From contig NZ_VUNH01000002.1 of NCBI RefSeq assembly GCF_009695745.1, positions 62,001 to 126,000 of the forward strand: a DNA stretch of 64,000 nucleotides, in the 5' to 3' direction. The stretch's first letter is position 1; every line of letters starts with the position of its first letter. The notes beneath the pieces were generated by a model. It worked only from the letters and a program-made list of their open reading frames with translations, made no database searches and had not been told where the DNA came from. The DNA comes from Pyramidobacter porci (GTDB lineage Bacteria; Synergistota; Synergistia; Synergistales; Dethiosulfovibrionaceae). Positions 1 through 64,000 of this stretch are shown here, piece after piece. The position numbers were made by a program, and so were the translations under genes.

Positions 1-66
1 AGTACACCGCTGAGCAGCTTCAGAATCAGTAAAATCGAGGTATAAGCAGAAAAAGAAGTTGAATAT
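1..66 (+). other. Tail of an upstream gene (unresolved)
   Basis: The frame starting at base 3 is open to a TAA at 30-32 and the frame starting at base 1 is open to a TAA at 43-45. Either could be the C-terminus of a gene that begins before the window. In comparable FetMP/P19 loci the gene upstream of the DUF2318 protein encodes a P19-type periplasmic iron protein or an FTR1 permease, but ten codons cannot prove this. Confidence 0.2.
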
Positions 67-110
67 GCGGGGAGCTGCGCTGCCGTAAGAGCAGAACAGC
101 GCCCCGCTTT
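67..110 (+). terminator. Hairpin upstream of the DUF2318 gene
   Basis: Arms at 67-83 and 91-107 pair over 17 positions with three mismatches around a 7-base loop, and are followed by a T-rich stretch. It would terminate, or partly terminate, transcription arriving from the left just before the DUF2318 gene. Confidence 0.5.
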
Positions 111-119
111 GGCTGTTTA

Positions 120-1406
120 TTGAGATCGGGGGTCAGTCCCATTTTAAAATATCTTGTTGCGGTCACGGATCATCTTGCCTCCTTATCGTTTTTGACCGGC
201 CTGATCCTCAGCTTCGTGATGCGGAGCAGAGAGAGAATCGGCCGTCTGATCGCCTGGGGCGGAATGGCGGCGGGGATCCTTCTCGGCTTTGTGGTCTTCG
301 GAGTGCGCATGTACGATCCCAAAGGCATGAATCTGCCTCTGACGCGGTTCAACCGCTGGGTCGTCGTCGCCGTTGCCGCCGTCGCCGCCGCGGCCCTTCT
401 GTGGGCGTCGCTTTCGCTGCTGCTGCGTCGCGTCGAAGGCGTCTGGCGGACGCTGGGCGTCGTGCTGCTGGCGGCGCTGATGGGCGTCGCCTTTATGTAT
501 CTGACGCCGTCCGTGATTCAATTCACTCAGGAGTTCGTCTATTTCGGCGAGAGCGGCCTCAGCACCAAGGCTCTGCTGCGCGCGATCGGCTTTGCCCTCG
601 GGCTCGTGCTGTGCCTGCTGCTGGGCTTGAGTTCGTTCAAAGTCCATCGCGCTCTGGGCGAGCGCGGCGGCATGCTGTTTCTCGGCGCGTCCGTGCTCTT
701 TTTCTTCGTCGAGTACGGCTTCAACGCCGTCGCTTCGCTGCAAAGGCTGAAGATGATCCCGCTCAGCGATCTCGTGTTCGAGATCATGGTCCTGGGCGAC
801 GAATATGGAAATTACTTCCTCTTCGCGCAGCTGCTGCTGGGGCTGGTCATGCTGCTGTGGGTGATCGTCACGCACCGGCGCCCCGAAGGGGAGTTCGCCA
901 ACCGCGCCTTGCTGCGCAGGGAAAAAGCCCGTCTGCGCAACTGCCGCCGCTGGTCCTGGAGCCTGTTCTCCTGGGCCCTGGCGGCGGCGCTGACGGTGAC
1001 GGTCCTTCATTATTACGACACCAAGCCGCCGGCGGAAGTGCCGCCGGAAGCTTACGATCTGAGCGACGGCGTTATTTCCATAGATCTCGCTCAGGTGTCC
1101 GACGGGCATCTGCACAAGTTCTCCTATATCACGCCGAACGGCTACGACGTGCGCTTTCTCGTCGTCAAAAAGCCCGTCGGCACGGCCTACGGCGTCGGGC
1201 TGGACGCCTGCGAGATCTGCGGCATCGCCGGCTATTTCGAGCGCGGCGACGACGTGGTGTGCCGCCGCTGCGACGTGGTCATGAACAAGAACACGATCGG
1301 CTTCAAGGGCGGCTGCAACCCGATCCCTTTCCCGTACGAGGTGCGGGAAGGACGGATCTCCATCGATGTCAGGGAGCTCGAGCGCCACGAACGGCGCTTC
1401 AGGTAG
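120..1406 (+). CDS. DUF2318 membrane protein of a Fet/P19-like locus
   Basis: Integral membrane protein of about 428 residues. The first 300 residues hold many hydrophobic helices. The C-terminal 120 residues form a DUF2318 domain with a CEIC pair (about 364-367), a CRRC pair (381-384) and a GGCNP motif (398-402), which look like metal or redox ligands. In Campylobacter (Cj1660) and the E. coli FetMP locus the same family sits directly before two FtsX permeases and an ATPase, the order seen here, so a role in extracytoplasmic iron handling is likely. The start is uncertain. TTG at 120 has no ribosome binding site, whereas ATT at 141 follows a GGGGG run and opens a natural N-terminus (ILKYLVAVTDHL). 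Confidence 0.8.
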   Translation: MRSGVSPILKYLVAVTDHLASLSFLTGLILSFVMRSRERIGRLIAWGGMAAGILLGFVVFGVRMYDPKGMNLPLTRFNRWVVVAVAAVAAAALLWASLSLLLRRVEGVWRTLGVVLLAALMGVAFMYLTPSVIQFTQEFVYFGESGLSTKALLRAIGFALGLVLCLLLGLSSFKVHRALGERGGMLFLGASVLFFFVEYGFNAVASLQRLKMIPLSDLVFEIMVLGDEYGNYFLFAQLLLGLVMLLWVIVTHRRPEGEFANRALLRREKARLRNCRRWSWSLFSWALAAALTVTVLHYYDTKPPAEVPPEAYDLSDGVISIDLAQVSDGHLHKFSYITPNGYDVRFLVVKKPVGTAYGVGLDACEICGIAGYFERGDDVVCRRCDVVMNKNTIGFKGGCNPIPFPYEVREGRISIDVRELERHERRFR

Positions 1407-1420
1407 GAGGCGGGGCATAC

Positions 1421-2707
1421 ATGTTCTGGAGAATGATTTGGCGGACGCTCGCCCGCCAGAAGAGCAAGATGCTGATGATCGCTTTCACCGTGATTCTCGG
1501 CGTGTCGCTGTCCACGGCCATGATGAACGTCATGCTGGGCGTCGGCGACAAGGTCAACCGCGAGCTGAAAGTTTACGGCGCCAACATCACCGTGCGCCAC
1601 AAGGAAGCGGCGCTGATGAACGATCTCTACGGCCTCAGCGAGGGGCTGGGCGTCACCGACAAATTCCTGTACGAAGAGGACGTGCTCAAGCTCAAGACCA
1701 TCTTCTGGGGTTTCAACATCATCGACTTCGCGCCGATGATCGACGGGCGCGCCCAGGTCAACGGCGGCGAGGAAGCGCCGCTGCTGGGGACCTGGGTGCA
1801 GAAGCACGCCGTGCTGAACACCGGCGAGGAGATCGACACCGGCCTGCGCCCGCTGCGCAACTGGTGGCAGATCGACCTGAAAGGCGACTGGCTCGGCGAA
1901 AACGACGACGATTTCGTCATGGTCGGCGGCGCGCTGGCGTCGCGGCTTCGGACCGAGGTCGGCAGCGAACTGACGCTGACTCATGGCGGGATGACGAAAA
2001 AAGTGACCGTCAAAGGCATTTTCAACGACGGCGGCGCTGCCGACGGCCAGATCGTCGGCACGCTGAAAATGGTGCAGGAACTCATGGGCCTGCCCGGCAA
2101 GGTCTCGCGCCTCGAAGTCTCGGCGCTGACCACGCCCGACAACGACCTGGCGCGCAAGGCCGCCCAGGATCCTCGCGGCCTCTCGCCCGACGAGTACGAG
2201 ACGTGGTACTGCACGGCCTACGTCAGCGCCATTTGCCATCAGATCCAGGAAGTGGTGCGCGACGGCGTGGCCAAGGCCGTGCGTCAGGTGGCGGAGTCGG
2301 AAGGGACGATCCTCAGCAAGACGACGCTGCTGATGATCCTGATCACGATCCTCAGCTCCATTGGCTCGGCGCTGGCGATCTCCAACCTGATCACGGCCAG
2401 CGTGATCGAGCGCAGCCAGGAACTGGGCCTGCTCAAGGCACTGGGCGCCCGCAACTATCAGATCGTGCTGCTGGTGCTGGTCGAGGTGATGGTGACCAGC
2501 CTGTTCGGCGGCGCGCTGGGGTACTTCCTCGGCATCGGCTTCGCGCAGATCATCGGCCGGACGGTCTTCGGCTCCTCCATCGAGATCGCCCAGATGGTGA
2601 TCGTGATCGTGGCCGTGATCCTGTTCTTCGTGACGCTGTTCGGTTCGATCCCCGCGATCCGTTATCTGCTGAACCTGAAACCGACGGAGGTCCTCCATGG
2701 CAAATAA
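1421..2707 (+). CDS. MacB/FtsX-type ABC permease (first of Fet-like pair)
   Basis: Inner-membrane permease of 428 residues. One helix near residues 17-37 is followed by a periplasmic MacB-like domain of about 250 residues and three C-terminal FtsX helices (about 305-425). AGGAGG at 1405-1410 fixes the ATG at 1421; the open frame extends further upstream but overlaps the DUF2318 gene. It is homologous in layout to Cj1661/FetB-type proteins. The gene overlaps the next permease by 11 bases, so the two are probably translated together as partners. MacB-type systems usually do mechanical or export work rather than classical import, so its exact role in iron handling is inferred from context. Confidence 0.85.
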   Translation: MFWRMIWRTLARQKSKMLMIAFTVILGVSLSTAMMNVMLGVGDKVNRELKVYGANITVRHKEAALMNDLYGLSEGLGVTDKFLYEEDVLKLKTIFWGFNIIDFAPMIDGRAQVNGGEEAPLLGTWVQKHAVLNTGEEIDTGLRPLRNWWQIDLKGDWLGENDDDFVMVGGALASRLRTEVGSELTLTHGGMTKKVTVKGIFNDGGAADGQIVGTLKMVQELMGLPGKVSRLEVSALTTPDNDLARKAAQDPRGLSPDEYETWYCTAYVSAICHQIQEVVRDGVAKAVRQVAESEGTILSKTTLLMILITILSSIGSALAISNLITASVIERSQELGLLKALGARNYQIVLLVLVEVMVTSLFGGALGYFLGIGFAQIIGRTVFGSSIEIAQMVIVIVAVILFFVTLFGSIPAIRYLLNLKPTEVLHGK

Positions 2708-3905
2708 AAGACGGAAGATGTACCTCAAGATGGTGACGAGTTCGCTGATCCGGCGCGCCTCGCGGCTGATCATCGCCGTGCTGGCCGTCGCCATCGGCGC
2801 TACCATCCTCTCGGGTCTGGTGACGATCTATTATGACATTCCGCGCCAGCTGGGACGGGAATTCCGCTCCTATGGCGCCAATTTGCTGCTGCTGCCCAAG
2901 GGCGACGCGCGCATCAGCCGCGAAAACCTCGAACGGGTGCGCGCCCTCATCGGCCCCGACCGCATCGTCGGCATGGCGCCGTACCGTTACCAGACGGTGA
3001 AGATCAACGAGCAGCCCTATATCATCGCCGGCACCGACCTGCCGCAGGCGAAGAAGAACAGCCCCTTCTGGTACGTGGAGGGGGACTGGGGCAGCGCCGC
3101 CGCGCCCGACCGGGTGATGGTCGGCAAGGAGATCGCCGAGACGCTGAATTTGTCCATCGGCGACACGTTCACCGTGCTGGGCGTCAAATACGGCCGCCGC
3201 GCCGAAGCCTCCGGGCAGAACCTGTCGGCGGAAGAGAACCGCGGCCGCGACGAAGGCGAACAGAACTTCGCCAAGAAACTGACCGTCTGCGGCATCGTCA
3301 CCACCGGCGGCGCCGAGGAAGGCTTCATCTTCGCCGACGTGGACATGCTCGACAATCTGATCGGCGACAGCTTCCGCGGCGACGTGGTGGAGTGCAGCGT
3401 CGTCGCCGATTCCGAGCAGATGGAAGAACTGACTGCCGACCTTGAGACGAAGATGCCCGGCATCCAGCCGCGCGCCGTGCGCCGTCTCACCCAGTCGCAG
3501 GACATCGTGCTGGGCAAGCTGCAGGCGCTGGTGCTGCTGGTTACGGTGGTGGTGCTGATCATCACGATGATCTCGGTCTCCACCACGATGATGGCCATGG
3601 TCGCCGAGCGCCGCCGCGAGATCGCCCTGAAAAAGGCGCTTGGCGCCGAGAACCGCCTCGTCATGGGCGAACTGCTCGGCGAAGGCGCGCTGCTGGGCTT
3701 CATCGGCAGCGTCATCGGCGTGTTCCTCGGCTTCGAGTTCGCGCAGCGCGTCAGCCTCAGCGTCTTCGGCCGGGCCATCAACTTCCAGTGGCCCATCATC
3801 CCCGTTACCATCGCGGTCTTCATCGCGATCACCGTGCTCGCTTCGATCCTGCCGGTGCGCCGGGTAATGGACATTCATCCCGCGATCGTGCTCAGGGGGG
3901 AATAA
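2697..3905 (+). CDS. MacB/FtsX-type ABC permease (second of Fet-like pair)
   Basis: Permease of 402 residues with a basic N-terminus, a first helix at about residues 20-44, a periplasmic domain and three C-terminal FtsX helices after residue 275. The ATG at 2697 lies inside the last codons of the preceding permease, with GGAGGTCC just upstream. The pair probably forms a heterodimer driven by the ATPase that starts 2 bases after its stop. It corresponds by position to Cj1662/FetC in the P19 iron systems. Confidence 0.85.
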   Translation: MANKRRKMYLKMVTSSLIRRASRLIIAVLAVAIGATILSGLVTIYYDIPRQLGREFRSYGANLLLLPKGDARISRENLERVRALIGPDRIVGMAPYRYQTVKINEQPYIIAGTDLPQAKKNSPFWYVEGDWGSAAAPDRVMVGKEIAETLNLSIGDTFTVLGVKYGRRAEASGQNLSAEENRGRDEGEQNFAKKLTVCGIVTTGGAEEGFIFADVDMLDNLIGDSFRGDVVECSVVADSEQMEELTADLETKMPGIQPRAVRRLTQSQDIVLGKLQALVLLVTVVVLIITMISVSTTMMAMVAERRREIALKKALGAENRLVMGELLGEGALLGFIGSVIGVFLGFEFAQRVSLSVFGRAINFQWPIIPVTIAVFIAITVLASILPVRRVMDIHPAIVLRGE

Positions 3906-3907
3906 AA

Positions 3908-4600
3908 TTGGGTAAGATTCTCGAATTGAAAGATGTTTCCAAGATCTACGGCGACCTGCACGCCCTCTCGCATATCAACCTGACGGTGAACGAAGGCGAG
4001 TGGCTGTCCATCATGGGGCCTTCCGGCTCCGGCAAGACGACGATGCTGAACGTCATCGGCTGCATGGACACTCCCTCGGAGGGCGGCGTCATCCTCGACG
4101 GCGCCGACATCAGCCGCGAGAGCGCCGCGAACCTGACGAAGATCCGCCGCGACAAGATCGGGCTGATCTTTCAGCAGTTCCATCTGATCAGCTATCTTTC
4201 CGCGCTCGAAAACGTCATGGTCGCTCAGTACTACCACAGCATGCCCGACGAAAAAGAGGCCATGGAGGCGCTGGAAAAAGTCGGACTGGGACAGCGCGCC
4301 CATCACCTGCCCACGCAGCTTTCCGGCGGCGAGCAGCAGCGCGTCTGCATCGCCCGCGCGCTGATCAACTCGCCCCGCATCCTGCTCGGCGACGAGCCGA
4401 CGGGCAACCTCGACGAGGAGAACGAGCGCATCGTCGTGGACATCTTCCACCGTCTGCACGACGAGGGCGTCACGCTGGTCGTCGTTACACACGACCCGGA
4501 AGTCGGCGACGTGGCGCAGCGCAAGATCGTGCTGGAGCACGGCAAGATCGTTCAGGACATCGACCAGCGCGCCAATTTCAGCGGCGTGCTGAGAGCGTAA
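3908..4600 (+). CDS. ABC transporter ATPase, MacB/LolD type (Fet-like locus)
   Basis: Cytoplasmic ATPase of 230 residues with all expected motifs: Walker [10 protein letters not shown] (37-45), signature LSGGEQQR (near 139), Walker B LLGDEPTG (near 158-165) and an H-loop THD. The start is TTG at 3908, preceded by an AGGGGGG ribosome binding site. The open frame runs further upstream, but those codons lie inside the permease gene, and the family N-terminus ([12 protein letters not shown]) begins here. It would energise the two preceding permeases and is followed after 15 bases by the FMN-binding gene. Confidence 0.88.
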
Positions 4601-4615
4601 AGGAGAGCGCGCATC

Positions 4616-5026
4616 GTGAAGAAAACTCTGATTTTGATCGCCGTCTTCGTTGTGATCGGCGGCGTTTTCGCCATGAAGGACAAGTTCTTCGGCGTCACGT
4701 ACCGGGACGGCGTCTACGAGGGCGAGTATCAGGCCGACGACGGCGAAAACACCAAAGTGATCCTGACGCTCAAGGACAACAGGATCGTAGCCTGCGTTCT
4801 CGAAGCCCGCGACGCGCTGGGCAACATCAAGGACGAAAACCACGGCAGGGACGGCTCGGCCGAGGATTTTCGCCAGGCGCAGCGCGCCGTGCGCGAGATG
4901 AAAAAGTATCCGGACATGCTGATCGAGGCGCAGGACGTGGACACGATGGACAGCATTTCCGGCGCGTCCGTCACCTACAAGGCCATGCGGATCGCCGTGC
5001 ATGAAGCTTTGAAAAAGGCGAGGTAA
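4616..5026 (+). CDS. Membrane-anchored FMN-binding domain protein
   Basis: Small exported protein of 136 residues. A single N-terminal helix (about 3-21) is followed by an FMN-binding domain of the NqrC/RnfG C-terminal type. Residues 112-118 read DSISGAS, which fits the flavinylation motif D-x-x-S/T-G-A-S/T used by ApbE, so FMN may be attached covalently at Ser118 outside the cytoplasmic membrane. GTG start with AAGGAGAG upstream. Its place within a Fet-like iron locus, where Campylobacter and E. coli carry thioredoxin-like proteins, suggests it supplies extracytoplasmic redox power, for example for ferric reduction. That role is inference. Confidence 0.82.
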   Translation: MKKTLILIAVFVVIGGVFAMKDKFFGVTYRDGVYEGEYQADDGENTKVILTLKDNRIVACVLEARDALGNIKDENHGRDGSAEDFRQAQRAVREMKKYPDMLIEAQDVDTMDSISGASVTYKAMRIAVHEALKKAR

Positions 5027-5030
5027 CATT

Positions 5031-5462
5031 GTGAACATGCTGTTCGGAGCTTTGAACGTTCTGCTCGGGCTGGTCCTGTCGCTGACGCCGTTCCGGCTGG
5101 CGCCGGTCTGTTCGCAGATGACCCCTCACGGCGCCCCCATGAAGTGCTACTACTCCGGGCTGTTTATCGTCGCCATGGGCGCGGCCGTCGTTGTTTTGTC
5201 GCTGTTTGCGCTGCTGCGCCGCGGGCGCGGCTGGGCCGCCGTTTTGGCGGCGTTTGCAGCCATTGTTGCGGCGATCGCCTGCCTGCTCGTTCCTGCCGGC
5301 GTGATCCCGCTGCGCGGCGCCGGGTGGGTCTGCGGTCTGTGCGGCGATGCTTCGCACGCCTGCCGCGCCGTGACGATGCCGTTTGTGCGGAAGTTCGCCG
5401 CCGCCATCGTCGCGGTGAACGTCGTCTCGCTGATCCTGTCTTTCGTCAGAGGAGGCCGCTGA
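5031..5462 (+). CDS. DUF4418 family membrane protein
   Basis: Protein of 143 residues with four predicted membrane helices, resembling DUF4418. Conserved-looking features lie in the first external loop: a VCSQM segment followed by an MKCYYSG segment, both with cysteine and methionine that could bind a metal. GTG start at 5031, with an ATG two codons later as alternative. It starts 4 bases after the FMN-binding gene and ends 2 bases before the next permease, so it belongs to the same operon. The function of the family is unknown; metal sensing or electron transfer beside the flavoprotein is possible. Confidence 0.72.
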   Translation: MNMLFGALNVLLGLVLSLTPFRLAPVCSQMTPHGAPMKCYYSGLFIVAMGAAVVVLSLFALLRRGRGWAAVLAAFAAIVAAIACLLVPAGVIPLRGAGWVCGLCGDASHACRAVTMPFVRKFAAAIVAVNVVSLILSFVRGGR

Positions 5463-5464
5463 AG

Positions 5465-6673
5465 ATGACGGGTGCTTCCCTGAGCACGGAGGCCATCGCG
5501 CGCAAAAACATCCGCCGCCGCCCCTGGCGGAGTTTCTGCCTTGTGCTCGCGGTGCTGCTGTTCTCGTTTTTCCTGTACGCGGGCACGGTCATGTCGGTCG
5601 GTCTGTCCGGCGGCGCGCGCAGCGCCGCCGACCGACTCGGCGCCGACGTCATCGTCGTGCCGGCGGGGTACGACCCCCACATCGACAGCGTGATCCTCTC
5701 GGGCAGGCCGTCGATGTTCTACCTGCCCAAGGACGTTCTCGAGCGTCTGCGGGACGTGGAAGGGATCGACCGCATGTCGCCGCAGACTTTTCTGGCGACG
5801 ATCCGCGCCTCCTGCTGTTCCTATCCGCTGCAGATCGTCGGCGTGGATTACGAGAGCGACTTCATCGTGCGCCCGTGGCTGGAAGCGACGTTGGGGCGCG
5901 GCCTTAAAGACGGCGAGCTGATCGTCGGCTACCGCGTCAACGGCGAACCTGGCGAGCGGCTGCATTTCTTCGGCGTCGATCTGCCCGTCGCCGGAAGGCT
6001 GGAACAGACGGGCATGAGGTTCGATTCGACGGTTTTCGTGACGCGCAAGACGGTGACTGACTTGGCCAAGGCGGCGGAAAACATCTTCAAACACCCGCTC
6101 GCCAGCGACGGCAGCCGCGTCTCGACGGTGATGGTCAAGCTGAAGCCGGGCTACGATTCGGTGAAAGTGGCGCAGGAGATCAACCGCCGCTTCGGCGACG
6201 ACGATATTTTCGCGCTGTTCAGCAAGAAGTTCGTCAACAGCATCGCCTCTTCGCTGACGCTGGTTTCGTGGATGATCCGCGGCGGCATCGGTCTGGTCTG
6301 GCTGCTGGCGGTGATCGTCATCGCGCTGCTGTTCTCCGTGACCATGAACGAGCGCAGGGTCGAGATCGGCGTTCTGCGCGCCATCGGCGCCAGCCGAGGC
6401 AAAATCCTCGCCCTGGCTCTGACCGAGGCGTCGCTGATCAGCCTCTACGGCGCGGCGCTGGGCGTGTCTCTCGGCGCGGCGGCCGTGGCCGTCGTCAGCC
6501 CGATGGTGGCGGACGCGCTGAAACTGCCGTTCCTGCTGCCGTCCTGGACGGCGCTGATCCTGCTGGGCGCCGCCTCCGTGGCGGTCTCCGTCCTTACGGG
6601 CGTGCTGAGCGCGCTGTTCTCGGCGCGCCGGGCCAGCCGCGCCGACATTTACGACACGCTGAGGGGGAACTGA
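5465..6673 (+). CDS. MacB/FtsX-type ABC permease (second module)
   Basis: Permease of 402 residues. The N-terminal helix lies at about 25-45, the MacB-like periplasmic domain includes a Cys-Cys pair in the stretch RASCCSYPL, and FtsX helices begin near residue 270. AGGAGG at 5451-5456 supports ATG 5465. Unlike the first module it has a single permease gene, so it probably works as a homodimer with the ATPase that follows. It is adjacent to the FMN-binding and DUF4418 genes and may be their functional partner. Confidence 0.83.
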   Translation: MTGASLSTEAIARKNIRRRPWRSFCLVLAVLLFSFFLYAGTVMSVGLSGGARSAADRLGADVIVVPAGYDPHIDSVILSGRPSMFYLPKDVLERLRDVEGIDRMSPQTFLATIRASCCSYPLQIVGVDYESDFIVRPWLEATLGRGLKDGELIVGYRVNGEPGERLHFFGVDLPVAGRLEQTGMRFDSTVFVTRKTVTDLAKAAENIFKHPLASDGSRVSTVMVKLKPGYDSVKVAQEINRRFGDDDIFALFSKKFVNSIASSLTLVSWMIRGGIGLVWLLAVIVIALLFSVTMNERRVEIGVLRAIGASRGKILALALTEASLISLYGAALGVSLGAAAVAVVSPMVADALKLPFLLPSWTALILLGAASVAVSVLTGVLSALFSARRASRADIYDTLRGN

Positions 6674-6674
6674 G

Positions 6675-7361
6675 ATGGGCGCCGTTCTGGAACTGAAAGA
6701 TCTGTGCAAAGGATATTCGCGCGGCGGCCGTTCGTTCTTCGCCGTGGACCATGTGTCGCTGACCGTCGCGAGCAGGGATTTTGTCAACGTCGTCGGCCGT
6801 TCCGGCAGCGGCAAATCGACGCTGCTGAACCTGGCGGCGGGGATGCTGGCGCCCACGTCCGGCGCCGTGGAACTGGACGGCGTCGACCTGGCCGGCAAAA
6901 GCGACGCGGAACTGTCGCGGCTGCGCTGCGACAGCATCGGCTTCATCCCCCAGGGAGCGGCGGCGCTGCCCAATCTGACCGTGCTGGAGAACGTGATGCT
7001 GCCGTTCTGCCTCTATCCGCGCGGCGGCGACGGCGAAGGCGCGGCCCGTTTGCTGCTGGAGCGCTTCGGCATCGGCGCGGCGGCCGGCTCGTACCCGGGC
7101 GAACTGTCCGGCGGCGAATTGCGCCGGGTTCTGATCGCCCGCGCGCTGATCAACCGTCCCCGATTGGTGATCGCCGATGAGCCGACGTCGGATCTCGACG
7201 TCGAGTCCAGCCGCGGCATCATGGAGGAATTCTCTCGTCTCAACGCCGAGGGCGTGACGCTGCTGATCGTCTCGCACGACCTCGACTCGCTGAGATACGG
7301 CACGCGGGTCTGCACGATGAGCGAAGGCCGCCTGCACGAGGGCAACCTGTTCGAAGCGTAA
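6675..7361 (+). CDS. ABC transporter ATPase, MacB/LolD type (second module)
   Basis: ATPase of 228 residues with Walker A GRSGSGKST (near 39-47), signature LSGGELRR, Walker B VIADEPTSDLD and an SHD H-loop. The start lies 1 base after the stop of the permease it must serve. It is the last gene of the operon and is followed by a strong terminator. The Q-loop region (FIPQG) is intact, so it should be an active ATPase. Confidence 0.87.
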   Translation: MGAVLELKDLCKGYSRGGRSFFAVDHVSLTVASRDFVNVVGRSGSGKSTLLNLAAGMLAPTSGAVELDGVDLAGKSDAELSRLRCDSIGFIPQGAAALPNLTVLENVMLPFCLYPRGGDGEGAARLLLERFGIGAAAGSYPGELSGGELRRVLIARALINRPRLVIADEPTSDLDVESSRGIMEEFSRLNAEGVTLLIVSHDLDSLRYGTRVCTMSEGRLHEGNLFEA

Positions 7362-7393
7362 ACGGGAACTGCGGGGAAACGGAACGCAAAACA

Positions 7394-7441
7394 AAAACCG
7401 CGCGGACGAACGGAATTTTTCCCGTTCGTCCGCGCGGTTTT
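7394..7441. terminator. Bidirectional terminator between convergent operons
   Basis: A perfect 20-base inverted repeat (7394-7413 with 7422-7441), with A and T runs on its ends, lies between the iron-like operon (+) and the fumarate reductase operon (-). It can terminate both. Confidence 0.93.
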
Positions 7442-7466
7442 TTATTCGCTTCTTTTGGGGGCAGTC

Positions 7467-8171
7467 TCACGATCGCCTGCGCCAGACGGCGGCGGCGTTG
7501 CTGCGGGAGATCAGTTCGTCCACGGGAATGCCGGCGGGGCAGATGTCGCGGCAGGCCAGCGACGTTCCGCAGCCGGAGTAATAACGTCTGACGTATTGTT
7601 TCGCCGCTTCGGCGCGATGGGCGGCGTCGCTTTCCTGATTGAAAATGCGGTAGGCGCCGACGGCCGCCGGCGCGCCGGCGAAGCCGCCGTCGGCGCGGAA
7701 ATTCGGGCAGATTTCGAGGCAGCAGCCGCACATCAGGCAGCGGGCCGACTGAAAGCGCAGTTCATGGGTCTTTTCGCGCATCACGGCCTTGCCGGAGAGC
7801 CAGAGGTGGATTTTTTTCAGCTGTTCGAAGATGACGCCGCGGTCGACGACGAGATCGGCGACGAGCGGGAACTTGCTCAGCGGCTCGAGCGTGACCGTCC
7901 GCCCCAGAGAGCCGAGAAAGGTTTTGCAGGCCAGCGTGGGCAGGCCGTTGACGCGCATGGCGCAGGCGCCGCACTTGCCGCAGACGCAGCCGCATTCCCA
8001 GCGGATGGGCGGCGCTTCGCGGCCGTTCAGGTCGATCAGCGGCGTGCGCGCGTTCAGTTCGCGCAGCGCGGCGGCGACGGACCCGGACCCGTCGCATTCG
8101 CAGGCGAATTCCTGCCAGAAAACGGGCGCGCCGGGGCCGGCGGCGCGTTTGACGCGGACGACGAAGTTCAC
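7467..8171 (-). CDS. Fumarate reductase/succinate dehydrogenase iron-sulfur subunit
   Basis: Protein of 234 residues that carries electrons between the flavoprotein and the membrane subunit. An N-terminal plant-type [2Fe-2S] domain shows the CxxxxCxxC pattern (CGCVCGKCGAC) and a later LACKTF cysteine. The C-terminal half has CLMCGCCLEICPN for a [4Fe-4S] cluster and CGTSLACRDICP for the third cluster. The GTG start at 8171 has AAAGGAGG upstream and overlaps the flavoprotein stop as GTGA. The open frame continues upstream only as a shadow of the flavoprotein gene. Confidence 0.88.
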   Translation of the reverse strand: MNFVVRVKRAAGPGAPVFWQEFACECDGSGSVAAALRELNARTPLIDLNGREAPPIRWECGCVCGKCGACAMRVNGLPTLACKTFLGSLGRTVTLEPLSKFPLVADLVVDRGVIFEQLKKIHLWLSGKAVMREKTHELRFQSARCLMCGCCLEICPNFRADGGFAGAPAAVGAYRIFNQESDAAHRAEAAKQYVRRYYSGCGTSLACRDICPAGIPVDELISRSNAAAVWRRRS

Positions 8172-9712
8172 GGGCGCTCGTCCTCCTTTCCGACGTCCTC
8201 GAACGTTACGGCGACGCGCGCGCCGTCGAAACGCGCCGCGCTGGTGCGGCGAAATCCGGCGTCGTCGCGTTCGGGAAAGTCGCTGCGGAAGTGCGCGCCG
8301 CGGCTTTCCTCGCGGGCCAGCGCGCTTTGCAGCAGAGCCCGGGCCAGCAGCGGCAGCGGGCCGGAAAGCTTTTCCAGTTCGCTCAGGCCCCGGGCCATGG
8401 TCTCGCCGTCGCGGACCACGCCGAGGCAGCGTTTGGTGATTTCGTGCATGGCGTTCACGTCCCGCTGCGGCGCAGGCGGCGGCGCTTCGCCGGCGCGACA
8501 GCGCGAGGGAGCGGCGGCCTCGTCGATGGCCGTGCGCGCCGCGATCTGCCCGCCGTAAATGGCGCCCAGCAGCGAGTTGCCGCCGAGGCGGTTGGCGCCG
8601 TGGTACAGGCAGGCGCACTCGCCGGCGGCGTACAGGTTTTCGAACCCGGCGACGCGGTGCGCGGCGTCCACCTTCAGGCCGCCCATGAAGTAGTGCAGTC
8701 CCGGCTCGACGGGGATGGGCCGCTCGCGCGGATCGAGGCGCAGGTAGGTGAGGCAGGTGTCGACCACGCCGGCCAGCTTGCGGCTCATCACGCTCTCGGG
8801 CAGCTCCGTCAGGTCGAGGAACACGGGGCCGCCGCGCCGCGCCCGCCAGATCTCGCGCGCGGTGACGTCGCGCGGCATCAGGTTGCCCAGCTCGGGATAT
8901 TTTTCTTCCATGAAGTACCAGCGCTCGCCGCCCCGCATCGTAAAAAGCCGCCCGCCTTCGCCGCGCGCGGCCTCGCTGATCAGGTGGCGTTTGCCCGAAG
9001 CGGGAACGGTGGTGGGGTGGTACTGGATGAACTCTCCGTCGGCGATCGCCGCGCCGAGGCGGAACAGTTCGGCCGCGGCTTCGCCCGTGTTGTCCAGCGA
9101 GCCGGTGGTGTCGGAAAAAAGGCCGTGCATGCCGCCGGTCGCCATGATCACCGCGTCGGCGCTGACTTCCGACAAAGAGCCGTCGAAACGGTCGCGCAGC
9201 AGCGCGCCGCCGCAGGCGCGCCCGTCGCACAGCAGCGTGACGAAATCGTGATGCGGCAGGCGGACGACTGTCCCTTCCGCTTCGCAGCGGCGCATGGCGT
9301 CGATCAGCGCCGTCATTATCTGTTTGCCCGTGCTGCTCTGGGCGAAGGCGGTGCGTTTTTTCTTCTGTCCGCCGAAATTGCGCTGGTCGATCTCGCCCCC
9401 CGCCCGATTGAACTGCGTCCCCATTTCCAGCAGGCGGCGCACGATGCCCGGCGCCGCCTCGGTCATGCCGCGCAGCGCCGCGGCGTCGGCCAGCCCGCAG
9501 CCGGCTTTGTACGTGTCGGCAAAGTGCTGCTGCGGACTGTCGTCCTCGCCCTTCACGTTCAGCGCCGCGTTGATGCCGCCTTCGGCCATCACCGACTGGG
9601 CGCGCTCCGACGGCATCGACGAGGCGAGCGCGGCGCGGCTCCCTTTTCCCGCGGCGGTCAGGGCGGCCGACAGGCCCGCCAGCCCCGCGCCGACGATCAG
9701 CACCGTCTTCAT
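8168..9712 (-). CDS. Fumarate reductase/succinate dehydrogenase-like flavoprotein lacking the covalent-FAD histidine
   Basis: FAD-dependent oxidoreductase of 514 residues. It keeps the dinucleotide fold (GAGLAG, 8-13) and the substrate and catalytic residues of the family: QYHPT, ARGEGG, PRDV and HGANRLGG. The histidine that carries covalent 8-alpha FAD in FrdA and SdhA (SHT in E. coli) is glutamine here (RAQS, Gln39), as in proteins that bind FAD without a covalent bond. The C-terminal region is shorter than the roughly 580 residues of classical FrdA/SdhA. L-aspartate oxidase is unlikely because subunit B and a membrane subunit are encoded next to it. Start and stop overlap the neighbouring genes by 4 bases. 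Confidence 0.85.
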   Translation of the reverse strand: MKTVLIVGAGLAGLSAALTAAGKGSRAALASSMPSERAQSVMAEGGINAALNVKGEDDSPQQHFADTYKAGCGLADAAALRGMTEAAPGIVRRLLEMGTQFNRAGGEIDQRNFGGQKKKRTAFAQSSTGKQIMTALIDAMRRCEAEGTVVRLPHHDFVTLLCDGRACGGALLRDRFDGSLSEVSADAVIMATGGMHGLFSDTTGSLDNTGEAAAELFRLGAAIADGEFIQYHPTTVPASGKRHLISEAARGEGGRLFTMRGGERWYFMEEKYPELGNLMPRDVTAREIWRARRGGPVFLDLTELPESVMSRKLAGVVDTCLTYLRLDPRERPIPVEPGLHYFMGGLKVDAAHRVAGFENLYAAGECACLYHGANRLGGNSLLGAIYGGQIAARTAIDEAAAPSRCRAGEAPPPAPQRDVNAMHEITKRCLGVVRDGETMARGLSELEKLSGPLPLLARALLQSALAREESRGAHFRSDFPERDDAGFRRTSAARFDGARVAVTFEDVGKEDERP

Positions 9713-10245
9713 AGCCACTGCCACTCCGCGTAATAAAAGATCAGCGCCGCCGCGAAAAACAGCAGCAGCAGCGAAAAGACCAGCAGCAGATCGCCCTGCC
9801 AGACGCGGTAGCGACAGACGCCGAGCGAGACCAGCAGCGGCCCCAGCCCCGCCAGCGCGTGCAGCGCCAGCGCCGCGGCCAAAAGGACCTGCACGAGCAT
9901 TTTCAGCGTCGTGAACTCGAACAGCACGAACTGCCCCGAGCGAACGCGGCCGAAAACGCCGACGTGCAGGCACAGCAGCAGGATCAGGGCCAGCCCGCTG
10001 AAACGGATCGCCCAGAAGCGCGCGTTCTGCCGCAGATACAGCGCGCCGCGCCGCGAAGCTCGCAGCGTCGGAACCGTCAGCGCCAGACCGATGGCGCCGT
10101 GCAGCGCCGCCAGCGCCATCGCCGTCCAGGCCGCGGCCTTGTCCGTGCCGGCGTTGACGCCCAGCAGCATGAAGCTGCCCGACATGCCGTGCCACGCCAG
10201 CAGGACCAGCAGCGCCGCCGTGACCAGCGCGTTGAGCCGCCTCAC
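9709..10245 (-). CDS. Cytochrome b-like membrane anchor subunit
   Basis: Protein of 178 residues with five hydrophobic helices and several helix histidines (WHGMSGS, ALHGAIG, CLHVGVF, ALHALAG) that could ligate heme b, as in the membrane anchors of FrdABC or SdhABC. Sequence similarity to a named family is not obvious, so the call rests on topology and gene order. GTG start at 10245; the stop overlaps the flavoprotein start as ATGA. Confidence 0.72.
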   Translation of the reverse strand: MRRLNALVTAALLVLLAWHGMSGSFMLLGVNAGTDKAAAWTAMALAALHGAIGLALTVPTLRASRRGALYLRQNARFWAIRFSGLALILLLCLHVGVFGRVRSGQFVLFEFTTLKMLVQVLLAAALALHALAGLGPLLVSLGVCRYRVWQGDLLLVFSLLLLFFAAALIFYYAEWQWL

Positions 10246-10742
10246 AGCGCGCGCTCCATTTCCCGCGTTTTCAGCGTCAGCGCGCCCAGCCGCCCGATGT
10301 CGCTCATGAGGATGACGCGCCGCGGCGCGACGAACAGGTCGTACTTGCCCGCGAGCGCCTTCGACCGCAGCATCACGGGCGAGCAGGGGCTCAGCTTCAC
10401 CTTCAGACCGGCGCGTTCCAGCCGGCGCGCCAGACGCCGCGCGTAAACGCCGAGCGCCTTTTCGTCGGTCGTGTAGGCCAGCTTCAGTTCCCGCGGACCG
10501 TGAAAGCGCGCCTCGCGGCCGAGCGCGGCCTCGCGCAGTCCGCGCAGCAGTTCGCCGGACGCGTCCGCGCGCGGGTTGACCGCCAGCAGGTAGAGCCCGT
10601 CCAGCTCCTTCCCGCCGGCGCGGGCGCGCCGCGCCCCCGAGGAAGCGGCCGAAAGCGCGTCGAGCCGCGAGCGGTAATAAAAGCCCGTTCCGGCGATCAG
10701 CCCCAGCGCCAGTGCCGTCGCCAAAAACGCGTGTTTGACCAT
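10242..10742 (-). CDS. Membrane-anchored protein, first gene of the fumarate reductase-like operon
   Basis: Protein of 166 residues with one N-terminal helix or signal anchor (about 3-20), then a basic alanine-rich linker. The C-terminal half (an AYTTDEKALGVYARRLA helix, then LKVKLSPCSP and YDLFVAPR) resembles the end of family 5 peptide-binding proteins, where a Rossmann-like lobe shows similar spacing. That similarity is by eye only. The ATG at 10742 has AAGGGTGAG before it; an in-frame ATG at 10787 is less likely. The gene overlaps the cytochrome b-like gene by 4 bases, so its product may bind a substrate or assist assembly. Function unknown. Confidence 0.65.
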   Translation of the reverse strand: MVKHAFLATALALGLIAGTGFYYRSRLDALSAASSGARRARAGGKELDGLYLLAVNPRADASGELLRGLREAALGREARFHGPRELKLAYTTDEKALGVYARRLARRLERAGLKVKLSPCSPVMLRSKALAGKYDLFVAPRRVILMSDIGRLGALTLKTREMERAL

Positions 10743-10798
10743 GTTCTCACCCTTCCCGAAAGATCCACTCTGCGTTAGGTTTCTCAAACTTTAGCCCC

Positions 10799-10827
10799 AT
10801 TGTACCGCAATTTCGGGGAAAGAACAC
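10799..10827 (-). promoter_or_regulatory. Possible promoter of the fumarate reductase-like operon
   Basis: On the minus strand TACAAT (10799-10804) could be a -10 element, with a weak -35 (GTGTTC) 17 bases upstream. No better candidate is visible in the 190-base divergent gap. Confidence 0.3.
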
Positions 10828-10878
10828 GCCCGCCGACGGCGCGGCGCGAAAAACGGCCCCGCGGAGATTTTTTCGTCT

Positions 10879-10907
10879 GTTCCCAACCTTCCGATCTTCT
10901 GTATAAT
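10879..10907 (+). promoter_or_regulatory. Promoter of the ankyrin gene
   Basis: A perfect TATAAT lies at 10902-10907, with a weak -35 (GTTCCC) 17 bases upstream, placing the start of transcription about 25 bases before the ATG at 10938. Confidence 0.5.
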
Positions 10908-10937
10908 GAAACTCATAAAGGAAGGGGAGTGAACGCC

Positions 10938-11732
10938 ATGAACGGAAAGTACGAACAGCTCCGCATCATTCCGGACGCGGACGGAGATTTCGTCGCCGGC
11001 AGCGAGCTGACGGCCGTGAAGCAGTTCATCGCGCTGTGCGCGCGCGGCCCGGCGGCGGAGATCGAAACGGCGCTGCGCCGGGGCGCCCTGTCCGGCGCCC
11101 GCGACGAGCGGGGCGTGACGCCGCTCATGGCGGCGCTGAACTCCAACTCCAGTCTGGCGGCGCTGAAAGTCCTGATCGAACACGGCGCGCCCCTGGAGGC
11201 GAGAAACGGCGAACACGCCACGCCCCTGATGATCGCCGCGCAGAAACGCAGCGCCGTCGTCGTCGACCTGCTCGTCGAAGCGGGAGCGAAAGTCGGCGCG
11301 CGCGACCGCCAGGGACGCACGGCGCTGATGTACGCCGCGGCCTACAACCGCGACGCCGCCGTCGTCGACATCCTGCTGCGCTCCGGCGCGCAGATCGACC
11401 GCGGCGACCGCGACGGCATGACCGCGCTGATGCACGCGCTCAAGCAGGTCGTGCCGTCGTCTGCCGTGGTGCGCCTCCTGCTGCTGGCGGGAGCCGACGC
11501 CAATTTCCGCGACAAAAGCGGCTGGACGCCGCTGAAACTGGCCGCCGTCTACAACAAAACGACCGAGGCGGCGGAGCTGCTCCTCGGCGCGGGGGCCCGC
11601 CCCGGCGGCGAAGCGGAGCAGGGCGCGCTGGCGGGATTGCTCCAACAGAATCCGCTGATGAGCGATGCCGACAAGACCCGTCTGAACAGCCGGCTGTCCC
11701 GTCTCTATTATTTCGAAAAGAAGGAACTGTGA
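10938..11732 (+). CDS. Ankyrin-repeat protein
   Basis: Cytoplasmic protein of 264 residues with no signal peptide or membrane helix. After about 35 residues it is made of five to six ankyrin repeats with the hallmark TPLM/TALM turns and the hydrophobic helix pairs (for example TPLMIAAQKRSAVVVDLLVEAG). Such proteins usually bind other proteins. The ATG at 10938 is preceded by AAGGGGAG; in-frame codons further upstream would run through the promoter. No partner gene is obvious next to it. Confidence 0.85.
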   Translation: MNGKYEQLRIIPDADGDFVAGSELTAVKQFIALCARGPAAEIETALRRGALSGARDERGVTPLMAALNSNSSLAALKVLIEHGAPLEARNGEHATPLMIAAQKRSAVVVDLLVEAGAKVGARDRQGRTALMYAAAYNRDAAVVDILLRSGAQIDRGDRDGMTALMHALKQVVPSSAVVRLLLLAGADANFRDKSGWTPLKLAAVYNKTTEAAELLLGAGARPGGEAEQGALAGLLQQNPLMSDADKTRLNSRLSRLYYFEKKEL

Positions 11733-11944
11733 TACTGGTTTTTGATAGAAAACGATAAGTGCCCGCCCTCCGAAGGAGTCCGGCCGCTTACAGCTCTCCC
11801 GGCTGCCGCGCGGCCCGCTTTGCGGATTTTGCTCGCAGCGCCCTTGCGTTCGGCCTTTTTCGAATGGAAAGCGCTTCTTCGGTTCCGGATCTGGGCAGCA
11901 GCGAGATGATGCCCTTTGTCAGCGTTCGAAAGGGAAAATGCGCT

Positions 11945-13585
11945 ATGGGGAAAAAGATATTGAATATCCATTGCCCTCAGTGTGGGGCGCCGGCAAATTT
12001 TGACATTGTCCATCAGGTTTATGAATGCGGCTACTGCGGCGGAACGGTGAAGGTCGAGGCCGCGCTGGAGGAAAAAAAGGATTACCGGAACGCGCAGCAG
12101 AAAAAGATGAAGAAGTCCGCGGAGGCGTTCTCTTTGGAGTCCGCGTCCTGCAGCGGATGCGGCGCAACGATTGTGTTCGAGGAAAACGAGGCTCTGTCGA
12201 AATGCGCGTTCTGCGGCAGGAGCCTGGTGCGGAAAGAGTATCTGTACGAGGCGGGACTGCCGGAGAGCGTCATCCCGTTCAGGCTCGCGAAAGCGGAAGC
12301 GCAGCAAAGGCTGGAAGAATGGTGCGACCGGAACAGGCGCAAAAAAGAGGCGCAGCATCTGCGGGGCATGATCCCCGAGCTGAAGGGATTCTATCTTCCC
12401 TATGAGATGGTGCGCGGCCCGGTGCATTGCCGCGTGAGCTGCGGGAGGACGGCCAAGGTCTACGGCTTCGACGGTTTTGTGAACGATGAGTTCGTAAACG
12501 GTTCGAAACAGCTCGACAATTTACTGTTGGACGCCATGGAGCCGTTTGATCTGGACGGTCTTGAAGCCTTCGATTTCGCTTATGTCGCGGGACAGCATGT
12601 AAAGATAACGGATATATCCAACGCCGAAGCCGAAAGGCGGATGACGGAAGAGATCTCGGAAAACTACAGGCCGCAGCTGGAAAAGATGTGGGGCACCAAG
12701 GCGATCAAGGTCGATACGGAGGGAAAGTCCGCCGTCAGGCTGCCAGTGCTTTTGCCGGTCTATTATATTTCCAGCGGGGATATCTGCGCGGCCGTGAACG
12801 GACAGACGGGCAAAGTCAGCGTCCGCGCGGAGAAGAAAACGTATTACGTCACTCTGCCATGGTGGCTGAAAGCTATGGTAACGCTGCTTTCGGCAGTCGG
12901 CGCCACATTTTCCGCGATGGCGCTTTCCGGCATGGACCGCGGGGAAAGCCTGGGCATCGCGGGCATGCTCGGGATCTTTTATCTGATCGTCTATCTGTGC
13001 ATGCTCGGCGATTTCGCGAATAACCGCGGGGAGATCGGGTCTTACAGAAAGATATTCACCTCGGGAGAGCGGACCTTCCGCAGGGACGGAGGAAAGCTTG
13101 TCCTCCGCGAAGAGATTCTGGAGCGCAAGGTGGCCCGGCCGGTGTTCTTGAGGGAACTGGACGGCAGGGTCCAGCCCGTCATCTATCTTTTCAAATCGCC
13201 GAAACGGATGATGGGGATCGCGCTCCTGAGTTTCACGGTCATTTTTTTACCGGCGATCATCGCGCTCTTTCTCAATGGATTCGACTTTGCGAGGCTGACT
13301 CTCGGCGGCTCGGCCGTATGGTTCTGCGTCGCGGTCCCCGTCGTGCCGATTTATTTTGTGGTCTTCGGCATTGCAAGGCTTTATGATACCCCGTGGATCT
13401 ATACTCTTGCGGAGGACGGCGGAAAGAAGCGCTACAGAAAAAAGACCGAAATCACGTGGAAAAAAGCGGCAAGCGGCCTCTCGGCCTTCCTCCTTTTGCT
13501 GGTAAAGCCGCCGTTCTGCCTGGCAGCCTGGTTTGGAATCGCGTCCTTTTGCGTCATGTGTTATTTGACGGCCTTCGGTTTTTGA
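11945..13585 (+). CDS. Zinc-ribbon membrane protein (paralogue of the gene at 61.2-62.4 kb)
   Basis: Protein of 546 residues. Two zinc ribbons open it: CPQCG...CGYCG (about 10-32) and CSGCG...CAFCG (about 68-90). A charged middle domain follows, with a PYYEM-like region and a VNGQTGK motif near residue 285, then four membrane helices. The same ribbon-domain-VNGQTG-helix order occurs in the gene at 61206-62435, so the two are paralogues. The ATG at 11945 follows AAAGGG; upstream in-frame ATGs at about 11908 are possible. Proteins of this kind are often mislabelled as replication factors. The layout suggests a membrane-tethered protein that binds zinc or nucleic acid, with function unknown. Confidence 0.78.
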   Translation: MGKKILNIHCPQCGAPANFDIVHQVYECGYCGGTVKVEAALEEKKDYRNAQQKKMKKSAEAFSLESASCSGCGATIVFEENEALSKCAFCGRSLVRKEYLYEAGLPESVIPFRLAKAEAQQRLEEWCDRNRRKKEAQHLRGMIPELKGFYLPYEMVRGPVHCRVSCGRTAKVYGFDGFVNDEFVNGSKQLDNLLLDAMEPFDLDGLEAFDFAYVAGQHVKITDISNAEAERRMTEEISENYRPQLEKMWGTKAIKVDTEGKSAVRLPVLLPVYYISSGDICAAVNGQTGKVSVRAEKKTYYVTLPWWLKAMVTLLSAVGATFSAMALSGMDRGESLGIAGMLGIFYLIVYLCMLGDFANNRGEIGSYRKIFTSGERTFRRDGGKLVLREEILERKVARPVFLRELDGRVQPVIYLFKSPKRMMGIALLSFTVIFLPAIIALFLNGFDFARLTLGGSAVWFCVAVPVVPIYFVVFGIARLYDTPWIYTLAEDGGKKRYRKKTEITWKKAASGLSAFLLLLVKPPFCLAAWFGIASFCVMCYLTAFGF

Positions 13586-13826
13586 TCGGCGAAACGAGAA
13601 GAGGCTCGAACGCCGGACGCTCCCCAGCCCCTCCGCGCGAGAGCCGCGAAGCGGAGCGCGCGGACGGCTGCCCGCGGCTCCCGGCTCCGTTTCGACGCGG
13701 CGGCTCCCGATCGAAAGAAATCTGCGAAAATCCGTTTTTCGTCGTGATCCCCGCTTGCTTTTTGATAAAAGTCTGATAAGCTGAGAACAGTTTCATGAAA
13801 TATGCTTACCAAAGGAGGAGACGAAA
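13586..13826. other. Intergenic region with GC-rich hairpin
   Basis: Arms TCCGCGCG (13632-13639) and CGCGCGGA (13657-13664) could form a stem after the zinc-ribbon gene, but no T-run follows. An AAAGGAGG ribosome binding site at 13811-13818 serves the next gene. Nothing else is recognised. Confidence 0.4.
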
Positions 13827-14195
13827 GTGGCGAAATTTGTGATGAAAAGCGTCGCGTCGGGCTTGAAGTTCGATCTGAAAGCGGGTAACGGCGAGGTGAT
13901 CGCGACTTCGGAAGTGTACACCACCGAGGCGGCCTGCCGCAACGGCGTCGCCAGCGTGGTGAAGAACGCGGCCGAGGCCGTCTTGGAAGACCAGACCGAG
14001 AAGGATTTTGCCGTCCAGAAGAACCCGAAGTTCGAACTCTACGCCGACAAGGCCGGCGAGTTCCGCTTCCGCCTCAAGGCCCGCAACGGCCAGGTCATCG
14101 CCGTTTCCGAAGGCTACAAAGCCAAGGCCGGCTGCCTGAACGGCATCGAAAGCGTGCGCAAAAACGCCCCGAACGCCTCCGTCGAAAAGGCGTAA
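13827..14195 (+). CDS. YegP/DUF1508-type tandem-repeat protein
   Basis: Small cytoplasmic protein of 122 residues made of two copies of a DUF1508 unit: KFDLKAGNGEVIATSEVY and, about 60 residues later, RFRLKARNGQVIAVSEGY, each followed by a helix with a conserved NG..SV. E. coli YegP has the same two-unit build. The molecular role of the family is not established. GTG start with AAAGGAGGAG upstream. The strong ribosome site suggests high expression. Confidence 0.9.
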   Translation: MAKFVMKSVASGLKFDLKAGNGEVIATSEVYTTEAACRNGVASVVKNAAEAVLEDQTEKDFAVQKNPKFELYADKAGEFRFRLKARNGQVIAVSEGYKAKAGCLNGIESVRKNAPNASVEKA

Positions 14196-14248
14196 TTCGT
14201 TTTTTCGCATCTGCGATAAATCCTGTCGTTATCTTTTTTCGATTCAAG

Positions 14249-14264
14249 TGTTCCACGTGGAACA
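14249..14264. other. parS-like centromere site (ParB binding)
   Basis: The perfect 16-base palindrome TGTTCCACGTGGAACA matches the chromosomal parS consensus used by ParB in Pseudomonas and is close to the B. subtilis site. It lies in the gap just upstream of the SRP RNA promoter and outside any gene. parS sites cluster near the replication origin, so the origin may not be far away. Confidence 0.8.
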
Positions 14265-14278
14265 TTATCGCCGCGCCC

Positions 14279-14306
14279 TTGCAAAGGGCGCGGATTTTGT
14301 TAAAAT
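14279..14306 (+). promoter_or_regulatory. Promoter of the SRP RNA gene
   Basis: TTGCAA (14279-14284) and TAAAAT (14301-14306), spaced by 16 bases, place transcription start at about the first paired base of the SRP RNA. Confidence 0.75.
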
Positions 14307-14315
14307 ATGCCTGAA

Positions 14316-14437
14316 GCCTCTCGCAGGAGGCCCAGCCCCGTGCGGCGAAAAACCACGAATCCCGTCAGGTCCGGAAGGAAGCAGCGGTAAGAGGATCTTT
14401 TCGGGTGCCACGGCTCTCTGGGTCTCCTGAGGGAGGC
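14316..14437 (+). ncRNA. ffs: Signal recognition particle RNA (small bacterial type)
   Basis: The conserved domain IV core (CAGGTCCGGAAGGAAGCAG) lies at about 14368-14388, flanked by pairing arms. GCCTC...GCAGGAG at the 5' end pairs with CTCCTGAGGGAGGC at the 3' end, and CCCAG pairs with CTGGG inside. A T-run follows the closing helix, which therefore doubles as the terminator. At roughly 120 nt it is the 4.5S-like form, without an Alu domain. It binds Ffh to target membrane proteins. Confidence 0.95.
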
Positions 14438-14579
14438 TTTTTCGTCGTGCGGCGCGAAAAAAAACAACGGCCGCCACGGAGAAGAGCGGGAGAAAAGCGC
14501 GACGCCGTTTTTCGCCGTTTCTCCGTGGTGGGGTTTGTTTTTTTTCTCTCTTTTGTAATTAAGCCGCGGGAGTGGAGCG

Positions 14580-14639
14580 GTGACAGATGGCCGGGCGGCG
14601 GCTATAATATCTTCGTTCGAATAAAAATGACCGACGGTC
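14580..14639 (+). promoter_or_regulatory. Promoter and TetR operator of the RND efflux operon
   Basis: GTGACA (14580-14585) and TATAAT (14603-14608) are spaced by exactly 17 bases. The palindrome GACCGACGGTC (14629-14639) lies just downstream of the predicted start site, where a bound TetR dimer would block transcription. This supports autorepression by the TetR protein encoded next. Confidence 0.78.
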
Positions 14640-14687
14640 GTTATTTTGACTTGCCGTCTTGCGACGGCGCGAAAGGAGGCGGAAAGC

Positions 14688-15308
14688 GTGCCGAAACTCT
14701 CGGCCGAGAACAAAGAGTTGATCACGGCGGCGGTGCGGGACAAGGCCTTTGCGTGCGCCTGCGCGATGCTGCGCGAGGCGGGATGGCGTCGCTTCACGAT
14801 GAAGGATCTGGCCGTGCGCATGGGCGTGGCCAAAGGTACCGTCTACAATTATTTTCGCGACAAGGACGCCGTGATCCTCTTCATCCGTGAAACTTTGGCC
14901 CGTCAGATCGCCGCCCGCATCCGGCGCGACATGGTACGGGAGAGCGACACCCGCCGGCTGCTGCGCCGCATCGTCTTGAAGTCGATCGAAGGCATGAAGG
15001 AGTTCCGCTTCCTTCATTTTGCCATCGGCGACGTGGTGATGAGACGGGCCAGTCCGGAGGGGACGGCCGCTGACGATGCGGCCATGGACTGCGTGCACGA
15101 CGTTCTTGCCGCCGTCATGGAGCGGGGCATGAAGGACGGTTCGGTGCGCCCCGGCGATCCCGTCCTGATGGCGGCCGCGCTCCATTCGTCGCTGATGGGC
15201 GTGGAAATGGGCAGCCGCTTTCACTGCGGCCTGGACACGAATTCGCAGAAGATCCGCGGGCTGATCGCCGATCTGCTTCTGCGCGGCATTTGTACGGAGG
15301 AAAAATGA
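14688..15308 (+). CDS. TetR-family repressor of the RND efflux operon
   Basis: Regulator of 206 residues. The N-terminal helix-turn-helix (about 12-60) reads FTMKDLAVRMGVAKGTVYNYF, a typical TetR recognition unit. The C-terminal part is a helical ligand-binding domain. GTG start at 14688 with AAAGGAGG upstream; the open frame begins 14 codons earlier without a ribosome site. The stop overlaps the RND pump start as ATGA, so repressor and pump share one mRNA. The ligand is unknown. Confidence 0.9.
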   Translation: MPKLSAENKELITAAVRDKAFACACAMLREAGWRRFTMKDLAVRMGVAKGTVYNYFRDKDAVILFIRETLARQIAARIRRDMVRESDTRRLLRRIVLKSIEGMKEFRFLHFAIGDVVMRRASPEGTAADDAAMDCVHDVLAAVMERGMKDGSVRPGDPVLMAAALHSSLMGVEMGSRFHCGLDTNSQKIRGLIADLLLRGICTEEK

Positions 15309-18300
15309 AAGTTACGGAAACATCATTGAGAAGGCCGGTGACGGTCGTCGTCCTGACGCTGGCACTGGTGTATTTCGGGCTGTTCTCTTACTCCCGCATG
15401 GGCGTGCAGCAGACCCCCGACGTCGATCTGCCGGTCGTCATGGTGACGACGACGATGACTGGCGCCACTGCCGCCGTGATGGACAACAACGTCACCGACG
15501 TGCTGGAAGAGCAGATCAACACGATCTCCGGCATCGAGAGCCTGAGCTCGTCCAGCTACATGGGCGCGGCCGTCACCGTGGTGGAGTTCGATCTGGCCCG
15601 CGACATCGACGCCGCCGCGGCCGACGTGCGCGACAAGGTCAACGCGGCGCAGGCCGATCTGCCCGACGAGGCCGATCAGCCCATCATCGCCAAGTACGAC
15701 ATCGGCGACTCGCCGCTGGTGATGTTCTCCATCGCCGGCGACGCGCCTTACAAGGACAAAGTCTATTTCGCCGACAAGGTGGCCAAGGTGCAGTTCCAAT
15801 CGGTCAACGGCGTCGGCAACGTCAGCATGCCCGGCATGCGCGAACGCGAGATCCGCGTCTGGATCGACCCGGTGCGCCTGCGCTCGCGCGGTCTGGTCGT
15901 CAGCGACCTTTCCAACGCCATCGCCAGCAAGCACGTCGAGCTTCCCGCCGGCAGCCTCAGCATCGACCGCTTCAAGATGGACCTGCGCATCGAGGGCGAG
16001 TATTCTTCGGTGGAGGAACTCAAGGGCCTCCCCATCACGACGCGCAACGGCGTGGTGATCCGCCTCGGCGACGTGGCCGACGTGGAGGACGGCTTCGAGG
16101 AAGAGGACAGCGAAGCCTTCGTCAACGAGCGGTCCGCCATCGTCATGAGCGTCATGAAGCAGCGCGGCGCCAACGAGGTGGAAGTCTGCGACGCCATCGT
16201 CGCCAAGTTCAACGAGATGCAGGGACTGGTGCCCGAGGGCATCACGATGCAGCAGATCTACAACAAGTCCGACTTCATCCGCCGCTCCATGAACGGCGTC
16301 GGCGGCGACATCATCCAGGCCGTGATTCTCTGCTCGCTGCTGATGCTGTTTTTCCTGCAGACGTTCCGCGCCACGTTCGTGACGGTCATCTCCATGCCCG
16401 TCTGCCTGATCGGCAGCTTTTGCGTGCTGTCGTACCTGGGCATCACCATCAACAACATGTCGATGATGGCCATCTCGCTGGCCGTCGGCATGGTCGTCGA
16501 CGCCACCACCGTCGTGCTGGAGAACATCTACACGCACATGCACAAGGGGCTGCTGCCGTTCGACGCGGCTCTCAAGGGCACGAACGAGGTCGGCTTCTCC
16601 GTGCTCGGCGGCGCCCTCACCACCATCGGCGTGTTCGCGCCCATCGCCACGATGGGCGGCATCATCGGCCGCTTCTTCTACGCCTTCGGCATCACCGTCG
16701 TCGTCACCATTTCGCTGTCGCTGATCCTCTCGCTGACGCTGACGCCCTTTGCCTGCTCGCGCATTCTGCGCATCACGCCGCCCGGCCGCGCCGCGCAGTT
16801 CTGCGACGCGCTGCTGCGCTCTCTGGAACGCGGCTACCGCCGTCTGCTCACCGCGGCCGTGCATCACAAGACCGTGACGCTGGCGGCCGCGCTGGGCATT
16901 TTCGTCTTCGGCGTCTTCGTGGCCGGCAAAGTCGGCTCCACTTTTTCGACCAACGACGACCAGGGCATCTTCATCATTAACTGCGAACTACCCTCCGGCA
17001 CCGAGATCGAGGAGACCGGCCGCGTCATGCAGAGCGTCGCCGACGTGGCGCGCCGCCATCCCGGCGTTATGCGCACGATCATCTCCGCCGGCTCCGGCAG
17101 CGGCGGCGAGTCGAACAAGGGCAGCATCTACGTGCAGCTGCTCGCCCGCAAGTCCCGCGAGGCCCAGGACGTCGTCATGAACGATGTGCGCAACTCCGTG
17201 GCCGGCTTCCGCGACGTGACCATGAACTTTACCACGTTCGGCGGCAAGGACGTGGAAATGGTCATGTCCGGCGCTCCCACGGAGACTCTGGCGGCGCTCG
17301 CCCAGAAGCTTACGGCCGAGATGAAGACCATGAACAAACTGCGCGACGTCGAGACCGACGTGCGCCTCGACAAGCCCCAGCTCAACATCTCCATCGACCG
17401 CAACATGACCGACGCCATGAACGTCGACGTGCGCTCGCTGTCCACGGAGATCCAGGCCTACTTCGGCGGCGTCAAGGCCGGCGTGTTCAAGGAAGGCGGC
17501 TACCGCTACGACATCCGTCTCATGGCCCGCCGCGGCCAGCGCTCCAGCCTTGAAGACCTGCAGATCGTCTCGTTCAAGAACGGCGCCGGCGAAATCGTGC
17601 AGGCCCCCGGCCTGATCACCGTCACCAAAGTCATGGCCCCCAGCGTCATCAAACGCTACGGCCGCCAGACCGCGCTGACCATCTCCGCCAACGTCACCAG
17701 CGATTATTCCATGGGCGAAGCCATGGTCTACATTCAGGAGCTCGGCAAAAAGTACATTCCCGAAGGTTCGGGCATCACCCTCCAGCCCTCGGGGCGCACC
17801 AAGAACATGCAGAAAGAGTTCGCCCGCCTGTTCACGGCGCTGCTCATCGCCATCTCGCTGATGTACGTGATCATGGCCGTGCAGTTCGAATCGTTCCTGC
17901 ATCCCTTCACGGTCATGTTCTCGCTGCCGCTGATGACCCCCGGCACCTTCTGCCTGATGTACGCGATGAACGTCAAACTTGACGTGATGGCCTACATGGG
18001 CATCATCCTGCTCGTCGGCATCGTCGTCAACAACGGCATCATCCTCGTCGACTTCATCAACCAGAACCGCCTGAGCGGCATGGACAAAGTCAGCGCCGTC
18101 ATCGACGCCGGCCCGCGCCGCCTGCGCGCCATCCTGATCACATCGCTGTCCACGCTGATCGGCGCCATTCCCGCGGCGCTGAAGCTGAGCGAAGGCTCCG
18201 AGTCGCGCCAGCCCATGTCGGTGGCCATTTTCGGCGGGCTGTTCACCTCCACGCTGCTGACGCTGCTGGTCGTGCCCGTCGTCTATCTGGTGCTGGACAA

Positions 18301-18349
18301 CGTCAAGGAACGTCTGGGACGCAAACTGTTCCAGAAGGCGCTGCCTTAG
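15305..18349 (+). CDS. RND-family efflux pump, inner-membrane transporter
   Basis: Proton-driven exporter of 1014 residues with the two-fold repeated RND layout: a helix near the N-terminus, large periplasmic loops (about 35-330 and 555-860) and two helix bundles. The TM4 motif reads GMVVDATTVVLEN, so only the first of the two aspartates of AcrB (407/408) is present. TM10 has VVNNGIILVDF, as in many HAE1 pumps. AGGAAAAATG marks the start, which overlaps the TetR stop by 4 bases. Substrates are not predictable. The gene order (pump, TolC, fusion protein) differs from the usual fusion-pump-TolC order. Confidence 0.92.
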   Translation: MKVTETSLRRPVTVVVLTLALVYFGLFSYSRMGVQQTPDVDLPVVMVTTTMTGATAAVMDNNVTDVLEEQINTISGIESLSSSSYMGAAVTVVEFDLARDIDAAAADVRDKVNAAQADLPDEADQPIIAKYDIGDSPLVMFSIAGDAPYKDKVYFADKVAKVQFQSVNGVGNVSMPGMREREIRVWIDPVRLRSRGLVVSDLSNAIASKHVELPAGSLSIDRFKMDLRIEGEYSSVEELKGLPITTRNGVVIRLGDVADVEDGFEEEDSEAFVNERSAIVMSVMKQRGANEVEVCDAIVAKFNEMQGLVPEGITMQQIYNKSDFIRRSMNGVGGDIIQAVILCSLLMLFFLQTFRATFVTVISMPVCLIGSFCVLSYLGITINNMSMMAISLAVGMVVDATTVVLENIYTHMHKGLLPFDAALKGTNEVGFSVLGGALTTIGVFAPIATMGGIIGRFFYAFGITVVVTISLSLILSLTLTPFACSRILRITPPGRAAQFCDALLRSLERGYRRLLTAAVHHKTVTLAAALGIFVFGVFVAGKVGSTFSTNDDQGIFIINCELPSGTEIEETGRVMQSVADVARRHPGVMRTIISAGSGSGGESNKGSIYVQLLARKSREAQDVVMNDVRNSVAGFRDVTMNFTTFGGKDVEMVMSGAPTETLAALAQKLTAEMKTMNKLRDVETDVRLDKPQLNISIDRNMTDAMNVDVRSLSTEIQAYFGGVKAGVFKEGGYRYDIRLMARRGQRSSLEDLQIVSFKNGAGEIVQAPGLITVTKVMAPSVIKRYGRQTALTISANVTSDYSMGEAMVYIQELGKKYIPEGSGITLQPSGRTKNMQKEFARLFTALLIAISLMYVIMAVQFESFLHPFTVMFSLPLMTPGTFCLMYAMNVKLDVMAYMGIILLVGIVVNNGIILVDFINQNRLSGMDKVSAVIDAGPRRLRAILITSLSTLIGAIPAALKLSEGSESRQPMSVAIFGGLFTSTLLTLLVVPVVYLVLDNVKERLGRKLFQKALP

Positions 18350-18380
18350 TTGAAGTTGAAAGAGAGGAGAAGCGAACATC

Positions 18381-19826
18381 ATGAAAAGAATCCAAGCTGC
18401 CGCGCTGGCGCTCTCGTTTTCGCTGCTGGGATTTCCCGCGCTGGGCGCGCCGGCGGCCAGCTCCCTTCAGGCGCTGCGGAACGCCGCGCGTCCCGCGGCC
18501 AGCGCCGCCGGCGACTCAGAAGCGGTCATCCTCACCATGGGGCGGGCGCTGAGCATCGCGTTGGACCGCAACTTTACCGTGCTGACGGCGGAGCAGAACG
18601 TGGAAAGCGCCAAAGGGCAGAGCAAAGCTGCCGGCGCCGCGCTCAACCCGCAGCTGAACCTTCAGGGGCAGGGAAGCGCCTATGACAACATTCCGAACTA
18701 TCCCGACAACGAACTGGTTTCGCGCGTCACCGTCAGCCAGAGCCTTTATTCCGGCGGCAAAAATCAGGCCCTGGCCCGCCAGGGAAAGCTCGGCGTCAAA
18801 CAGGCCGAGCAGAACCTGCGCGACGCCCGCGAGAGCGTGGCGCTGACCGTCTGGAACGCCTACTGCGAAGTGCTGTACCGCCGCGAAGTGCTGCGCAACA
18901 CCGAGAACGCGCTCGACTACTACACCAACGCCGAAAAAGAGCTGAAAGAGCGCGTCGTCTACGGCCTCTCCACCAACCTCGACCTCACCCGCGTGCGCCA
19001 GCAGAAAGAAAACGCCCGGGCAAGCAACATCGCCGCCGGAAACAATCTCGAGGCGGCACGCATCGAATTGTGCCGCCTGCTGCGCATGCGCCCCGAGACG
19101 AACCTCGCCCTCTCCGGATCGCTCGAGGATAATCTGCCCAAACTGGAAGACACCCGCAAAATCCCCGACGACGTCGAGGCGGCCGTCCGCGAAGTGCTCG
19201 AACGCCGCGGCGATTATCAGTCGCTGCGCTACGCCGCCGCCTCGCGGAAAGACGAGATCGCCGTGGCGAAAAGCGGCATGCTGCCCACGCTCAGCCTCAG
19301 CAGCGGTTACCGTTTCGGCTACACGTCGAGCGGCCTCGGCGGCGTCTCCGACAAAAATCAGTGGACCGCCTCGCTCACCCTCGACGTTCCCGTCTACGAC
19401 GGCGGCAGCACCAGCGGCAACGTCCGCGCCGCCAAAGCCGGACTGAAGGCCGCCGAGCACGCCTTGGGCGAAAAAGAGGACAGCATCAAGGCCGAACTCG
19501 CCGACAGCTGGCTCAGCCTTCAGAACGCGCTGGAAACCCTCAACGCCGGCCGCGCCAACCTGCAGCTGGCCAAGGAGAGCCTTGCTTACGCCGAATCGGG
19601 GTACCGCGAGGGCGTCAACACGCAGATCGACGTGCTGCAGGCCCGCAGCGAGCTGACCGACGCGCTCCAGCTGCTGGCGCAGTATCTTCGCGACAGCCGC
19701 GAAGCGCAGGCCGGCCTGTGGAAAGCGCAGGGCATCCTCATTGAGCGCGCCCTGCTTCAGGAAAATCTTCGCGGCAGCGCCGCCGCTCCGGCGAAAAGCG
19801 CCGCTTCCGGAAAGAAGACAAAGTGA
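18381..19826 (+). CDS. TolC-family outer-membrane efflux protein
   Basis: Protein of 481 residues with a signal peptide (about 1-23) and the duplicated outer-membrane-factor helices typical of TolC. QSLYSGG (first half) and VPVYDGGSTSGNV (second half) are the repeated beta-strand and turn motifs. It should form the trimeric exit duct for the RND pump encoded 31 bases upstream. AGAGAGGAG precedes the ATG. The C-terminal 20 residues are basic and alanine-rich. Confidence 0.92.
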   Translation: MKRIQAAALALSFSLLGFPALGAPAASSLQALRNAARPAASAAGDSEAVILTMGRALSIALDRNFTVLTAEQNVESAKGQSKAAGAALNPQLNLQGQGSAYDNIPNYPDNELVSRVTVSQSLYSGGKNQALARQGKLGVKQAEQNLRDARESVALTVWNAYCEVLYRREVLRNTENALDYYTNAEKELKERVVYGLSTNLDLTRVRQQKENARASNIAAGNNLEAARIELCRLLRMRPETNLALSGSLEDNLPKLEDTRKIPDDVEAAVREVLERRGDYQSLRYAAASRKDEIAVAKSGMLPTLSLSSGYRFGYTSSGLGGVSDKNQWTASLTLDVPVYDGGSTSGNVRAAKAGLKAAEHALGEKEDSIKAELADSWLSLQNALETLNAGRANLQLAKESLAYAESGYREGVNTQIDVLQARSELTDALQLLAQYLRDSREAQAGLWKAQGILIERALLQENLRGSAAAPAKSAASGKKTK

Positions 19827-19837
19827 GGTCGATACAC

Positions 19838-21004
19838 ATGAAATTCGCCAAAGTCGGAAAGTATCTTCTGCCCGCGCTGCTTGCCGCCGCGCTGCCGGGC
19901 CCGTGCGGCCCCGCGGCCGCCGCGTGGTTCGGTTCCCGTGCCGAAGCCCGCGCCAAACAGCCCGCCGCGCCGCTGCCCCGCGTCGAAGTGGCCGTCGTCA
20001 AACGCCTCAGCAGCGTGCAGCAGGGCATCAACACCACCTCCACGCTCCAGGCCCTCGAAGAAGTGATCCTCAATCCCAAAGTCACCGGGCGCATCGACAA
20101 TCTCGTCGTCGCCAAGGGCGACCTCGTCGAGGCCGGCGACACGCTCGTCGTTCTCGACAGCCGCAACCAGGAAGCCGAGTACAACTCCATGCAGGCTCAG
20201 GTCGCCGTCAGCAAAGCCGAGCTCTCCCAGTCCGCCGTCACGCTCGCCGACGCCAAGCGCGAGCTCGACCGCTACAGCCGCCTGCGCAAGTCGGGCTACG
20301 CCACCCAGCAGGAATACGACACCCGCAGCACCACCTATCAAGCCGCCGTAGCCGCCAACGCCAAAGCCGCCGCGCAGGTCAAGCAGGCCCAGGCCAATTT
20401 GGACGCCCAGGCCGTGCTGCTCAGCGAATACCAGCTCAAAGCGCCGATTAAAGGCGTCATCCTCGACGATTACGACCTCACCCTCGGCGCTCTCGTCAAA
20501 GACGCCACCAACGTGCTGCGCATCGGCCGCGTCGATCGCCTCAAGGCCCGCGTCGACATCCCCGAGCGCGACATGGGCCGCCTGCGCCTTGGCATGGACG
20601 CCGTGCTCACCTTCGAGAGCCTGATCGGGCAGACCTTTTACGGCACCGTGACGCTGATCGATCCCTACATCAACACCTCCACCCGCACCATTGGCGCCGA
20701 GATCACCGTCGACAACCAGGCCACCGGCTTCAAGCTGCGCCCCGGCATGTTCGCGCGCGTGCTGCTGGTCGAAACCAGCGAGGAGAACCCCCTCGTCATT
20801 CCCACCGAAGCGCTGCGCGCCGACGGCTCCGTCATGGTCGTCCGCGGCGGCAGGGCCGCGATCCAGAAAGTCGTCACCGGCGCCGCTACCGGCGGCATGG
20901 TCACCGTCTCCGACGGGCTGCAGATCGGCGAAGACGTTGTCGTCTCCGGCGGCAACAACGTCAAAGAAGGCGACGAAGTCGAGTTCGTCATCACCGCCGA
21001 GTAG
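19838..21004 (+). CDS. RND efflux membrane-fusion protein
   Basis: Periplasmic adaptor of 388 residues with a signal peptide (about 1-28), a split lipoyl-like domain (GRIDNLVVAKGDLVEAGD and YQLKAPIKGVI), a coiled-coil hairpin between them (about 110-190), then beta-barrel and membrane-proximal domains. It bridges the pump and the TolC-like protein. ATG at 19838 with GTGAGG upstream; an in-frame start 5 codons earlier would overlap the TolC stop. It is the last gene of the operon, followed by a terminator. Confidence 0.92.
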   Translation: MKFAKVGKYLLPALLAAALPGPCGPAAAAWFGSRAEARAKQPAAPLPRVEVAVVKRLSSVQQGINTTSTLQALEEVILNPKVTGRIDNLVVAKGDLVEAGDTLVVLDSRNQEAEYNSMQAQVAVSKAELSQSAVTLADAKRELDRYSRLRKSGYATQQEYDTRSTTYQAAVAANAKAAAQVKQAQANLDAQAVLLSEYQLKAPIKGVILDDYDLTLGALVKDATNVLRIGRVDRLKARVDIPERDMGRLRLGMDAVLTFESLIGQTFYGTVTLIDPYINTSTRTIGAEITVDNQATGFKLRPGMFARVLLVETSEENPLVIPTEALRADGSVMVVRGGRAAIQKVVTGAATGGMVTVSDGLQIGEDVVVSGGNNVKEGDEVEFVITAE

Positions 21005-21108
21005 GCTCCAACGACTCCCGCCGCGAAGCGGCGGCGGACGGCCAAACAAGAGCCGCCGCCAAGACGCCGGGAAAAACGGAATAAGCCGGCCGCTTCGCGG
21101 CGCAAAGA

Positions 21109-21157
21109 ACGAGGGCGGATGATTGGAATCGATCCAAACATCCGCCCTCGTTTTTGT
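21109..21157 (+). terminator. Terminator of the RND efflux operon
   Basis: A 13-base perfect stem (21109-21121 with 21139-21151), extended inside by a TTGGA/TCCAA pairing, is followed by a T-rich run. Confidence 0.92.
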
Positions 21158-21287
21158 TTTTTGAGGATTCATGTTTTTCTCCGCGCGGCGGCTTCTGTTG
21201 TGCCGTATGGATTTTGTTTAAAAGTTATTATCCAGTCAATAATTATATATTTGTCTGAATTACAGGCATTTTAGCAGGTTTTGTCTA
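21158..21287. other. AT-rich stretch upstream of the OrfA-like gene
   Basis: This stretch is much richer in A and T than its surroundings (for example TCAATAATTATATATTTG at about 21235-21252). It may bind nucleoid proteins, act as an UP element for the promoter that follows, or be left from a transposition event. No gene is seen. Confidence 0.4.
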
Positions 21288-21315
21288 TTGTCCGTAAAAG
21301 CATCTTTCGTAAAAT
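21288..21315 (+). promoter_or_regulatory. Promoter of the OrfA-like gene and possibly the porin
   Basis: TTGTCC (21288-21293) and TAAAAT (21310-21315) with a 16-base spacer lie directly after the AT-rich stretch. No terminator is seen before the porin gene, so the same transcript may include it. Confidence 0.6.
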
Positions 21316-21370
21316 GGCAAAGTAAAGTGTGCTTGAGAAGTCTGGAACACAAGCAGGAGAGGTGGCGCGC

Positions 21371-21736
21371 ATGGCCAAGGTACGGCAGACCACGTGTGAA
21401 GAGCGGCTGGAGATCGTCAACTACTACCTCGACAACGGCGCCGACTGCCTCAAAGTGATCCGCAGGTACGGCGTCAGCTACGGCCAGATTTATTCATGGA
21501 TCAACAAATACCGCCAGTACGGCGCCGCCGGCCTGCAGGATCGGCGCGGCACCGGGCGCGGCCTCGGCGAAGCCGACGAGCTGGGCGAGACGGAAAGGCT
21601 GCGGGTCGAGAACCGCCTGCTCCGGGCCAGCATCAAAAACCTCAAGGAAGAGCGCCATGTGCTCAAAAAACACCTCTCTTACCTCGAGCGGCGCATCGCC
21701 GGCGGACAGGCCGGAAGCGAAGAGCACTCCGCGTGA
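21371..21736 (+). CDS. Orphan IS3 OrfA-like helix-turn-helix protein
   Basis: Protein of 121 residues. The first half is a transposase-type helix-turn-helix (ERLEIVNYYLDNGADCLKVI, then YGVSYGQIYSWINKY and a GLQDRRG turn) as in IS3-family OrfA. The second half is a leucine-rich coiled coil (about 70-110). No OrfB (DDE integrase domain), frameshift window or terminal inverted repeat is found nearby, and the frame is intact with host-like GC content. It may be a stranded insertion-sequence gene or one kept as a DNA-binding protein. GGAGAGG lies before the ATG at 21371. Confidence 0.75.
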   Translation: MAKVRQTTCEERLEIVNYYLDNGADCLKVIRRYGVSYGQIYSWINKYRQYGAAGLQDRRGTGRGLGEADELGETERLRVENRLLRASIKNLKEERHVLKKHLSYLERRIAGGQAGSEEHSA

Positions 21737-21964
21737 CCGAAAGCGTGTGGCGAACCTCCCGCCGGGAGGCTCGTGCATCATAAAACAACATTTCACGGCC
21801 GCATCAGGCGTGAAACGGGACGAAACGAAAGCGCGACGGGCGAGGAAACGTGGAAACTCCCCACAAACGCGGTTCGGAACGGTTCGTTTCAGCCCCGAAC
21901 GGCCGGGAAACGGCGTCATGAGACGCCGCAAATCATGGTTCCGTTTTGAGGAGGAGTTTTGAGA
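21737..21964 (+). other. Leader of the porin gene with small hairpins
   Basis: Short stems occur at 21757-21771 (CCTCCCGCCGGGAGG) and 21913-21928 (GGCGTC...GACGCC). The second lies about 20 bases before the GAGGAGG ribosome site (21947-21953) and could stabilise or tune the porin mRNA. No open frame is convincing here. Confidence 0.45.
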
Positions 21965-23362
21965 ATGAGTATGAAGAAAATGCTCGCCGTAGTCGCCGCC
22001 GCATCGCTGGCGGCCGCAGCCGCGCCGGCGTTCGCCGCGAATCCGTTCAGCGACGTGCCGATGAACCACTGGGCGTACGACGCCGTGGAGCAGCTGAGCG
22101 CGAAGGGAATCCTGGAGGGTTATCCGAACGGGACGTTCAAGGGCAACCGCGCCATGACCCGCTACGAGATCGCCACGATGGTGGCGCGCATGATGGCCGC
22201 GGGCGGCCTGAGCGGTGAAGACCTGGAGAAGCTGAAGGCGCTGGTGGTGGAGTTCCAGCCGGAGCTGGAAGCCTTGGGCGTGAAAGTGGACGGCTTCGAC
22301 AGCCGCCTGAGCGCGCTCGAGAAGGGCTTGGGCGGATGGAAGATCACCGGCCAGATGCGCTTCGACTACAACGCGTGGGATAACGATGTCTTTGATAGTA
22401 AGGGAGAACCTGTGGGGGCTGGTCATGACGGCTTCACGATGAACCGCGCCCGTCTGTTCCTGCACCGCGACCTGAGCGACGGCGTCAGCTTCGACGCCCG
22501 CTGGCACAGGGGTAACTTCGACCGCTGGTGGGTCACCGCCAAGGACTTCATGGGTCTGGAAGGCCTGACGATGCGCGGCGGTCAGTTCTACCTCGACTGG
22601 GAAGACGAAGACGGACTGTACGACGACAACGACGCGTTCAACATGGACGCCAACTATCGCGGCTTCGACCTGAAGTACAACCGCGGCATGTTCACCGTCG
22701 AGGGCTTCGCGGCCTCCAACCAGGGCGGCAACATCTACGCTGACAACGCCAGCGACGAGTACTACGGCGCCCGCCTGAAGTTCGACTTCAGCGAGAAGTT
22801 CTGGCTGAGCCTGAACGGCCTGTGGTACAACGTGGACGACGTGAACTACAAGACCTACTGGGCCGGCCTCGGCTTCAGCTTCATGGACGGCCTCGAGCTG
22901 AAGGGCGCCTACTACATGGAAGACATCGACGGCGCCGCCATCGACGATCCCAAGGCGTTCAAGGTTATCCTCGACGTCAGCCAGGACGTGCTCAAGTTCA
23001 CCAGCCTGTGGGTCGAGTACGCCAAGTTCGACGAGGGCTTCTACATCGACAGAAGCCCCTGGTCCTTCAGCGACATCGACTGGCCGGGCGATATTTCTGA
23101 TGGCGTCATCCTGCCGGACGACGTGGACGTCCTCTTCGTCAAGGCCAAGCAGAAGTGGAACGACAAGTGGAGCACGATCGAGCGCTACGTCAAGTATGAC
23201 ATCGACAGTTTCTGGGATGCCAAGGAGTGGTCTGTGGCCATCGGTTACCAGTACAGCCCCAACCTCTACTTCGAGCTGGCCTATGCCGACATGGACGGCA
23301 GCTTCCTCGCTCCCGACTACGACAACAACCAGATCCGCTTCCGCACGCTGCTGAACTTCTAA
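21965..23362 (+). CDS. SLH-domain outer-membrane porin
   Basis: Protein of about 465 residues with a signal peptide ending at AFA, one SLH domain (NPFSDVPMNHWAYDAVEQL through YEIATMVARM, about 27-75), a short coiled coil (about 80-115) and a beta-barrel region ending in aromatic residues (IRFRTLLNF). In Negativicutes such OmpM-type proteins span the outer membrane and tether it to peptidoglycan through the SLH domain. Abundant aspartate in the barrel suggests cation preference. GAGGAGG supports ATG 21965 (or 21971). A strong terminator and ribosome site suggest it is a major outer-membrane protein. Confidence 0.9.
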   Translation: MSMKKMLAVVAAASLAAAAAPAFAANPFSDVPMNHWAYDAVEQLSAKGILEGYPNGTFKGNRAMTRYEIATMVARMMAAGGLSGEDLEKLKALVVEFQPELEALGVKVDGFDSRLSALEKGLGGWKITGQMRFDYNAWDNDVFDSKGEPVGAGHDGFTMNRARLFLHRDLSDGVSFDARWHRGNFDRWWVTAKDFMGLEGLTMRGGQFYLDWEDEDGLYDDNDAFNMDANYRGFDLKYNRGMFTVEGFAASNQGGNIYADNASDEYYGARLKFDFSEKFWLSLNGLWYNVDDVNYKTYWAGLGFSFMDGLELKGAYYMEDIDGAAIDDPKAFKVILDVSQDVLKFTSLWVEYAKFDEGFYIDRSPWSFSDIDWPGDISDGVILPDDVDVLFVKAKQKWNDKWSTIERYVKYDIDSFWDAKEWSVAIGYQYSPNLYFELAYADMDGSFLAPDYDNNQIRFRTLLNF

Positions 23363-23380
23363 GCGAATCTCTGCCAACGC

Positions 23381-23415
23381 AAAAAGCGGGGCTGCTTCGG
23401 CAGCTCCGCTTTTTC
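23381..23415 (+). terminator. Terminator of the porin gene
   Basis: A 15-base stem closed by a TTCG tetraloop (23381-23395 with 23400-23414) ends in a run of T. Confidence 0.95.
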
Positions 23416-23441
23416 GCATCTTCGCGCGTTGTGAAAAGTTC

Positions 23442-23470
23442 GTGACGCGGCGCGCGCTTTGAGGTATGAT
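23442..23470 (+). promoter_or_regulatory. Promoter of the second TetR-like regulator
   Basis: GTGACG (23442-23447) and TATGAT (23465-23470) are spaced by 17 bases. Confidence 0.6.
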
Positions 23471-23559
23471 CGATTATATTGGTGACGCTGCGGCAGAGCC
23501 TCGCCTTTCGTCCTGCGACGGCGGCGAAGCCTGCGGGGAGCGTCGGAAAGGCGGCCGCC

Positions 23560-24087
23560 ATGGATTTCACGAAGAAAGAGATACAGAGCGCGTTCTGGCA
23601 GCTGCTGGAAGAGCGCCCGTTCGGCAAAATCACGGTGAAAGCCGTCGTCGCGCGCTGCGGCGTGAACCGCAACACGTTTTACTATCACTTTCAGGACCTT
23701 CACGATCTGCTCCGCAAGTCCGTGCTGAGCTGGCTCGACGATCTGTTCGCCGACGAGCCGACCGCGGCGGCGGTCGTCGCCAAACTGTCGCAGCGCCGGG
23801 CGGCCGTCATGCACGTCTACAAGTCGCTGCCGCGCCAGGCGTTCATCGAGGAATTGGGCGTCTGGGCGCGCTACGCCGTGGCCCGCTGCGTCGGCGAAGG
23901 CCGGCTTTTCGCGGAGAAGGAGAACCGGGAGCTGCTGCTTTCCGTGTGCCGCTTCGCGCTGCTGGGGTTCCTGCTGGACTGGCTGGAAGGGGACATGGGC
24001 TCCGACTTGGGGAAAAGTCTGTCGCGCTGTGCGGAACTGCTGAAAAATTTCTCCCTCCCTCCTAGTTCGAAGGCTCCGCGCTTGTAA
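23560..24087 (+). CDS. TetR-family regulator (YbiH/DhaS-like type)
   Basis: Regulator of 175 residues. The N-terminal helix-turn-helix (about 3-50) reads ITVKAVVARCGVNRNTFYYHF, as in TetR proteins of the TetR_C_8 kind. The C-terminal half is helical with a hydrophobic tail helix (LLLSVCRFALLGFLLDWL). ATG 23560 follows GGAAAGGCGG; longer in-frame starts from 23479 lack a good site. No target operator is evident in its own promoter. The porin before it and the small gene after it are possible targets. Confidence 0.85.
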   Translation: MDFTKKEIQSAFWQLLEERPFGKITVKAVVARCGVNRNTFYYHFQDLHDLLRKSVLSWLDDLFADEPTAAAVVAKLSQRRAAVMHVYKSLPRQAFIEELGVWARYAVARCVGEGRLFAEKENRELLLSVCRFALLGFLLDWLEGDMGSDLGKSLSRCAELLKNFSLPPSSKAPRL

Positions 24088-24210
24088 CTGAGGCGGCGAA
24101 ATCGCGGGCGCGTCGCGTGGAGCGACGGAAATTCTCGGCAAGATGGAGAAGCTTTTTCTCCCTCTTGCTTTTTTTGTCCTTTGTGGTATCATCCAACTGT
24201 CGGTTATTGC

Positions 24211-24224
24211 TTTATCATGATAAA
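24211..24224. promoter_or_regulatory. 14-base palindrome before the 45-residue protein
   Basis: TTTATCATGATAAA is a perfect palindrome 9 bases upstream of the GGAGGAG ribosome site. It may be an operator that controls the small gene. A TATCAT at 24187-24192 could serve as its -10 element. Confidence 0.5.
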
Positions 24225-24247
24225 CTATTAACGGAGGAGCGATGCCT

Positions 24248-24385
24248 ATGGAGACCATGAAAGTTGACGTGCCGGCGGAGGTGAAGGAGCGCTTCGACGC
24301 CATGCTGGCCCGATTTTCCCGCGAGAACAACGTGACGCTGGTCGTCCGCCCCGACCTCCCCGCCGAAGAGCAGCCGCGCCACTGA
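24248..24385 (+). CDS. Small conserved-looking protein of 45 residues
   Basis: The frame reads METMKVDVPAEVKERFDAML and continues to a TGA at 24383. GGAGGAG lies 8 bases before the ATG at 24248; another in-frame ATG at 24242 is too close to it. The peptide is acidic and amphipathic in its first half, ends in basic and proline-rich residues, and has no membrane segment. Its own palindrome upstream and a strong terminator downstream argue that it is a real gene. Function unknown. Confidence 0.65.
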   Translation: METMKVDVPAEVKERFDAMLARFSRENNVTLVVRPDLPAEEQPRH

Positions 24386-24404
24386 TGAGAGCGATTCTCG
24401 ATGA

Positions 24405-24440
24405 AAAAGGCCCGACGGTCGCGTGACCGTCGGGCCTTTT
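24405..24440. terminator. Bidirectional terminator
   Basis: A perfect 16-base stem (24405-24420 with 24425-24440) with a GCGT loop, A-run and T-run lies between the small gene (+) and the nitroreductase gene (-). Confidence 0.95.
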
Positions 24441-24451
24441 GCGTTTGAATG

Positions 24452-25117
24452 TCAGGATCGGACGAAGTGCACGTTCTCGCCCGTTTCGGCGCGGCTGGAT
24501 CTGAACTGGGCCATGGGCTGATCTTTGGCGGGGAAGCCGAGCGCCACGGTGATCATGACGCGACGTTCGGCGGGCAGGCGCAGGAACTCGCGGATGGCCG
24601 GTTCGACGATCAGCGTGTAGGCGATGATGCAGCTGGCAAGGCCGTGCCCGGCGGCGGACAAGCACAGGGTCTGCGTGAACATGCCGATGTCGAGGAGATG
24701 CAGGGGGCTGGGCTCGCCGTCCATGCAGACGATGGCGGCTGCCGGCGCGTCGAAGAAGCGCAGGCAGCGGCCGATGAAGCTTTTCGGCTCCCAGCCCTGG
24801 CGCTCGAGAACGGGTGCCAGAGCGCCGTTCAGTTCGCGGGCGCGGGCCTGCCACGCGGGCATTTCCCGCCCGGCGTGCATGGGCACGCCCCGGCCCTGAT
24901 GAAAGGCTTCGTCCATCTTTGCGCGCAGGGCGTCGAGGCGTTCTCCGGCGACGACGTAAACTTCCCACGGCTGGGCGTTTTTGGCCGAGGGCGAAAACGT
25001 GGCGTATTTCAGCACCGACGCGAGCAGTTCCGGCGCCGGCGGCGTGTTTTCAAAGGCGCGGCAGGACCGGCGCGCGGCGATGCCGGCCAGCAGTTCTGTA
25101 GATTTTTCATCGTTCAT
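24452..25117 (-). CDS. Nitroreductase-family protein
   Basis: FMN-dependent oxidoreductase of 221 residues. The N-terminal RRSCRAFENTPP, the SPSAKNAQPWEVYVV motif (about 42-56) and the C-terminal ALGFPAKDQP stretch are family hallmarks for FMN and NAD(P)H binding. The middle segment, with a GQTLCLSAAGHGLASC-like helix, fits the dimer interface. The natural substrate is not predictable. GGGGAGG lies before the ATG at 25117. The gene is monocistronic, with its own promoter and terminator. Confidence 0.9.
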   Translation of the reverse strand: MNDEKSTELLAGIAARRSCRAFENTPPAPELLASVLKYATFSPSAKNAQPWEVYVVAGERLDALRAKMDEAFHQGRGVPMHAGREMPAWQARARELNGALAPVLERQGWEPKSFIGRCLRFFDAPAAAIVCMDGEPSPLHLLDIGMFTQTLCLSAAGHGLASCIIAYTLIVEPAIREFLRLPAERRVMITVALGFPAKDQPMAQFRSSRAETGENVHFVRS

Positions 25118-25158
25118 TTCGTGATTCCTCCCCGGGAAATCAATGATTCCCTTGAAAA

Positions 25159-25187
25159 ATTATAACGCCGGCCGGGAATGCCGGCAA
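25159..25187 (-). promoter_or_regulatory. Promoter of the nitroreductase gene
   Basis: On the minus strand TTGCCG (25182-25187) and TATAAT (25159-25164) are spaced by 17 bases. Confidence 0.75.
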
Positions 25188-25245
25188 GCGGACGTTCGCG
25201 CCCTCCGGGGCGGAAACGGCGCCGCAAAGCCGCCCCTGCCGCGGC

Positions 25246-26565
25246 CTATGCCGTCGCCGCCCGCCTGCGGCCGGCAAACCATGCGCCGATGTCGTACAGG
25301 GGAACGTTGACCATCCATTCCTGCTCCCGGTACGGCGAAAGCGACGTACGCACGCTGAGGGCGGGGCCGTATTTGGCATGGAAGGCTCTCAGGCTCTTGG
25401 CCTGAAGGTTCTCCGCCGCCTTGACCTCGACGGGAAGCAAATGTCCTCCCGCTTGGACGAGAAAGTCGATCTCCCCGTCCGAGCGCTCTTCCGAAAAATA
25501 ATATGCTTGAAGGCCGCTGTCGGCGATGAGCTGTTGCAGAACATACTGTTCCGTCAGCGCGCCTTTGAACTCCTCGAAGAAACGGTTTCCTGCGAGCAAG
25601 GTTCGCCGGTCGAGTCCGCTCATGGCTGCCATGAGGCCGACGTCGAGCATGAAGAGCTTGAACTGCGAAGGTTTGGCGTAGGCCGAAAGCGGCAGCCTCG
25701 GCTTCGAGACGCGAGGCACGAGGTAGACGAGTCCAGCGTCGTGCATCCATTGGAGCGCCAGTTCGAAATCTTTCGCCCGGGCGCCTTCGCGGATCTGCCC
25801 GAAGACGAAACGCCTGTTTTCCTTGGCGAGCTGGGCAGGAATCCCGTTCCAGACCTGAAGTATCCGCCGCACGGTCATTTCCGGAGCGTGTTTTGAAAAA
25901 TCGCTCTGATAATAGATTTCCAGGTTTTTCTGCACCTCGCGCACGGCTTCGCAGTCGCCGGTATCCAGCCATGTTTGAACGGCTTCGGGCATGCCGCCGG
26001 TGAAGTAATATGTCTTCAGCTGCTGGATGAAACGAGAAGAGAATACGTTCATCATGTCCGTGTCCGCCGTTCCCAGCATTGCGCAGAGCTCTTCCATGCC
26101 GCAGGCGTCGAGGAATTCGCGGAAGTGCATCGGATACAGGTTCAGAAAGTCGACCTTGCCGACTGGAAAAGACGTTCCCGGATGAACGGTCAGCCCCAGC
26201 AGCGAACCAGCCGCGATGACCTGATATTCGGACGCGTTCTCGCAGAAGTATTTGAGCGCCGTCAGCGCAGCCGGGACTTCCTGCACTTCGTCGAACAGAA
26301 TCAACGTGTCTTCGGGCGTGATGATTGTTCCGGATTCGACCTGCAGGCCGTTGATCAGACGCGGGATGCCGAAATCGCCGTCGAACAGTTTTTTCAGGCT
26401 GTCGTTATGCTCGAAATTCAGATAGACTGTTTTCGTGTAATGAGTGCGTCCGAATTCTTTCATAAGCCATGTTTTGCCTACCTGACGGGCGCCGTGGATG
26501 ACGAGAGGTTTGCGCCGAGGGTTTGTTTTCCACGCTTCAAGGCGTGTCATTGCGTATCTTTTCAT
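25246..26565 (-). CDS. AAA-type ATPase with DUF4143 domain
   Basis: Protein of 439 residues. An N-terminal P-loop ATPase domain has Walker A GARQVGKTW (about 22-30) and Walker B LILFDEVQEVP (about 88-98). A winged-helix segment follows. The C-terminal DUF4143 domain contains ERSDGEIDFLVQAGGHLLPVEVKA, a nuclease-like E-x-D...E-x-K arrangement. Families with this build are widespread and variable between strains. A role in DNA processing or defence is suspected but not shown. ATG 26565 has GGAGG upstream. Its codon use is slightly less GC-biased than that of its neighbours, which may indicate transfer. Confidence 0.88.
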   Translation of the reverse strand: MKRYAMTRLEAWKTNPRRKPLVIHGARQVGKTWLMKEFGRTHYTKTVYLNFEHNDSLKKLFDGDFGIPRLINGLQVESGTIITPEDTLILFDEVQEVPAALTALKYFCENASEYQVIAAGSLLGLTVHPGTSFPVGKVDFLNLYPMHFREFLDACGMEELCAMLGTADTDMMNVFSSRFIQQLKTYYFTGGMPEAVQTWLDTGDCEAVREVQKNLEIYYQSDFSKHAPEMTVRRILQVWNGIPAQLAKENRRFVFGQIREGARAKDFELALQWMHDAGLVYLVPRVSKPRLPLSAYAKPSQFKLFMLDVGLMAAMSGLDRRTLLAGNRFFEEFKGALTEQYVLQQLIADSGLQAYYFSEERSDGEIDFLVQAGGHLLPVEVKAAENLQAKSLRAFHAKYGPALSVRTSLSPYREQEWMVNVPLYDIGAWFAGRRRAATA

Positions 26566-26593
26566 GCTCTTGCCTCCGTGAGGGGATGTTTTT

Positions 26594-26622
26594 ATTCTAT
26601 TACAAAAAACGTAAAAGATCAA
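26594..26622 (-). promoter_or_regulatory. Promoter of the DUF4143 ATPase gene
   Basis: On the minus strand TTGATC (26617-26622) and TAGAAT (26594-26599) are spaced by 17 bases. Confidence 0.65.
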
Positions 26623-26623
26623 C

Positions 26624-26674
26624 AAAACTCGTCCGTAAAAGTGTAAAAAACTACATTTTCACGGACGAGTTTTT
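26624..26674. repeat. Long inverted repeat upstream of the DUF4143 gene
   Basis: Arms of 22 bases (26624-26645 and 26652-26673) match except at two positions around a 6-base loop, and have A and T runs outside. It could end transcription in either direction, yet no gene ends here. It abuts the -35 of the DUF4143 promoter. Confidence 0.75.
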
Positions 26675-26817
26675 GTTGGCGGTCTGTCATGAGTTCTCGC
26701 ACGAAGCCGAACGAGAGGGAGGATTCCCTTCGCGCCGGCGTAACCGGGGCGAGGCGTGCGCATTTTTGCCCCGACGTCTTTTCGGCGTCGTTCTGCCGTG
26801 TCGTGCGGGCCGTCTTC
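26675..26817. other. Intergenic region without recognised gene
   Basis: I see no ribosome site with a plausible frame, no repeat and no RNA motif. The open frame across it lacks a supported start and runs into the real exported-protein gene in another frame. Confidence 0.4.
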
Positions 26818-26846
26818 TTGCCGCCGCCTGCCGCAGACTATATAAT
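26818..26846 (+). promoter_or_regulatory. Promoter of the exported protein and pepF
   Basis: TTGCCG (26818-26823) and TATAAT (26841-26846) are spaced by 17 bases, about 70 bases upstream of the gene. Confidence 0.7.
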
Positions 26847-26917
26847 CGTGGCGGAGCGTGCGAGGAGATGTTCCGGCCCGGGGCGGGCGGAAAATTTTTT
26901 CGGGGAGATGAAGCTGA

Positions 26918-27676
26918 ATGGTGCGTTTAAGATACTGGAGCGCGTTTTTGGCTGTCGCGGCGCTGGGCGCTGCCGTCCCGGCCGCGGCGCTGACGAAGGA
27001 GGAAGTCGACGCCCGCTGGCAGCGGCTGGCGGCGGCGCAGGCGGCCCGCGCGGTGGGCGAGGCGAAAGCGGCGGAGCTGCGCCGGGCGCTCGACGCTCAG
27101 GTTATCGAGGGTTCTTTGTACTCGCTGTGGCGGCGCTGCGTCCGGGGCGAGGGGCCGCAGCGGCTGCAGGCGGCGTGGAGCGTTCTGCGCGTCCACGTGC
27201 CGGGCGGCGACCCGAGCCGCTGGAACGAGGTGGGCTTTTTCGAGCTGCCGTCGGAAACGCCGCGGGCGTTCATGGTGATCGACGCGCTCTATGCGGCGCT
27301 GATCGAACTGCCGCGCCGCGAAGGCGGCGAATGGCTGGCGGCCGGGCTGCTGCGCGATTTCGCGCGCTCGCCGCACGGGCGTTACGACTTTCTCGGCGTC
27401 TGTCCGGCGCCGGTGGCCGAGGCCGTGGCGGACATTGCGGCGCGCACGGGGCTGAGCGGGAACTGGCGGCCGCGCCGGGTGGTGGGGCGTCTGCCGATCG
27501 CCCGTCCGGTGCGCGGCACGGTCACCGACTCCTATGCGCGCGACGAGGACATGCAGTTCCTCGACGGCGCGGGCATCCCGGCGAGCAATGGATTTTACGC
27601 TTGGGACCGTCCCTCGGGGCGGATCTACCGCATCAGCCTGCACGACCGTAAGCTGTTTTTCATTCCCGGTTTTTGA
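26918..27676 (+). CDS. Exported protein of unknown function, upstream of pepF
   Basis: Protein of 252 residues with a signal peptide (about 1-24, ending AALT). A helical, arginine- and alanine-rich mature part has no recognised motif, and the tail is rich in aromatic residues (FYAWDRPSGRIYRI). No lipobox and no further membrane helices, so it is probably periplasmic. GGGGAGATG lies 10-17 bases before ATG 26918. It is 32 bases upstream of oligoendopeptidase F and shares its promoter, but whether the two functions are linked is unknown. Confidence 0.7.
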   Translation: MVRLRYWSAFLAVAALGAAVPAAALTKEEVDARWQRLAAAQAARAVGEAKAAELRRALDAQVIEGSLYSLWRRCVRGEGPQRLQAAWSVLRVHVPGGDPSRWNEVGFFELPSETPRAFMVIDALYAALIELPRREGGEWLAAGLLRDFARSPHGRYDFLGVCPAPVAEAVADIAARTGLSGNWRPRRVVGRLPIARPVRGTVTDSYARDEDMQFLDGAGIPASNGFYAWDRPSGRIYRISLHDRKLFFIPGF

Positions 27677-27708
27677 GCGTCAAAGAAGATGAGAAAGGGA
27701 GTTGCGAA

Positions 27709-29559
27709 ATGACGGAGAACGAAACGAAGGCATCGGGCATCGCCGGCGACGCGGGCTACGCGGCGCCGCTGTACGAAACGCGCGCGGAGGTGCCCGAGGC
27801 GGCGCGCTGGAAGCTGGAAGACATTTACGCTGCGCCGGCGCAGTGGGAGGCGGAAGCGAAGGAAGCGGAAGCGACGGCGGCGGAGCTGGCGGCCTGCCGG
27901 GGGCGCGTGATGGGTTCGGCCGCGTCGCTGCTGAAGGCGATCACGCTGGACGAGCGGCTGGACTATCTGCTGGGGCGGCTGTACAGCTACGCGGTGATGC
28001 GCAGCCACGAGGACACGGCGGCGGAGGGGCCGAAGGCGCTGGCGGCGCGCGCCACGCAGCTGAGCGTTCGGGCGGCGGAGGCGTCGGCGTTCCTGTCTCC
28101 GGAGATCCTCGCCGCCGACGAGGCGAAAATCGAGACCTTTCTGGCGCAGGAGCCGAAGCTGGAGCTGTACCGCCTGATGCTGCGGCGCATCCTGCGCGAG
28201 AAAAAACACGTCCTTTCCGCCGAACAGGAAGCCGTCATGGCGGCGATGGGCGAGCTGGCCGGGGCCCCCGACGGGATCTTTTCGATGCTTGCCGACGCGG
28301 ACATGCAGTTCGGCGAGATCGCCGACGAAAAGGGCGAAAAGCGGCCGCTGACGCAGGAAAGCTACGGGCGCTACATCTCTTCGCCGGAACGCCGCGTGCG
28401 CCGCGAAGCGTTCGAGGGCATCCACCGGACGTTTGCGAAGTTCCGCAACACGCTGGGCGCGACCTATGCGGCCAGCGTCAGAAAAGACGTTACCTTCGCG
28501 CGCCTGCGCCGCTACGGTTCGGCGCTGGAAGCGTCGCTGTACGGCAACGAGATCCCCGTTTCCGTCTACGACGGCCTGGTCGCGGCGGTGAACGAAAAGC
28601 TGCCGGCGTTGCACGAATACGTGGCGCTGAAGAAAAAGGCCCTCGGCGTGGAGCGCATGGAGCCGTGGGATTTGTACGCCCCTTTCACGAAGGAACTCAA
28701 GCGGACGTTCAGCTACGAGACGGCGCAGAAGCTGGTGCTCGAAGCCGTCGCGCCCTTGGGCGATGAGTACGCGCAGGCCATGCGGCGCGCTTTCAGCGAG
28801 CGCTGGATCGACGTGTACGAGAACCGCGGCAAGCGCAGCGGCGCCTATTCGTGGGGCTGCTGGGGCGTGCATCCCTACATGCTGCTCAACTACGGCGGCA
28901 CGTACCGCGACGTGTCGACGCTGGCCCACGAGGGCGGGCACTCCATCCACACCTGGCTGTCCAACGCGGCCCAGCCGCAGGTCTACGCCAGCTACACGCT
29001 GTTCGTCGCCGAGGTGGCCAGTACGGTCAACGAGACGCTGCTGGCGGAGCATCTGCTGGGGAACACGGGCGAGCGCGAGGAGAAAATCTTTCTGCTGAGC
29101 CAGCAGCTCGAGCTGATCCGCCAGACCATCTACCGCCAGACGCTGTTCGCCGAGTTCGAACGCGACGCGCACGCTCTGGCCGAAAAGGGCGAGCCCCTGA
29201 CGCCGGAACTGCTGAACCGCATGTGGAGCGAACTGTACACGCGCTACTACGGCGAAGAAGTCGGCGCCAATTCCGATCTGGCCGCGGAATGGTCGCGCAT
29301 CCCGCACTTCTACAGCGCTTTTTACGTCTATCAGTATGCCACCAGCCTTGCGGCGGCGCTGGCGCTGGTCGACCGCATCCTCGCCGGCGGGCGCGCCGAG
29401 CGCGACGCCTATCTGAACCTGCTGCGGGGCGGCTGCTCGAAGGACCCGATCAGCCTGCTGCGCGACGCCGGCGTGGACATGAGCACGCCCGAACCGGTGG
29501 AGCGGGCGCTGGCCGTGTTCGAGCGCAAAACGGCCGAGCTGGGGAAACTGCTGCGGTAA
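27709..29559 (+). CDS. pepF: Oligoendopeptidase F (M3 metallopeptidase)
   Basis: Zinc peptidase of 616 residues, close to the usual 600. The catalytic motif is HEGGHSIH (His407, Glu408, His411), with the third ligand expected in the FVAEVASTVNET stretch about 28 residues later. It lacks a signal peptide and so degrades imported oligopeptides in the cytoplasm, matching the peptide importer at 43-49 kb. ATG 27709 follows AAAGGGAG. The first 25 residues are an acidic extension not typical of the family core. Confidence 0.92.
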   Translation: MTENETKASGIAGDAGYAAPLYETRAEVPEAARWKLEDIYAAPAQWEAEAKEAEATAAELAACRGRVMGSAASLLKAITLDERLDYLLGRLYSYAVMRSHEDTAAEGPKALAARATQLSVRAAEASAFLSPEILAADEAKIETFLAQEPKLELYRLMLRRILREKKHVLSAEQEAVMAAMGELAGAPDGIFSMLADADMQFGEIADEKGEKRPLTQESYGRYISSPERRVRREAFEGIHRTFAKFRNTLGATYAASVRKDVTFARLRRYGSALEASLYGNEIPVSVYDGLVAAVNEKLPALHEYVALKKKALGVERMEPWDLYAPFTKELKRTFSYETAQKLVLEAVAPLGDEYAQAMRRAFSERWIDVYENRGKRSGAYSWGCWGVHPYMLLNYGGTYRDVSTLAHEGGHSIHTWLSNAAQPQVYASYTLFVAEVASTVNETLLAEHLLGNTGEREEKIFLLSQQLELIRQTIYRQTLFAEFERDAHALAEKGEPLTPELLNRMWSELYTRYYGEEVGANSDLAAEWSRIPHFYSAFYVYQYATSLAAALALVDRILAGGRAERDAYLNLLRGGCSKDPISLLRDAGVDMSTPEPVERALAVFERKTAELGKLLR

Positions 29560-29632
29560 AACGGCTTGCAGCGGCCGGGCGCCGGGATTTTAACGGCGAG
29601 GATCCGTTGCAATGCATTTAACGAAAAACGTT

Positions 29633-29663
29633 CGGCCGGACGCGCATGTCCGGCCGTTTTTTT
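29633..29663 (+). terminator. Terminator of the pepF operon
   Basis: A perfect 9-base stem (29633-29641 with 29648-29656) is followed by seven T. Confidence 0.93.
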
Positions 29664-29664
29664 G

Positions 29665-29673
29665 TGCTAGAAT
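29665..29673 (+). promoter_or_regulatory. Extended -10 promoter of murI
   Basis: TGCTAGAAT is an extended -10 element right after the pepF terminator; no clear -35 is present. The start site would lie about 35 bases before the gene. Confidence 0.55.
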
Positions 29674-29716
29674 ACTGTCAGGCAAGGTTTAAAATTCAGA
29701 CAAAGAGGGGAGTTCT

Positions 29717-30520
29717 ATGGATAAGCTGAGTCCCGTGGGCGTTTTCGATTCCGGCGTGGGAGGCTTTTCCGTCGTCAGGGAAATACAGAAAGTCCTGCCG
29801 GGAGAAGACGTGGTCTATTACGGCGACAGCGCCAACATGCCTTACGGCAACAGATCGGGCGAGGAAATCCTGCATCTGACGCGCCAGATCCTCGCGTTTT
29901 TGGAGCGGCGCGGCGTCAAGGCGGCGGCCGTGGCCTGCAACACGATTTCTTCGCTGATCGATCGGTACCGCGACGATTATCCGTTCAAGATTTTCAGCGT
30001 CATCGAAGCGGGCGCCGCTTCCGTGGCGACGCTCGACGCCGACTGCGTCGGCGTGATCGGGACCGTCTTCACGGCGCGGTCGGGGGCGTACCATCGCCTC
30101 ATCAACGCCGTCCGGCCGGGGATGAAGGTCTGCGTCCAGGGCTGCCCCAATCTGGCGCGCCTGATCGACGGCGGCGACCTTCGCCCCGAATCGATCGATC
30201 CCGAGCTGCGCGCGGCGGTGGAGCCGCTGTTGGCCCAGGCGCCGATCCGGCACCTGATCCTGGGCTGCACTCATTATCCGCTGGTTTCCGGACACCTGAA
30301 TCGTCTTTATCCGCAGCTGACGCTGATCGACCCCGCTCATGAGCAGGCGCTGGCGGTGAAGCGTTTTCTCGAAGCGCAGGGGCTTCTCAACGACGCCGGC
30401 TCCGGCAGCCTGGAGCTGAACACGTCCGGAGACGCGGCACAGTACGCCGAGGCGGCGCGGCGCTTCGGCCTGAAAGAGCCGCGCGCGATCAACACCGTCG
30501 CGGTCGCTCAGCCGCTTTAG
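29717..30520 (+). CDS. murI: Glutamate racemase
   Basis: Cytoplasmic enzyme of 267 residues that converts L- to D-glutamate for peptidoglycan. The paired catalytic cysteines are present in ACNT (Cys74) and GCTH (Cys184), as are the N-terminal GVFDSGVGG and the YYGDSANMPYG motif. AGAGGGGAG precedes the ATG. The stop is followed by a short hairpin at 30524-30541. Transcribed alone. Confidence 0.95.
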   Translation: MDKLSPVGVFDSGVGGFSVVREIQKVLPGEDVVYYGDSANMPYGNRSGEEILHLTRQILAFLERRGVKAAAVACNTISSLIDRYRDDYPFKIFSVIEAGAASVATLDADCVGVIGTVFTARSGAYHRLINAVRPGMKVCVQGCPNLARLIDGGDLRPESIDPELRAAVEPLLAQAPIRHLILGCTHYPLVSGHLNRLYPQLTLIDPAHEQALAVKRFLEAQGLLNDAGSGSLELNTSGDAAQYAEAARRFGLKEPRAINTVAVAQPL

Positions 30521-30523
30521 ACA

Positions 30524-30541
30524 GAGGGCAAAAATGCCCTC
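30524..30541 (+). terminator. Weak hairpin after murI
   Basis: GAGGGCA (30524-30530) and TGCCCTC (30535-30541) form a 7-base stem with an AAAA loop. There is no T-run behind it, so read-through into the next operon is possible. The rest of the gap to 30634 is GC-rich, with repeated CCCGGCGGC words but no clear promoter. Confidence 0.4.
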
Positions 30542-30649
30542 CGCGCTCTCGACGGCGCAGGGGCATTCCCGGCGGCGCCCAAACGCGCCGCCGCAACGAT
30601 CGTCGAACGCCGCCGTTCCCGGCGGCCAAATCAGAGGAGGCTGGTTTTT

Positions 30650-31198
30650 GTGAAGATGAGAAGAATTGTTTCCGCGATGATCGCCGCGTTGACCCTGGCG
30701 ACGGCCGCTTGCGCCGCCGACGTGGCCCTGACCTCGATCGGCCAGGGACCCGATGCGATGATGGTGAAAGTGGTCATGCGCGCCCTGAAGGTGACTCCCG
30801 ATTATGATGCGCTGATGAGGCCCGAAGCGCTGCAGAACCAGAAAGTTTTGGTCGCCGTCGTCGGCGGCAGCTCCAAGGGGCTTGGCGCGGCGGGAATCGA
30901 CAAGGAAGAAGAAGTGGCGCGTGCGAAGGCCCTGCTGGACGCGGCCGCAAAGAAGGGCGTGAAGGTCCTGATCATGCACGTGGGCGGCGAGGGACGCCGC
31001 GGCACTCTGTCCGACCTGTTCATCAACGCGGCGGCTCCTTACGCTGACGGCATGATCGTCGTCGACGGCGGCAACTCCGACGGGTTGTTCAACAAGTACG
31101 CCGACGAAAGGAAGATCGTCATCCAGACCGCTCCCAACGTGAAGGGAACAAAGGAGCCTCTGGACAAGCTCCTCGCCGACTGGAACGCGGCACAGTAA
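30650..31198 (+). CDS. DUF6305-like exported protein, candidate binding protein of a novel transporter
   Basis: Protein of 182 residues with a signal peptide (about 1-22, cleavage near ACA-ADV). The mature part looks like a single Rossmann-type lobe (VLVAVVGGSSKGLGAAG, then VKVLIMHVGGEGRRG and DGMIVVDGGNSDG), resembling DUF6305. AGGAGG at 30635-30640 fits the GTG start at 30650. It lies 9 bases before a DctM-like permease, which has no DctP or TAXI partner of its own. The simplest reading is that this protein recognises the substrate outside the membrane. It is much smaller than known TRAP binding proteins (about 320 residues). Confidence 0.7.
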   Translation: MKMRRIVSAMIAALTLATAACAADVALTSIGQGPDAMMVKVVMRALKVTPDYDALMRPEALQNQKVLVAVVGGSSKGLGAAGIDKEEEVARAKALLDAAAKKGVKVLIMHVGGEGRRGTLSDLFINAAAPYADGMIVVDGGNSDGLFNKYADERKIVIQTAPNVKGTKEPLDKLLADWNAAQ

Positions 31199-31207
31199 GG
31201 CGCGCCC

Positions 31208-32494
31208 ATGGAGTGGTTCTGGCCGGAAGGTTTTTATACCTTCCTCATGATCGCAGTTTTCGCTTTTGGCGCTTTCCGTTGGAAGCTGCCTATCGCCGTG
31301 GCCATGGCCCTGGCCGCGATCGTGGGCGCGCTGGCCGGCGGCGAAGGGTTCCCGCTCCGTCATTTTGTGGAAGGGCAGTTCGGCTATCTGAACACGATTC
31401 TTGTGATCGCCACGGCCATGGTCTTTATGAAGGTCATTCTCAGGATCGGCCTGCTTGACGCGCTGTCGGCATGGCTGATTCGCAGGTTCCGCCGTTTCCC
31501 GGCGCTGCTCAGTATCGGCCTGATGCTGATCGTCATGGTGCCCGGCATGATCACTGGCTCGTCCACGGCTTCCGTGCTGACCACGGGAGCGCTGGTCGCT
31601 CCGGTGCTGAGGGCGCTCGGAGTCGACAAGGTCAAGACGGGCGCGATCATCTCCATGGCCGCCCTGCTGGGCATGATCGCGCCGCCGATCAGCATCCCCG
31701 CGATGATCATTTGCGCCGGCGTCGATATCCCTTACGTGGGCTTCGCGCTGCCGCTGCTGGTCTGCACGATGCCGCTGGCGGTCGTCTACGCGCTGACGAT
31801 GATCTATCCCGCGATCCGTAAAGGCGAAGACACGCAGGCCCTTGAAGCGCACCTGAGAACGATGGAGCGCGAGAAGCTCGGTTTCCGCCTCGCTCTGCCC
31901 GTGATCGTGCTGGTGGCGCTGTTTGTCGTCGAGCAGGCGCTGGCTTCCGTCTGGCCGGGGCTTGGCATGCCGCTGATCTTCCTCGTTTCCGCGGCGGCGG
32001 GATTCTTCGCGGGAGTGAGATGGAACTTCGTCGACACGGTTACCGAGGCGATCGACGACTGTCTGCCCGTGCTCGGCATCCTCATGGGCGTGGGCATGTT
32101 CATCCAGATCATGACGCTGATCGGCGTGCAGGGCTTTATTGTCGTCTCGACGCTGAGCCTGCCGAGCTGGACGCTCTATCTTGGCATCGCGCTGATCATC
32201 CCGTTGTTCGGAGCGGTCTCGTCTTTCGGCGCTTCTTCGGTGCTCGGCGTTCCCTGCCTGCTGGCCATGCTCAGCAAGGATTCGGTCGTCGTCGCGGCGG
32301 CTCTCAGCCTCGTGGCTGCGCTGGGCGATTTGATGCCGCCGACGGCGCTGGCCGGCATTTTCGCCGCGCAGGTGGTCGAGGAGGAGAACTATTTCAAGAT
32401 CCTCAAAAGGTGTCTCTGGCCGAGCTTCATCCTCGACGTCTGGGGCATTCTGATCATCGTCTACAGCAACGATATCGCTGCTTTGCTCAAGTAG
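31208..32494 (+). CDS. TRAP DctM-like large permease subunit
   Basis: Ion-coupled permease of 428 residues with about 12 membrane helices. Family-type stretches include MVPGMITGSSTASVLTTGAL, GMIAPPISIPAMI and LMPPTALAGIFAAQVV near the end. It lies within an operon that has neither a DctP/TAXI binding protein nor a normal four-helix DctQ subunit. A 47-residue membrane protein follows at +14 bases. Substrate unknown. The neighbouring M14 hydrolase and gamma-glutamyltransferase suggest acylated or gamma-glutamyl amino acids. Confidence 0.85.
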   Translation: MEWFWPEGFYTFLMIAVFAFGAFRWKLPIAVAMALAAIVGALAGGEGFPLRHFVEGQFGYLNTILVIATAMVFMKVILRIGLLDALSAWLIRRFRRFPALLSIGLMLIVMVPGMITGSSTASVLTTGALVAPVLRALGVDKVKTGAIISMAALLGMIAPPISIPAMIICAGVDIPYVGFALPLLVCTMPLAVVYALTMIYPAIRKGEDTQALEAHLRTMEREKLGFRLALPVIVLVALFVVEQALASVWPGLGMPLIFLVSAAAGFFAGVRWNFVDTVTEAIDDCLPVLGILMGVGMFIQIMTLIGVQGFIVVSTLSLPSWTLYLGIALIIPLFGAVSSFGASSVLGVPCLLAMLSKDSVVVAAALSLVAALGDLMPPTALAGIFAAQVVEEENYFKILKRCLWPSFILDVWGILIIVYSNDIAALLK

Positions 32495-32508
32495 GGAGGG
32501 AAAGCCTG

Positions 32509-32652
32509 ATGACGCTAATCTACCGAGGAATCGTGCTCTTCGTGCTGCTCTTCGTGCTGCGCTGCATGTTCAAAGAGCGCTCGTTCTGGAAGCAGGTCAC
32601 CGGCGCGATGGTGCTTATACCGCTGGTCCTCCGCCTGCTGATGATCAAGTAA
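32509..32652 (+). CDS. 47-residue membrane protein, candidate small subunit of the DctM-like transporter
   Basis: The frame encodes MTLIYRGIVLFVLLFVLRCM and a second hydrophobic stretch (GAMVLIPLVLRLLMIK), with charged residues FKERSFWKQ between, so it can form one or two membrane helices. GGGAGGGAAAG lies before the ATG. Gaps are 14 bases to the permease and 13 bases to the M14 gene. In classical TRAP systems a four-helix DctQ occupies this place; this may be a reduced counterpart. Confidence 0.7.
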   Translation: MTLIYRGIVLFVLLFVLRCMFKERSFWKQVTGAMVLIPLVLRLLMIK

Positions 32653-32665
32653 GGAGGCCGGCGTG

Positions 32666-33811
32666 ATGGAAGAGAGATCTAGGGTCAAAGGCAGTCCTCT
32701 CACGGCTGTGGCGCTGTGCGCCTTGGTCGGGCTGATCTGCTGGCTGACGGCGCGGTCGTTCATGTCCATGTGGAAGCCGGATGTCTTGTATCCGGCGCCG
32801 GGCTTCGAACGGCATATGCTGTCCGAATGGGAACCCGCCTTGAAAGGGACTCACGGCGACACGCCCGTTTACGTTCAGAAGGGGGCCGAAGAGGGGGGCA
32901 CGGTCTTCGTTATGGGCGGCACGCATCCTAACGAGCCTGCCGGCTATATGGGCGCCGTCATGTATCTTGAGCGCGCGCAGGTGAAAAAGGGGCGCCTGAT
33001 CGTGCTGCCCTGCGCCAATATGTCGGCGTTCACTCACAACTCGCCTCAAGACGCGGCTCCCCAGCGCTTCCACATTCCCCAGGAAGGAGGAAAGGCGCGG
33101 GTGTTCAAGTACGGTTCGCGCGCCACCAATCCAATCGACCAGTGGCCGGAGCCCGATGTGTATATCCACTATCCTTCCGGTCAGAAACTCGATGGCGGCT
33201 CGCGCAGCAATCTGAACCGCTCCTATCCCGGAACGAGGAACGACGGTCTGACGCAGCTGGTCGGCCTCGCCATCGTCGAACTGCTGAACAAGGAAAACGT
33301 CGATCTGGCGTTCGACCTTCACGAAGCTTCGCCGGAATACCCCGTCATCAACGCGACGGTCGCTCATGAACACTCCATGGAGCTGGCCGCGATGGTCACG
33401 ATGGAACTCGAGATGATGGGCATTCCCATGCGGCTCGAGCCTTCGCCGGTGAACTTCCGCGGTTTGAGCCACCGCGAGTGGGGAGATCACTGTCCTAATG
33501 TGATCCCGATCCTGATGGAAGCCGGCAATCCGGCGCAGGGGCGTCTGCGCGGCCACACCGATGAGGCGCTGGTGCTCACGGGGCACGACAAGGCTTACAT
33601 GAAAGCCGCCACGCTCGGCGTGCTGTTCATCCCCTACGTGGACCGGCAGCCGCTTGAATTGAGGACGGCACGCCATGTCGCAGCCGTGAGCAAGTACGTC
33701 GAACTGCTTGGCGACGTGCGCCCCGGCAAGGAAATCGTCGTGGAGGGCATCCCTTCGTATGAAGAGATCAACGAAAAGGGGCTCGGCGCCTGGCTGGCCC
33801 CGGCGCAATAA
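32666..33811 (+). CDS. Membrane-anchored M14/aspartoacylase-type hydrolase
   Basis: Protein of 381 residues with an N-terminal helix (about 12-32), then a zinc carboxypeptidase-like domain of the succinylglutamate desuccinylase/aspartoacylase family. Zinc ligands are visible as GGTHPNEPAG (His87, Glu90) and FDLHEA (His219). LNRSYPG contributes the family arginine. It would cleave an N-acyl or amide bond; if the domain faces the periplasm, it works on substrates before or during uptake. AAGGAGG supports ATG 32666; a GTG one codon upstream is the alternative. Fully embedded in the operon. Confidence 0.85.
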   Translation: MEERSRVKGSPLTAVALCALVGLICWLTARSFMSMWKPDVLYPAPGFERHMLSEWEPALKGTHGDTPVYVQKGAEEGGTVFVMGGTHPNEPAGYMGAVMYLERAQVKKGRLIVLPCANMSAFTHNSPQDAAPQRFHIPQEGGKARVFKYGSRATNPIDQWPEPDVYIHYPSGQKLDGGSRSNLNRSYPGTRNDGLTQLVGLAIVELLNKENVDLAFDLHEASPEYPVINATVAHEHSMELAAMVTMELEMMGIPMRLEPSPVNFRGLSHREWGDHCPNVIPILMEAGNPAQGRLRGHTDEALVLTGHDKAYMKAATLGVLFIPYVDRQPLELRTARHVAAVSKYVELLGDVRPGKEIVVEGIPSYEEINEKGLGAWLAPAQ

Positions 33812-33885
33812 ACAGTCGTTTTATGAGGTTGGGCTTTAGGGCTGCGGAGCGTTTTGCAGTCTCAAAATACAAAGGAGGGAACGGT

Positions 33886-35607
33886 ATGAAGAAATTGGGC
33901 GCAACGTTGGCATTGGCTCTGGTCGCCGCTGCTGCATGCGGGGCCGGCGCTGTGGAGGTCAAGGATGTTTACGCCGAGCATGGCATGGTGGCTGCGGCGC
34001 ACGAATTGGCGGCCAAAGCCGGCGTCGAGATCCTGCAGAAGGGCGGCAATGCGATCGACGCGGCGGTCGCCACGGCTCTGGCGCTGAACGTCGTAGAGTT
34101 CAACGCTTCCGGCATCGGCGGCGGCGGATTTATGACCTTCTATTCGGAAAAGACGAAAGACGTGATCTGCCTCGATTACCGCGAGCAGGCTCCCGCTTCG
34201 GCCACCAAGGATATGTTCGCGTCCGAGCAGGCCAAGAAGGAAAAGTGGTCGGCCTACGGCGGCAAGTCCGTCGGCGTGCCCGGCTGGCTGAAGGGCATGA
34301 CCTACGCGCTCGAGAACTACGGCACCATGACCTTTGCCCAGGTTGCCGAACCCGCCATCCGTCTGGCCGAGGAAGGCTTCGTCACCGACCCGGCCCAGAA
34401 GGGATTCATTCAGGATCACTTCGAGACGCTGAACCAGTTCAACGAGCCCGGCACGCTGCCTTTCTTCGACGAGGTCGGACTGCCCATCGAGGGCGGCACG
34501 CTTCTGAAACAGCCGGCGTTGGCCAAAACCTTCCGTCTGATCGCCGAGAAGGGGATCGACGTGTTCTACAAGGGCGAGATCGGCGAGGCCATTTGCAGGG
34601 CCGTGGAGCGCACCGGCGGCAAGATGACCATGGAGGATCTTGCCAATTATCAGATGTACGTCCGCAAGCCCGTCATCGGCACCTATCGGGGTTACCGGAT
34701 TTATTCCGTGCCTCCCGCGTCGTCCGGCGGCACGCATGTGGTCCAGCTGCTCAACATCATGGAAAACTACGACGTCAAGAGCTTGGGATTCAAGTCCGCG
34801 AAGAAAGTTCATGTCTTCGGCGAGGCGACGAAGATGATGTTCGCCGACCGCAGCAAGTACATGGCCGACACTGCTTACGCCAAAGTCCCGCTGGCGGGGC
34901 TGCAGTCCAAGGAATACGCCAGGGAGGAAGCCGGCAGGATCACCGACGCGATCGTCGACAAGCCGGAAGCGGGCGATCCCTGGAAGTACGACACGGCGGA
35001 GAAGACTTCTTTCCTCGGCGGCATGGGAGACGAGCGTTTCTCGACTTCCAGCTTCTCCGTGGCCGACCAGTTCGGCAACGTCGTCACTTCGACCAACACG
35101 ATCAACTTCTTCATGGGGTCTTCGGTGTTCGTGCCCGAGTACGGTTTTCTGATCAACGACGAGATGGACGACTTCGCTTCCAATCCGGAAAGCGTCAACG
35201 CCCCCGAACCCGGCAAGCGGCCTTTGTCCTGCATGAGCCCCACGATCGTGCTCGATCCCGAAGGGCGTCCTTTCATGAGCATCGGTTCGCCCGGAGCGAC
35301 CCGTATCATCACCGCCGTGGCTCAGTGCATCATGAACGCCGTCGACCACGGCATGACGATGGACGAGGCGATCGAGGCGGCGCGCTTCCACAATCAGAGC
35401 GGCAACGAAATGAGAACCGAAAACGATCGCTACGACAAAGCGCTTCTTGACACGCTCGAACTGATGGGCTACAAGATCTCGCTGCAGGAACCGCTGTACA
35501 CCGGCGGCGCCCAGGGCATCATGTTCGACTGGAACGCCAAGGGCACCGACAAGTTCCTCAACGGCGGCGCCGACAGCCGTCGTTTGGGAGCGGCCGTCGG
35601 CTTCTAG
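33886..35607 (+). CDS. ggt: Gamma-glutamyltransferase, exported
   Basis: Periplasmic enzyme of 573 residues with a signal peptide (about 1-23). It is made as a precursor that cuts itself before the catalytic threonine, Thr387 in STSSFSVADQFGN, which aligns with Thr391 of E. coli Ggt. GKRPLSCMSPTIV and GSPGATRI are the substrate-loop motifs. It hydrolyses or transfers gamma-glutamyl groups, for example from glutathione, releasing glutamate and dipeptides. AAAGGAGG precedes ATG 33886. The gap of 74 bases after the M14 gene holds no terminator, so it is probably the last gene of the operon. Confidence 0.93.
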   Translation: MKKLGATLALALVAAAACGAGAVEVKDVYAEHGMVAAAHELAAKAGVEILQKGGNAIDAAVATALALNVVEFNASGIGGGGFMTFYSEKTKDVICLDYREQAPASATKDMFASEQAKKEKWSAYGGKSVGVPGWLKGMTYALENYGTMTFAQVAEPAIRLAEEGFVTDPAQKGFIQDHFETLNQFNEPGTLPFFDEVGLPIEGGTLLKQPALAKTFRLIAEKGIDVFYKGEIGEAICRAVERTGGKMTMEDLANYQMYVRKPVIGTYRGYRIYSVPPASSGGTHVVQLLNIMENYDVKSLGFKSAKKVHVFGEATKMMFADRSKYMADTAYAKVPLAGLQSKEYAREEAGRITDAIVDKPEAGDPWKYDTAEKTSFLGGMGDERFSTSSFSVADQFGNVVTSTNTINFFMGSSVFVPEYGFLINDEMDDFASNPESVNAPEPGKRPLSCMSPTIVLDPEGRPFMSIGSPGATRIITAVAQCIMNAVDHGMTMDEAIEAARFHNQSGNEMRTENDRYDKALLDTLELMGYKISLQEPLYTGGAQGIMFDWNAKGTDKFLNGGADSRRLGAAVGF

Positions 35608-35638
35608 CGGGAAAAACGATCTTCATATTGACCGATGA

Positions 35639-35675
35639 ACACAGCGCGGAAAACCGACGGTTCTCCGCGCTGTGT
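35639..35675 (+). terminator. Hairpin after the gamma-glutamyltransferase gene
   Basis: A perfect 12-base stem (35639-35650 with 35664-35675) is extended by an inner AACC/GGTT pairing. No T-run follows, so termination may be incomplete or Rho-assisted. Confidence 0.6.
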
Positions 35676-36097
35676 CGTGTGCGGCGCCGGGATTTCTCGG
35701 GGACCGTGATTTTCCGCTGCCGAAAGGGTTTGCCGCAATGGAGCGAGGCGGTCCGGTCGAAGTTCTTTCATCGCCGCGTCGAAAATGTTCTGTGCGTCCG
35801 TTGCGCGAGTCGCGACGGAGACGCCGTGAGCGCATATAATACCGCGCGATTTTATGGAGGCTGACGTTTTCTCGGGAAATGTTCCGTAAAATGCGGGGCC
35901 CATCGCGCCGCTGGCGAGGAATAACACGACGGGAGATCGCATAACGCCGCTTGGAATGTCTCTCAATACAAGGGGACGTCCTCTATTGTATACTTTGGTT
36001 CGGGGACTTCTCAAAACAAGGTTAAAAATGTATAATAACGCCAAGGGGAAGATTCATTTCTCTGAAGATTCATATCTTATTCTGTGGAGGGATACGG
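35676..36097 (+). other. Regulatory gap before the TAXI transporter operon
   Basis: No gene is convincing here. Promoter-like words are TATAAT at 35835-35840 and 36031-36036, the latter with a weak -35 (TTCTCA) 17 bases upstream. Between them lies an inverted repeat: ATACAA (35966-35971) and TTGTAT (35986-35991) around GGACGTCC (35974-35981). It could be an operator. The leader of the TAXI mRNA would be about 60 bases. Confidence 0.45.
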
Positions 36098-37057
36098 ATG
36101 AAGAAATCAAGAGTTTTGGCAGTTGCGCTCGCGGGGCTTTTTGCCGCTTCGACGGCTTTTGCGGCCAGCCAATTCATCATGGGCACGGGGGGCACGTCGG
36201 GAACCTATTATCCTCTGGGCGGCGCCATTTCCCAGATCATCACCGACCATTCCGGCGGCAAGGTCGCCTGCGTAGCTCAGGCGACGGGGGCTTCCGTCGA
36301 AAATCTGAATCTGCTCAACGCCGGCGACATCGACCTGGCTCTGGTGCAGAACGATACTGCCGATTACGCCAAGCGCGGCGTGATGTTCTTCAAGGCCCCG
36401 CTGGCGAACGTGACCGGTATCTGCCGCATCTATCCCGAGCACATTCAGGTTGCCGTCAACGCCGACAGCGCCATCAAGTCGCTGGAGGACTTCAAGGGCA
36501 AGAATATTTCCGTCGGCGCGCCCGGTTCCGGCAACGAAGCGAACGCCCGCCAGATTTTCGGCGAAATCGGCCTGTTTGACGGCACCAATTACGTAGGGTT
36601 TACGCCTCACTTCCTGTCCTACGCCGAGGCCACGTCGCACTTCAAGGATCGCCTGATCGACGGTTTCACCTTCACGACCGGCGCTCCCAATTCGGGCATT
36701 CAGGAGATCGTCACGACGCAGCCTCTGCGTTTCCTCGAAATCAAGGACAAGCTTCGCGACGATATCATCGCCAAATATCCGTTCTTCGCCCCCGCGCTGA
36801 TCGAGAAGGGAACGTACAGCGGGCTTGATCACGACGTCGAGACTATCGCCGTGCAGGCGTGCCTTGTGGCCCGCCGCGACATGTCGGAAGACGAAGCCTA
36901 CGCCGTCACCAAGGCGATTTTCGAGAATCTCGAAGCGCTTGGCAACGCGCACGCCAAGGGCAAGAATCTGACGCTCGAACACGCTCTCGACGGCATGACG
37001 CTTGACATTCACCCGGGCGCTCTGAAGTACTACAAGGAGGTCGGCCTGGTCAAGTAA
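36098..37057 (+). CDS. TAXI-family TRAP substrate-binding protein
   Basis: Periplasmic binding protein of 319 residues with a signal peptide (about 1-22, ending AFA). The N-terminal MGTGGTSGTYYPLGGAI motif, ALVQND and GAPGSGNEANARQI are hallmarks of the TAXI family. Known TAXI systems transport glutamate or other dicarboxylates. It is followed by a DUF1850 protein and a fused permease, a typical TAXI operon. GTGGAGGG lies before the ATG. A hairpin after the gene should make it more abundant than the permease. Confidence 0.93.
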   Translation: MKKSRVLAVALAGLFAASTAFAASQFIMGTGGTSGTYYPLGGAISQIITDHSGGKVACVAQATGASVENLNLLNAGDIDLALVQNDTADYAKRGVMFFKAPLANVTGICRIYPEHIQVAVNADSAIKSLEDFKGKNISVGAPGSGNEANARQIFGEIGLFDGTNYVGFTPHFLSYAEATSHFKDRLIDGFTFTTGAPNSGIQEIVTTQPLRFLEIKDKLRDDIIAKYPFFAPALIEKGTYSGLDHDVETIAVQACLVARRDMSEDEAYAVTKAIFENLEALGNAHAKGKNLTLEHALDGMTLDIHPGALKYYKEVGLVK

Positions 37058-37085
37058 ACAGGGCTCGGAAGTTTGGAGCTTTCTC

Positions 37086-37120
37086 AAACGGAAGGAGTCG
37101 TGAGGCTCCTTCCGTTTTTT
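37086..37120 (+). terminator. Internal terminator between binding protein and permease genes
   Basis: A 12-base stem (37086-37097 with 37106-37117) is followed by a T-run. It sits inside the TAXI operon, so it probably ends most transcripts and lets some through. Confidence 0.88.
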
Positions 37121-37177
37121 CAGGAAAAAGTGCGACTTTTCATGCTGTCGGCGGTGTGCGGCGGAGAGGACGTGGAC

Positions 37178-37696
37178 ATGAAAAAATCCCTGGGTCGTGT
37201 GTCTCTTTTCATCTTTCCGCTTATGGCTGTCGCGGGGATTCTGCTTTGTGTGCCGCAGCAGTATCTGACCGTGACGGACGAACGGGGAGCGGTGGTTTAT
37301 CTGCGTCCGGTAAAGCTGGGAGAGCGCTACACGGTGCGTTTTATCCATTCGGTGGCGCGGCGCCCGGTGGACGAGATCTACGAGATCGCCCCGGACTGCT
37401 CCATTCTGCGCGAAACGGTTTATGACATGATGGGCGCAGGGCTGCCGACGGAACCTCTGGACGGCCAGACCTTCACGGTTGAGGACGGCGCGTACCACAT
37501 CAGGGGTTTTCATCTGAGGATTCCGGTGCTGACCTATCGCATCAGCAAGGTTGCGGCGGATCACACGCTGTTTGTCGGGAATGATGAATTCAGGCTGAAA
37601 CAGTGGGTGTCCGCTCCGGGAAAGCCGCTGACGTTTACGGTCCACAGAGGGAATCTGTTCGAACTGCTGAAGTTTCAATGTCGAAGCATGTTGTAG
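37178..37696 (+). CDS. DUF1850 protein of the TAXI-TRAP operon
   Basis: Protein of 172 residues with one N-terminal membrane anchor (about 8-28) and an external domain matching DUF1850 (YTVRFIHSVARRPVDEIYEI; FDGQ-like and GRL-like elements). Such proteins occur beside TAXI TRAP permeases and may be accessory subunits. GGAGAGGA lies before ATG 37178. The open frame begins 35 codons earlier, but that part covers the terminator hairpin and has no ribosome site. Confidence 0.85.
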   Translation: MKKSLGRVSLFIFPLMAVAGILLCVPQQYLTVTDERGAVVYLRPVKLGERYTVRFIHSVARRPVDEIYEIAPDCSILRETVYDMMGAGLPTEPLDGQTFTVEDGAYHIRGFHLRIPVLTYRISKVAADHTLFVGNDEFRLKQWVSAPGKPLTFTVHRGNLFELLKFQCRSML

Positions 37697-37717
37697 AGTA
37701 TAAGGGGGTAGTGGAGT

Positions 37718-39706
37718 ATGGATGAAGTGAAGAAAGAGTCAGGCGCGACAGGGCTGCCGCAAGAGAAAAGGCAGCTGAATGCCGACACGGTGGCCGGCGA
37801 CCAGAGCGCAGTTCAGGAAAATCTCGAAAAGTACGATACGGAATCGCGTTATCGCCGTCCGGACGGTTTCTGGGGCAAGGCGATCAAGCTCATCTGCATC
37901 GTTTTTTCCCTGTTCCAGTTCTATACGGCCGGTTTCGGCGTGCTGCCGGCCCAGATTCAGCGTCCCTTGCACGTGTTCTTCACGTTCGTGCTGATTTTCC
38001 TGCTGTATCCTTCGTTCGCGTCGTTCTCCAGAAAGACGATGCATTGGCTCGACGTGCTGCTGGCCGCTCTTGCCGGTTCGACGATGATTTATCTTGTCGT
38101 CAATTACGAGGCGATTCTGTACCGCGGCGGGCTGCCCACGACGCTCGACCTGATCTTCGGGGCTCTGGCGATTCTGTTCACGTTCGAAGCGGCGCGCCGT
38201 ATCGTCGGCCTGCCGATCGTGCTTGTCGCGTTGGCCTTCGTGCTCTACGCCCATTTCGGCAAAATCATGCCCGGCTTCCTCGCTCACCGCGGTTTCAGCT
38301 GGACGCGCATCGTCAATCATATGTACCTGACCACTGAAGGGATTCTCGGTTCGCCCGTCGGCGTTTCTTCGACCTTCGTCTTTATGTTCATCCTGTTTGG
38401 CGCTTTCCTGAACAAGACCGGGCTGGGCAAGTTCTTCATCGATCTGGCCCTTGCCGCGGCCGGCCATCAGGCCGGCGGCCCGGCCAAAGTGGCCGTCATC
38501 TCGTCGGCGTTTTTCGGCACGATTTCCGGCAGTTCCGTGGCCAACACGGTGACGACGGGAACGTTCACGATCCCGTTGATGAAGAGCATCGGCTATCTGC
38601 CGCACTTCGCCGGCGCGGTCGAGGCGGCGTCGTCCACGGGCGGCCAGCTGATGCCCCCGATCATGGGGGCGGCGGCTTTCATCATGTCCGATTTCATCGG
38701 CGTGCCCTACATCACGATCGCCATTGCCGCCGTGCTTCCCGCCCTGCTCTACTACATGGCGGTGTTCATCATGATCCACATGGAAGCCAAACGCCTCGGC
38801 CTGCGGGGGTTGCCCAAAGAGCAGCTGCCCAACACGAAGAAGATCTTCCTGGCCGGCGGGCATCTGCTCATTCCGCTGTTCGTCATCGTTTACATGCTGA
38901 TCAAAGGCTATACGCCGCTGAAGGCCGCGTTCTACAGCATCCTTTGGACGGTGGCCGTGGCCATGTGCCGCAAGAACACGCGCATGAAGCTGAGCGACAT
39001 CATCGCCGCTTTCGACGAAGGCGCCCGCAGCTCCCTCGGCGTCGCCGCGGCCTGCGCCTGCGCCGGCCTCGTGATCGGCTCCGTGACGCTGACCGGCATC
39101 GGCCTGAAGCTTGCCAACGGCATCGTCTCGCTGGCCGGCGGGCATCTGTTCTTCACGCTGGTGCTGACGATGATCACGTCGATCCTGCTGGGCATGGGGT
39201 TGCCCACGACCGCCAAGTACATCGTGCTGGCTTCGATGGCCGCGCCCGCCATTCAGAAATTCGGCGTGCCCGTGCTGGCGGCGCACATGTTCATCTTCTA
39301 CTACGGCATCATCGCCGACCTGACGCCGCCGGTCGCGCTGGCGGCCTACGCCGGCGCCGGCATCGCCGGAGCCAACCCGATGCGCACCGGTTTTACCGCT
39401 CTGCGTTTGGCCGTGGCCGGATTTTTGATTCCCTATTTCTTCGTTTACAGCCCCGAACTGCTGATGATCAACGCCTCCGTCGCCAACACGACCGTGCCGG
39501 TCGTGACGGCGATCCTCGGCACCGTGCTGCTGTCCTTCGCGGCGGCGGGCTATTGGCTGCGCAATCTGAACCTGTTCGAGCGCGCCGTGATCTTTGCCGC
39601 TTCGCTGCTGCTGATCCAGCCTGGCTGGATGACCGACGTGATCGGCGCCGGCGTCGGCGTGGCGATGTATCTGCTTCAAAAGATGACGCTGAAAAACAGG
39701 GCGTGA
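37718..39706 (+). CDS. TRAP transporter permease, fused 4TM/12TM
   Basis: Permease of 662 residues that joins the small (DctQ-like) and large (DctM-like) subunits in one chain, as is usual for TAXI systems. After a charged cytoplasmic N-terminus (about 50 residues) many helices follow. Family motifs are GTISGSSVANTVTTG, STGGQLMPPIMGAAAF and LGMGLPTTAKYI. It imports the ligand of the TAXI protein by ion symport. The start has a TAAGGGGG site. A strong terminator lies 12 bases after the stop. Confidence 0.94.
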   Translation: MDEVKKESGATGLPQEKRQLNADTVAGDQSAVQENLEKYDTESRYRRPDGFWGKAIKLICIVFSLFQFYTAGFGVLPAQIQRPLHVFFTFVLIFLLYPSFASFSRKTMHWLDVLLAALAGSTMIYLVVNYEAILYRGGLPTTLDLIFGALAILFTFEAARRIVGLPIVLVALAFVLYAHFGKIMPGFLAHRGFSWTRIVNHMYLTTEGILGSPVGVSSTFVFMFILFGAFLNKTGLGKFFIDLALAAAGHQAGGPAKVAVISSAFFGTISGSSVANTVTTGTFTIPLMKSIGYLPHFAGAVEAASSTGGQLMPPIMGAAAFIMSDFIGVPYITIAIAAVLPALLYYMAVFIMIHMEAKRLGLRGLPKEQLPNTKKIFLAGGHLLIPLFVIVYMLIKGYTPLKAAFYSILWTVAVAMCRKNTRMKLSDIIAAFDEGARSSLGVAAACACAGLVIGSVTLTGIGLKLANGIVSLAGGHLFFTLVLTMITSILLGMGLPTTAKYIVLASMAAPAIQKFGVPVLAAHMFIFYYGIIADLTPPVALAAYAGAGIAGANPMRTGFTALRLAVAGFLIPYFFVYSPELLMINASVANTTVPVVTAILGTVLLSFAAAGYWLRNLNLFERAVIFAASLLLIQPGWMTDVIGAGVGVAMYLLQKMTLKNRA

Positions 39707-39717
39707 CGGCGGCGCCC

Positions 39718-39754
39718 AATCCGGATCGGCTGCTGGGCAGCCGGTCCGGATTTT
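39718..39754 (+). terminator. Terminator of the TAXI-TRAP operon
   Basis: A 16-base stem (39718-39733 with 39737-39752) with one wobble pair and a 3-base loop leads into TTTT. Confidence 0.92.
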
Positions 39755-40149
39755 CTGTCGGGAGCCGACGCAGAAATTTCATCCTATCGGGTGATGCGAG
39801 CGTCTCGTTCCATGGTAGGATACGGACGGACATGGCGTGCAGGAAAGCCTTCCGATACTGATTTTCAACGAGAAAGCATCATTGATTGAAAATGCCGTGC
39901 CGCAAAAAGCCTGCGGCACGCGATTTCATGCAGTTTTCGGCGTGCCTTCGGCGCTCTGAAAAGGGCGAAGAGTCTGTGCCCCTTTTTAACGAAAACGGGT
40001 ATGACCCGATGAGCGGCGCGGGGACGTTCGCGGTATACGGGCGGCGCTCTGGGCCGCTTGGGGCATTCTCTTCATCATTATTCACGGATGGGGCGCAAAA
40101 AACACGAAAAATGTCATGTTTTAGATTGTATTCTATTTAATATTGTGCC
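39755..40149. other. Intergenic region, no gene supported
   Basis: Two inverted repeats are present: ATTTTCA/TGAAAAT (39861-39867, 39887-39893) and CGTGCCGCA/TGCGGCACG (39896-39904, 39912-39920). Short open frames on both strands have no ribosome sites and no recognisable protein features. The end (from 40090) is AT-rich and leads into the next promoter. Confidence 0.45.
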
Positions 40150-40178
40150 TTGAGAAAAAGAGTTCGGAATGATAAGAT
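40150..40178 (+). promoter_or_regulatory. Promoter of the 511-residue exported protein
   Basis: TTGAGA (40150-40155) and TAAGAT (40173-40178) are spaced by 17 bases. In the leader, GTCTCGCC (40220-40227) and GGCGAGAC (40231-40238) form a perfect 8-base hairpin, 13 bases upstream of the GAGAGGTGG ribosome site (40246-40255). Confidence 0.7.
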
Positions 40179-40263
40179 TTGCTCAGGTAGTGCGCCTTTC
40201 GTGAGGAGGGCTGATGTGGGTCTCGCCTCGGGCGAGACGATTATTTGAGAGGTGGAATGACTT

Positions 40264-41799
40264 ATGAAGAAATTCCGTTCCGTTCTGGCCGCTTCGGCGG
40301 CGTTGGCGCTCCTTGCGTCTTCCGCGTTTGCGGCTCCCCGCCCCGGCGATCTGACGACCGGTCTGGTCAACGGCGGCGACTGGGGGGCGTTCGGTCTGCG
40401 CGACGCTCAGGCGCTGCTGAGCAAGCCGGCTGATTCCTTGCTGATGCGCGCCATGAAGATGCTGCCCGCCGAGCAGCTGAAGAACTACGCCGACAAGGCC
40501 GGCAGCTTCGACGTGCGCATCGGCCTGAAGCCGAGCCTCGACGAAGTCGACAAGCTGGCTCTGGCGGCGGAGATGAAAACGCCCCTGACCGCCGAGGATT
40601 TTGCGGCCGCCGGCAACTTCAAAGCTCCGGAGTTCACGGTGACCGCTCCCGAAGGCACGACCGTCACGCCGCTGGGCACGGTGGACTCCGAGGACAGCTC
40701 CATTGGCCTGATCTATCTGGCGACGCTGGAGCGCGACGGCGCCAAGTACCTGATCGGCGCGAGCGGCGACCCCGCCAATCTGGCCGTGATGGCCGGCGCT
40801 CCCGAGGGCAGCGTCCTGGTGACGGCCCATACGCCCGCCAACATTTGGGTGCAGATGCAGATTTCGGCGGAGACGCTGGCCAAGATGGACGCCGCGCTGC
40901 CGCAGCCGCTCAGCCTCGAGCTGGGGCTTGACGACACGGCGACGTCCGTGAAGGCGATGCTGTGGAGCAACCTGGTGGACGAGATCGGCGCCCTGATCGG
41001 CAAGGACCTGCGCGCCGTGCTCAACGGAGGTGCCGCGGCCAAGGCTCCGTTCGTCTGCGGCTCTTCGCCGCTGGCCGCTCTCGTGAACCTGTCCGCTTCC
41101 TTCCTGCCGGAGAACTTCAAGCTCGCCGACCTGATCGCCGACGCGGACATGCTCAAGGAAGCCGAGTCAGAAATCAATGGAGCCATTGGCGCCGTCGGCC
41201 TTGAGTGGGCGGACGTCGTCAAGATCCTGCGCGGCAACGTCACGCTCGGCGTGGCCGGCAAGCTGGCTGCTCCCATGGTGGGCGAAATCCCCGGCCTGTA
41301 CCTGCACGTTTCCGACATCGACGCCGCCAAGGCGGCCGCGCTTGCCAACATGCTCGCCGAGCAGGGCAAGATGGTGGCCGGCGAACCGGCCGCCTATGAC
41401 ACGGACGGCTGGAAGGGCTTCGCGTTCGCCGCGCCCGTCTCGGTCCTCGTCGCCAGCGGCGAGAAGGGCCTGCTGATCGCCGGCATGAACGCCGATCAGT
41501 TCGGTCAGGCCGCGGAAGCGGCTTCCGGCCTTGCGGCGGCGCTCGAGCCCCGCAACGTGGCGCTCGGCGTCGACGTCAAAGTCCTGCAGCCCGTGCTGAA
41601 GAAGCTGTTCGCCGACTTCGGCGACAGCATCATGTCGGAGTTGGGCGGCGAGGGAAACAAGAGCGTCGTATCCATGGTCCTGGACAACATGGGCATGGTC
41701 GACGCGGTCAACCTGGTCAGCGCCGACGCCGACACGCTCGTGCTCGAAGTGACGCCCAACGCCGAAATGGTGGGCGCGTTCCTGCCCGCGGCGCAGTAA
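40264..41799 (+). CDS. Exported protein of unknown function, 511 residues
   Basis: Protein with a clear signal peptide (about 1-23, ending AFA) and no further membrane helices. It is rich in alanine, aspartate and leucine. Segments such as PGLYLHVSDIDAAKAAALAN and GLLIAGMNADQFGQAAEA look like repeated alpha/beta units and recall DUF3352-like or other large secreted proteins, but I do not recognise the family. Transcribed alone between strong signals (good promoter, 50-base terminator), which suggests an abundant periplasmic or surface protein. Confidence 0.75.
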   Translation: MKKFRSVLAASAALALLASSAFAAPRPGDLTTGLVNGGDWGAFGLRDAQALLSKPADSLLMRAMKMLPAEQLKNYADKAGSFDVRIGLKPSLDEVDKLALAAEMKTPLTAEDFAAAGNFKAPEFTVTAPEGTTVTPLGTVDSEDSSIGLIYLATLERDGAKYLIGASGDPANLAVMAGAPEGSVLVTAHTPANIWVQMQISAETLAKMDAALPQPLSLELGLDDTATSVKAMLWSNLVDEIGALIGKDLRAVLNGGAAAKAPFVCGSSPLAALVNLSASFLPENFKLADLIADADMLKEAESEINGAIGAVGLEWADVVKILRGNVTLGVAGKLAAPMVGEIPGLYLHVSDIDAAKAAALANMLAEQGKMVAGEPAAYDTDGWKGFAFAAPVSVLVASGEKGLLIAGMNADQFGQAAEAASGLAAALEPRNVALGVDVKVLQPVLKKLFADFGDSIMSELGGEGNKSVVSMVLDNMGMVDAVNLVSADADTLVLEVTPNAEMVGAFLPAAQ

Positions 41800-41831
41800 A
41801 ATCGTTTCTTCCGCGCGTTTCAAGAAGCGAA

Positions 41832-41881
41832 AAACAAACGAACCGCTCCGCTGAAATTTCAGCGGGGCGGTTCGTTTGTTT
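41832..41881. terminator. Bidirectional terminator, 50-base inverted repeat
   Basis: The arms (41832-41856 and 41857-41881) are complementary apart from one T/G position. It serves the exported-protein gene (+) and pepT (-). Confidence 0.93.
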
Positions 41882-41890
41882 GCGCGCCGT

Positions 41891-43126
<1,236 letters not shown>

Positions 43127-43174
43127 GAAAGATCCTCCTTAAAAAATCCAGCGGAAAATTGGCGGTGCGGAACC

Positions 43175-43180
43175 ATTCTA
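43175..43180 (-). promoter_or_regulatory. Possible -10 element of pepT
   Basis: TAGAAT on the minus strand, about 48 bases before the gene; the -35 region (GACGCC at a 17-base distance) is poor. Confidence 0.4.
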
Positions 43181-43207
43181 CCGCAAAAAACGAAAACGGC
43201 GTCGTCA

Positions 43208-43237
43208 AAAAAGGGCCTGTGGCTCACACAGACCCTT
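43208..43237 (-). terminator. Terminator of the peptide importer operon
   Basis: On the minus strand an 11- to 12-base stem with one T-G pair and a TGAGC loop runs into six T. Confidence 0.88.
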
Positions 43238-43249
43238 TGTCGGAACTAT

Positions 43250-44233
43250 TTAACGAGCGTACTGGATCTTGCCGGTGAAATGGCAGGCCACGAAATGGTT
43301 GGGCTCGTACTCGTTCAGCTCGGGCGACTGCTGGCGGCAGACGTCCTGGGCGAAACGGCAGCGGCCGGCGAAGCGGCAGCCCTGGGGCGGGTTGACGGGG
43401 CTGGGCACGTCGCCCTCGAGGATGATGCGGTTGCGTTTCTGTCCCACCTTGGGGATGGGAATGGCCGACAGCAGCGCCTGCGTGTAGGGGTGCAGGGGAT
43501 TCTTGAAGGTGGTCTTGTAGTCCGTCAGCTCCACGATCTTGCCCAGATACATGACGGCGATGCGGTCGGAGAGGTGCTTGACGACGCTGAGATTGTGGGA
43601 GATGAACACGTAGGTGTAGTTGTTCTCTTTCTGCAGCTGGTTGAGCAGGTTGAGCACCTGGGCCTGGATGCACACGTCGAGGGCGGAGACGGGTTCGTCG
43701 AGGACGATGAACTCGGGGTCGAGCGCCAGAGAGCGGGCGATGCCGATGCGCTGGCGGCGGCCGCCGTCTAGTTCGTGGGGATAAGCGCCGATCAGGCGGC
43801 GGGCCAGGCCGACCGTGTCCATCAGCTTGGTGATGCGGTCGTTCATTTCCTTGTGGCTGGAACAGATCTTGTTGACGATCAGCGGTTCTGCGATCAGCTC
43901 GGAAACGGAAAGGCGGGGGTTCAGGCAGGAATAAGGATCCTGGAAAACGATCTGGACCTTTTTGCGCATTTCCTTCATTTCGCCCTTGCTCAGGCCGACG
44001 ATGTCGTGTCCCCAGAACTTCACTTCGCCGGAGGTCGGTTCCAGCAGGCGGATCATGGCGCGTCCCAGAGTCGATTTGCCGCAGCCGGATTCGCCGACCA
44101 ATCCCAGCGTCTCACCGCGTTTGACGAAGAAAGAGACGTCGTCGACCGCATGGAGCAGACCGCGCGGCGTATTGAAGTACTTCTTCAGGTGGTTGACAAC
44201 TACCATGGGCTGGTTGTTCAGCTGTTCAGTCAT
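43250..44233 (-). CDS. Peptide ABC transporter ATPase (OppF/DppF type)
   Basis: ATPase of 327 residues with Walker A GESGCGKST, a LDGGRRQRIGIARSL signature region (the usual LSGGQ reads LDGGR here) and Walker B FIVLDEPVSALD. The C-terminal oligo_HPY region holds four cysteines (GCRFAGRC...C...ACH) that bind an iron-sulfur cluster in DppD/DppF relatives. The changed signature motif may weaken its ATP hydrolysis. I chose ATG 44233, 9 bases after GGAGG; ATG 44239 is only 3 bases away. Confidence 0.9.
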   Translation of the reverse strand: MTEQLNNQPMVVVNHLKKYFNTPRGLLHAVDDVSFFVKRGETLGLVGESGCGKSTLGRAMIRLLEPTSGEVKFWGHDIVGLSKGEMKEMRKKVQIVFQDPYSCLNPRLSVSELIAEPLIVNKICSSHKEMNDRITKLMDTVGLARRLIGAYPHELDGGRRQRIGIARSLALDPEFIVLDEPVSALDVCIQAQVLNLLNQLQKENNYTYVFISHNLSVVKHLSDRIAVMYLGKIVELTDYKTTFKNPLHPYTQALLSAIPIPKVGQKRNRIILEGDVPSPVNPPQGCRFAGRCRFAQDVCRQQSPELNEYEPNHFVACHFTGKIQYAR

Positions 44234-44248
44234 AGTCATCGGCCTCCT

Positions 44249-45238
44249 TTAGTTGTTCTTCAGCGCCGCCGTGCGCACGGGGCAGGCGACGAAATGCCCG
44301 GGCGCCACTTCGGTCATTTCCGGAGCGCTCTTGGAGCAGTTTTCCGTCGCGTAAGGGCAGCGGGGATGGAAGCAGCAGCCGGGGGGCAGATTGGTGGGAT
44401 CGGGCATCAGACCGTGGATGACCTTCAGTTCCTCCTGCTCCGATTCGAGGTCGGGCAGCGAGTTGAACAGCCCTTCCGTGTAGGGATGCAGCCGGTGGTT
44501 GTAGATCATCTCGGTCGTGCCGTATTCGACGACGCGGCCGGCGTACATGATGGCCACCTTGTCGCACATCTCGGCGACGATGCCCAGATCGTGGGTGATC
44601 ATGATCATGGCGGTCTTGAACTTTTCCTTGAGCTCGTGCATCAGTTCGAGCACCTGCGCCTGGATCGTCACGTCCAGAGCCGTGGTCGGTTCGTCGGCGA
44701 TCAGCAGCGTCGGGTCGCAGGCCAGCGCGATGGCGATGACGACGCGCTGCTTCATGCCGCCCGAGAACTGGTGCGGATAGGCGGCGCCGCGCTCGCGGGG
44801 GATGCCGACCAGTTCGAGCATGTCGCCGGCGCGCTTGAGCGCGTCGGCCTTGGTGCCCTTCTGGTGCAGCTCCACCATCTCGGCGATCTGTTCGACGACG
44901 GGAACGACGGGATCCAGCGAGGTCATGGGATCCTGGAAAATCATGGCGATCTTGCCGCCACGGATGGCGCGCATCTGACTTTCGGGCTTGCTCAGCAAAC
45001 TTTCGCCTTCGAAGAGGATGTCGCCGGAAATGATTTTGGCCGGCGGCGTGGGAAGCAGGCGCATGATGCCCAGCGCGGTGGTCGTCTTGCCGGCGCCCGT
45101 TTCGCCGACGAAACCCAGCGTTTCGCCGGGAGCCAGTTCGAGGTTCAGGCCTTCGACGGCGTGGACACGGCCGCTCTCGGTAACATAGTGGATGGTCAGA
45201 TCCTTGATTTCGAGGAGCAAATCTTTGTTTTCGGACAT
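44249..45238 (-). CDS. Peptide ABC transporter ATPase (OppD/DppD type)
   Basis: ATPase of 329 residues that pairs with the OppF-type protein. Walker A GETGAGKTT, signature FSGGMKQRVVIAIAL and Walker B LLIADEPTTALD are intact. The oligo_HPY tail has cysteines CCFHPRCPYATENC and ACP, as in iron-sulfur-containing DppD. It lies 13 bases after the permease gene and 15 before the partner ATPase, with AAGGAGGAGC before the ATG. Confidence 0.93.
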   Translation of the reverse strand: MSENKDLLLEIKDLTIHYVTESGRVHAVEGLNLELAPGETLGFVGETGAGKTTTALGIMRLLPTPPAKIISGDILFEGESLLSKPESQMRAIRGGKIAMIFQDPMTSLDPVVPVVEQIAEMVELHQKGTKADALKRAGDMLELVGIPRERGAAYPHQFSGGMKQRVVIAIALACDPTLLIADEPTTALDVTIQAQVLELMHELKEKFKTAMIMITHDLGIVAEMCDKVAIMYAGRVVEYGTTEMIYNHRLHPYTEGLFNSLPDLESEQEELKVIHGLMPDPTNLPPGCCFHPRCPYATENCSKSAPEMTEVAPGHFVACPVRTAALKNN

Positions 45239-45251
45239 GGCGTGCTCCTCC

Positions 45252-46130
45252 TTAGCGCTTCAGCTTGGGGTCCAGGGCGTCGCGAAGACCGTCGCCGAGG
45301 AAGTTCAGGGCCAGAATCGTGAGCATGATGGCCAGACCGGGATAGAGCGTCAGATGCGGGAAGTCGCGGATGTACTGACGGCCGCCGGAAAGCATCGCGC
45401 CCCATTCGGGATTGGGCGGCTGAATGCCCAGCCCGATGAAGGACAGCCCGGCCGCGTTGAGGATCGCCGAGGCGACGCCCAGCGTGGACTGGACGATGAT
45501 CGGCGCCATGCTGTTGGGGATGATGTGGCGCAGGATGATGCGCAAATCGGAAGAGCCGACGGCGCGGGCCGCTTCGACGTACTCCATGCCGCGGATCGAA
45601 AGCACCGAGCCGCGTACGATGCGCGCGTAATTGGGAACGGCGGAGATGCCGACGGCGATCATCATGTTGAACAAACCCGGCCCGAGCGCCGCGGCGATGG
45701 CGATGGCCAGCAGCGTCTGCGGAACGGCCAGCAGCACGTCCATGACGCGCATGATCACGTTGTCGAGCGTGCCGCCGTAAAAGCCGGCGAACGCGCCGAG
45801 CAGGCCGCCGATGACCAGCGAAATGCCGACGGCGATGAAGCCGACCTGCAGCGACACGCGCGCGCCGAAGATCAGGCGGCTGAGAATGTCGCGCCCGAAC
45901 TCGTCGGTGCCGAGCAGATGCTTGGCCGAGGGCAGGTCGAACGTGTGCATCAGATCCTGCTTGGAGAAAGGGAACGGCGCCAGCTGGTTCGCGAAAATGG
46001 CGCAGATGACCAGCAGAATGATAAAACCCAGCCCGAACATGGCCAGAGGGCTTTTGCTCAGACGATGCAAGACTTCGGCGATGCCGCGGCGCTGTTTTTT
46101 GACGGGAGCGTCGATAACTTTTTCAGTCAT
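45252..46130 (-). CDS. Peptide ABC transporter permease (OppC/DppC type)
   Basis: Permease of 292 residues. An N-terminal cytoplasmic stretch is followed by the first helix (about 30-52), the conserved HLLGTDEFGRDILSRLIFGAR motif and five further helices. The coupling loop EAARAVGSSDLRIILRHIIPN contacts the ATPase. GAGGAGG lies before the ATG. It lies 13 bases from both of its neighbours in the operon. Confidence 0.94.
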   Translation of the reverse strand: MTEKVIDAPVKKQRRGIAEVLHRLSKSPLAMFGLGFIILLVICAIFANQLAPFPFSKQDLMHTFDLPSAKHLLGTDEFGRDILSRLIFGARVSLQVGFIAVGISLVIGGLLGAFAGFYGGTLDNVIMRVMDVLLAVPQTLLAIAIAAALGPGLFNMMIAVGISAVPNYARIVRGSVLSIRGMEYVEAARAVGSSDLRIILRHIIPNSMAPIIVQSTLGVASAILNAAGLSFIGLGIQPPNPEWGAMLSGGRQYIRDFPHLTLYPGLAIMLTILALNFLGDGLRDALDPKLKR

Positions 46131-46143
46131 GAGATGACCTCCT

Positions 46144-47076
46144 CTATCGTTTGTACTGCGCCTTGATGCGCGGATCGATGAAGGCGTACAGAATGTCGAC
46201 CAGCAGGTTGACGACGCTGAACGCCGCCGAGACGCACAACACGGCTCCCTGCACCATGGGATAATCGCGGGCCATGATGGACGTGAGCATGACGCGCCCG
46301 ACGCCGGGAATGGCGAAAATCGACTCCGTCAGCAGAGCGCCCGACAGCAAGTGTCCGAACTGAAGGCCGCAGAGCGTGACCACGGGGATCAGCGCGTTAT
46401 GCAGGGCATGTCCCCAAATGACGACGCGTTCGGTCTGCCCCTTGGCGCGCACCGTGCGGATGTAGTCGGCGCGAATCACTTCGAGCATGGAAGAACGGGT
46501 CATGCGCGTGATCATGGAAATGGACTGAGCGGACAGCGCGACCGAAGGCAGGATCATCGCCTTGAACGTGGAAAAACCCGACGACGGCAGCCAGCGCAAA
46601 CGCACCGAGAAGAACAAAATAAGCAGCAGCCCCAGCCAGAACACGGGCATGGACAGACCGATCATGGCGAAGATCATCGTCACGGTATCGAAAAGAGAAT
46701 ATTGTTTGATGGCCGAAATAATGCCGCATGGGATGCCGATGAGGACCGCTATGAATATGGCGAAACCGGCCAGTTTCAGCGTAGCCGGAAACGCCGCCAG
46801 CAGCTCCTTCATGACGGGCGTTCTGGAGGCGTAGGAGCGCCCGAGATCGCCCTTGACGACGATCTTGTACAGATACGTGCCGAAGCGGATCCAGAAAGGA
46901 TCGTTCAGGCCTTCCCGTTCGCGGAACTCTTGAATGGCCGTCTCTGTGGCCTGGTCGCCGAGCACCATCTTGGCCGGGTCTCCCGGCGTCAGATAGAGCA
47001 GCAGGAAGACGCAGAACGCCACGCCGACCAGTACGGGAATGAGCAGGACAATCCGGCGGAGAATGTATCGAAGCAT
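46144..47076 (-). CDS. Peptide ABC transporter permease (OppB/DppB type)
   Basis: Permease of 310 residues with six helices. The N-terminal MLRYILRRIVLLIPVLVGV and TPGDPAKM, the LGRSY motif and the coupling loop YIRTVRAKGQTERVV are standard for OppB/DppB. First gene of the permease-ATPase part, behind an internal promoter and the binding-protein terminator. AGAAGGT precedes the ATG. Confidence 0.94.
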   Translation of the reverse strand: MLRYILRRIVLLIPVLVGVAFCVFLLLYLTPGDPAKMVLGDQATETAIQEFREREGLNDPFWIRFGTYLYKIVVKGDLGRSYASRTPVMKELLAAFPATLKLAGFAIFIAVLIGIPCGIISAIKQYSLFDTVTMIFAMIGLSMPVFWLGLLLILFFSVRLRWLPSSGFSTFKAMILPSVALSAQSISMITRMTRSSMLEVIRADYIRTVRAKGQTERVVIWGHALHNALIPVVTLCGLQFGHLLSGALLTESIFAIPGVGRVMLTSIMARDYPMVQGAVLCVSAAFSVVNLLVDILYAFIDPRIKAQYKR

Positions 47077-47126
47077 GGTTTTACCTTCTTTTCGTCGAAT
47101 TTTGATCGCTGGGTTCCTGGTTGGGA

Positions 47127-47155
47127 ATCATACTGTCTCTGAATCAAAAGCTGAA
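47127..47155 (-). promoter_or_regulatory. Possible internal promoter for the permease and ATPase genes
   Basis: On the minus strand TTCAGC (47150-47155) and TATGAT (47127-47132) are spaced by 17 bases, after the binding-protein terminator. Confidence 0.5.
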
Positions 47156-47253
47156 CACAAGGGCACTGCGAGCCATGTGAACGCTTTTTATCAAGAAATA
47201 GTATAAAGACGCATTGAGCGATGTATAAAACTTCAGACCGATAAAAACGCCAA

Positions 47254-47289
47254 GAAAAAAGAGCAGGGGAACGGGAAATTCCCCTGCTC
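47254..47289 (-). terminator. Terminator after the peptide-binding protein gene
   Basis: An 11-base stem (47261-47271 with 47279-47289) runs into six T on the minus strand. It splits the operon after its first gene. Confidence 0.92.
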
Positions 47290-47335
47290 GCGTGCATGCT
47301 TAAGGGATTCTCCCCAAAGCGGACGACGCTGCGGA

Positions 47336-48856
47336 TTACTCCTCGAAGTAAACGGTACGGAAGTTGTAGGTGTCGTTGGAGCCGACTTCAAAACCCTTGA
47401 TGTACTTCTGGGTGCCGACACAGTTGTCGTCGCTGTGAAGATAGACCTGGGGGCACTGATCAAGGAGGATTTCCTGAGCTTCCTTGTAAACGGCGGCGCG
47501 CTCGGGACCGTCGAGGGTCTTGCGTCCCTTGTCCATGGCGGCGTCGAAAGCGGCGTTGCTGAAGAACGTGAAATTGGAACCGGCGTCCGTCTCGAGCAGG
47601 CCGCTCATGGCGAAGTTGGGATCGGGAACGCTGGTGGACCAGCCGAGAATGAACATGTCGTGGCTCTTTTCCTGAAGTCCGTTCAGGTACGCGCCCCACT
47701 CGAGGACTTTGATCTCGGTCTTCATGCCGACTTCGGCCAGCATGCCCTGAATGATCTGGGCCATGTCCTGGCGCTCCTTGCGCTCGTTCGTCCAGATCTG
47801 GTAGGTCTTGTTCAGATCGATGCCCGATTCGGCGAGCAGCTTCTTGGCCAGCTCCTGATCCTGCACGTGCTCGGGCTGATCGTTGGCGATGCTGTAAGGC
47901 AGAGCCGCGGGCACGATGGCGCGGGGCACGCTGCCGTTCTTGCCGAGCTTCTCGTAGACGACTTTATGCATGCCGACGCTGTCGATGGCGGCGTTGATGG
48001 CGCGGCGGACCAGCACGTTATCGAAGGGGGCCTTGACCGTGTTGAACCCAAGGTAAGTGACGTTGACGGCGGGAACCTGCTGCAGGACCAATTCGGGGTT
48101 GTCCTTGACGCGGTTCAGGTCGTTGACGGCGATGGGGAAGGCGATGTCGACGCCCTGGGTCTCGAGCTCGATGGTGCGGTTGTTGGCTTCGGGAATGGAG
48201 CGGACTTCGAGATACTTGTACTTGGGAGCTTCGCCCCAGAAACCGTCGAAGCGCTCGAGCTCGTACTTGTCGTTCTTCTGCCAGCTCAGGAACTTGAAGG
48301 GGCCGGTGCCTACGGGCGGTGCGGCCAGCGTGCCGTAGTTGTCGCCGGCGGCTTCAACGGCCTTCTTGTTGAGGATCGAGGCCCAGCTGTGAGTCAAGGA
48401 GTTGAAGAACGAAGAGTTGGGAGCTTTCAGTTCGATGACGAACGAATAGTCGTCGAGGACCTTGACGTCCTTGACGTCCTGGGAGTAGCTGCGGATCTTG
48501 GCGCCTTTGTCGGTGGTGGCGCGCATCAGCGTAAAGGCGACGTCCTCGGCCTTCAGCTCTTCGCCGTTATGGAACTTGACGCCCTTGCGCAGGTTGAACT
48601 TGATCTCGGTGGGCGAGACGAACTCCCAGCTCTCGGCGAGACCGGGATGGACGACGTTCTGATTGTCGCGGAAGATCAGCGTGTCGTACAGCTCGAAGCA
48701 GCAGCGCGAACTGGGAACGTCATTGTGGCCGATAGGGTCCATGCTGGTGACGTCGTACTGATCGGCGACGATCAGACGATCCTTGGCCGCGAAAGCCGTG
48801 CTGGCTGCCACGCCGAGAACCAGGGCCGCAAGAGCCAGAATGGTGCTTTTCTTCAT
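47336..48856 (-). CDS. Peptide ABC transporter substrate-binding protein (family 5)
   Basis: Periplasmic protein of 506 residues with a signal peptide (about 1-23, ending AFA; no lipobox). Family 5 features are YDTLIFRDNQNVVHPGLAESW, KFHNGEELKAEDVAFTL and the end-of-domain RRAINAAIDS motif. It delivers oligo- or dipeptides to the permeases encoded downstream. GAAGGAGATGG lies 6 bases before the ATG. Its mRNA begins about 245 bases upstream, if the promoter at 49111-49139 is right. Confidence 0.93.
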   Translation of the reverse strand: MKKSTILALAALVLGVAASTAFAAKDRLIVADQYDVTSMDPIGHNDVPSSRCCFELYDTLIFRDNQNVVHPGLAESWEFVSPTEIKFNLRKGVKFHNGEELKAEDVAFTLMRATTDKGAKIRSYSQDVKDVKVLDDYSFVIELKAPNSSFFNSLTHSWASILNKKAVEAAGDNYGTLAAPPVGTGPFKFLSWQKNDKYELERFDGFWGEAPKYKYLEVRSIPEANNRTIELETQGVDIAFPIAVNDLNRVKDNPELVLQQVPAVNVTYLGFNTVKAPFDNVLVRRAINAAIDSVGMHKVVYEKLGKNGSVPRAIVPAALPYSIANDQPEHVQDQELAKKLLAESGIDLNKTYQIWTNERKERQDMAQIIQGMLAEVGMKTEIKVLEWGAYLNGLQEKSHDMFILGWSTSVPDPNFAMSGLLETDAGSNFTFFSNAAFDAAMDKGRKTLDGPERAAVYKEAQEILLDQCPQVYLHSDDNCVGTQKYIKGFEVGSNDTYNFRTVYFEE

Positions 48857-49110
48857 ATAATGCCATCTCCTTCAATAGGATAAAAGCACTGAAAGCCAAA
48901 CTGCCGTCCCGCCTCCCGTCAGCGCCCGCCGGGGACGGGATGGCGACATCGCGTCGCCGCCGCGCGGCCCATCCCGCAGGCCGCTTTGTTTCCAAATCCG
49001 CTTTCCGTCTTTATTTTCGCGTCCAAAGAAATAATCGCCGACGCTCCCCTTCCGAATGTTATTTATTGTTAGGAAAACACGGCGAAAGACAGAAAGTTTT
49101 CATGCGAATA
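48857..49110 (-). other. Long leader of the peptide-binding protein mRNA
   Basis: This stretch carries the mRNA leader on the minus strand. A large hairpin lies at 48936-48976, closed by CGGGAT/ATCCCG, with an inner GGCGAC/GTCGCC stem. No known riboswitch core is recognised. Confidence 0.45.
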
Positions 49111-49139
49111 ATTATGCCTTATTCGGGGCTCGTCGTCAA
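49111..49139 (-). promoter_or_regulatory. Promoter of the peptide importer operon
   Basis: On the minus strand TTGACG (49134-49139) and CATAAT (49111-49116) are spaced by 17 bases. Confidence 0.6.
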
Positions 49140-49157
49140 GAAGATATAATTTTTAAC

Positions 49158-49335
49158 TTGTCAAAGACGAGAAGTCAAAATTGCGCGAATGTTTTCGAGA
49201 GAATCTCTTATGTCTTGAAGCGGCTCGTTCGCCGAGTCTTTTCTTTCGTTCTTGAAGCGTCGTTCGTTTATTTTCGCGAGGATGTTTGGGTTTGTCTTAA
49301 CTAATCAAGGCATGATTCAATAATTTTGTCAAAGA
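49158..49335 (+). repeat. Repeated TTGTCAAAGA word upstream of the BusR-like gene
   Basis: TTGTCAAAGA occurs exactly at 49158-49167 and 49326-49335, 168 bases apart. Related words TTTGACA (49450-49456, inverted) and TTGTCAC (49484-49490) flank the promoter of the regulator. They may be binding sites for it. The region between is AT-rich without a supported gene. Confidence 0.5.
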
Positions 49336-49450
49336 ATCCGCTTCGAATCGCGTCGAGCAATGATCGACCGTCGGCCGGGAGAGCGATCTCTTGTTTGGGG
49401 AGGAGCGAGTCTTGAGAACCGCTTTCTGGAGGCGCGTTTCCCGAGGGGAT

Positions 49451-49480
49451 TTGACATTCTGCCAACTTATAAATTAAAAT
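49451..49480 (+). promoter_or_regulatory. Promoter of the BusR-like regulator
   Basis: A consensus TTGACA (49451-49456) and TAAAAT (49475-49480) are spaced by 18 bases. TGACA (49452-49456) and TGTCA (49485-49489) are inverted around the -10 element, which would suit autorepression. Confidence 0.7.
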
Positions 49481-49552
49481 GAGTTGTCACAATCTCTGAG
49501 AATTTTTCTCGAACATGTGGTCGAACGGAACTCATCAGAAGAGGGGATTTCC

Positions 49553-50200
49553 ATGAGGAAAGGGCAGGGGCAGTCCGTTTATTCCAAAATCGCCTTCGAT
49601 CTCGCCGTCAAAATTGCCAGCGGCGAACTCAGGGAAGGGACGAAGATCACCGGACGCTCGTTGATGGGGACGCAGTACAAGGCGTCTCCGGAAACGATTC
49701 GGCGCGCGCTCTGGCACCTGAGCGACGTGGGGGTCATTTCGACGCAGGACAACGTCGGTTCGACCGTCGTATCCCGGAGCCATGCCGTGGAATATGTCGA
49801 GCATCGCCGGCTCGACAACGATCTGCTCGCGCTCAGAGCGCGGCTTGACGCCATGATCGCGGCGCGGGACGAGCTTAACCGAGACATCGACGCCACGCTC
49901 GGGCAGATCCTTGAACTGAACCAGCGCTTTCGGGACAGCGACCGACTGCACCTGTTCACGTTCAGAATCGGCGGCAATTTCCCCGCTCTGGGGGTCAGCA
50001 TCCGCGATTTTCAGTTTCGGCAAAAAACCGGCGCCACGATCGTGGCGGTCAGGCGAGGTGACGAAACCATGCTGTCGCCGGAGCCGTCGACGCAATTCAA
50101 GCTCGACGACGTGTTGATCGTCGTGTGCGGAGTGCAGCATATCAATAAAGTTCGCGAACTGATGGAGGGCGGCGTTTCCGGGACCTTCCGCGAAAGTTGA
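49553..50200 (+). CDS. GntR-RCK_C regulator (BusR-like)
   Basis: Regulator of 215 residues. The N-terminal part is a GntR winged helix (about 5-75; SLMGTQYKASPETIRRALWHLSDVGVI). A coiled coil follows (about 85-125). The C-terminal part is an RCK_C/TrkA_C domain (FRIGGNFPALGVSIRDFQFR to DDVLIVVCG). The same build is found in BusR of streptococci and lactococci, which represses a glycine betaine importer and binds c-di-AMP through RCK_C. Here a betaine-type importer follows on the same strand. GAGGGGAT lies before ATG 49553; an upstream in-frame start at 49484 overlaps the operator-like repeat. Confidence 0.85.
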   Translation: MRKGQGQSVYSKIAFDLAVKIASGELREGTKITGRSLMGTQYKASPETIRRALWHLSDVGVISTQDNVGSTVVSRSHAVEYVEHRRLDNDLLALRARLDAMIAARDELNRDIDATLGQILELNQRFRDSDRLHLFTFRIGGNFPALGVSIRDFQFRQKTGATIVAVRRGDETMLSPEPSTQFKLDDVLIVVCGVQHINKVRELMEGGVSGTFRES

Positions 50201-50353
50201 GGGGCGGCGGGCTGATTCGTTTTTTTCAGAGAGTGACGTGCTTCTTCGAAAATCCTTTGAGCTCCGTGAAGGTTCCGTTTTCGAGGGGACGGAGTTGTTT
50301 CCCGTCATCATCGGGACTCCGGATAATCTGGAACTCATGAAAAGGAGGACATC
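50201..50353 (+). promoter_or_regulatory. Gap between the regulator and the osmolyte importer
   Basis: No clear terminator closes the regulator gene. A small TCCCG...CGGGA stem lies at about 50300-50315 and a GATAAT -10-like word at 50322-50327 has no good -35. AAAGGAGG (50340-50347) is the ribosome site for the binding protein. Confidence 0.4.
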
Positions 50354-51334
50354 ATGAAAAAGACAACGAGATCGCTGCTGCTCTTGGCAATGCTCCTGCC
50401 GTGTGTGTCGGCGGGGTGCGGCGCCGCCGGCGGCACTGCGGCGGGAAAAGAGAAAACCGCTCTCACGTTTGCCGACGTGGGCTGGGACTCCATCAAGCTG
50501 AACAACGCGCTGGCCGGCTTTGTGGCGGAAAAAGTTTTTGGATACACATGGCAGGAAACGCCCGGCTCCACGCCGATTTCGCATGAGGCGCTGTTGAAGG
50601 GAGAAATCGACATTCACATGGAGGAATGGACCGCTAATATCCCATCTTACGCTCCGGACCTGAAGGCCGGCCGTTTCACCGAACTTGGCGTGAACTTCGA
50701 CGATAACCGGCAGGGGTTCTACATTCCGAAATATCTGGCCGACCGCTGTCCCGAACTGAAGAGCGTAAAAGATCTGGCCCGCTATGCCGAACTGTTCCCC
50801 GACCCTGAGGACGCCTCGAGGGGCATCATTTACGGCGGCATCGTCGGCTGGGAGATCACGGAGATCATGAACCGCAAAATCGCCGCCTACGGGCTGGATA
50901 AGAGTTACAACTATTTCGCCAGCGGCAGCGACGCGGTGCTCAGCGCGGCCATGACCTCCGCGTGGGACCGGCAGGCGCCGATCGTGGCCTATTACTGGGA
51001 GCCCACGTGGCTGCTGGGAAAATACGATTTCGTTCTTCTCGAAGACGATCCGTACGACGCCGAACGCTTTCACGACGGCTACGGCGCCTGTCCTTCGGTG
51101 ACGGTGACGGTCGCCGTCAGCAACGGATTTGCCGCGTCGAATCCGAAGTTCTGCGCGTTTCTGGCCCGCTTCGGAATGTCTTCCGCGATCATCAGCGAGG
51201 CGCTGGCCTATATGAACGGGACCGGCGCCGATTATAAGGAAGCCGCCAGGTGGCTGCTGGCGGAATCGCATCCCGAGCTGCTCGACGAATGGCTTTCCCC
51301 CGCGCAGGCGGCAAAGGCGCGGGCCGCGCTGTGA
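50354..51334 (+). CDS. Glycine betaine/proline-type ABC binding protein (OpuAC-like)
   Basis: Protein of 326 residues whose N-terminus ends in VSAGCG, a possible lipobox, so it is probably a lipoprotein on the outer face of the membrane. TFADVGWDSIKLNNALAGFV, the EEWTAN stretch and IVAYYWEPTWLLGKYDF are typical of OpuAC/ProX proteins, where aromatic side chains box the quaternary ammonium group. It is the first gene of a three-gene importer (binding protein, permease, ATPase). Confidence 0.88.
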   Translation: MKKTTRSLLLLAMLLPCVSAGCGAAGGTAAGKEKTALTFADVGWDSIKLNNALAGFVAEKVFGYTWQETPGSTPISHEALLKGEIDIHMEEWTANIPSYAPDLKAGRFTELGVNFDDNRQGFYIPKYLADRCPELKSVKDLARYAELFPDPEDASRGIIYGGIVGWEITEIMNRKIAAYGLDKSYNYFASGSDAVLSAAMTSAWDRQAPIVAYYWEPTWLLGKYDFVLLEDDPYDAERFHDGYGACPSVTVTVAVSNGFAASNPKFCAFLARFGMSSAIISEALAYMNGTGADYKEAARWLLAESHPELLDEWLSPAQAAKARAAL

Positions 51335-51380
51335 CAGCGGCGGAACAGTTTTTCGTGTTTTGTGGCAAAGAGACAGACTG

Positions 51381-52283
51381 ATGGATTGGCTGTTTCAATT
51401 CCCGGAGTTCTTCAGACTGAACACGACGGCCGTCGACCGGGCGGTGCGCTCGTTCGCCGTGGAGGCCGAAGGCTTTCTCAACGCGGTGAAAGGCGGCCTC
51501 AGCAGCCTGGTGAACGCCGTCCTGCTGTTTTTGAGATTCATCCCGTGGCCGCTTTTCCTGCTGCTGGTCGCGCTCCTGGGCTGGCGCGCCCGCCGGAGCC
51601 TCCGCAGCGGCGTTCTGTACGCCGCGCTGATCGCCGCCATCGGCTTCGTCGGACTGTGGCGGATGATGCTGGTGACGTTGTCCGTTGTGCTGGCCAGCGT
51701 AATGATCGCGCTTATCATCGGCATTCCGATCGGGATCCTGATCTCCGGTTCCGATCGGGCGAATAAAATGCTCCGCCCCGTTTTGGACGCCATGCAGACG
51801 ATGCCGGTATTCGTCTATCTGATCCCCGCGCTGCTGCTGTTCGGCACGGGCAACGCCTCGGGCGTGATCGCCACGGTCATTTACGCCGTCGTTCCGGTCA
51901 TCCGCCTCACCAGCCTGGGGATCCGCCAGGTGGACAAAGAGGTGGTGGAAGCCGCCAGGGCTTTCGGCTCCACACGGTGGCAGACGCTGTTCAAGGTACA
52001 GATCCCGCAGGCCAAAGCGACCATCATGGCGGGCGTCAACCAGACGCTGATGATGGCCATGTCGATGGTGGTCACGACTTCGATGATCGGCGTGCGGGGG
52101 CTTGGCATGGAGGTCTTGAACGCCGTCAACCGGATCGAGATCGGGCGCGGGCTCGTCGCCGGAAGCTGCGTGGTCGTCCTGGCGGTTGTGCTCGATCGGG
52201 TGACGCAGGGGATCAGCCCCGGAAAAGGCGCGAACAGACCCAATGGAGACGGAGGACAGGCTCATGACAGTCCTTCGAAATGA
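51381..52283 (+). CDS. Glycine betaine/proline-type ABC permease (ProW-like)
   Basis: Permease of about 300 residues. An amphipathic N-terminal region (about 1-50) precedes six helices. The motif MQTMPVFVYLIPALLLFGTGN and the coupling loop EAARAFGSTRWQTLFKVQIPQAKATI match ProW/OpuAB. ATG 51381 is chosen; a TTG 7 codons upstream is possible, and neither has a strong ribosome site. The last 20 bases overlap the ATPase gene. Confidence 0.9.
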   Translation: MDWLFQFPEFFRLNTTAVDRAVRSFAVEAEGFLNAVKGGLSSLVNAVLLFLRFIPWPLFLLLVALLGWRARRSLRSGVLYAALIAAIGFVGLWRMMLVTLSVVLASVMIALIIGIPIGILISGSDRANKMLRPVLDAMQTMPVFVYLIPALLLFGTGNASGVIATVIYAVVPVIRLTSLGIRQVDKEVVEAARAFGSTRWQTLFKVQIPQAKATIMAGVNQTLMMAMSMVVTTSMIGVRGLGMEVLNAVNRIEIGRGLVAGSCVVVLAVVLDRVTQGISPGKGANRPNGDGGQAHDSPSK

Positions 52284-53451
52284 CGTGATCCTGAGCATGG
52301 AGCATGTGACCAAGCTCTATGGTCCGAACGGCGCGGAAGCGTCTCGCATGATGTCGGCAGGAGCCGACAAGGAGGCCGTTTACAGGGAAACGGGCTGCGC
52401 TGTCGCTTTGTGGGATGTCAGCATGGAAGTCCCCGCGGGAAGCATTTTCGTGATCATCGGCCTTTCCGGCTCCGGAAAGTCGACGGCGGTGCGCTGTTTC
52501 AACGGATTGACGACGCCGACGAGCGGGAAAGTCCTCTTCGAGGGGCGCGATATTCAGTCGATGAGCCGCAGAGAACTGCTGGACCTGCGCCGCGACAAAA
52601 TTGCGATGGTCTTTCAATCGTTCGGCTTGATGAGCCATAGAGACGTTTTGGGAAACGTCGCCTACGGGCTGGAGGTGAAAGGCGTCCGCCGCGAAGAGCG
52701 CGAACGGCGCGCGCGGGAGATCGTTTCCATGGTGGGACTCGACGGCTGGGAACGTCGGTCGTGCGGACAGCTCTCCGGCGGGATGCGCCAACGAGTCGGC
52801 ATCGCCCGGGCCCTGGCCAGCGATCCGGAAGTGCTGCTGATGGACGAACCGTTTTCCGCGCTGGATCCTTTGGTGCGCCGGGACATGCAGTTCGAACTGC
52901 TGCAGATCCAGAGAAAGCTGAAAAAGACGATCGTCTTCATCACGCACGATATCGACGAAGCCTTCAAAATGGGCGACGTCGTCTGCATCATGAAGGATGG
53001 AAAAGTGGTCCAGACTGGCACGCCGGAGCACCTGAGCACGCGCCCTGCCGACGATTACGTGCGGAATTTCGTCAACGGCGCGGACAAGACGAAGGTGGTG
53101 ACGGTGCGCAACGTCATGATCACGCCGTCCAGCATCGTCCGCTTGGACAACAGCGTGGATTACGCCATTCATGAAATGCGGATGAACGGTTTGTCTTCCG
53201 TTTTCGTGATCGACCATGATTTGCGTCTGTCAGGGATCCTTTCGATCAGGGAGGCGATCGAGGCGCGCCGGCAGGGACAGCCGATCGCTCAGGCGCTCTG
53301 CCGGGACGTGCAGGCCGTAACGCCCGATACGCTGATCGCGGACGCCATCTCCCTCGCGGCGGAGGCGCCGTTTCCCATCGCCGTCGTCGACGAGGAAGGG
53401 GTTTTGCTCGGCATCGTCACCAAGGCCAGCATCCTTTCCTCTCTGATGTGA
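52264..53451 (+). CDS. Glycine betaine/proline-type ABC ATPase with CBS domains (ProV/OpuAA-like)
   Basis: ATPase of 395 residues. The N-terminal extension before Walker A (residues about 15-50) is typical of ProV/OpuAA. Walker A is GLSGSGKST, signature LSGGMRQRVGIARAL and Walker B LLMDEPFSALDP. The C-terminal 120 residues form a CBS pair (VRNVMITPSSIVRLDNSVDYA; AVTPDTLIADAISLA), which in OpuA senses ionic strength and, in some species, c-di-AMP. GGAGG sits 9 bases before ATG 52264; ATG 52243 upstream is weaker. Confidence 0.92.
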   Translation: MTVLRNDVILSMEHVTKLYGPNGAEASRMMSAGADKEAVYRETGCAVALWDVSMEVPAGSIFVIIGLSGSGKSTAVRCFNGLTTPTSGKVLFEGRDIQSMSRRELLDLRRDKIAMVFQSFGLMSHRDVLGNVAYGLEVKGVRREERERRAREIVSMVGLDGWERRSCGQLSGGMRQRVGIARALASDPEVLLMDEPFSALDPLVRRDMQFELLQIQRKLKKTIVFITHDIDEAFKMGDVVCIMKDGKVVQTGTPEHLSTRPADDYVRNFVNGADKTKVVTVRNVMITPSSIVRLDNSVDYAIHEMRMNGLSSVFVIDHDLRLSGILSIREAIEARRQGQPIAQALCRDVQAVTPDTLIADAISLAAEAPFPIAVVDEEGVLLGIVTKASILSSLM

Positions 53452-53535
53452 GCCGCTTTCCGGCGAAAAGCCGGAGGCGCGGGCTGCGGACGTCGCGCTG
53501 CGGTCTTTCGGTATTCGCGAGTTCGTTGAACGAGA

Positions 53536-53581
53536 AAAGGCTGCTTCTCTCCATGCTTTTGCGCGGAGAGAAGCAGCCTTT
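53536..53581. terminator. Bidirectional terminator
   Basis: A perfect 17-base stem (53536-53552 with 53565-53581) separates the osmolyte importer (+) from pbpC (-). Confidence 0.93.
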
Positions 53582-53624
53582 CTTGTTCGAAGCGGCGTTG
53601 GCAGAGGCCGCGGGAGTGCGGCGG

Positions 53625-55862
53625 TCAATCGAGCGGCGCCAGGTCGGGGAGCTGCCGGCTGGGATTGTCGTCCAGCGTGTAAACGGAGAAGGAGATCGCT
53701 TTCTGCCGCCCCAGCGAGTCGGTCACGGAAAGGCGGTGACGCCCCGGCGTCATCGGCCACAGGCAGGGGCGGTCCGCCGTGCCGCGGCCGGCATATTTGC
53801 CGTCGACGAACCAGAAGAACTCGCCGGTGCCTTCGGCGCGGAAGACCAGTTTGGCGTCCTCCTCGTGCATCAGATAGGCTGCGTCGGCCAGCGGCGAAGC
53901 GATGGTCAGCTCGGTGCGCTTTTCGCGCGAGCTTTCCATGTAGACGGACAGTTCCTGCGGCCAGACGACCACCACTTTGCCTTTTTCCAGCCGGTGCATG
54001 GGGCAGACGCCGGACGGCGAAACGCCGGGAATGAAATATTCCTTGACGGTCCGAGGGCAGAGCTCCGTGGGCGGCAGTCCGGACAGGGCGCAGACGTTGC
54101 GGGACGACACGCCGGCCGGCGGCGCGCCGAAACCTCCCGGCGGCAGGGCGCGGAGCGCTTTCAATACGGCGGGCGCGGCCGCGCCGAGGCCGACGAGTTC
54201 GGGATGCGGTTCGCCGCGCGGATCGCCCAGCCACACGACCAGCGACCAGCGGTCGTTCCAGCCGGCCGTCCAGGCGTCGCGCAGACCGTAGGAGGTGCCG
54301 GTCTTGAAGGCGATCTGCCCGCGCGACGGATCGACGGATCGCAGCAGCGTCGGCATCCGTGCCGGATCGGCGAGGATGTTGGTGGTGATCCAGGCGCTTT
54401 CGGCGGAATAGACATCGCGTTCCGAAAGAGGCTCGCTTTCGATGAAGCGGCTCTCGATCAGCCGCCCACGGCGCGCCAGCGCGGTAACGGCGCGGGCGAG
54501 CTGGAGCGGCGACACTTCGCAGCCGCCCAGCACGAGCGAGTCGCCGTAATGTGCGGCGCTCTGCGTCAGCGCCGCGAAGCCGAGATTCCGCAGTTTCTGC
54601 AGCAGGCGTTCGCCGCCTTCCGCGCGCAGGACGCGCACGGCGGGGACGTTGAGCGAATCGACCAGCGCGTTGGCGGCGCTGACGGGGCCGCGATAGATGC
54701 GGTCGAAGTTGCGCGGCGCTCGTCCCGAAAGCGTCAGCGGCGTGTCGGCCATCAGCGAGGCGGGCGTAAGCGCGCCGTCCTCGAAGGCCATGGCGTAAGC
54801 GAACGGTTTCAGCGCCGAGCCGGGGGAGCGCAGAGACGAGGCGCAGTCCACCCAGCCGGCGGGAGCGCCTTTCATGCCCCAGCGGGCGTTGGGCACGTAG
54901 GCGCGTACGGCGCCGGTGTTGTTTTCGATCAGCACTCCGGCCGCCGTGACGGCGTCGTCCTGCGAGGCCAGCGCGTCGAGCAGCGCGGCGCGGAGGACTT
55001 TCTGCGCGTTGCGGTCGAGCGTGGACGTAATGTCATTCTCTTCTGTCAGGCTGATGACTTTCTGGCAGAAGACCCACTCGTCGGCCGGCAGCGGCGAAAT
55101 TTTTTCCGGCAGAGGTTCGGCCATGGCGGAGCGCGCCTGCCAGTCGGTGATCTTGCCGCGTTCGCGCAGCAGCGAAATGGCCCAGTTGCGACGCTGCCGC
55201 GCCGCTTTGGGGTGCAGGTCGGGACGGTAAGCGGTCGGCCCCTTGACCATCACGGCCAGCAGCGCCGCCTGTGCGATGGTCAGATCGCGGGCCGAGCGCC
55301 GGAACCAGGCCAGCGAGGCCGCTTCGACGCCGCGCAGGTTGCTGCCGAGAGGGATCATGTTCAGGTAGGTTTGCAGGATTTCTTCTTTCGATATGACTTT
55401 TTCCAGCTGAGCCGCCTGGGCGAACTCGCGCAGCTTGTTTTTCAGATTGCGTTCGGCCGGCCAGCAGAGGCGGATCACCTGGCTGGTGATTGTCGAGGCG
55501 CCGGAGCGCACCTTCCCGGCCAGCAGATTGTCTTTGGCGGCGCGCAAAACGCCCAGCCAGTCCACGCCGCCGTGCGACCAGAAACGCCGGTCCTCCACTT
55601 CGACGACGACGAGCGGCATCCAGCGCCCCATCTCAGAAAGAAGGACGGGGAGACAAAACTCCCCGTCCTCCGACATGGTCACGCTGAGCATCGTCCCTTT
55701 GCAGTCGCGCACGACCGTGGAACGGGGCCAGGACGAAAGGCGCGCCTCGATCGGCTCGAGCCGGCCGAGCCGGTTCCAATAACGCCAACCGGCTGCGGCG
55801 GCCGCGAGCGACGCGCAGAGGAACAATCCTCCCATCCAAAGCGTGAGCTTATGAAATTTCAT
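53625..55862 (-). CDS. pbpC: Penicillin-binding protein 1C
   Basis: Bifunctional peptidoglycan synthase of 745 residues. One N-terminal helix (about 7-25) is followed by a glycosyltransferase domain (VEDRRFWSHGGVDW and later GASTITSQVIRL), a transpeptidase domain with SALK (Ser349, Lys352), SLN and KTGTS, and a C-terminal BiPBP_C domain (about 650-745). As in E. coli, it lies 12 bases downstream of an alpha-2-macroglobulin gene. The pair is thought to repair peptidoglycan and trap proteases after outer-membrane damage. Confidence 0.95.
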   Translation of the reverse strand: MKFHKLTLWMGGLFLCASLAAAAAGWRYWNRLGRLEPIEARLSSWPRSTVVRDCKGTMLSVTMSEDGEFCLPVLLSEMGRWMPLVVVEVEDRRFWSHGGVDWLGVLRAAKDNLLAGKVRSGASTITSQVIRLCWPAERNLKNKLREFAQAAQLEKVISKEEILQTYLNMIPLGSNLRGVEAASLAWFRRSARDLTIAQAALLAVMVKGPTAYRPDLHPKAARQRRNWAISLLRERGKITDWQARSAMAEPLPEKISPLPADEWVFCQKVISLTEENDITSTLDRNAQKVLRAALLDALASQDDAVTAAGVLIENNTGAVRAYVPNARWGMKGAPAGWVDCASSLRSPGSALKPFAYAMAFEDGALTPASLMADTPLTLSGRAPRNFDRIYRGPVSAANALVDSLNVPAVRVLRAEGGERLLQKLRNLGFAALTQSAAHYGDSLVLGGCEVSPLQLARAVTALARRGRLIESRFIESEPLSERDVYSAESAWITTNILADPARMPTLLRSVDPSRGQIAFKTGTSYGLRDAWTAGWNDRWSLVVWLGDPRGEPHPELVGLGAAAPAVLKALRALPPGGFGAPPAGVSSRNVCALSGLPPTELCPRTVKEYFIPGVSPSGVCPMHRLEKGKVVVVWPQELSVYMESSREKRTELTIASPLADAAYLMHEEDAKLVFRAEGTGEFFWFVDGKYAGRGTADRPCLWPMTPGRHRLSVTDSLGRQKAISFSVYTLDDNPSRQLPDLAPLD

Positions 55863-55874
55863 CTGAATGAACGG

Positions 55875-58800
55875 TTACTGAATGGTCACCGTGTCGGCCT
55901 TGCCGAGGTAACCGATGCCCTTGTTGCCCAGCGCCTCGACGGAAATGGGCGGTACGGAGAACGTGCCGCGGTAGACGGCGCGGAGCGGCAGTTTCCATTC
56001 GAAGCTCTTGCCCTGCCCGTCGATGTGGAGCAGCAAACGGTCGAAGCGCAGGTCGGAACGGACGGAGTAGCCTTCGCCGGAAGCCATTTCGCCGGCGCCG
56101 ACCGTTTCGAAGCCGGCGGGAAGCAGAGCGCTCAGCCGCAGCGCTGCGGGGCGCGACGTGGCGGTGACCTTGATCTTCATGTTCACTTCCTGGCCGAAAG
56201 CGATCGAGGACAGATTGAGAACTTTGTCCGTCTTGGCGTCGACGAAGCTGCGCTCCACGCGCAGGCCGCGGCTGTAGCTGCGCGGCTCCTTGTCGGGCAC
56301 GCCGCTGGCGGTCCAGGAGTACCAGATCGAACCGGCGCCGCTGGCTTCGAGCTTCATGGTCCCGCCCTTGCCGCCGCGCCAGATCGCGGGTTTGCCGTCG
56401 AAGACCGCCGCTTCGTTGCCGTCGGAGTCGAACAACTTGGCCGTGACGGGGCCGGGGACGACATGGGTGGAGAACACGCCGAGCGCCATGATCATGCCGC
56501 CGGCGTCGCGGGCGTTGCGGCGTCCGCCGCCCTTGGCCAGTTCCGCGGCGATGCGGGCCGCGAGATCGCGGCTGGGCGCTCCGCCGGGTTCGATGGCGTC
56601 GAGCGCCAGCATCCTGAATCCGGCTTCGGGCAGCGACAGCTTGGCGTCAGCTGAGGAGGATTCCGAACCGGCCAGCGCCTGGGCTTTTTCTTGATCGCCG
56701 GCAAGGGCGTAGCTGGCGGCCAGCAGCGCGCGGCCGGAGCCGTCCAGATCGCCGATGCGCTCTTCGAGCCAGTTCATCCAGCCCAGCGGCGCTTCGCCGC
56801 CCAGCGCCAGCACGTAGGCGCCATAGGCGCGGGCGTTCATGGCTTCGCGCACGTTCTTTTCCGGCAGCGGCTCGGCCATGTAACGGCGCAGCCACTGAGT
56901 TCCGGCGTTCAGACCCGAGGGGTCGATGACGCCGGCGGCTTTGACGGTCGTCAGCAGGTGCAGGGCGGCCACCGAGCCCCATTCGTCGGTGCCGTCGCCG
57001 CGCCAGGCGCTCCACGAGCCGTCGTAGAGCTGATAGCTCGCCAGACCGGCGAGGACGGTGTTCATGGCGATGCGGTTTTCGATTGGGTTGACCAGATCCT
57101 GATCTTCGTCGCTGAGCAGGCTGGGCATGTTCAGCGTGATCCAGCCGCGCGAGACGAGACGATCAAGGCCGAACCCCCACGTATCGACCGTCTCGAGCAG
57201 CGAGACCGCGTCGACCACGGGCGCGCCGGAAACGGTCAGCGTCAGGTTGCCCGTACCGGGGTACCAGTCGTCGGGCAGGACGATGTCGGTCGTTCCTTCG
57301 CCGGCGCTGCCGCCGCCGACCACGGAAGTCAACGGCCAGCCGGGACGGATGGCAAGGCCGGTTTCGGACTCATAGTCGCGGCCGTCCAGAGAGACGGAAG
57401 CCTTCAAAGCGCCATGTTCGCTGCCGCTGCGGGCCGTCAGCGTGGGGATCAGCGGCGTCAGTTCGAGACGTTTGTTGGCCGTCAGCGCGATCGTATCCTT
57501 CCACTCGCTTTGACCGCCGAAGTTCAGGTCGAGCCCTTCTGCGGGAGTCACGACGGCAGAGGCGCTGCCGCCCTGCTCGGCGGTGACGTTAAGCGCCGCC
57601 TGGAGCTGGTCGCCGGGCGCGGCGAAGCGGGGCAGCGTCAGGTCGATGACCACGGGACGGGCGATCTTCGACTCGGTCTCGGCGCGTCCCAGAGCCACGC
57701 CGTCGACAGCGATCGCTTCGACGCGAAGCGCGCCGGCAAACTCGGGCACTTGCGTGGTGATCTCCGCCGCGCCGTCCTTCAGCTCGACGGCGGGCAGCCA
57801 GATCGACAGGGGTTTGTAATCGGAAGCGCGGACCGGCGACATCATGTCGGCGTTGGCCATCAGCTTGGCGCGGTACATCTCGGCGTCGTCGCCGCCGGCG
57901 GGATGGAGCAGCGTCGTGCCGCGGGCCTCGATGGGCAGCAGCGAGTCGTAAATGTCGCACATCTTGCCGTCCATACCGCGGCGGCGCGTGAAGTATTCCC
58001 ACGGATCGGCGTTGTCGCTGCCGCTCAAAAGCAGGATGCCGCGATCGACGAGAGCGACGGCCACGGTGCCTTTGGCGGGCTGTCCCTTGGCGTCGGCGAC
58101 GCGGATCTTGGCGCTGAACACACCGGGCTCCGCCTTGTCGGGCGCCTCGACGGAGACATTCAGGCGGCGGTCGCTGAGGTCGAGCTTCAGCGGCAGAGCG
58201 CCCAGCGCGCGATACGGCGGCTTGGTATCCGCCCCTTCGGGACGGACGACCTGGATCGTGAGCCAGCCGTTGGGAAGCAGCTCTTCGGTGACGGGAACGT
58301 CAACGGTCGTTTCCTTGTCGGCCATGTCGAAAGACTTGACCGTCACAGGACGGTCGCTGCCGAGGGCGAGGATGGCGCGTCCCGCGAAGGGGGACTTGAC
58401 GGTGATCCGCGCCGTGGCGCCGGGCAGATAGCTTTCTTTGTCGGACTTCAGCTCGACGCGGTCGGGCATGACGGCCCCCATGGAGGCGGAACCGGTCCAG
58501 TTTTCCCATACCCAGAGGCGCAGCGAAGCGCGCCCGTCTTTGTGGGTGAAGGTCAGGCGGTATTCGCCTTCGTCCTTGGGCGTAAAAACGTATTTGCCCT
58601 TGCCGTTCAGCGTGACCTTGTCCATGACGGGCTCGGAGAACTCTTCCTGCCAAGTCATGCGGCTGCCGCTGTCGTCGCTGACCATCACGTAGCGGCTGGT
58701 GACTTTGCTGATTTCGACGACCACTTCGCCGAGGTTCGCGGGCTTGTCGTCGGGATCGACGGCGACGAGGCCGATCTCGGCGGACGTGTTGGGACGGATT

Positions 58801-61145
58801 TCCGCCTTGGGGGCCATCACGCCGATCAGCGCCTTGGTGGGATAGATCGGCACCGAAACCGTGCTGCCGGTCCAGCGGCCGCTGGCTTCCATGACGTTGA
58901 GACGCAGATGGGCGCGGACGATCGAAGGGGCGTTCAGATCCTCCTCGGGCGTCCAGACGGCTCGGGCGGCGCCGTTTTCGTCAAGTGTGCCGCTGTCGAT
59001 CTGGCCGGAAGAGCGCCCGGCGTCCTTGCCCATTTCGGAGCCGAAGACATAGCCGGGATTCGCCTTGGAAACGTAGGCTTCGGGAACGGTGGTGTAGTCG
59101 AGTTCCCAGTTCAGGCCGGCGCCGCTGCCGCCGAAGAGGTAGCGGGCGCTGAGCTCGAGCGTGGCTTCTTTCCCGGGATAGAGCGCCTTGGGAGCCTGGA
59201 GCTTTGTTTCGATCTGAGGCGGACGGAACTCCTCGATCTGCACGGCGCGCTCGGCGACGACGGTCTGCGTGCCGGGGACGGTCAGCCGCAGCGAATAGGA
59301 GCCGCTGTCGACCGTCGCGGGAATCGGTACGGAGATGACGCCCGTGCCGCTGGCGTCGAGCTTCATAACGCCGGAAGCCAGGTCGATGCCGCGGGCGGTC
59401 AGCGCCCAGTTCAGCGGGAATTCGCCGGGCAGTTCGAGCACGGTGCTGCGCACGATCGCCTCGGCCTCGAGCGTTTCGCCCGGCTGCCAGAGGGCGCGCG
59501 GCAGGATCCACATGCCGTCGTAAGCGTCGTTCCACGGAGCGCCGGAGATGTCGACATCGCGGCCGGAAAGCTGGTTGACGCCGAGCTTGACGAAGGAGAG
59601 ACGTCCTTCTTTTTCGACGGTGACCAGCGACGGATGAAGATCGTCCTGCCAGCCCTCGGCGACGGCGAAGGATGCCAGGCCGTCGGCGTCGGTTTTGCCG
59701 TTCAGAAGCAGCTGGTTTTTGGCGGAGTAGACCTTGACTTCCGCGTCGGCCAGCGGCTTGCTGTCCGAAATTGAATTGGCCCAGACCTGCAGGCCGCGCT
59801 TGTACATGCGCGCCGATAGCGCCGTGTCGGTGACGCTGAGGAGCATTCTGGCGCTGTCCCACGTGGAGGGATCGCCGTTTTTGGCCTCGATCAGGTAGAC
59901 GCCTTCGCCTTCGCAGCCGAGGCTGGCCAGGTCGAGAGCGCGGCGCGCGGTCTCGTTGACCATGCCGCCGACGGCGTATTTCTTGGAACCGAGGGGCTTG
60001 GCCCAGTTGGTAAAGCTGCCCTCGTCGTCAAGATCGAGCGCGGCGATCGGCACGTTGTTGTTGTAGAGCCGCCACGCCGAAACTTCGAGCGTTCCGATGT
60101 TGGCGCTCTCCACGGCGACGCGCGGCGCTTCCGCGGGAGTGAGGAACATGCCGGCGGCGGGGAAGCGTACGAACGAGGGCATATCGGGGAAGATGAACGC
60201 CTTGACGAAATCCTCTTTCATCGGCTCGGCATCCTGACCGGTCAATCCTTTGCGGATCGTCACCGAAACGCGGCTGCGGGGGGCGAAGTCGCCCTCGATG
60301 TTGAAGCCGTCGTAAGCGCCGCTCAGCGTGAAGGGAACGGCGGGAGAGAGCTCGATGAATCCTTTGGCCTTGGTCAGGTCGACGCTGTTGTTCAGGCCGA
60401 CGTGGATGCGTCCGCGGCCGGATTCGTTCATGAAGGCGTTGGAATCGGTCACCAGCGTTTCGGTGGACACGTTCAGCGTCGCTTCGAGCCCGCCTGCCTG
60501 CGGCAGGTCGCCCTTGTCGGGCAGCAGGCCGCCCTCGACGAGGACTTTGACGCTCTTGCCGTAGACGGAGCTGGTGCGCACGATGATCTCTTTGGCCGGC
60601 GTTGCGCCCTGAATGTTGTAGCTCACGGAGTTGCCGGCAGCGTTGAAAATTTTCAGGAAACCGCGCAGGCGCACGGGCGAGACTTCGGCGTTGAAGTCGA
60701 GGCGCAGCGTCAACTCGCGGTCGGGCGACGTGCCGATGATGGTCACGCGGTCGAAACTGAGCGCCGGGCGATGGAACGTGAAGCTCTGACGTCCCGCGAC
60801 CAGCGTACCGCCGGCGGTACGGAGCCCGCCGGGGCCGAAGTCGGCGTCATAGCGCGTGGCCGGCTGCAGATTGGCGGACGGCGTGAAGACCAGCTGATTC
60901 GTCTTCACCCACTTGGCCGTGCCGGGCAGAGCCGGACGGAACTTGAGCGGCACCGCGCCGCCCGTGAGAGGCTTGTTCAGCTGGTTGCTTTTCACCACGT
61001 CGCCGCTGAAGACGACGGTGAACTGGGGGCGGTTGGCCGTCACTTCGCCCTCGGGGGAGAAGCTTTTGACGGTCACATCGTTGGCCGCCCAGGCCGCGCC
61101 GGCGAGAAGCAGGCCGCACAGCAGGGCGCCGAAAAATTTGCGCAT
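55875..61145 (-). CDS. Alpha-2-macroglobulin family protein without thioester motif
   Basis: Very large exported protein of 1756 residues with a signal peptide (about 1-20, ending AWA). There is no lipobox cysteine, so unlike E. coli YfhM it is not a lipoprotein. Repeated beta-sandwich (macroglobulin) domains, the bait-region segment and the A2M family region (LLPIEARGTTLLHPAGGDD; LTLPRFAAPGDQLQA) are recognisable. The thioester CxEQ of the family is missing: the matching stretch reads TWGFGLDRLVSRGW. It therefore cannot bind proteases covalently and may trap or sense them by conformation. The C-terminal helical domain and final receptor-like beta domain are present. AAGGAGG precedes the ATG. 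Confidence 0.93.
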   Translation of the reverse strand: MRKFFGALLCGLLLAGAAWAANDVTVKSFSPEGEVTANRPQFTVVFSGDVVKSNQLNKPLTGGAVPLKFRPALPGTAKWVKTNQLVFTPSANLQPATRYDADFGPGGLRTAGGTLVAGRQSFTFHRPALSFDRVTIIGTSPDRELTLRLDFNAEVSPVRLRGFLKIFNAAGNSVSYNIQGATPAKEIIVRTSSVYGKSVKVLVEGGLLPDKGDLPQAGGLEATLNVSTETLVTDSNAFMNESGRGRIHVGLNNSVDLTKAKGFIELSPAVPFTLSGAYDGFNIEGDFAPRSRVSVTIRKGLTGQDAEPMKEDFVKAFIFPDMPSFVRFPAAGMFLTPAEAPRVAVESANIGTLEVSAWRLYNNNVPIAALDLDDEGSFTNWAKPLGSKKYAVGGMVNETARRALDLASLGCEGEGVYLIEAKNGDPSTWDSARMLLSVTDTALSARMYKRGLQVWANSISDSKPLADAEVKVYSAKNQLLLNGKTDADGLASFAVAEGWQDDLHPSLVTVEKEGRLSFVKLGVNQLSGRDVDISGAPWNDAYDGMWILPRALWQPGETLEAEAIVRSTVLELPGEFPLNWALTARGIDLASGVMKLDASGTGVISVPIPATVDSGSYSLRLTVPGTQTVVAERAVQIEEFRPPQIETKLQAPKALYPGKEATLELSARYLFGGSGAGLNWELDYTTVPEAYVSKANPGYVFGSEMGKDAGRSSGQIDSGTLDENGAARAVWTPEEDLNAPSIVRAHLRLNVMEASGRWTGSTVSVPIYPTKALIGVMAPKAEIRPNTSAEIGLVAVDPDDKPANLGEVVVEISKVTSRYVMVSDDSGSRMTWQEEFSEPVMDKVTLNGKGKYVFTPKDEGEYRLTFTHKDGRASLRLWVWENWTGSASMGAVMPDRVELKSDKESYLPGATARITVKSPFAGRAILALGSDRPVTVKSFDMADKETTVDVPVTEELLPNGWLTIQVVRPEGADTKPPYRALGALPLKLDLSDRRLNVSVEAPDKAEPGVFSAKIRVADAKGQPAKGTVAVALVDRGILLLSGSDNADPWEYFTRRRGMDGKMCDIYDSLLPIEARGTTLLHPAGGDDAEMYRAKLMANADMMSPVRASDYKPLSIWLPAVELKDGAAEITTQVPEFAGALRVEAIAVDGVALGRAETESKIARPVVIDLTLPRFAAPGDQLQAALNVTAEQGGSASAVVTPAEGLDLNFGGQSEWKDTIALTANKRLELTPLIPTLTARSGSEHGALKASVSLDGRDYESETGLAIRPGWPLTSVVGGGSAGEGTTDIVLPDDWYPGTGNLTLTVSGAPVVDAVSLLETVDTWGFGLDRLVSRGWITLNMPSLLSDEDQDLVNPIENRIAMNTVLAGLASYQLYDGSWSAWRGDGTDEWGSVAALHLLTTVKAAGVIDPSGLNAGTQWLRRYMAEPLPEKNVREAMNARAYGAYVLALGGEAPLGWMNWLEERIGDLDGSGRALLAASYALAGDQEKAQALAGSESSSADAKLSLPEAGFRMLALDAIEPGGAPSRDLAARIAAELAKGGGRRNARDAGGMIMALGVFSTHVVPGPVTAKLFDSDGNEAAVFDGKPAIWRGGKGGTMKLEASGAGSIWYSWTASGVPDKEPRSYSRGLRVERSFVDAKTDKVLNLSSIAFGQEVNMKIKVTATSRPAALRLSALLPAGFETVGAGEMASGEGYSVRSDLRFDRLLLHIDGQGKSFEWKLPLRAVYRGTFSVPPISVEALGNKGIGYLGKADTVTIQ

Positions 61146-61205
61146 GGAAAGACCTCCTTGCGAGAAAGATTTTATGATGCGGAGAACGAGCTTACGGAAG
61201 CTGCG

Positions 61206-62435
61206 TTAACACCAGAAACGTTCCCCGTGGAACATCTTCGGCCGGCGCGCGAATTCCGCCGGCAGAGCGGCGGTTGACCGCGCCGGAGCGCGGAAAGACG
61301 ACCGCACGGCCGGCGGCGTGGCCGGCGCCGATCTTTTGTTGATGAAGTACCAGGCGCTGCCGATAAGCGCTGCCGTCAGGAGCACGGCGATGGCGACGCG
61401 GAGCGCCGAGATCGGCGACTTGCCGCCGACCCGTCCGGTCTGTCCGTTGACCATGAAGTTGTAGACCTTGCCGTTGTAGCGGAACGACGACAGCCACACC
61501 GGCAGCAGCAGATACTTGAACTTGAGGTCGTCGTAACTGGTCTGTACGTTGACGTTGGCGACCGTGTCGGCGCGGCATTCGTAGCGGATCTTCTGCTCGA
61601 CTTGGCGTTCGAGATGGTCGTGGATCTCCTCGCGGCCCTGTTCCCAGCCGTCGTTGAGGCCGACGGAGTAGCGTTCGGCGGCGTAGCCGGCCAGGTATCG
61701 GGGGTTATAAGCGACGTTGGCCTCAGTGTCGAAGGGCAGAATCTCGTTCAGGATCGAGGCGTCGTGGCGCGCCGTGGCGAGCACGGGATGGTCGTTGACG
61801 AATTCGCTGTAATCGCCGGAAGTGTAGTACCAGTCGGTGACCGTGCGGGTTTTGCCGTCCGCTTCCCTGACCGTGCGGTAGATGCCGTAGCGCCCATCGT
61901 ACTCGGACTCGGTCTGCGTGTCGAAGGTCCAGTAAGGCAGATAGACGCCGTGGAAGGCTTCGGGACGCGCCTTCTGCTTGGCCAGCGACGGGCAGAACAG
62001 TTTGCCGGCGATCCAGCGCTTGAAGTTCGTGCCGGCGGTCTTCTTGTCGATCTTGAACGGGCAGACGCCGCCGGGGGCCATCGTGTCGTCGTCCTGCACC
62101 TCCATGACCTGGTTGGAACCGCAGTAAGGGCATTCGTTGGCGACTTCGAGCGCGTCGTAGATCGTTTCCGCACCGCAGGACTCGCAGAGGACCCGTTTTT
62201 TGGCGGCTCCCCAGTCGTGACTGGCGCGGTCTTCGGCGTCTTCAAAGTCGATCTCGCGGGCGGCCTCGCCGGCCGCGATCTCTTCGGCGTATTCGCAGTA
62301 GGGGCATTTCATGCCGCCCGTGGCGGGATCGAACTCCATGACGCCGCCGCACTGCGGGCATTTCTTGTCGGTCTCGTCCTTGGTTCGGACCCGTACAGGT
62401 TCCTGCTCATCCTGAAAGGCCGGTTTTTCTTCCAT
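61206..62435 (-). CDS. Zinc-ribbon membrane protein (paralogue of the gene at 11.9-13.6 kb)
   Basis: Protein of 409 residues. Two zinc ribbons (CPQCG...CPYCE, about 25-48; CESCG...CPYCG, about 83-104) are followed by a globular domain with VYLPYWTFDTQ and a VNGQTGR motif. A single membrane helix lies at about residues 350-368 and the C-terminal tail is basic. The order of parts matches the paralogue near 12 kb, which has more helices. It lies between the SPFH gene (48 bases) and the alpha-2-macroglobulin gene (60 bases), suggesting one operon. The last codons contain a degenerate parS-like sequence. GGAGAAAA lies before the ATG. Confidence 0.82.
   Translation of the reverse strand: MEEKPAFQDEQEPVRVRTKDETDKKCPQCGGVMEFDPATGGMKCPYCEYAEEIAAGEAAREIDFEDAEDRASHDWGAAKKRVLCESCGAETIYDALEVANECPYCGSNQVMEVQDDDTMAPGGVCPFKIDKKTAGTNFKRWIAGKLFCPSLAKQKARPEAFHGVYLPYWTFDTQTESEYDGRYGIYRTVREADGKTRTVTDWYYTSGDYSEFVNDHPVLATARHDASILNEILPFDTEANVAYNPRYLAGYAAERYSVGLNDGWEQGREEIHDHLERQVEQKIRYECRADTVANVNVQTSYDDLKFKYLLLPVWLSSFRYNGKVYNFMVNGQTGRVGGKSPISALRVAIAVLLTAALIGSAWYFINKRSAPATPPAVRSSFRAPARSTAALPAEFARRPKMFHGERFWC
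61219..61234. other. Degenerate parS-like sequence
   Basis: CGTTCCCCGTGGAACA matches the perfect site at 14249-14264 at 14 of 16 positions. It falls inside the last codons of the zinc-ribbon gene (MFHGER). It may be a weak ParB site or chance. Confidence 0.3.
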
Positions 62436-62483
62436 GAAATTTTCTCCTTTCGAGCGCGATGCGGAAACGCTGCGGAAAATCCT

Positions 62484-63839
62484 TTATTTGGCGACGTTGT
62501 CGTTTTCGTCGAAGGGATCGCCGCACTCTGGGCAGAACTTGGGCGGATGATGGGGATCCTTGGGCTCCCAGCCGCACTTGTCGCACTTGTAGAGCGGTTC
62601 GCCGGCGGGCTTTCTGGCGCCGCATTCGGGGCAGAACTTGCCCTTGTTGACGTGGCCGCAGGTCGGGCAGGTCCAGCCTTCGGCCGGAGCCGGCGCGGGC
62701 TGAGGGGCGCCGCACTCCGAGCAGAACTTGCCGCGATTGCCGTCGTGTCCGCACGTGCCGCACTTCCAGCCGGCGGGAACGGCAGCCGGCGCCGGCTTCG
62801 CGGCCTGCGGGGCGGGGGCTGCGCTCTGCTGCTGCGCGCCCATGGCGAACAGATTGGCCGCGTTCATGCCGCCGGCCTGAGAGGCCATGTTCATGCCCGC
62901 GAAGGCGAACATCGGCCCCGTCGCCGTGTTGGAGGCGGCGGCGCGCATGGCGTCGGCCTGCGCCTGGCCGAGATGGGCGGCCATCATGTTGGGATTGCGG
63001 AGCACGGCGCTGCGCTGCATCTCCTTGATCATCTTCTCGTCCTCTTCGGACGCCTTGACGGAATTCACGCCGAAAGCCACGATCTCGATGCCGCGCAGGG
63101 CCCCCCACTGTTCGGAGAGAATGTCGTTCAGCGCCTTGGCCATCTCCATGGTGTGAGCGGGCAGGGAGCTGTAACGGATGCCCTGTTCGGAAAGACGGGC
63201 GAAGGCGGGCTGCAGCGCCGTCAGCAGCTCGGTCTTGAGCTGGCTGTCGATCTGGTCGCGCGTGTAGACTTCGTTCACGTTGCCGCAGACGTTGGTGTAA
63301 AACAGCATCGGGTTGGTGATGCGGTAGGAATATTCGCCGTTGCAGCGGATGGCGATGTCGATATCGAGGCCGATGTTGCTGTCGACGACACGGAACGGGA
63401 CGGGGTTGGCCGTGCCGTAGCGATTGCCCATGATCTCCTTGGTGTTGAAGTAGTAGACGCGCTGCTCTTTGGGGGCTTCGCCGCCGAAGGAAATGCGCTT
63501 GCCGATGGTCTTGAAGCTTTCCTTAAGGCCGTGCCCGAGCCCGCCGTAGAAGATGCTCGGCTCGCTGGAGGTGTCGTAGACGAACTCGCCCGGTTCGGCG
63601 CAGAGCTCGACGACTTTGCCCTGGTCGACGACGATCATGCACTGGCCGTCGGCCACGGAGATGATCGAACCGTTGCTGATGATGTTGTCGCCGCCCTTGT
63701 TGTTGCCGCGCTTGCCCTTGCGTTTGTAGCCGCGTTCGACGAGCACGTCGCGGTCCATGGCGTCGCAGTAGAAGTATTCGCGCCACTGGTCGGAAAGCAC
63801 GTCTCCCATGGCGCCGCCGATCGCTTTGAAAAGTCCCAT
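62484..63839 (-). CDS. SPFH-domain protein with C-terminal zinc ribbons
   Basis: Protein of 451 residues. The N-terminal part is a YdjI/YjlB-like SPFH domain (about 40-300; YFYCDAMDRDVLVERGYKR, then VYTRDQIDSQLKTELL). An alanine- and methionine-rich linker follows, and then four zinc ribbons in a row (CGTCG...CSECG, CPTCG...CPECG, CDKCG...CPECG). Such proteins assemble into large rings and, in some lineages, sit beside phage-shock or stress genes. ATG 63839 is 8 bases after GAGGGG; a GTG three codons upstream is less likely. First gene of the operon that ends with pbpC. Confidence 0.88.
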   Translation of the reverse strand: MGLFKAIGGAMGDVLSDQWREYFYCDAMDRDVLVERGYKRKGKRGNNKGGDNIISNGSIISVADGQCMIVVDQGKVVELCAEPGEFVYDTSSEPSIFYGGLGHGLKESFKTIGKRISFGGEAPKEQRVYYFNTKEIMGNRYGTANPVPFRVVDSNIGLDIDIAIRCNGEYSYRITNPMLFYTNVCGNVNEVYTRDQIDSQLKTELLTALQPAFARLSEQGIRYSSLPAHTMEMAKALNDILSEQWGALRGIEIVAFGVNSVKASEEDEKMIKEMQRSAVLRNPNMMAAHLGQAQADAMRAAASNTATGPMFAFAGMNMASQAGGMNAANLFAMGAQQQSAAPAPQAAKPAPAAVPAGWKCGTCGHDGNRGKFCSECGAPQPAPAPAEGWTCPTCGHVNKGKFCPECGARKPAGEPLYKCDKCGWEPKDPHHPPKFCPECGDPFDENDNVAK

Positions 63840-64000
63840 TTTCAGCACCCCTCTCAGATTTCTTTCTCAAGTTTTCCCGAGAAATTATTCTTTATTAACA
63901 TCATCGTAAGATTAACATAAAAAGCCGTTTCATGCACGGGGTTTTTGTCGGTTTTCGAGGCTTTCCCGTTTTTGAAAAATGAAAAACGCGCGCGGAAAAA
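63840..64000. other. Upstream region of the SPFH operon
   Basis: AT-rich compared with its surroundings. On the minus strand a TATGTT/TAATCT-rich stretch at about 63908-63924 may carry the promoter, but no clear -35/-10 pair can be chosen. No gene is seen to the window edge. Confidence 0.35.

Follow-up and report, generated by a model that had tools for sequence, protein, structure and literature searches.

The window analysed here, a stretch of 64,000 nucleotides from Pyramidobacter porci (contig NZ_VUNH01000002.1, positions 62,001 to 126,000), contains two groups of genes which converge on each other (Table 1). The plus-strand genes upstream of and within the window make up a complete predicted P19 iron-uptake system. 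Like the P19/FTR1 (FetMP-FetABCDEF) system it comprises FTR1, P19, FtrD/DUF2318, two FtsX permeases, an ABC ATPase and an FMN_bind protein in the known order (PMC6083913), and an FMN-binding variant was already noted in Synergistetes when the P19 system was described (Liu et al., PMC6083913). Unlike the described systems, it is extended here by a DUF6921 gene and frdCAB. These four minus-strand genes are all joined by overlapping stop and start codons and therefore very likely form one operon (DUF6921-frdC-frdA-frdB). Divergent from this operon lies a gene for an ankyrin-repeat-like protein (10884-11732). The segment with DUF4418, FtsX and ABC ATPase genes (5031-7361) recurs next to frd in many clusters and might be a further transporter of the system in its own right.

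Table 1 Features of the P19/FTR1 cluster and of the converging frd operon (positions are those of the window unless prefixed with C2)
Feature	Position	Strand	Evidence or remark
FTR1 gene, just before P19	C2:59927-61363	plus	PF03239, 105.4 bits
P19 gene, 3' end	1..32 (whole gene C2:61436-62032)	plus	PF10634, 167.9 bits
FtrD-like (DUF2318) membrane Fe-S protein	120..1406	plus	PF10080, 103.6 bits
FtsX/MacB-type permease 1	1421..2707	plus	
FtsX/MacB-type permease 2	2697..3905	plus	
ABC ATPase	3908..4600	plus	
FMN_bind protein with flavinylation motif DSISGAS	4616..5026	plus	PF04205, 24.8 bits
DUF4418 membrane protein	5031..5462	plus	PF14387
FtsX/MacB-type permease 3	5465..6673	plus	
Second ABC ATPase	6675..7361	plus	
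frdB-like iron-sulfur subunit, 234 aa; GTG start overlaps frdA stop	7467..8171	minus	Fer2_3 and Fer4_8
frdA-like flavoprotein subunit, 514 aa	8168..9712	minus	FAD_binding_2, 268.6 bits; all dicarboxylate-site residues kept
Gln39 codon CAG, at the position of the FAD-bonding histidine	9596..9598	minus	aligns with His45 of E. coli FrdA/SdhA
frdC-like membrane anchor, 178 aa, His19/49/94/129	9709..10245	minus	predicted fold and invariant histidines
DUF6921 protein; N-terminal membrane helix, then D-x-x-S-A-A-S (DALSAAS); stop overlaps frdC start	10242..10742	minus	

In the sequence alignment Gln39 of the FrdA-like protein falls into the column of the RSHT histidine of E. coli FrdA and SdhA (residue 45 of the encoded proteins), and E. 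coli NadB has a serine at this place. The assignment agrees with PDB alignments of SdhA homologues. The glutamine in place of the histidine for covalent FAD, as read by the initial annotation, is thus borne out, and the alignment it had suggested as a check for another histidine at the flavin reveals none in the Gln39 segment. Its statement that the catalytic His, Arg and Glu motifs are kept holds for all seven catalytic residues: H233, T235, E246, R249, R288, H356 and R391 (numbered as in E. coli FrdA, initiator Met included) are present in 87 of 87 aligned relatives. The protein is shorter than E. coli FrdA, with 602 amino acids in the latter.

A scan of genome contigs yielded 278 relatives, of which the best 80 (46-92% identity) were kept; together with seven Clostridia genomes, some at about 40% identity, they form the alignment of 87 rows. 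Since glutamine occurs in 80/80 of the best 80 of the 278 relatives, within a segment of the [ED]RAQS type, and in 87/87 with the distant ones included (down to about 40% identity), chance is excluded and the residue is a family trait. In a quick tree, calculated by a method without mixture model and with long branches meeting among the outgroup rows, a branch of 100* parts the Gln-type sequences from NadB-like proteins and E. coli Sdh/Frd. The best-scoring curated models are those of B. subtilis-type SdhA, PRK08641 (448.7 bits) and TIGR01811 (361.2 bits), but both scores lie below the cut-offs of 855 and 541, and the flavin histidine is missing here; a further SdhA/FrdA model gave 356.9 bits (cut-off 567). 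As nearest histidine-bearing outgroup, no B. subtilis-type SdhA was found over the cut-off in the class search, and the plasmid search listed mainly NadB. The same frdA gene is present in Pyramidobacter sp. C12-8 (92% identity), and the search for relatives gave no FrdA match in other genera of the Dethiosulfovibrionaceae. Because the Synergistota gene is nested within a Bacillota clade in the quick tree, horizontal transfer appears likely.

The positions expected to bind cofactors are conserved in the other two subunits, too. In FrdB the cysteines 62, 67, 70, 82, 145, 148, 151, 155, 201, 207 and 211 are kept in 79-80 rows of the best 80 of the 278 relatives, and these 11 cysteines would provide the ligands for a 2Fe-2S, a 4Fe-4S and a 3Fe-4S cluster. 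FrdC has no Pfam match. Its predicted structure (pLDDT 89) matches subunit C of the Desulfovibrio gigas QFR (Z 13.9) and that of Wolinella succinogenes (Z 13.8), and the best structural match outside complex II reaches a Z of 9.7. As His19, His49, His94 and His129 are invariant even in distant members, FrdC is predicted to be a single large anchor with QFR fold and four histidines of the heme-ligand type. Judged by its genes, the fumarate reductase complex possesses a complete set of subunits (FrdA, FrdB and FrdC). It resembles the type B, diheme QFRs of W. succinogenes and D. gigas in its A, B and C subunits, the FrdC fold, the four histidines, the FrdB clusters and the dicarboxylate site. 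It differs from them by the glutamine for the FAD-histidine, the iron-uptake setting, a flavinylation-like partner and a host without the menaquinone markers tested.

This partner is the DUF6921 protein, whose structure was predicted as well. Behind the membrane helix the family shares the motif D-x-x-[STA]-x-A-[ST], in which Asp28 and Ala33 are invariant and position 34 is Ser or Thr in 33/33 rows. The motif resembles the ApbE target D-x-x-[ST]-G-A-[ST], so that the DUF6921 protein may be flavinylated; many rows have Ala, Ser, Lys or Arg at the Gly position, and the window protein has Ala. ApbE is present in 16/17 hosts and is missing only from a Methanobrevibacter that has no DUF6921 gene ahead of its frdCAB, and in an Acholeplasmatales MAG (L111/L210) apbE directly follows frdB. 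In this Methanobrevibacter (L070:5365-9823) FrdC-FrdA-FrdB, without DUF6921 or ApbE, lie beside an adenylosuccinate-lyase-like gene, that is, a fumarate producer. The soluble domain of DUF6921 has been solved (3noh) with no function assigned, and structure comparison reveals a resemblance to one lobe of metal-chelate and peptide binding proteins of the NikA/CntA/OppA type. No papers on DUF6921 were found in the open-licence literature.

The neighbourhood of the frd genes was compared in the best 80 of the 278 relatives, which had been chosen by FrdA similarity alone. P19-type genes lie alongside frd in 46/80 (40/80 if, more strictly, FMN_bind or FtrD is required), 20/80 have an HMA P-type ATPase, in most cases together with ArsR, and 6/80 have neither despite full flanks, as is the case for four distant members; the remaining 8/80 lie on contigs of insufficient length for this decision. 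The P19 locus and the frd locus overlap base for base in 18 genomes, and in many relatives from gut and rumen the frd operon is part of the P19 cluster. Nine clusters that were fetched all have the gene order FTR1-P19-FtrD-FtsX-FtsX-ABC-FMN_bind-DUF6921-FrdC; FrdA-FrdB comes directly after FrdC in eight of them, and in the ninth (L216) other genes lie in between. Because only 3 of 245 random Clostridia genomes possess P19, this adjacency is not due to chance. However, the same random sample contains seven frd carriers, none of which is among the three P19 genomes: two belong to the P-type ATPase group, four have a stand-alone frdCAB without DUF6921, and the contig of the remaining one is short. 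The link to iron thus characterises several lineages and not the family as a whole. The idea that the Gln-type family is always tied to iron was discarded in view of this sample, the stand-alone members and the P-type ATPase loci. Among the latter is a near-identical module of ArsR, a two-HMA P-type ATPase (SCPC motif), DUF6921 and FrdCAB in Blautia, Peptostreptococcus, Megasphaera and Levyella (L043-L058, L061, L063, e.g. L047:2102-8249), and its presence in distant families suggests a mobile element. A distant stand-alone member (L205:3425-7773) adjoins a Crp-type regulator and sulfite-reductase-like genes, which hints at another electron-transfer setting.

Fumarate reduction by the Gln39-type complex with non-covalent FAD is likely, because an acceptor histidine is missing and the dicarboxylate site, FrdB and FrdC are intact. 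In complex II homologues whose FAD is non-covalent, the flavin potential is about 90-150 mV lower, so that they reduce fumarate and do not oxidise succinate (PMC9557727). To this extent the view of the initial annotation that the complex works as a fumarate reductase can be maintained. Its further argument from a dispensable SdhE has no weight: SdhE (PF03937) is absent from the P. porci genome, but among 14 control genomes PF03937 occurs only in E. coli and Caulobacter and not in B. subtilis. As the SdhA of B. subtilis is nevertheless flavinylated, absence of SdhE is uninformative and was rejected as a sign of non-covalent FAD. Flavinylation without SdhE is also found in thermophilic archaea (PMC9557727). 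Reading the complex as an ordinary respiratory enzyme is incomplete, given an operon context that suggests iron uptake and a host in which the tested menaquinone genes are missing.

It has been proposed that permeases of the FTR1 type draw energy from the oxidation of Fe(II) (PMC11966278), and no electron partner has been defined for the P19/FMN systems (PMC8238504). We tentatively propose, with somewhat less than even confidence, that FrdCAB is a type-B diheme fumarate reductase with non-covalent FAD which serves as the electron-accepting end of FTR1/P19 iron uptake. Electrons of extracytoplasmic Fe(II) would be collected by FtrD and the FMN_bind protein and handed over to a membrane-tethered flavin on the DUF6921 protein, and from there to the hemes of FrdC. 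They would then pass through the FrdB clusters to the FAD of FrdA, which without a possible bond to histidine would be held non-covalently, and finally reduce cytoplasmic fumarate. What the analysis shows is the gene content, the conserved residues, the FrdC fold and the adjacency of the genes, whereas bound cofactors, the course of the electrons, a flavin on the DUF6921 protein and independence of quinone are parts of the proposal. Gln39 together with the active site, the FrdB cysteines, the FrdC fold and histidines, the overlapping stop and start codons, ApbE, the contiguity with P19 and the lack of menB and, in P. porci, of MqnA/D were counted in favour of this proposal. Counted against it were the members without iron genes, the random Clostridia sample, the lack of heme synthesis markers, the Ala for Gly in the window DUF6921 protein and the iron-reducing role which Liu et al. 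(PMC6083913) and Meheust et al. (PMC8238504) favour for the FMN protein of P19 clusters. The farther-reaching claim that FTR1/P19 iron import is driven by fumarate as the anaerobic oxidant, by way of a quinone-independent diheme reductase whose FAD is non-covalent, must be regarded as rather unlikely, though worth considering.

The main rival of fumarate reduction coupled to iron import is fumarate respiration with scavenged menaquinone. FrdCAB would then be a conventional menaquinol:fumarate reductase for anaerobic respiration, supplied with quinone (and heme) by neighbours, and the shared cluster would reflect co-regulation by iron and no common electron path. This is a real possibility, albeit a doubtful one, and the FrdC fold and the four histidines, just as in quinol:fumarate reductases, as well as the existence of stand-alone frd members speak for it. 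However, Wolinella FrdC relies on Glu66, whereas in the family rows of FrdC no strongly conserved acidic residue is found except Asp152, and the contiguity with DUF6921 and FMN_bind is left unexplained. The host genomes speak against it as well: no menB over the cut-off was found in 17 of them, menB was not found in P. porci, and MqnA/D gave no match in P. porci and weak matches of this type in 4/17 other genomes. In its favour, such respiration with scavenged menaquinone has been proposed for Faecalibacterium, one of the carriers of the Gln-type family: it does not make menaquinone, quinone-producing neighbours stimulate it, and a fumarate reductase has been reported in it (PMC5738691). Hemes pose a similar problem. 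Neither ferrochelatase nor AhbD was detected over the cut-off in 18 host genomes despite the four invariant histidines, so that the hemes of FrdC would need to be scavenged, unless a different cofactor is bound.

Electrons could also flow outward, from succinate or another cytoplasmic donor via FrdC to the extracytoplasmic flavins, so that iron would be reduced, as Fe(III) or in ferric chelates, before it is taken up. Such a direction would suit the reducing role suggested by Liu et al. and Meheust et al. and the similarity of the DUF6921 domain to a lobe of binding proteins, but it is improbable: the missing flavin bond makes it less likely, with Gln39 invariant and homologues with non-covalent FAD described as unable to oxidise succinate (PMC9557727). 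Two further explanations concern FrdA itself. It might act on another substrate such as aspartate and thus be an L-aspartate oxidase with iron-sulfur and membrane partners, which is quite unlikely. NadB also has non-covalent FAD with the same dicarboxylate site, fold and active site, lacks the flavin histidine and is of similar length, and its models match with 328.9 and 304.8 bits. These scores are far below their cut-offs (528 and 452.75) and below the best Sdh models, and the tree places the protein in a clade separate from NadB (branches of 99* and 100*); unlike NadB, it has FrdB and FrdC as partners. An identity as NadB was therefore rejected. The least probable explanation is that FAD is covalently bound via another residue, e.g. 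the family-specific His352, Tyr370 or Cys366, and that the enzyme behaves as an ordinary complex II. His352 and Tyr370 are indeed invariant in the 87 aligned relatives and do not occur in E. coli FrdA, SdhA or NadB, and other flavoenzymes bind their flavin covalently via Cys, Tyr or Asp, but we know of no complex II with a link to FAD via Cys, Tyr or another His.

That a diheme fumarate reductase of the Gln type is physically linked to P19 iron uptake is new in so far as no prior description was found in the open-licence literature. P19 systems are widespread in bacteria and are induced in C. jejuni by gut extracts, and the connection of their flavin or thioredoxin parts to the electrons of the cell is undefined; a fumarate reductase encoded within the P19 cluster would offer a concrete and testable answer as to the electron partner. 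If the proposed coupling holds true, it would explain why fumarate reductase is retained in gut Firmicutes without menaquinone synthesis, and it would call for caution against reading every Frd operon of a gut genome as fumarate respiration. In the yeast Fet3/Ftr1 system, oxygen and copper oxidases take the role which is proposed here for fumarate. The thiol:fumarate reductase TfrA of methanogens is a fumarate reductase as well, with partners and architecture unlike those of FrdCAB. Partners and architecture also differ in the flavocytochrome c fumarate reductases, which share the activity and of which the soluble bacterial ones have non-covalent FAD (PMC9557727); the flavocytochrome model matches the FrdA-like protein with only 129.8 bits.
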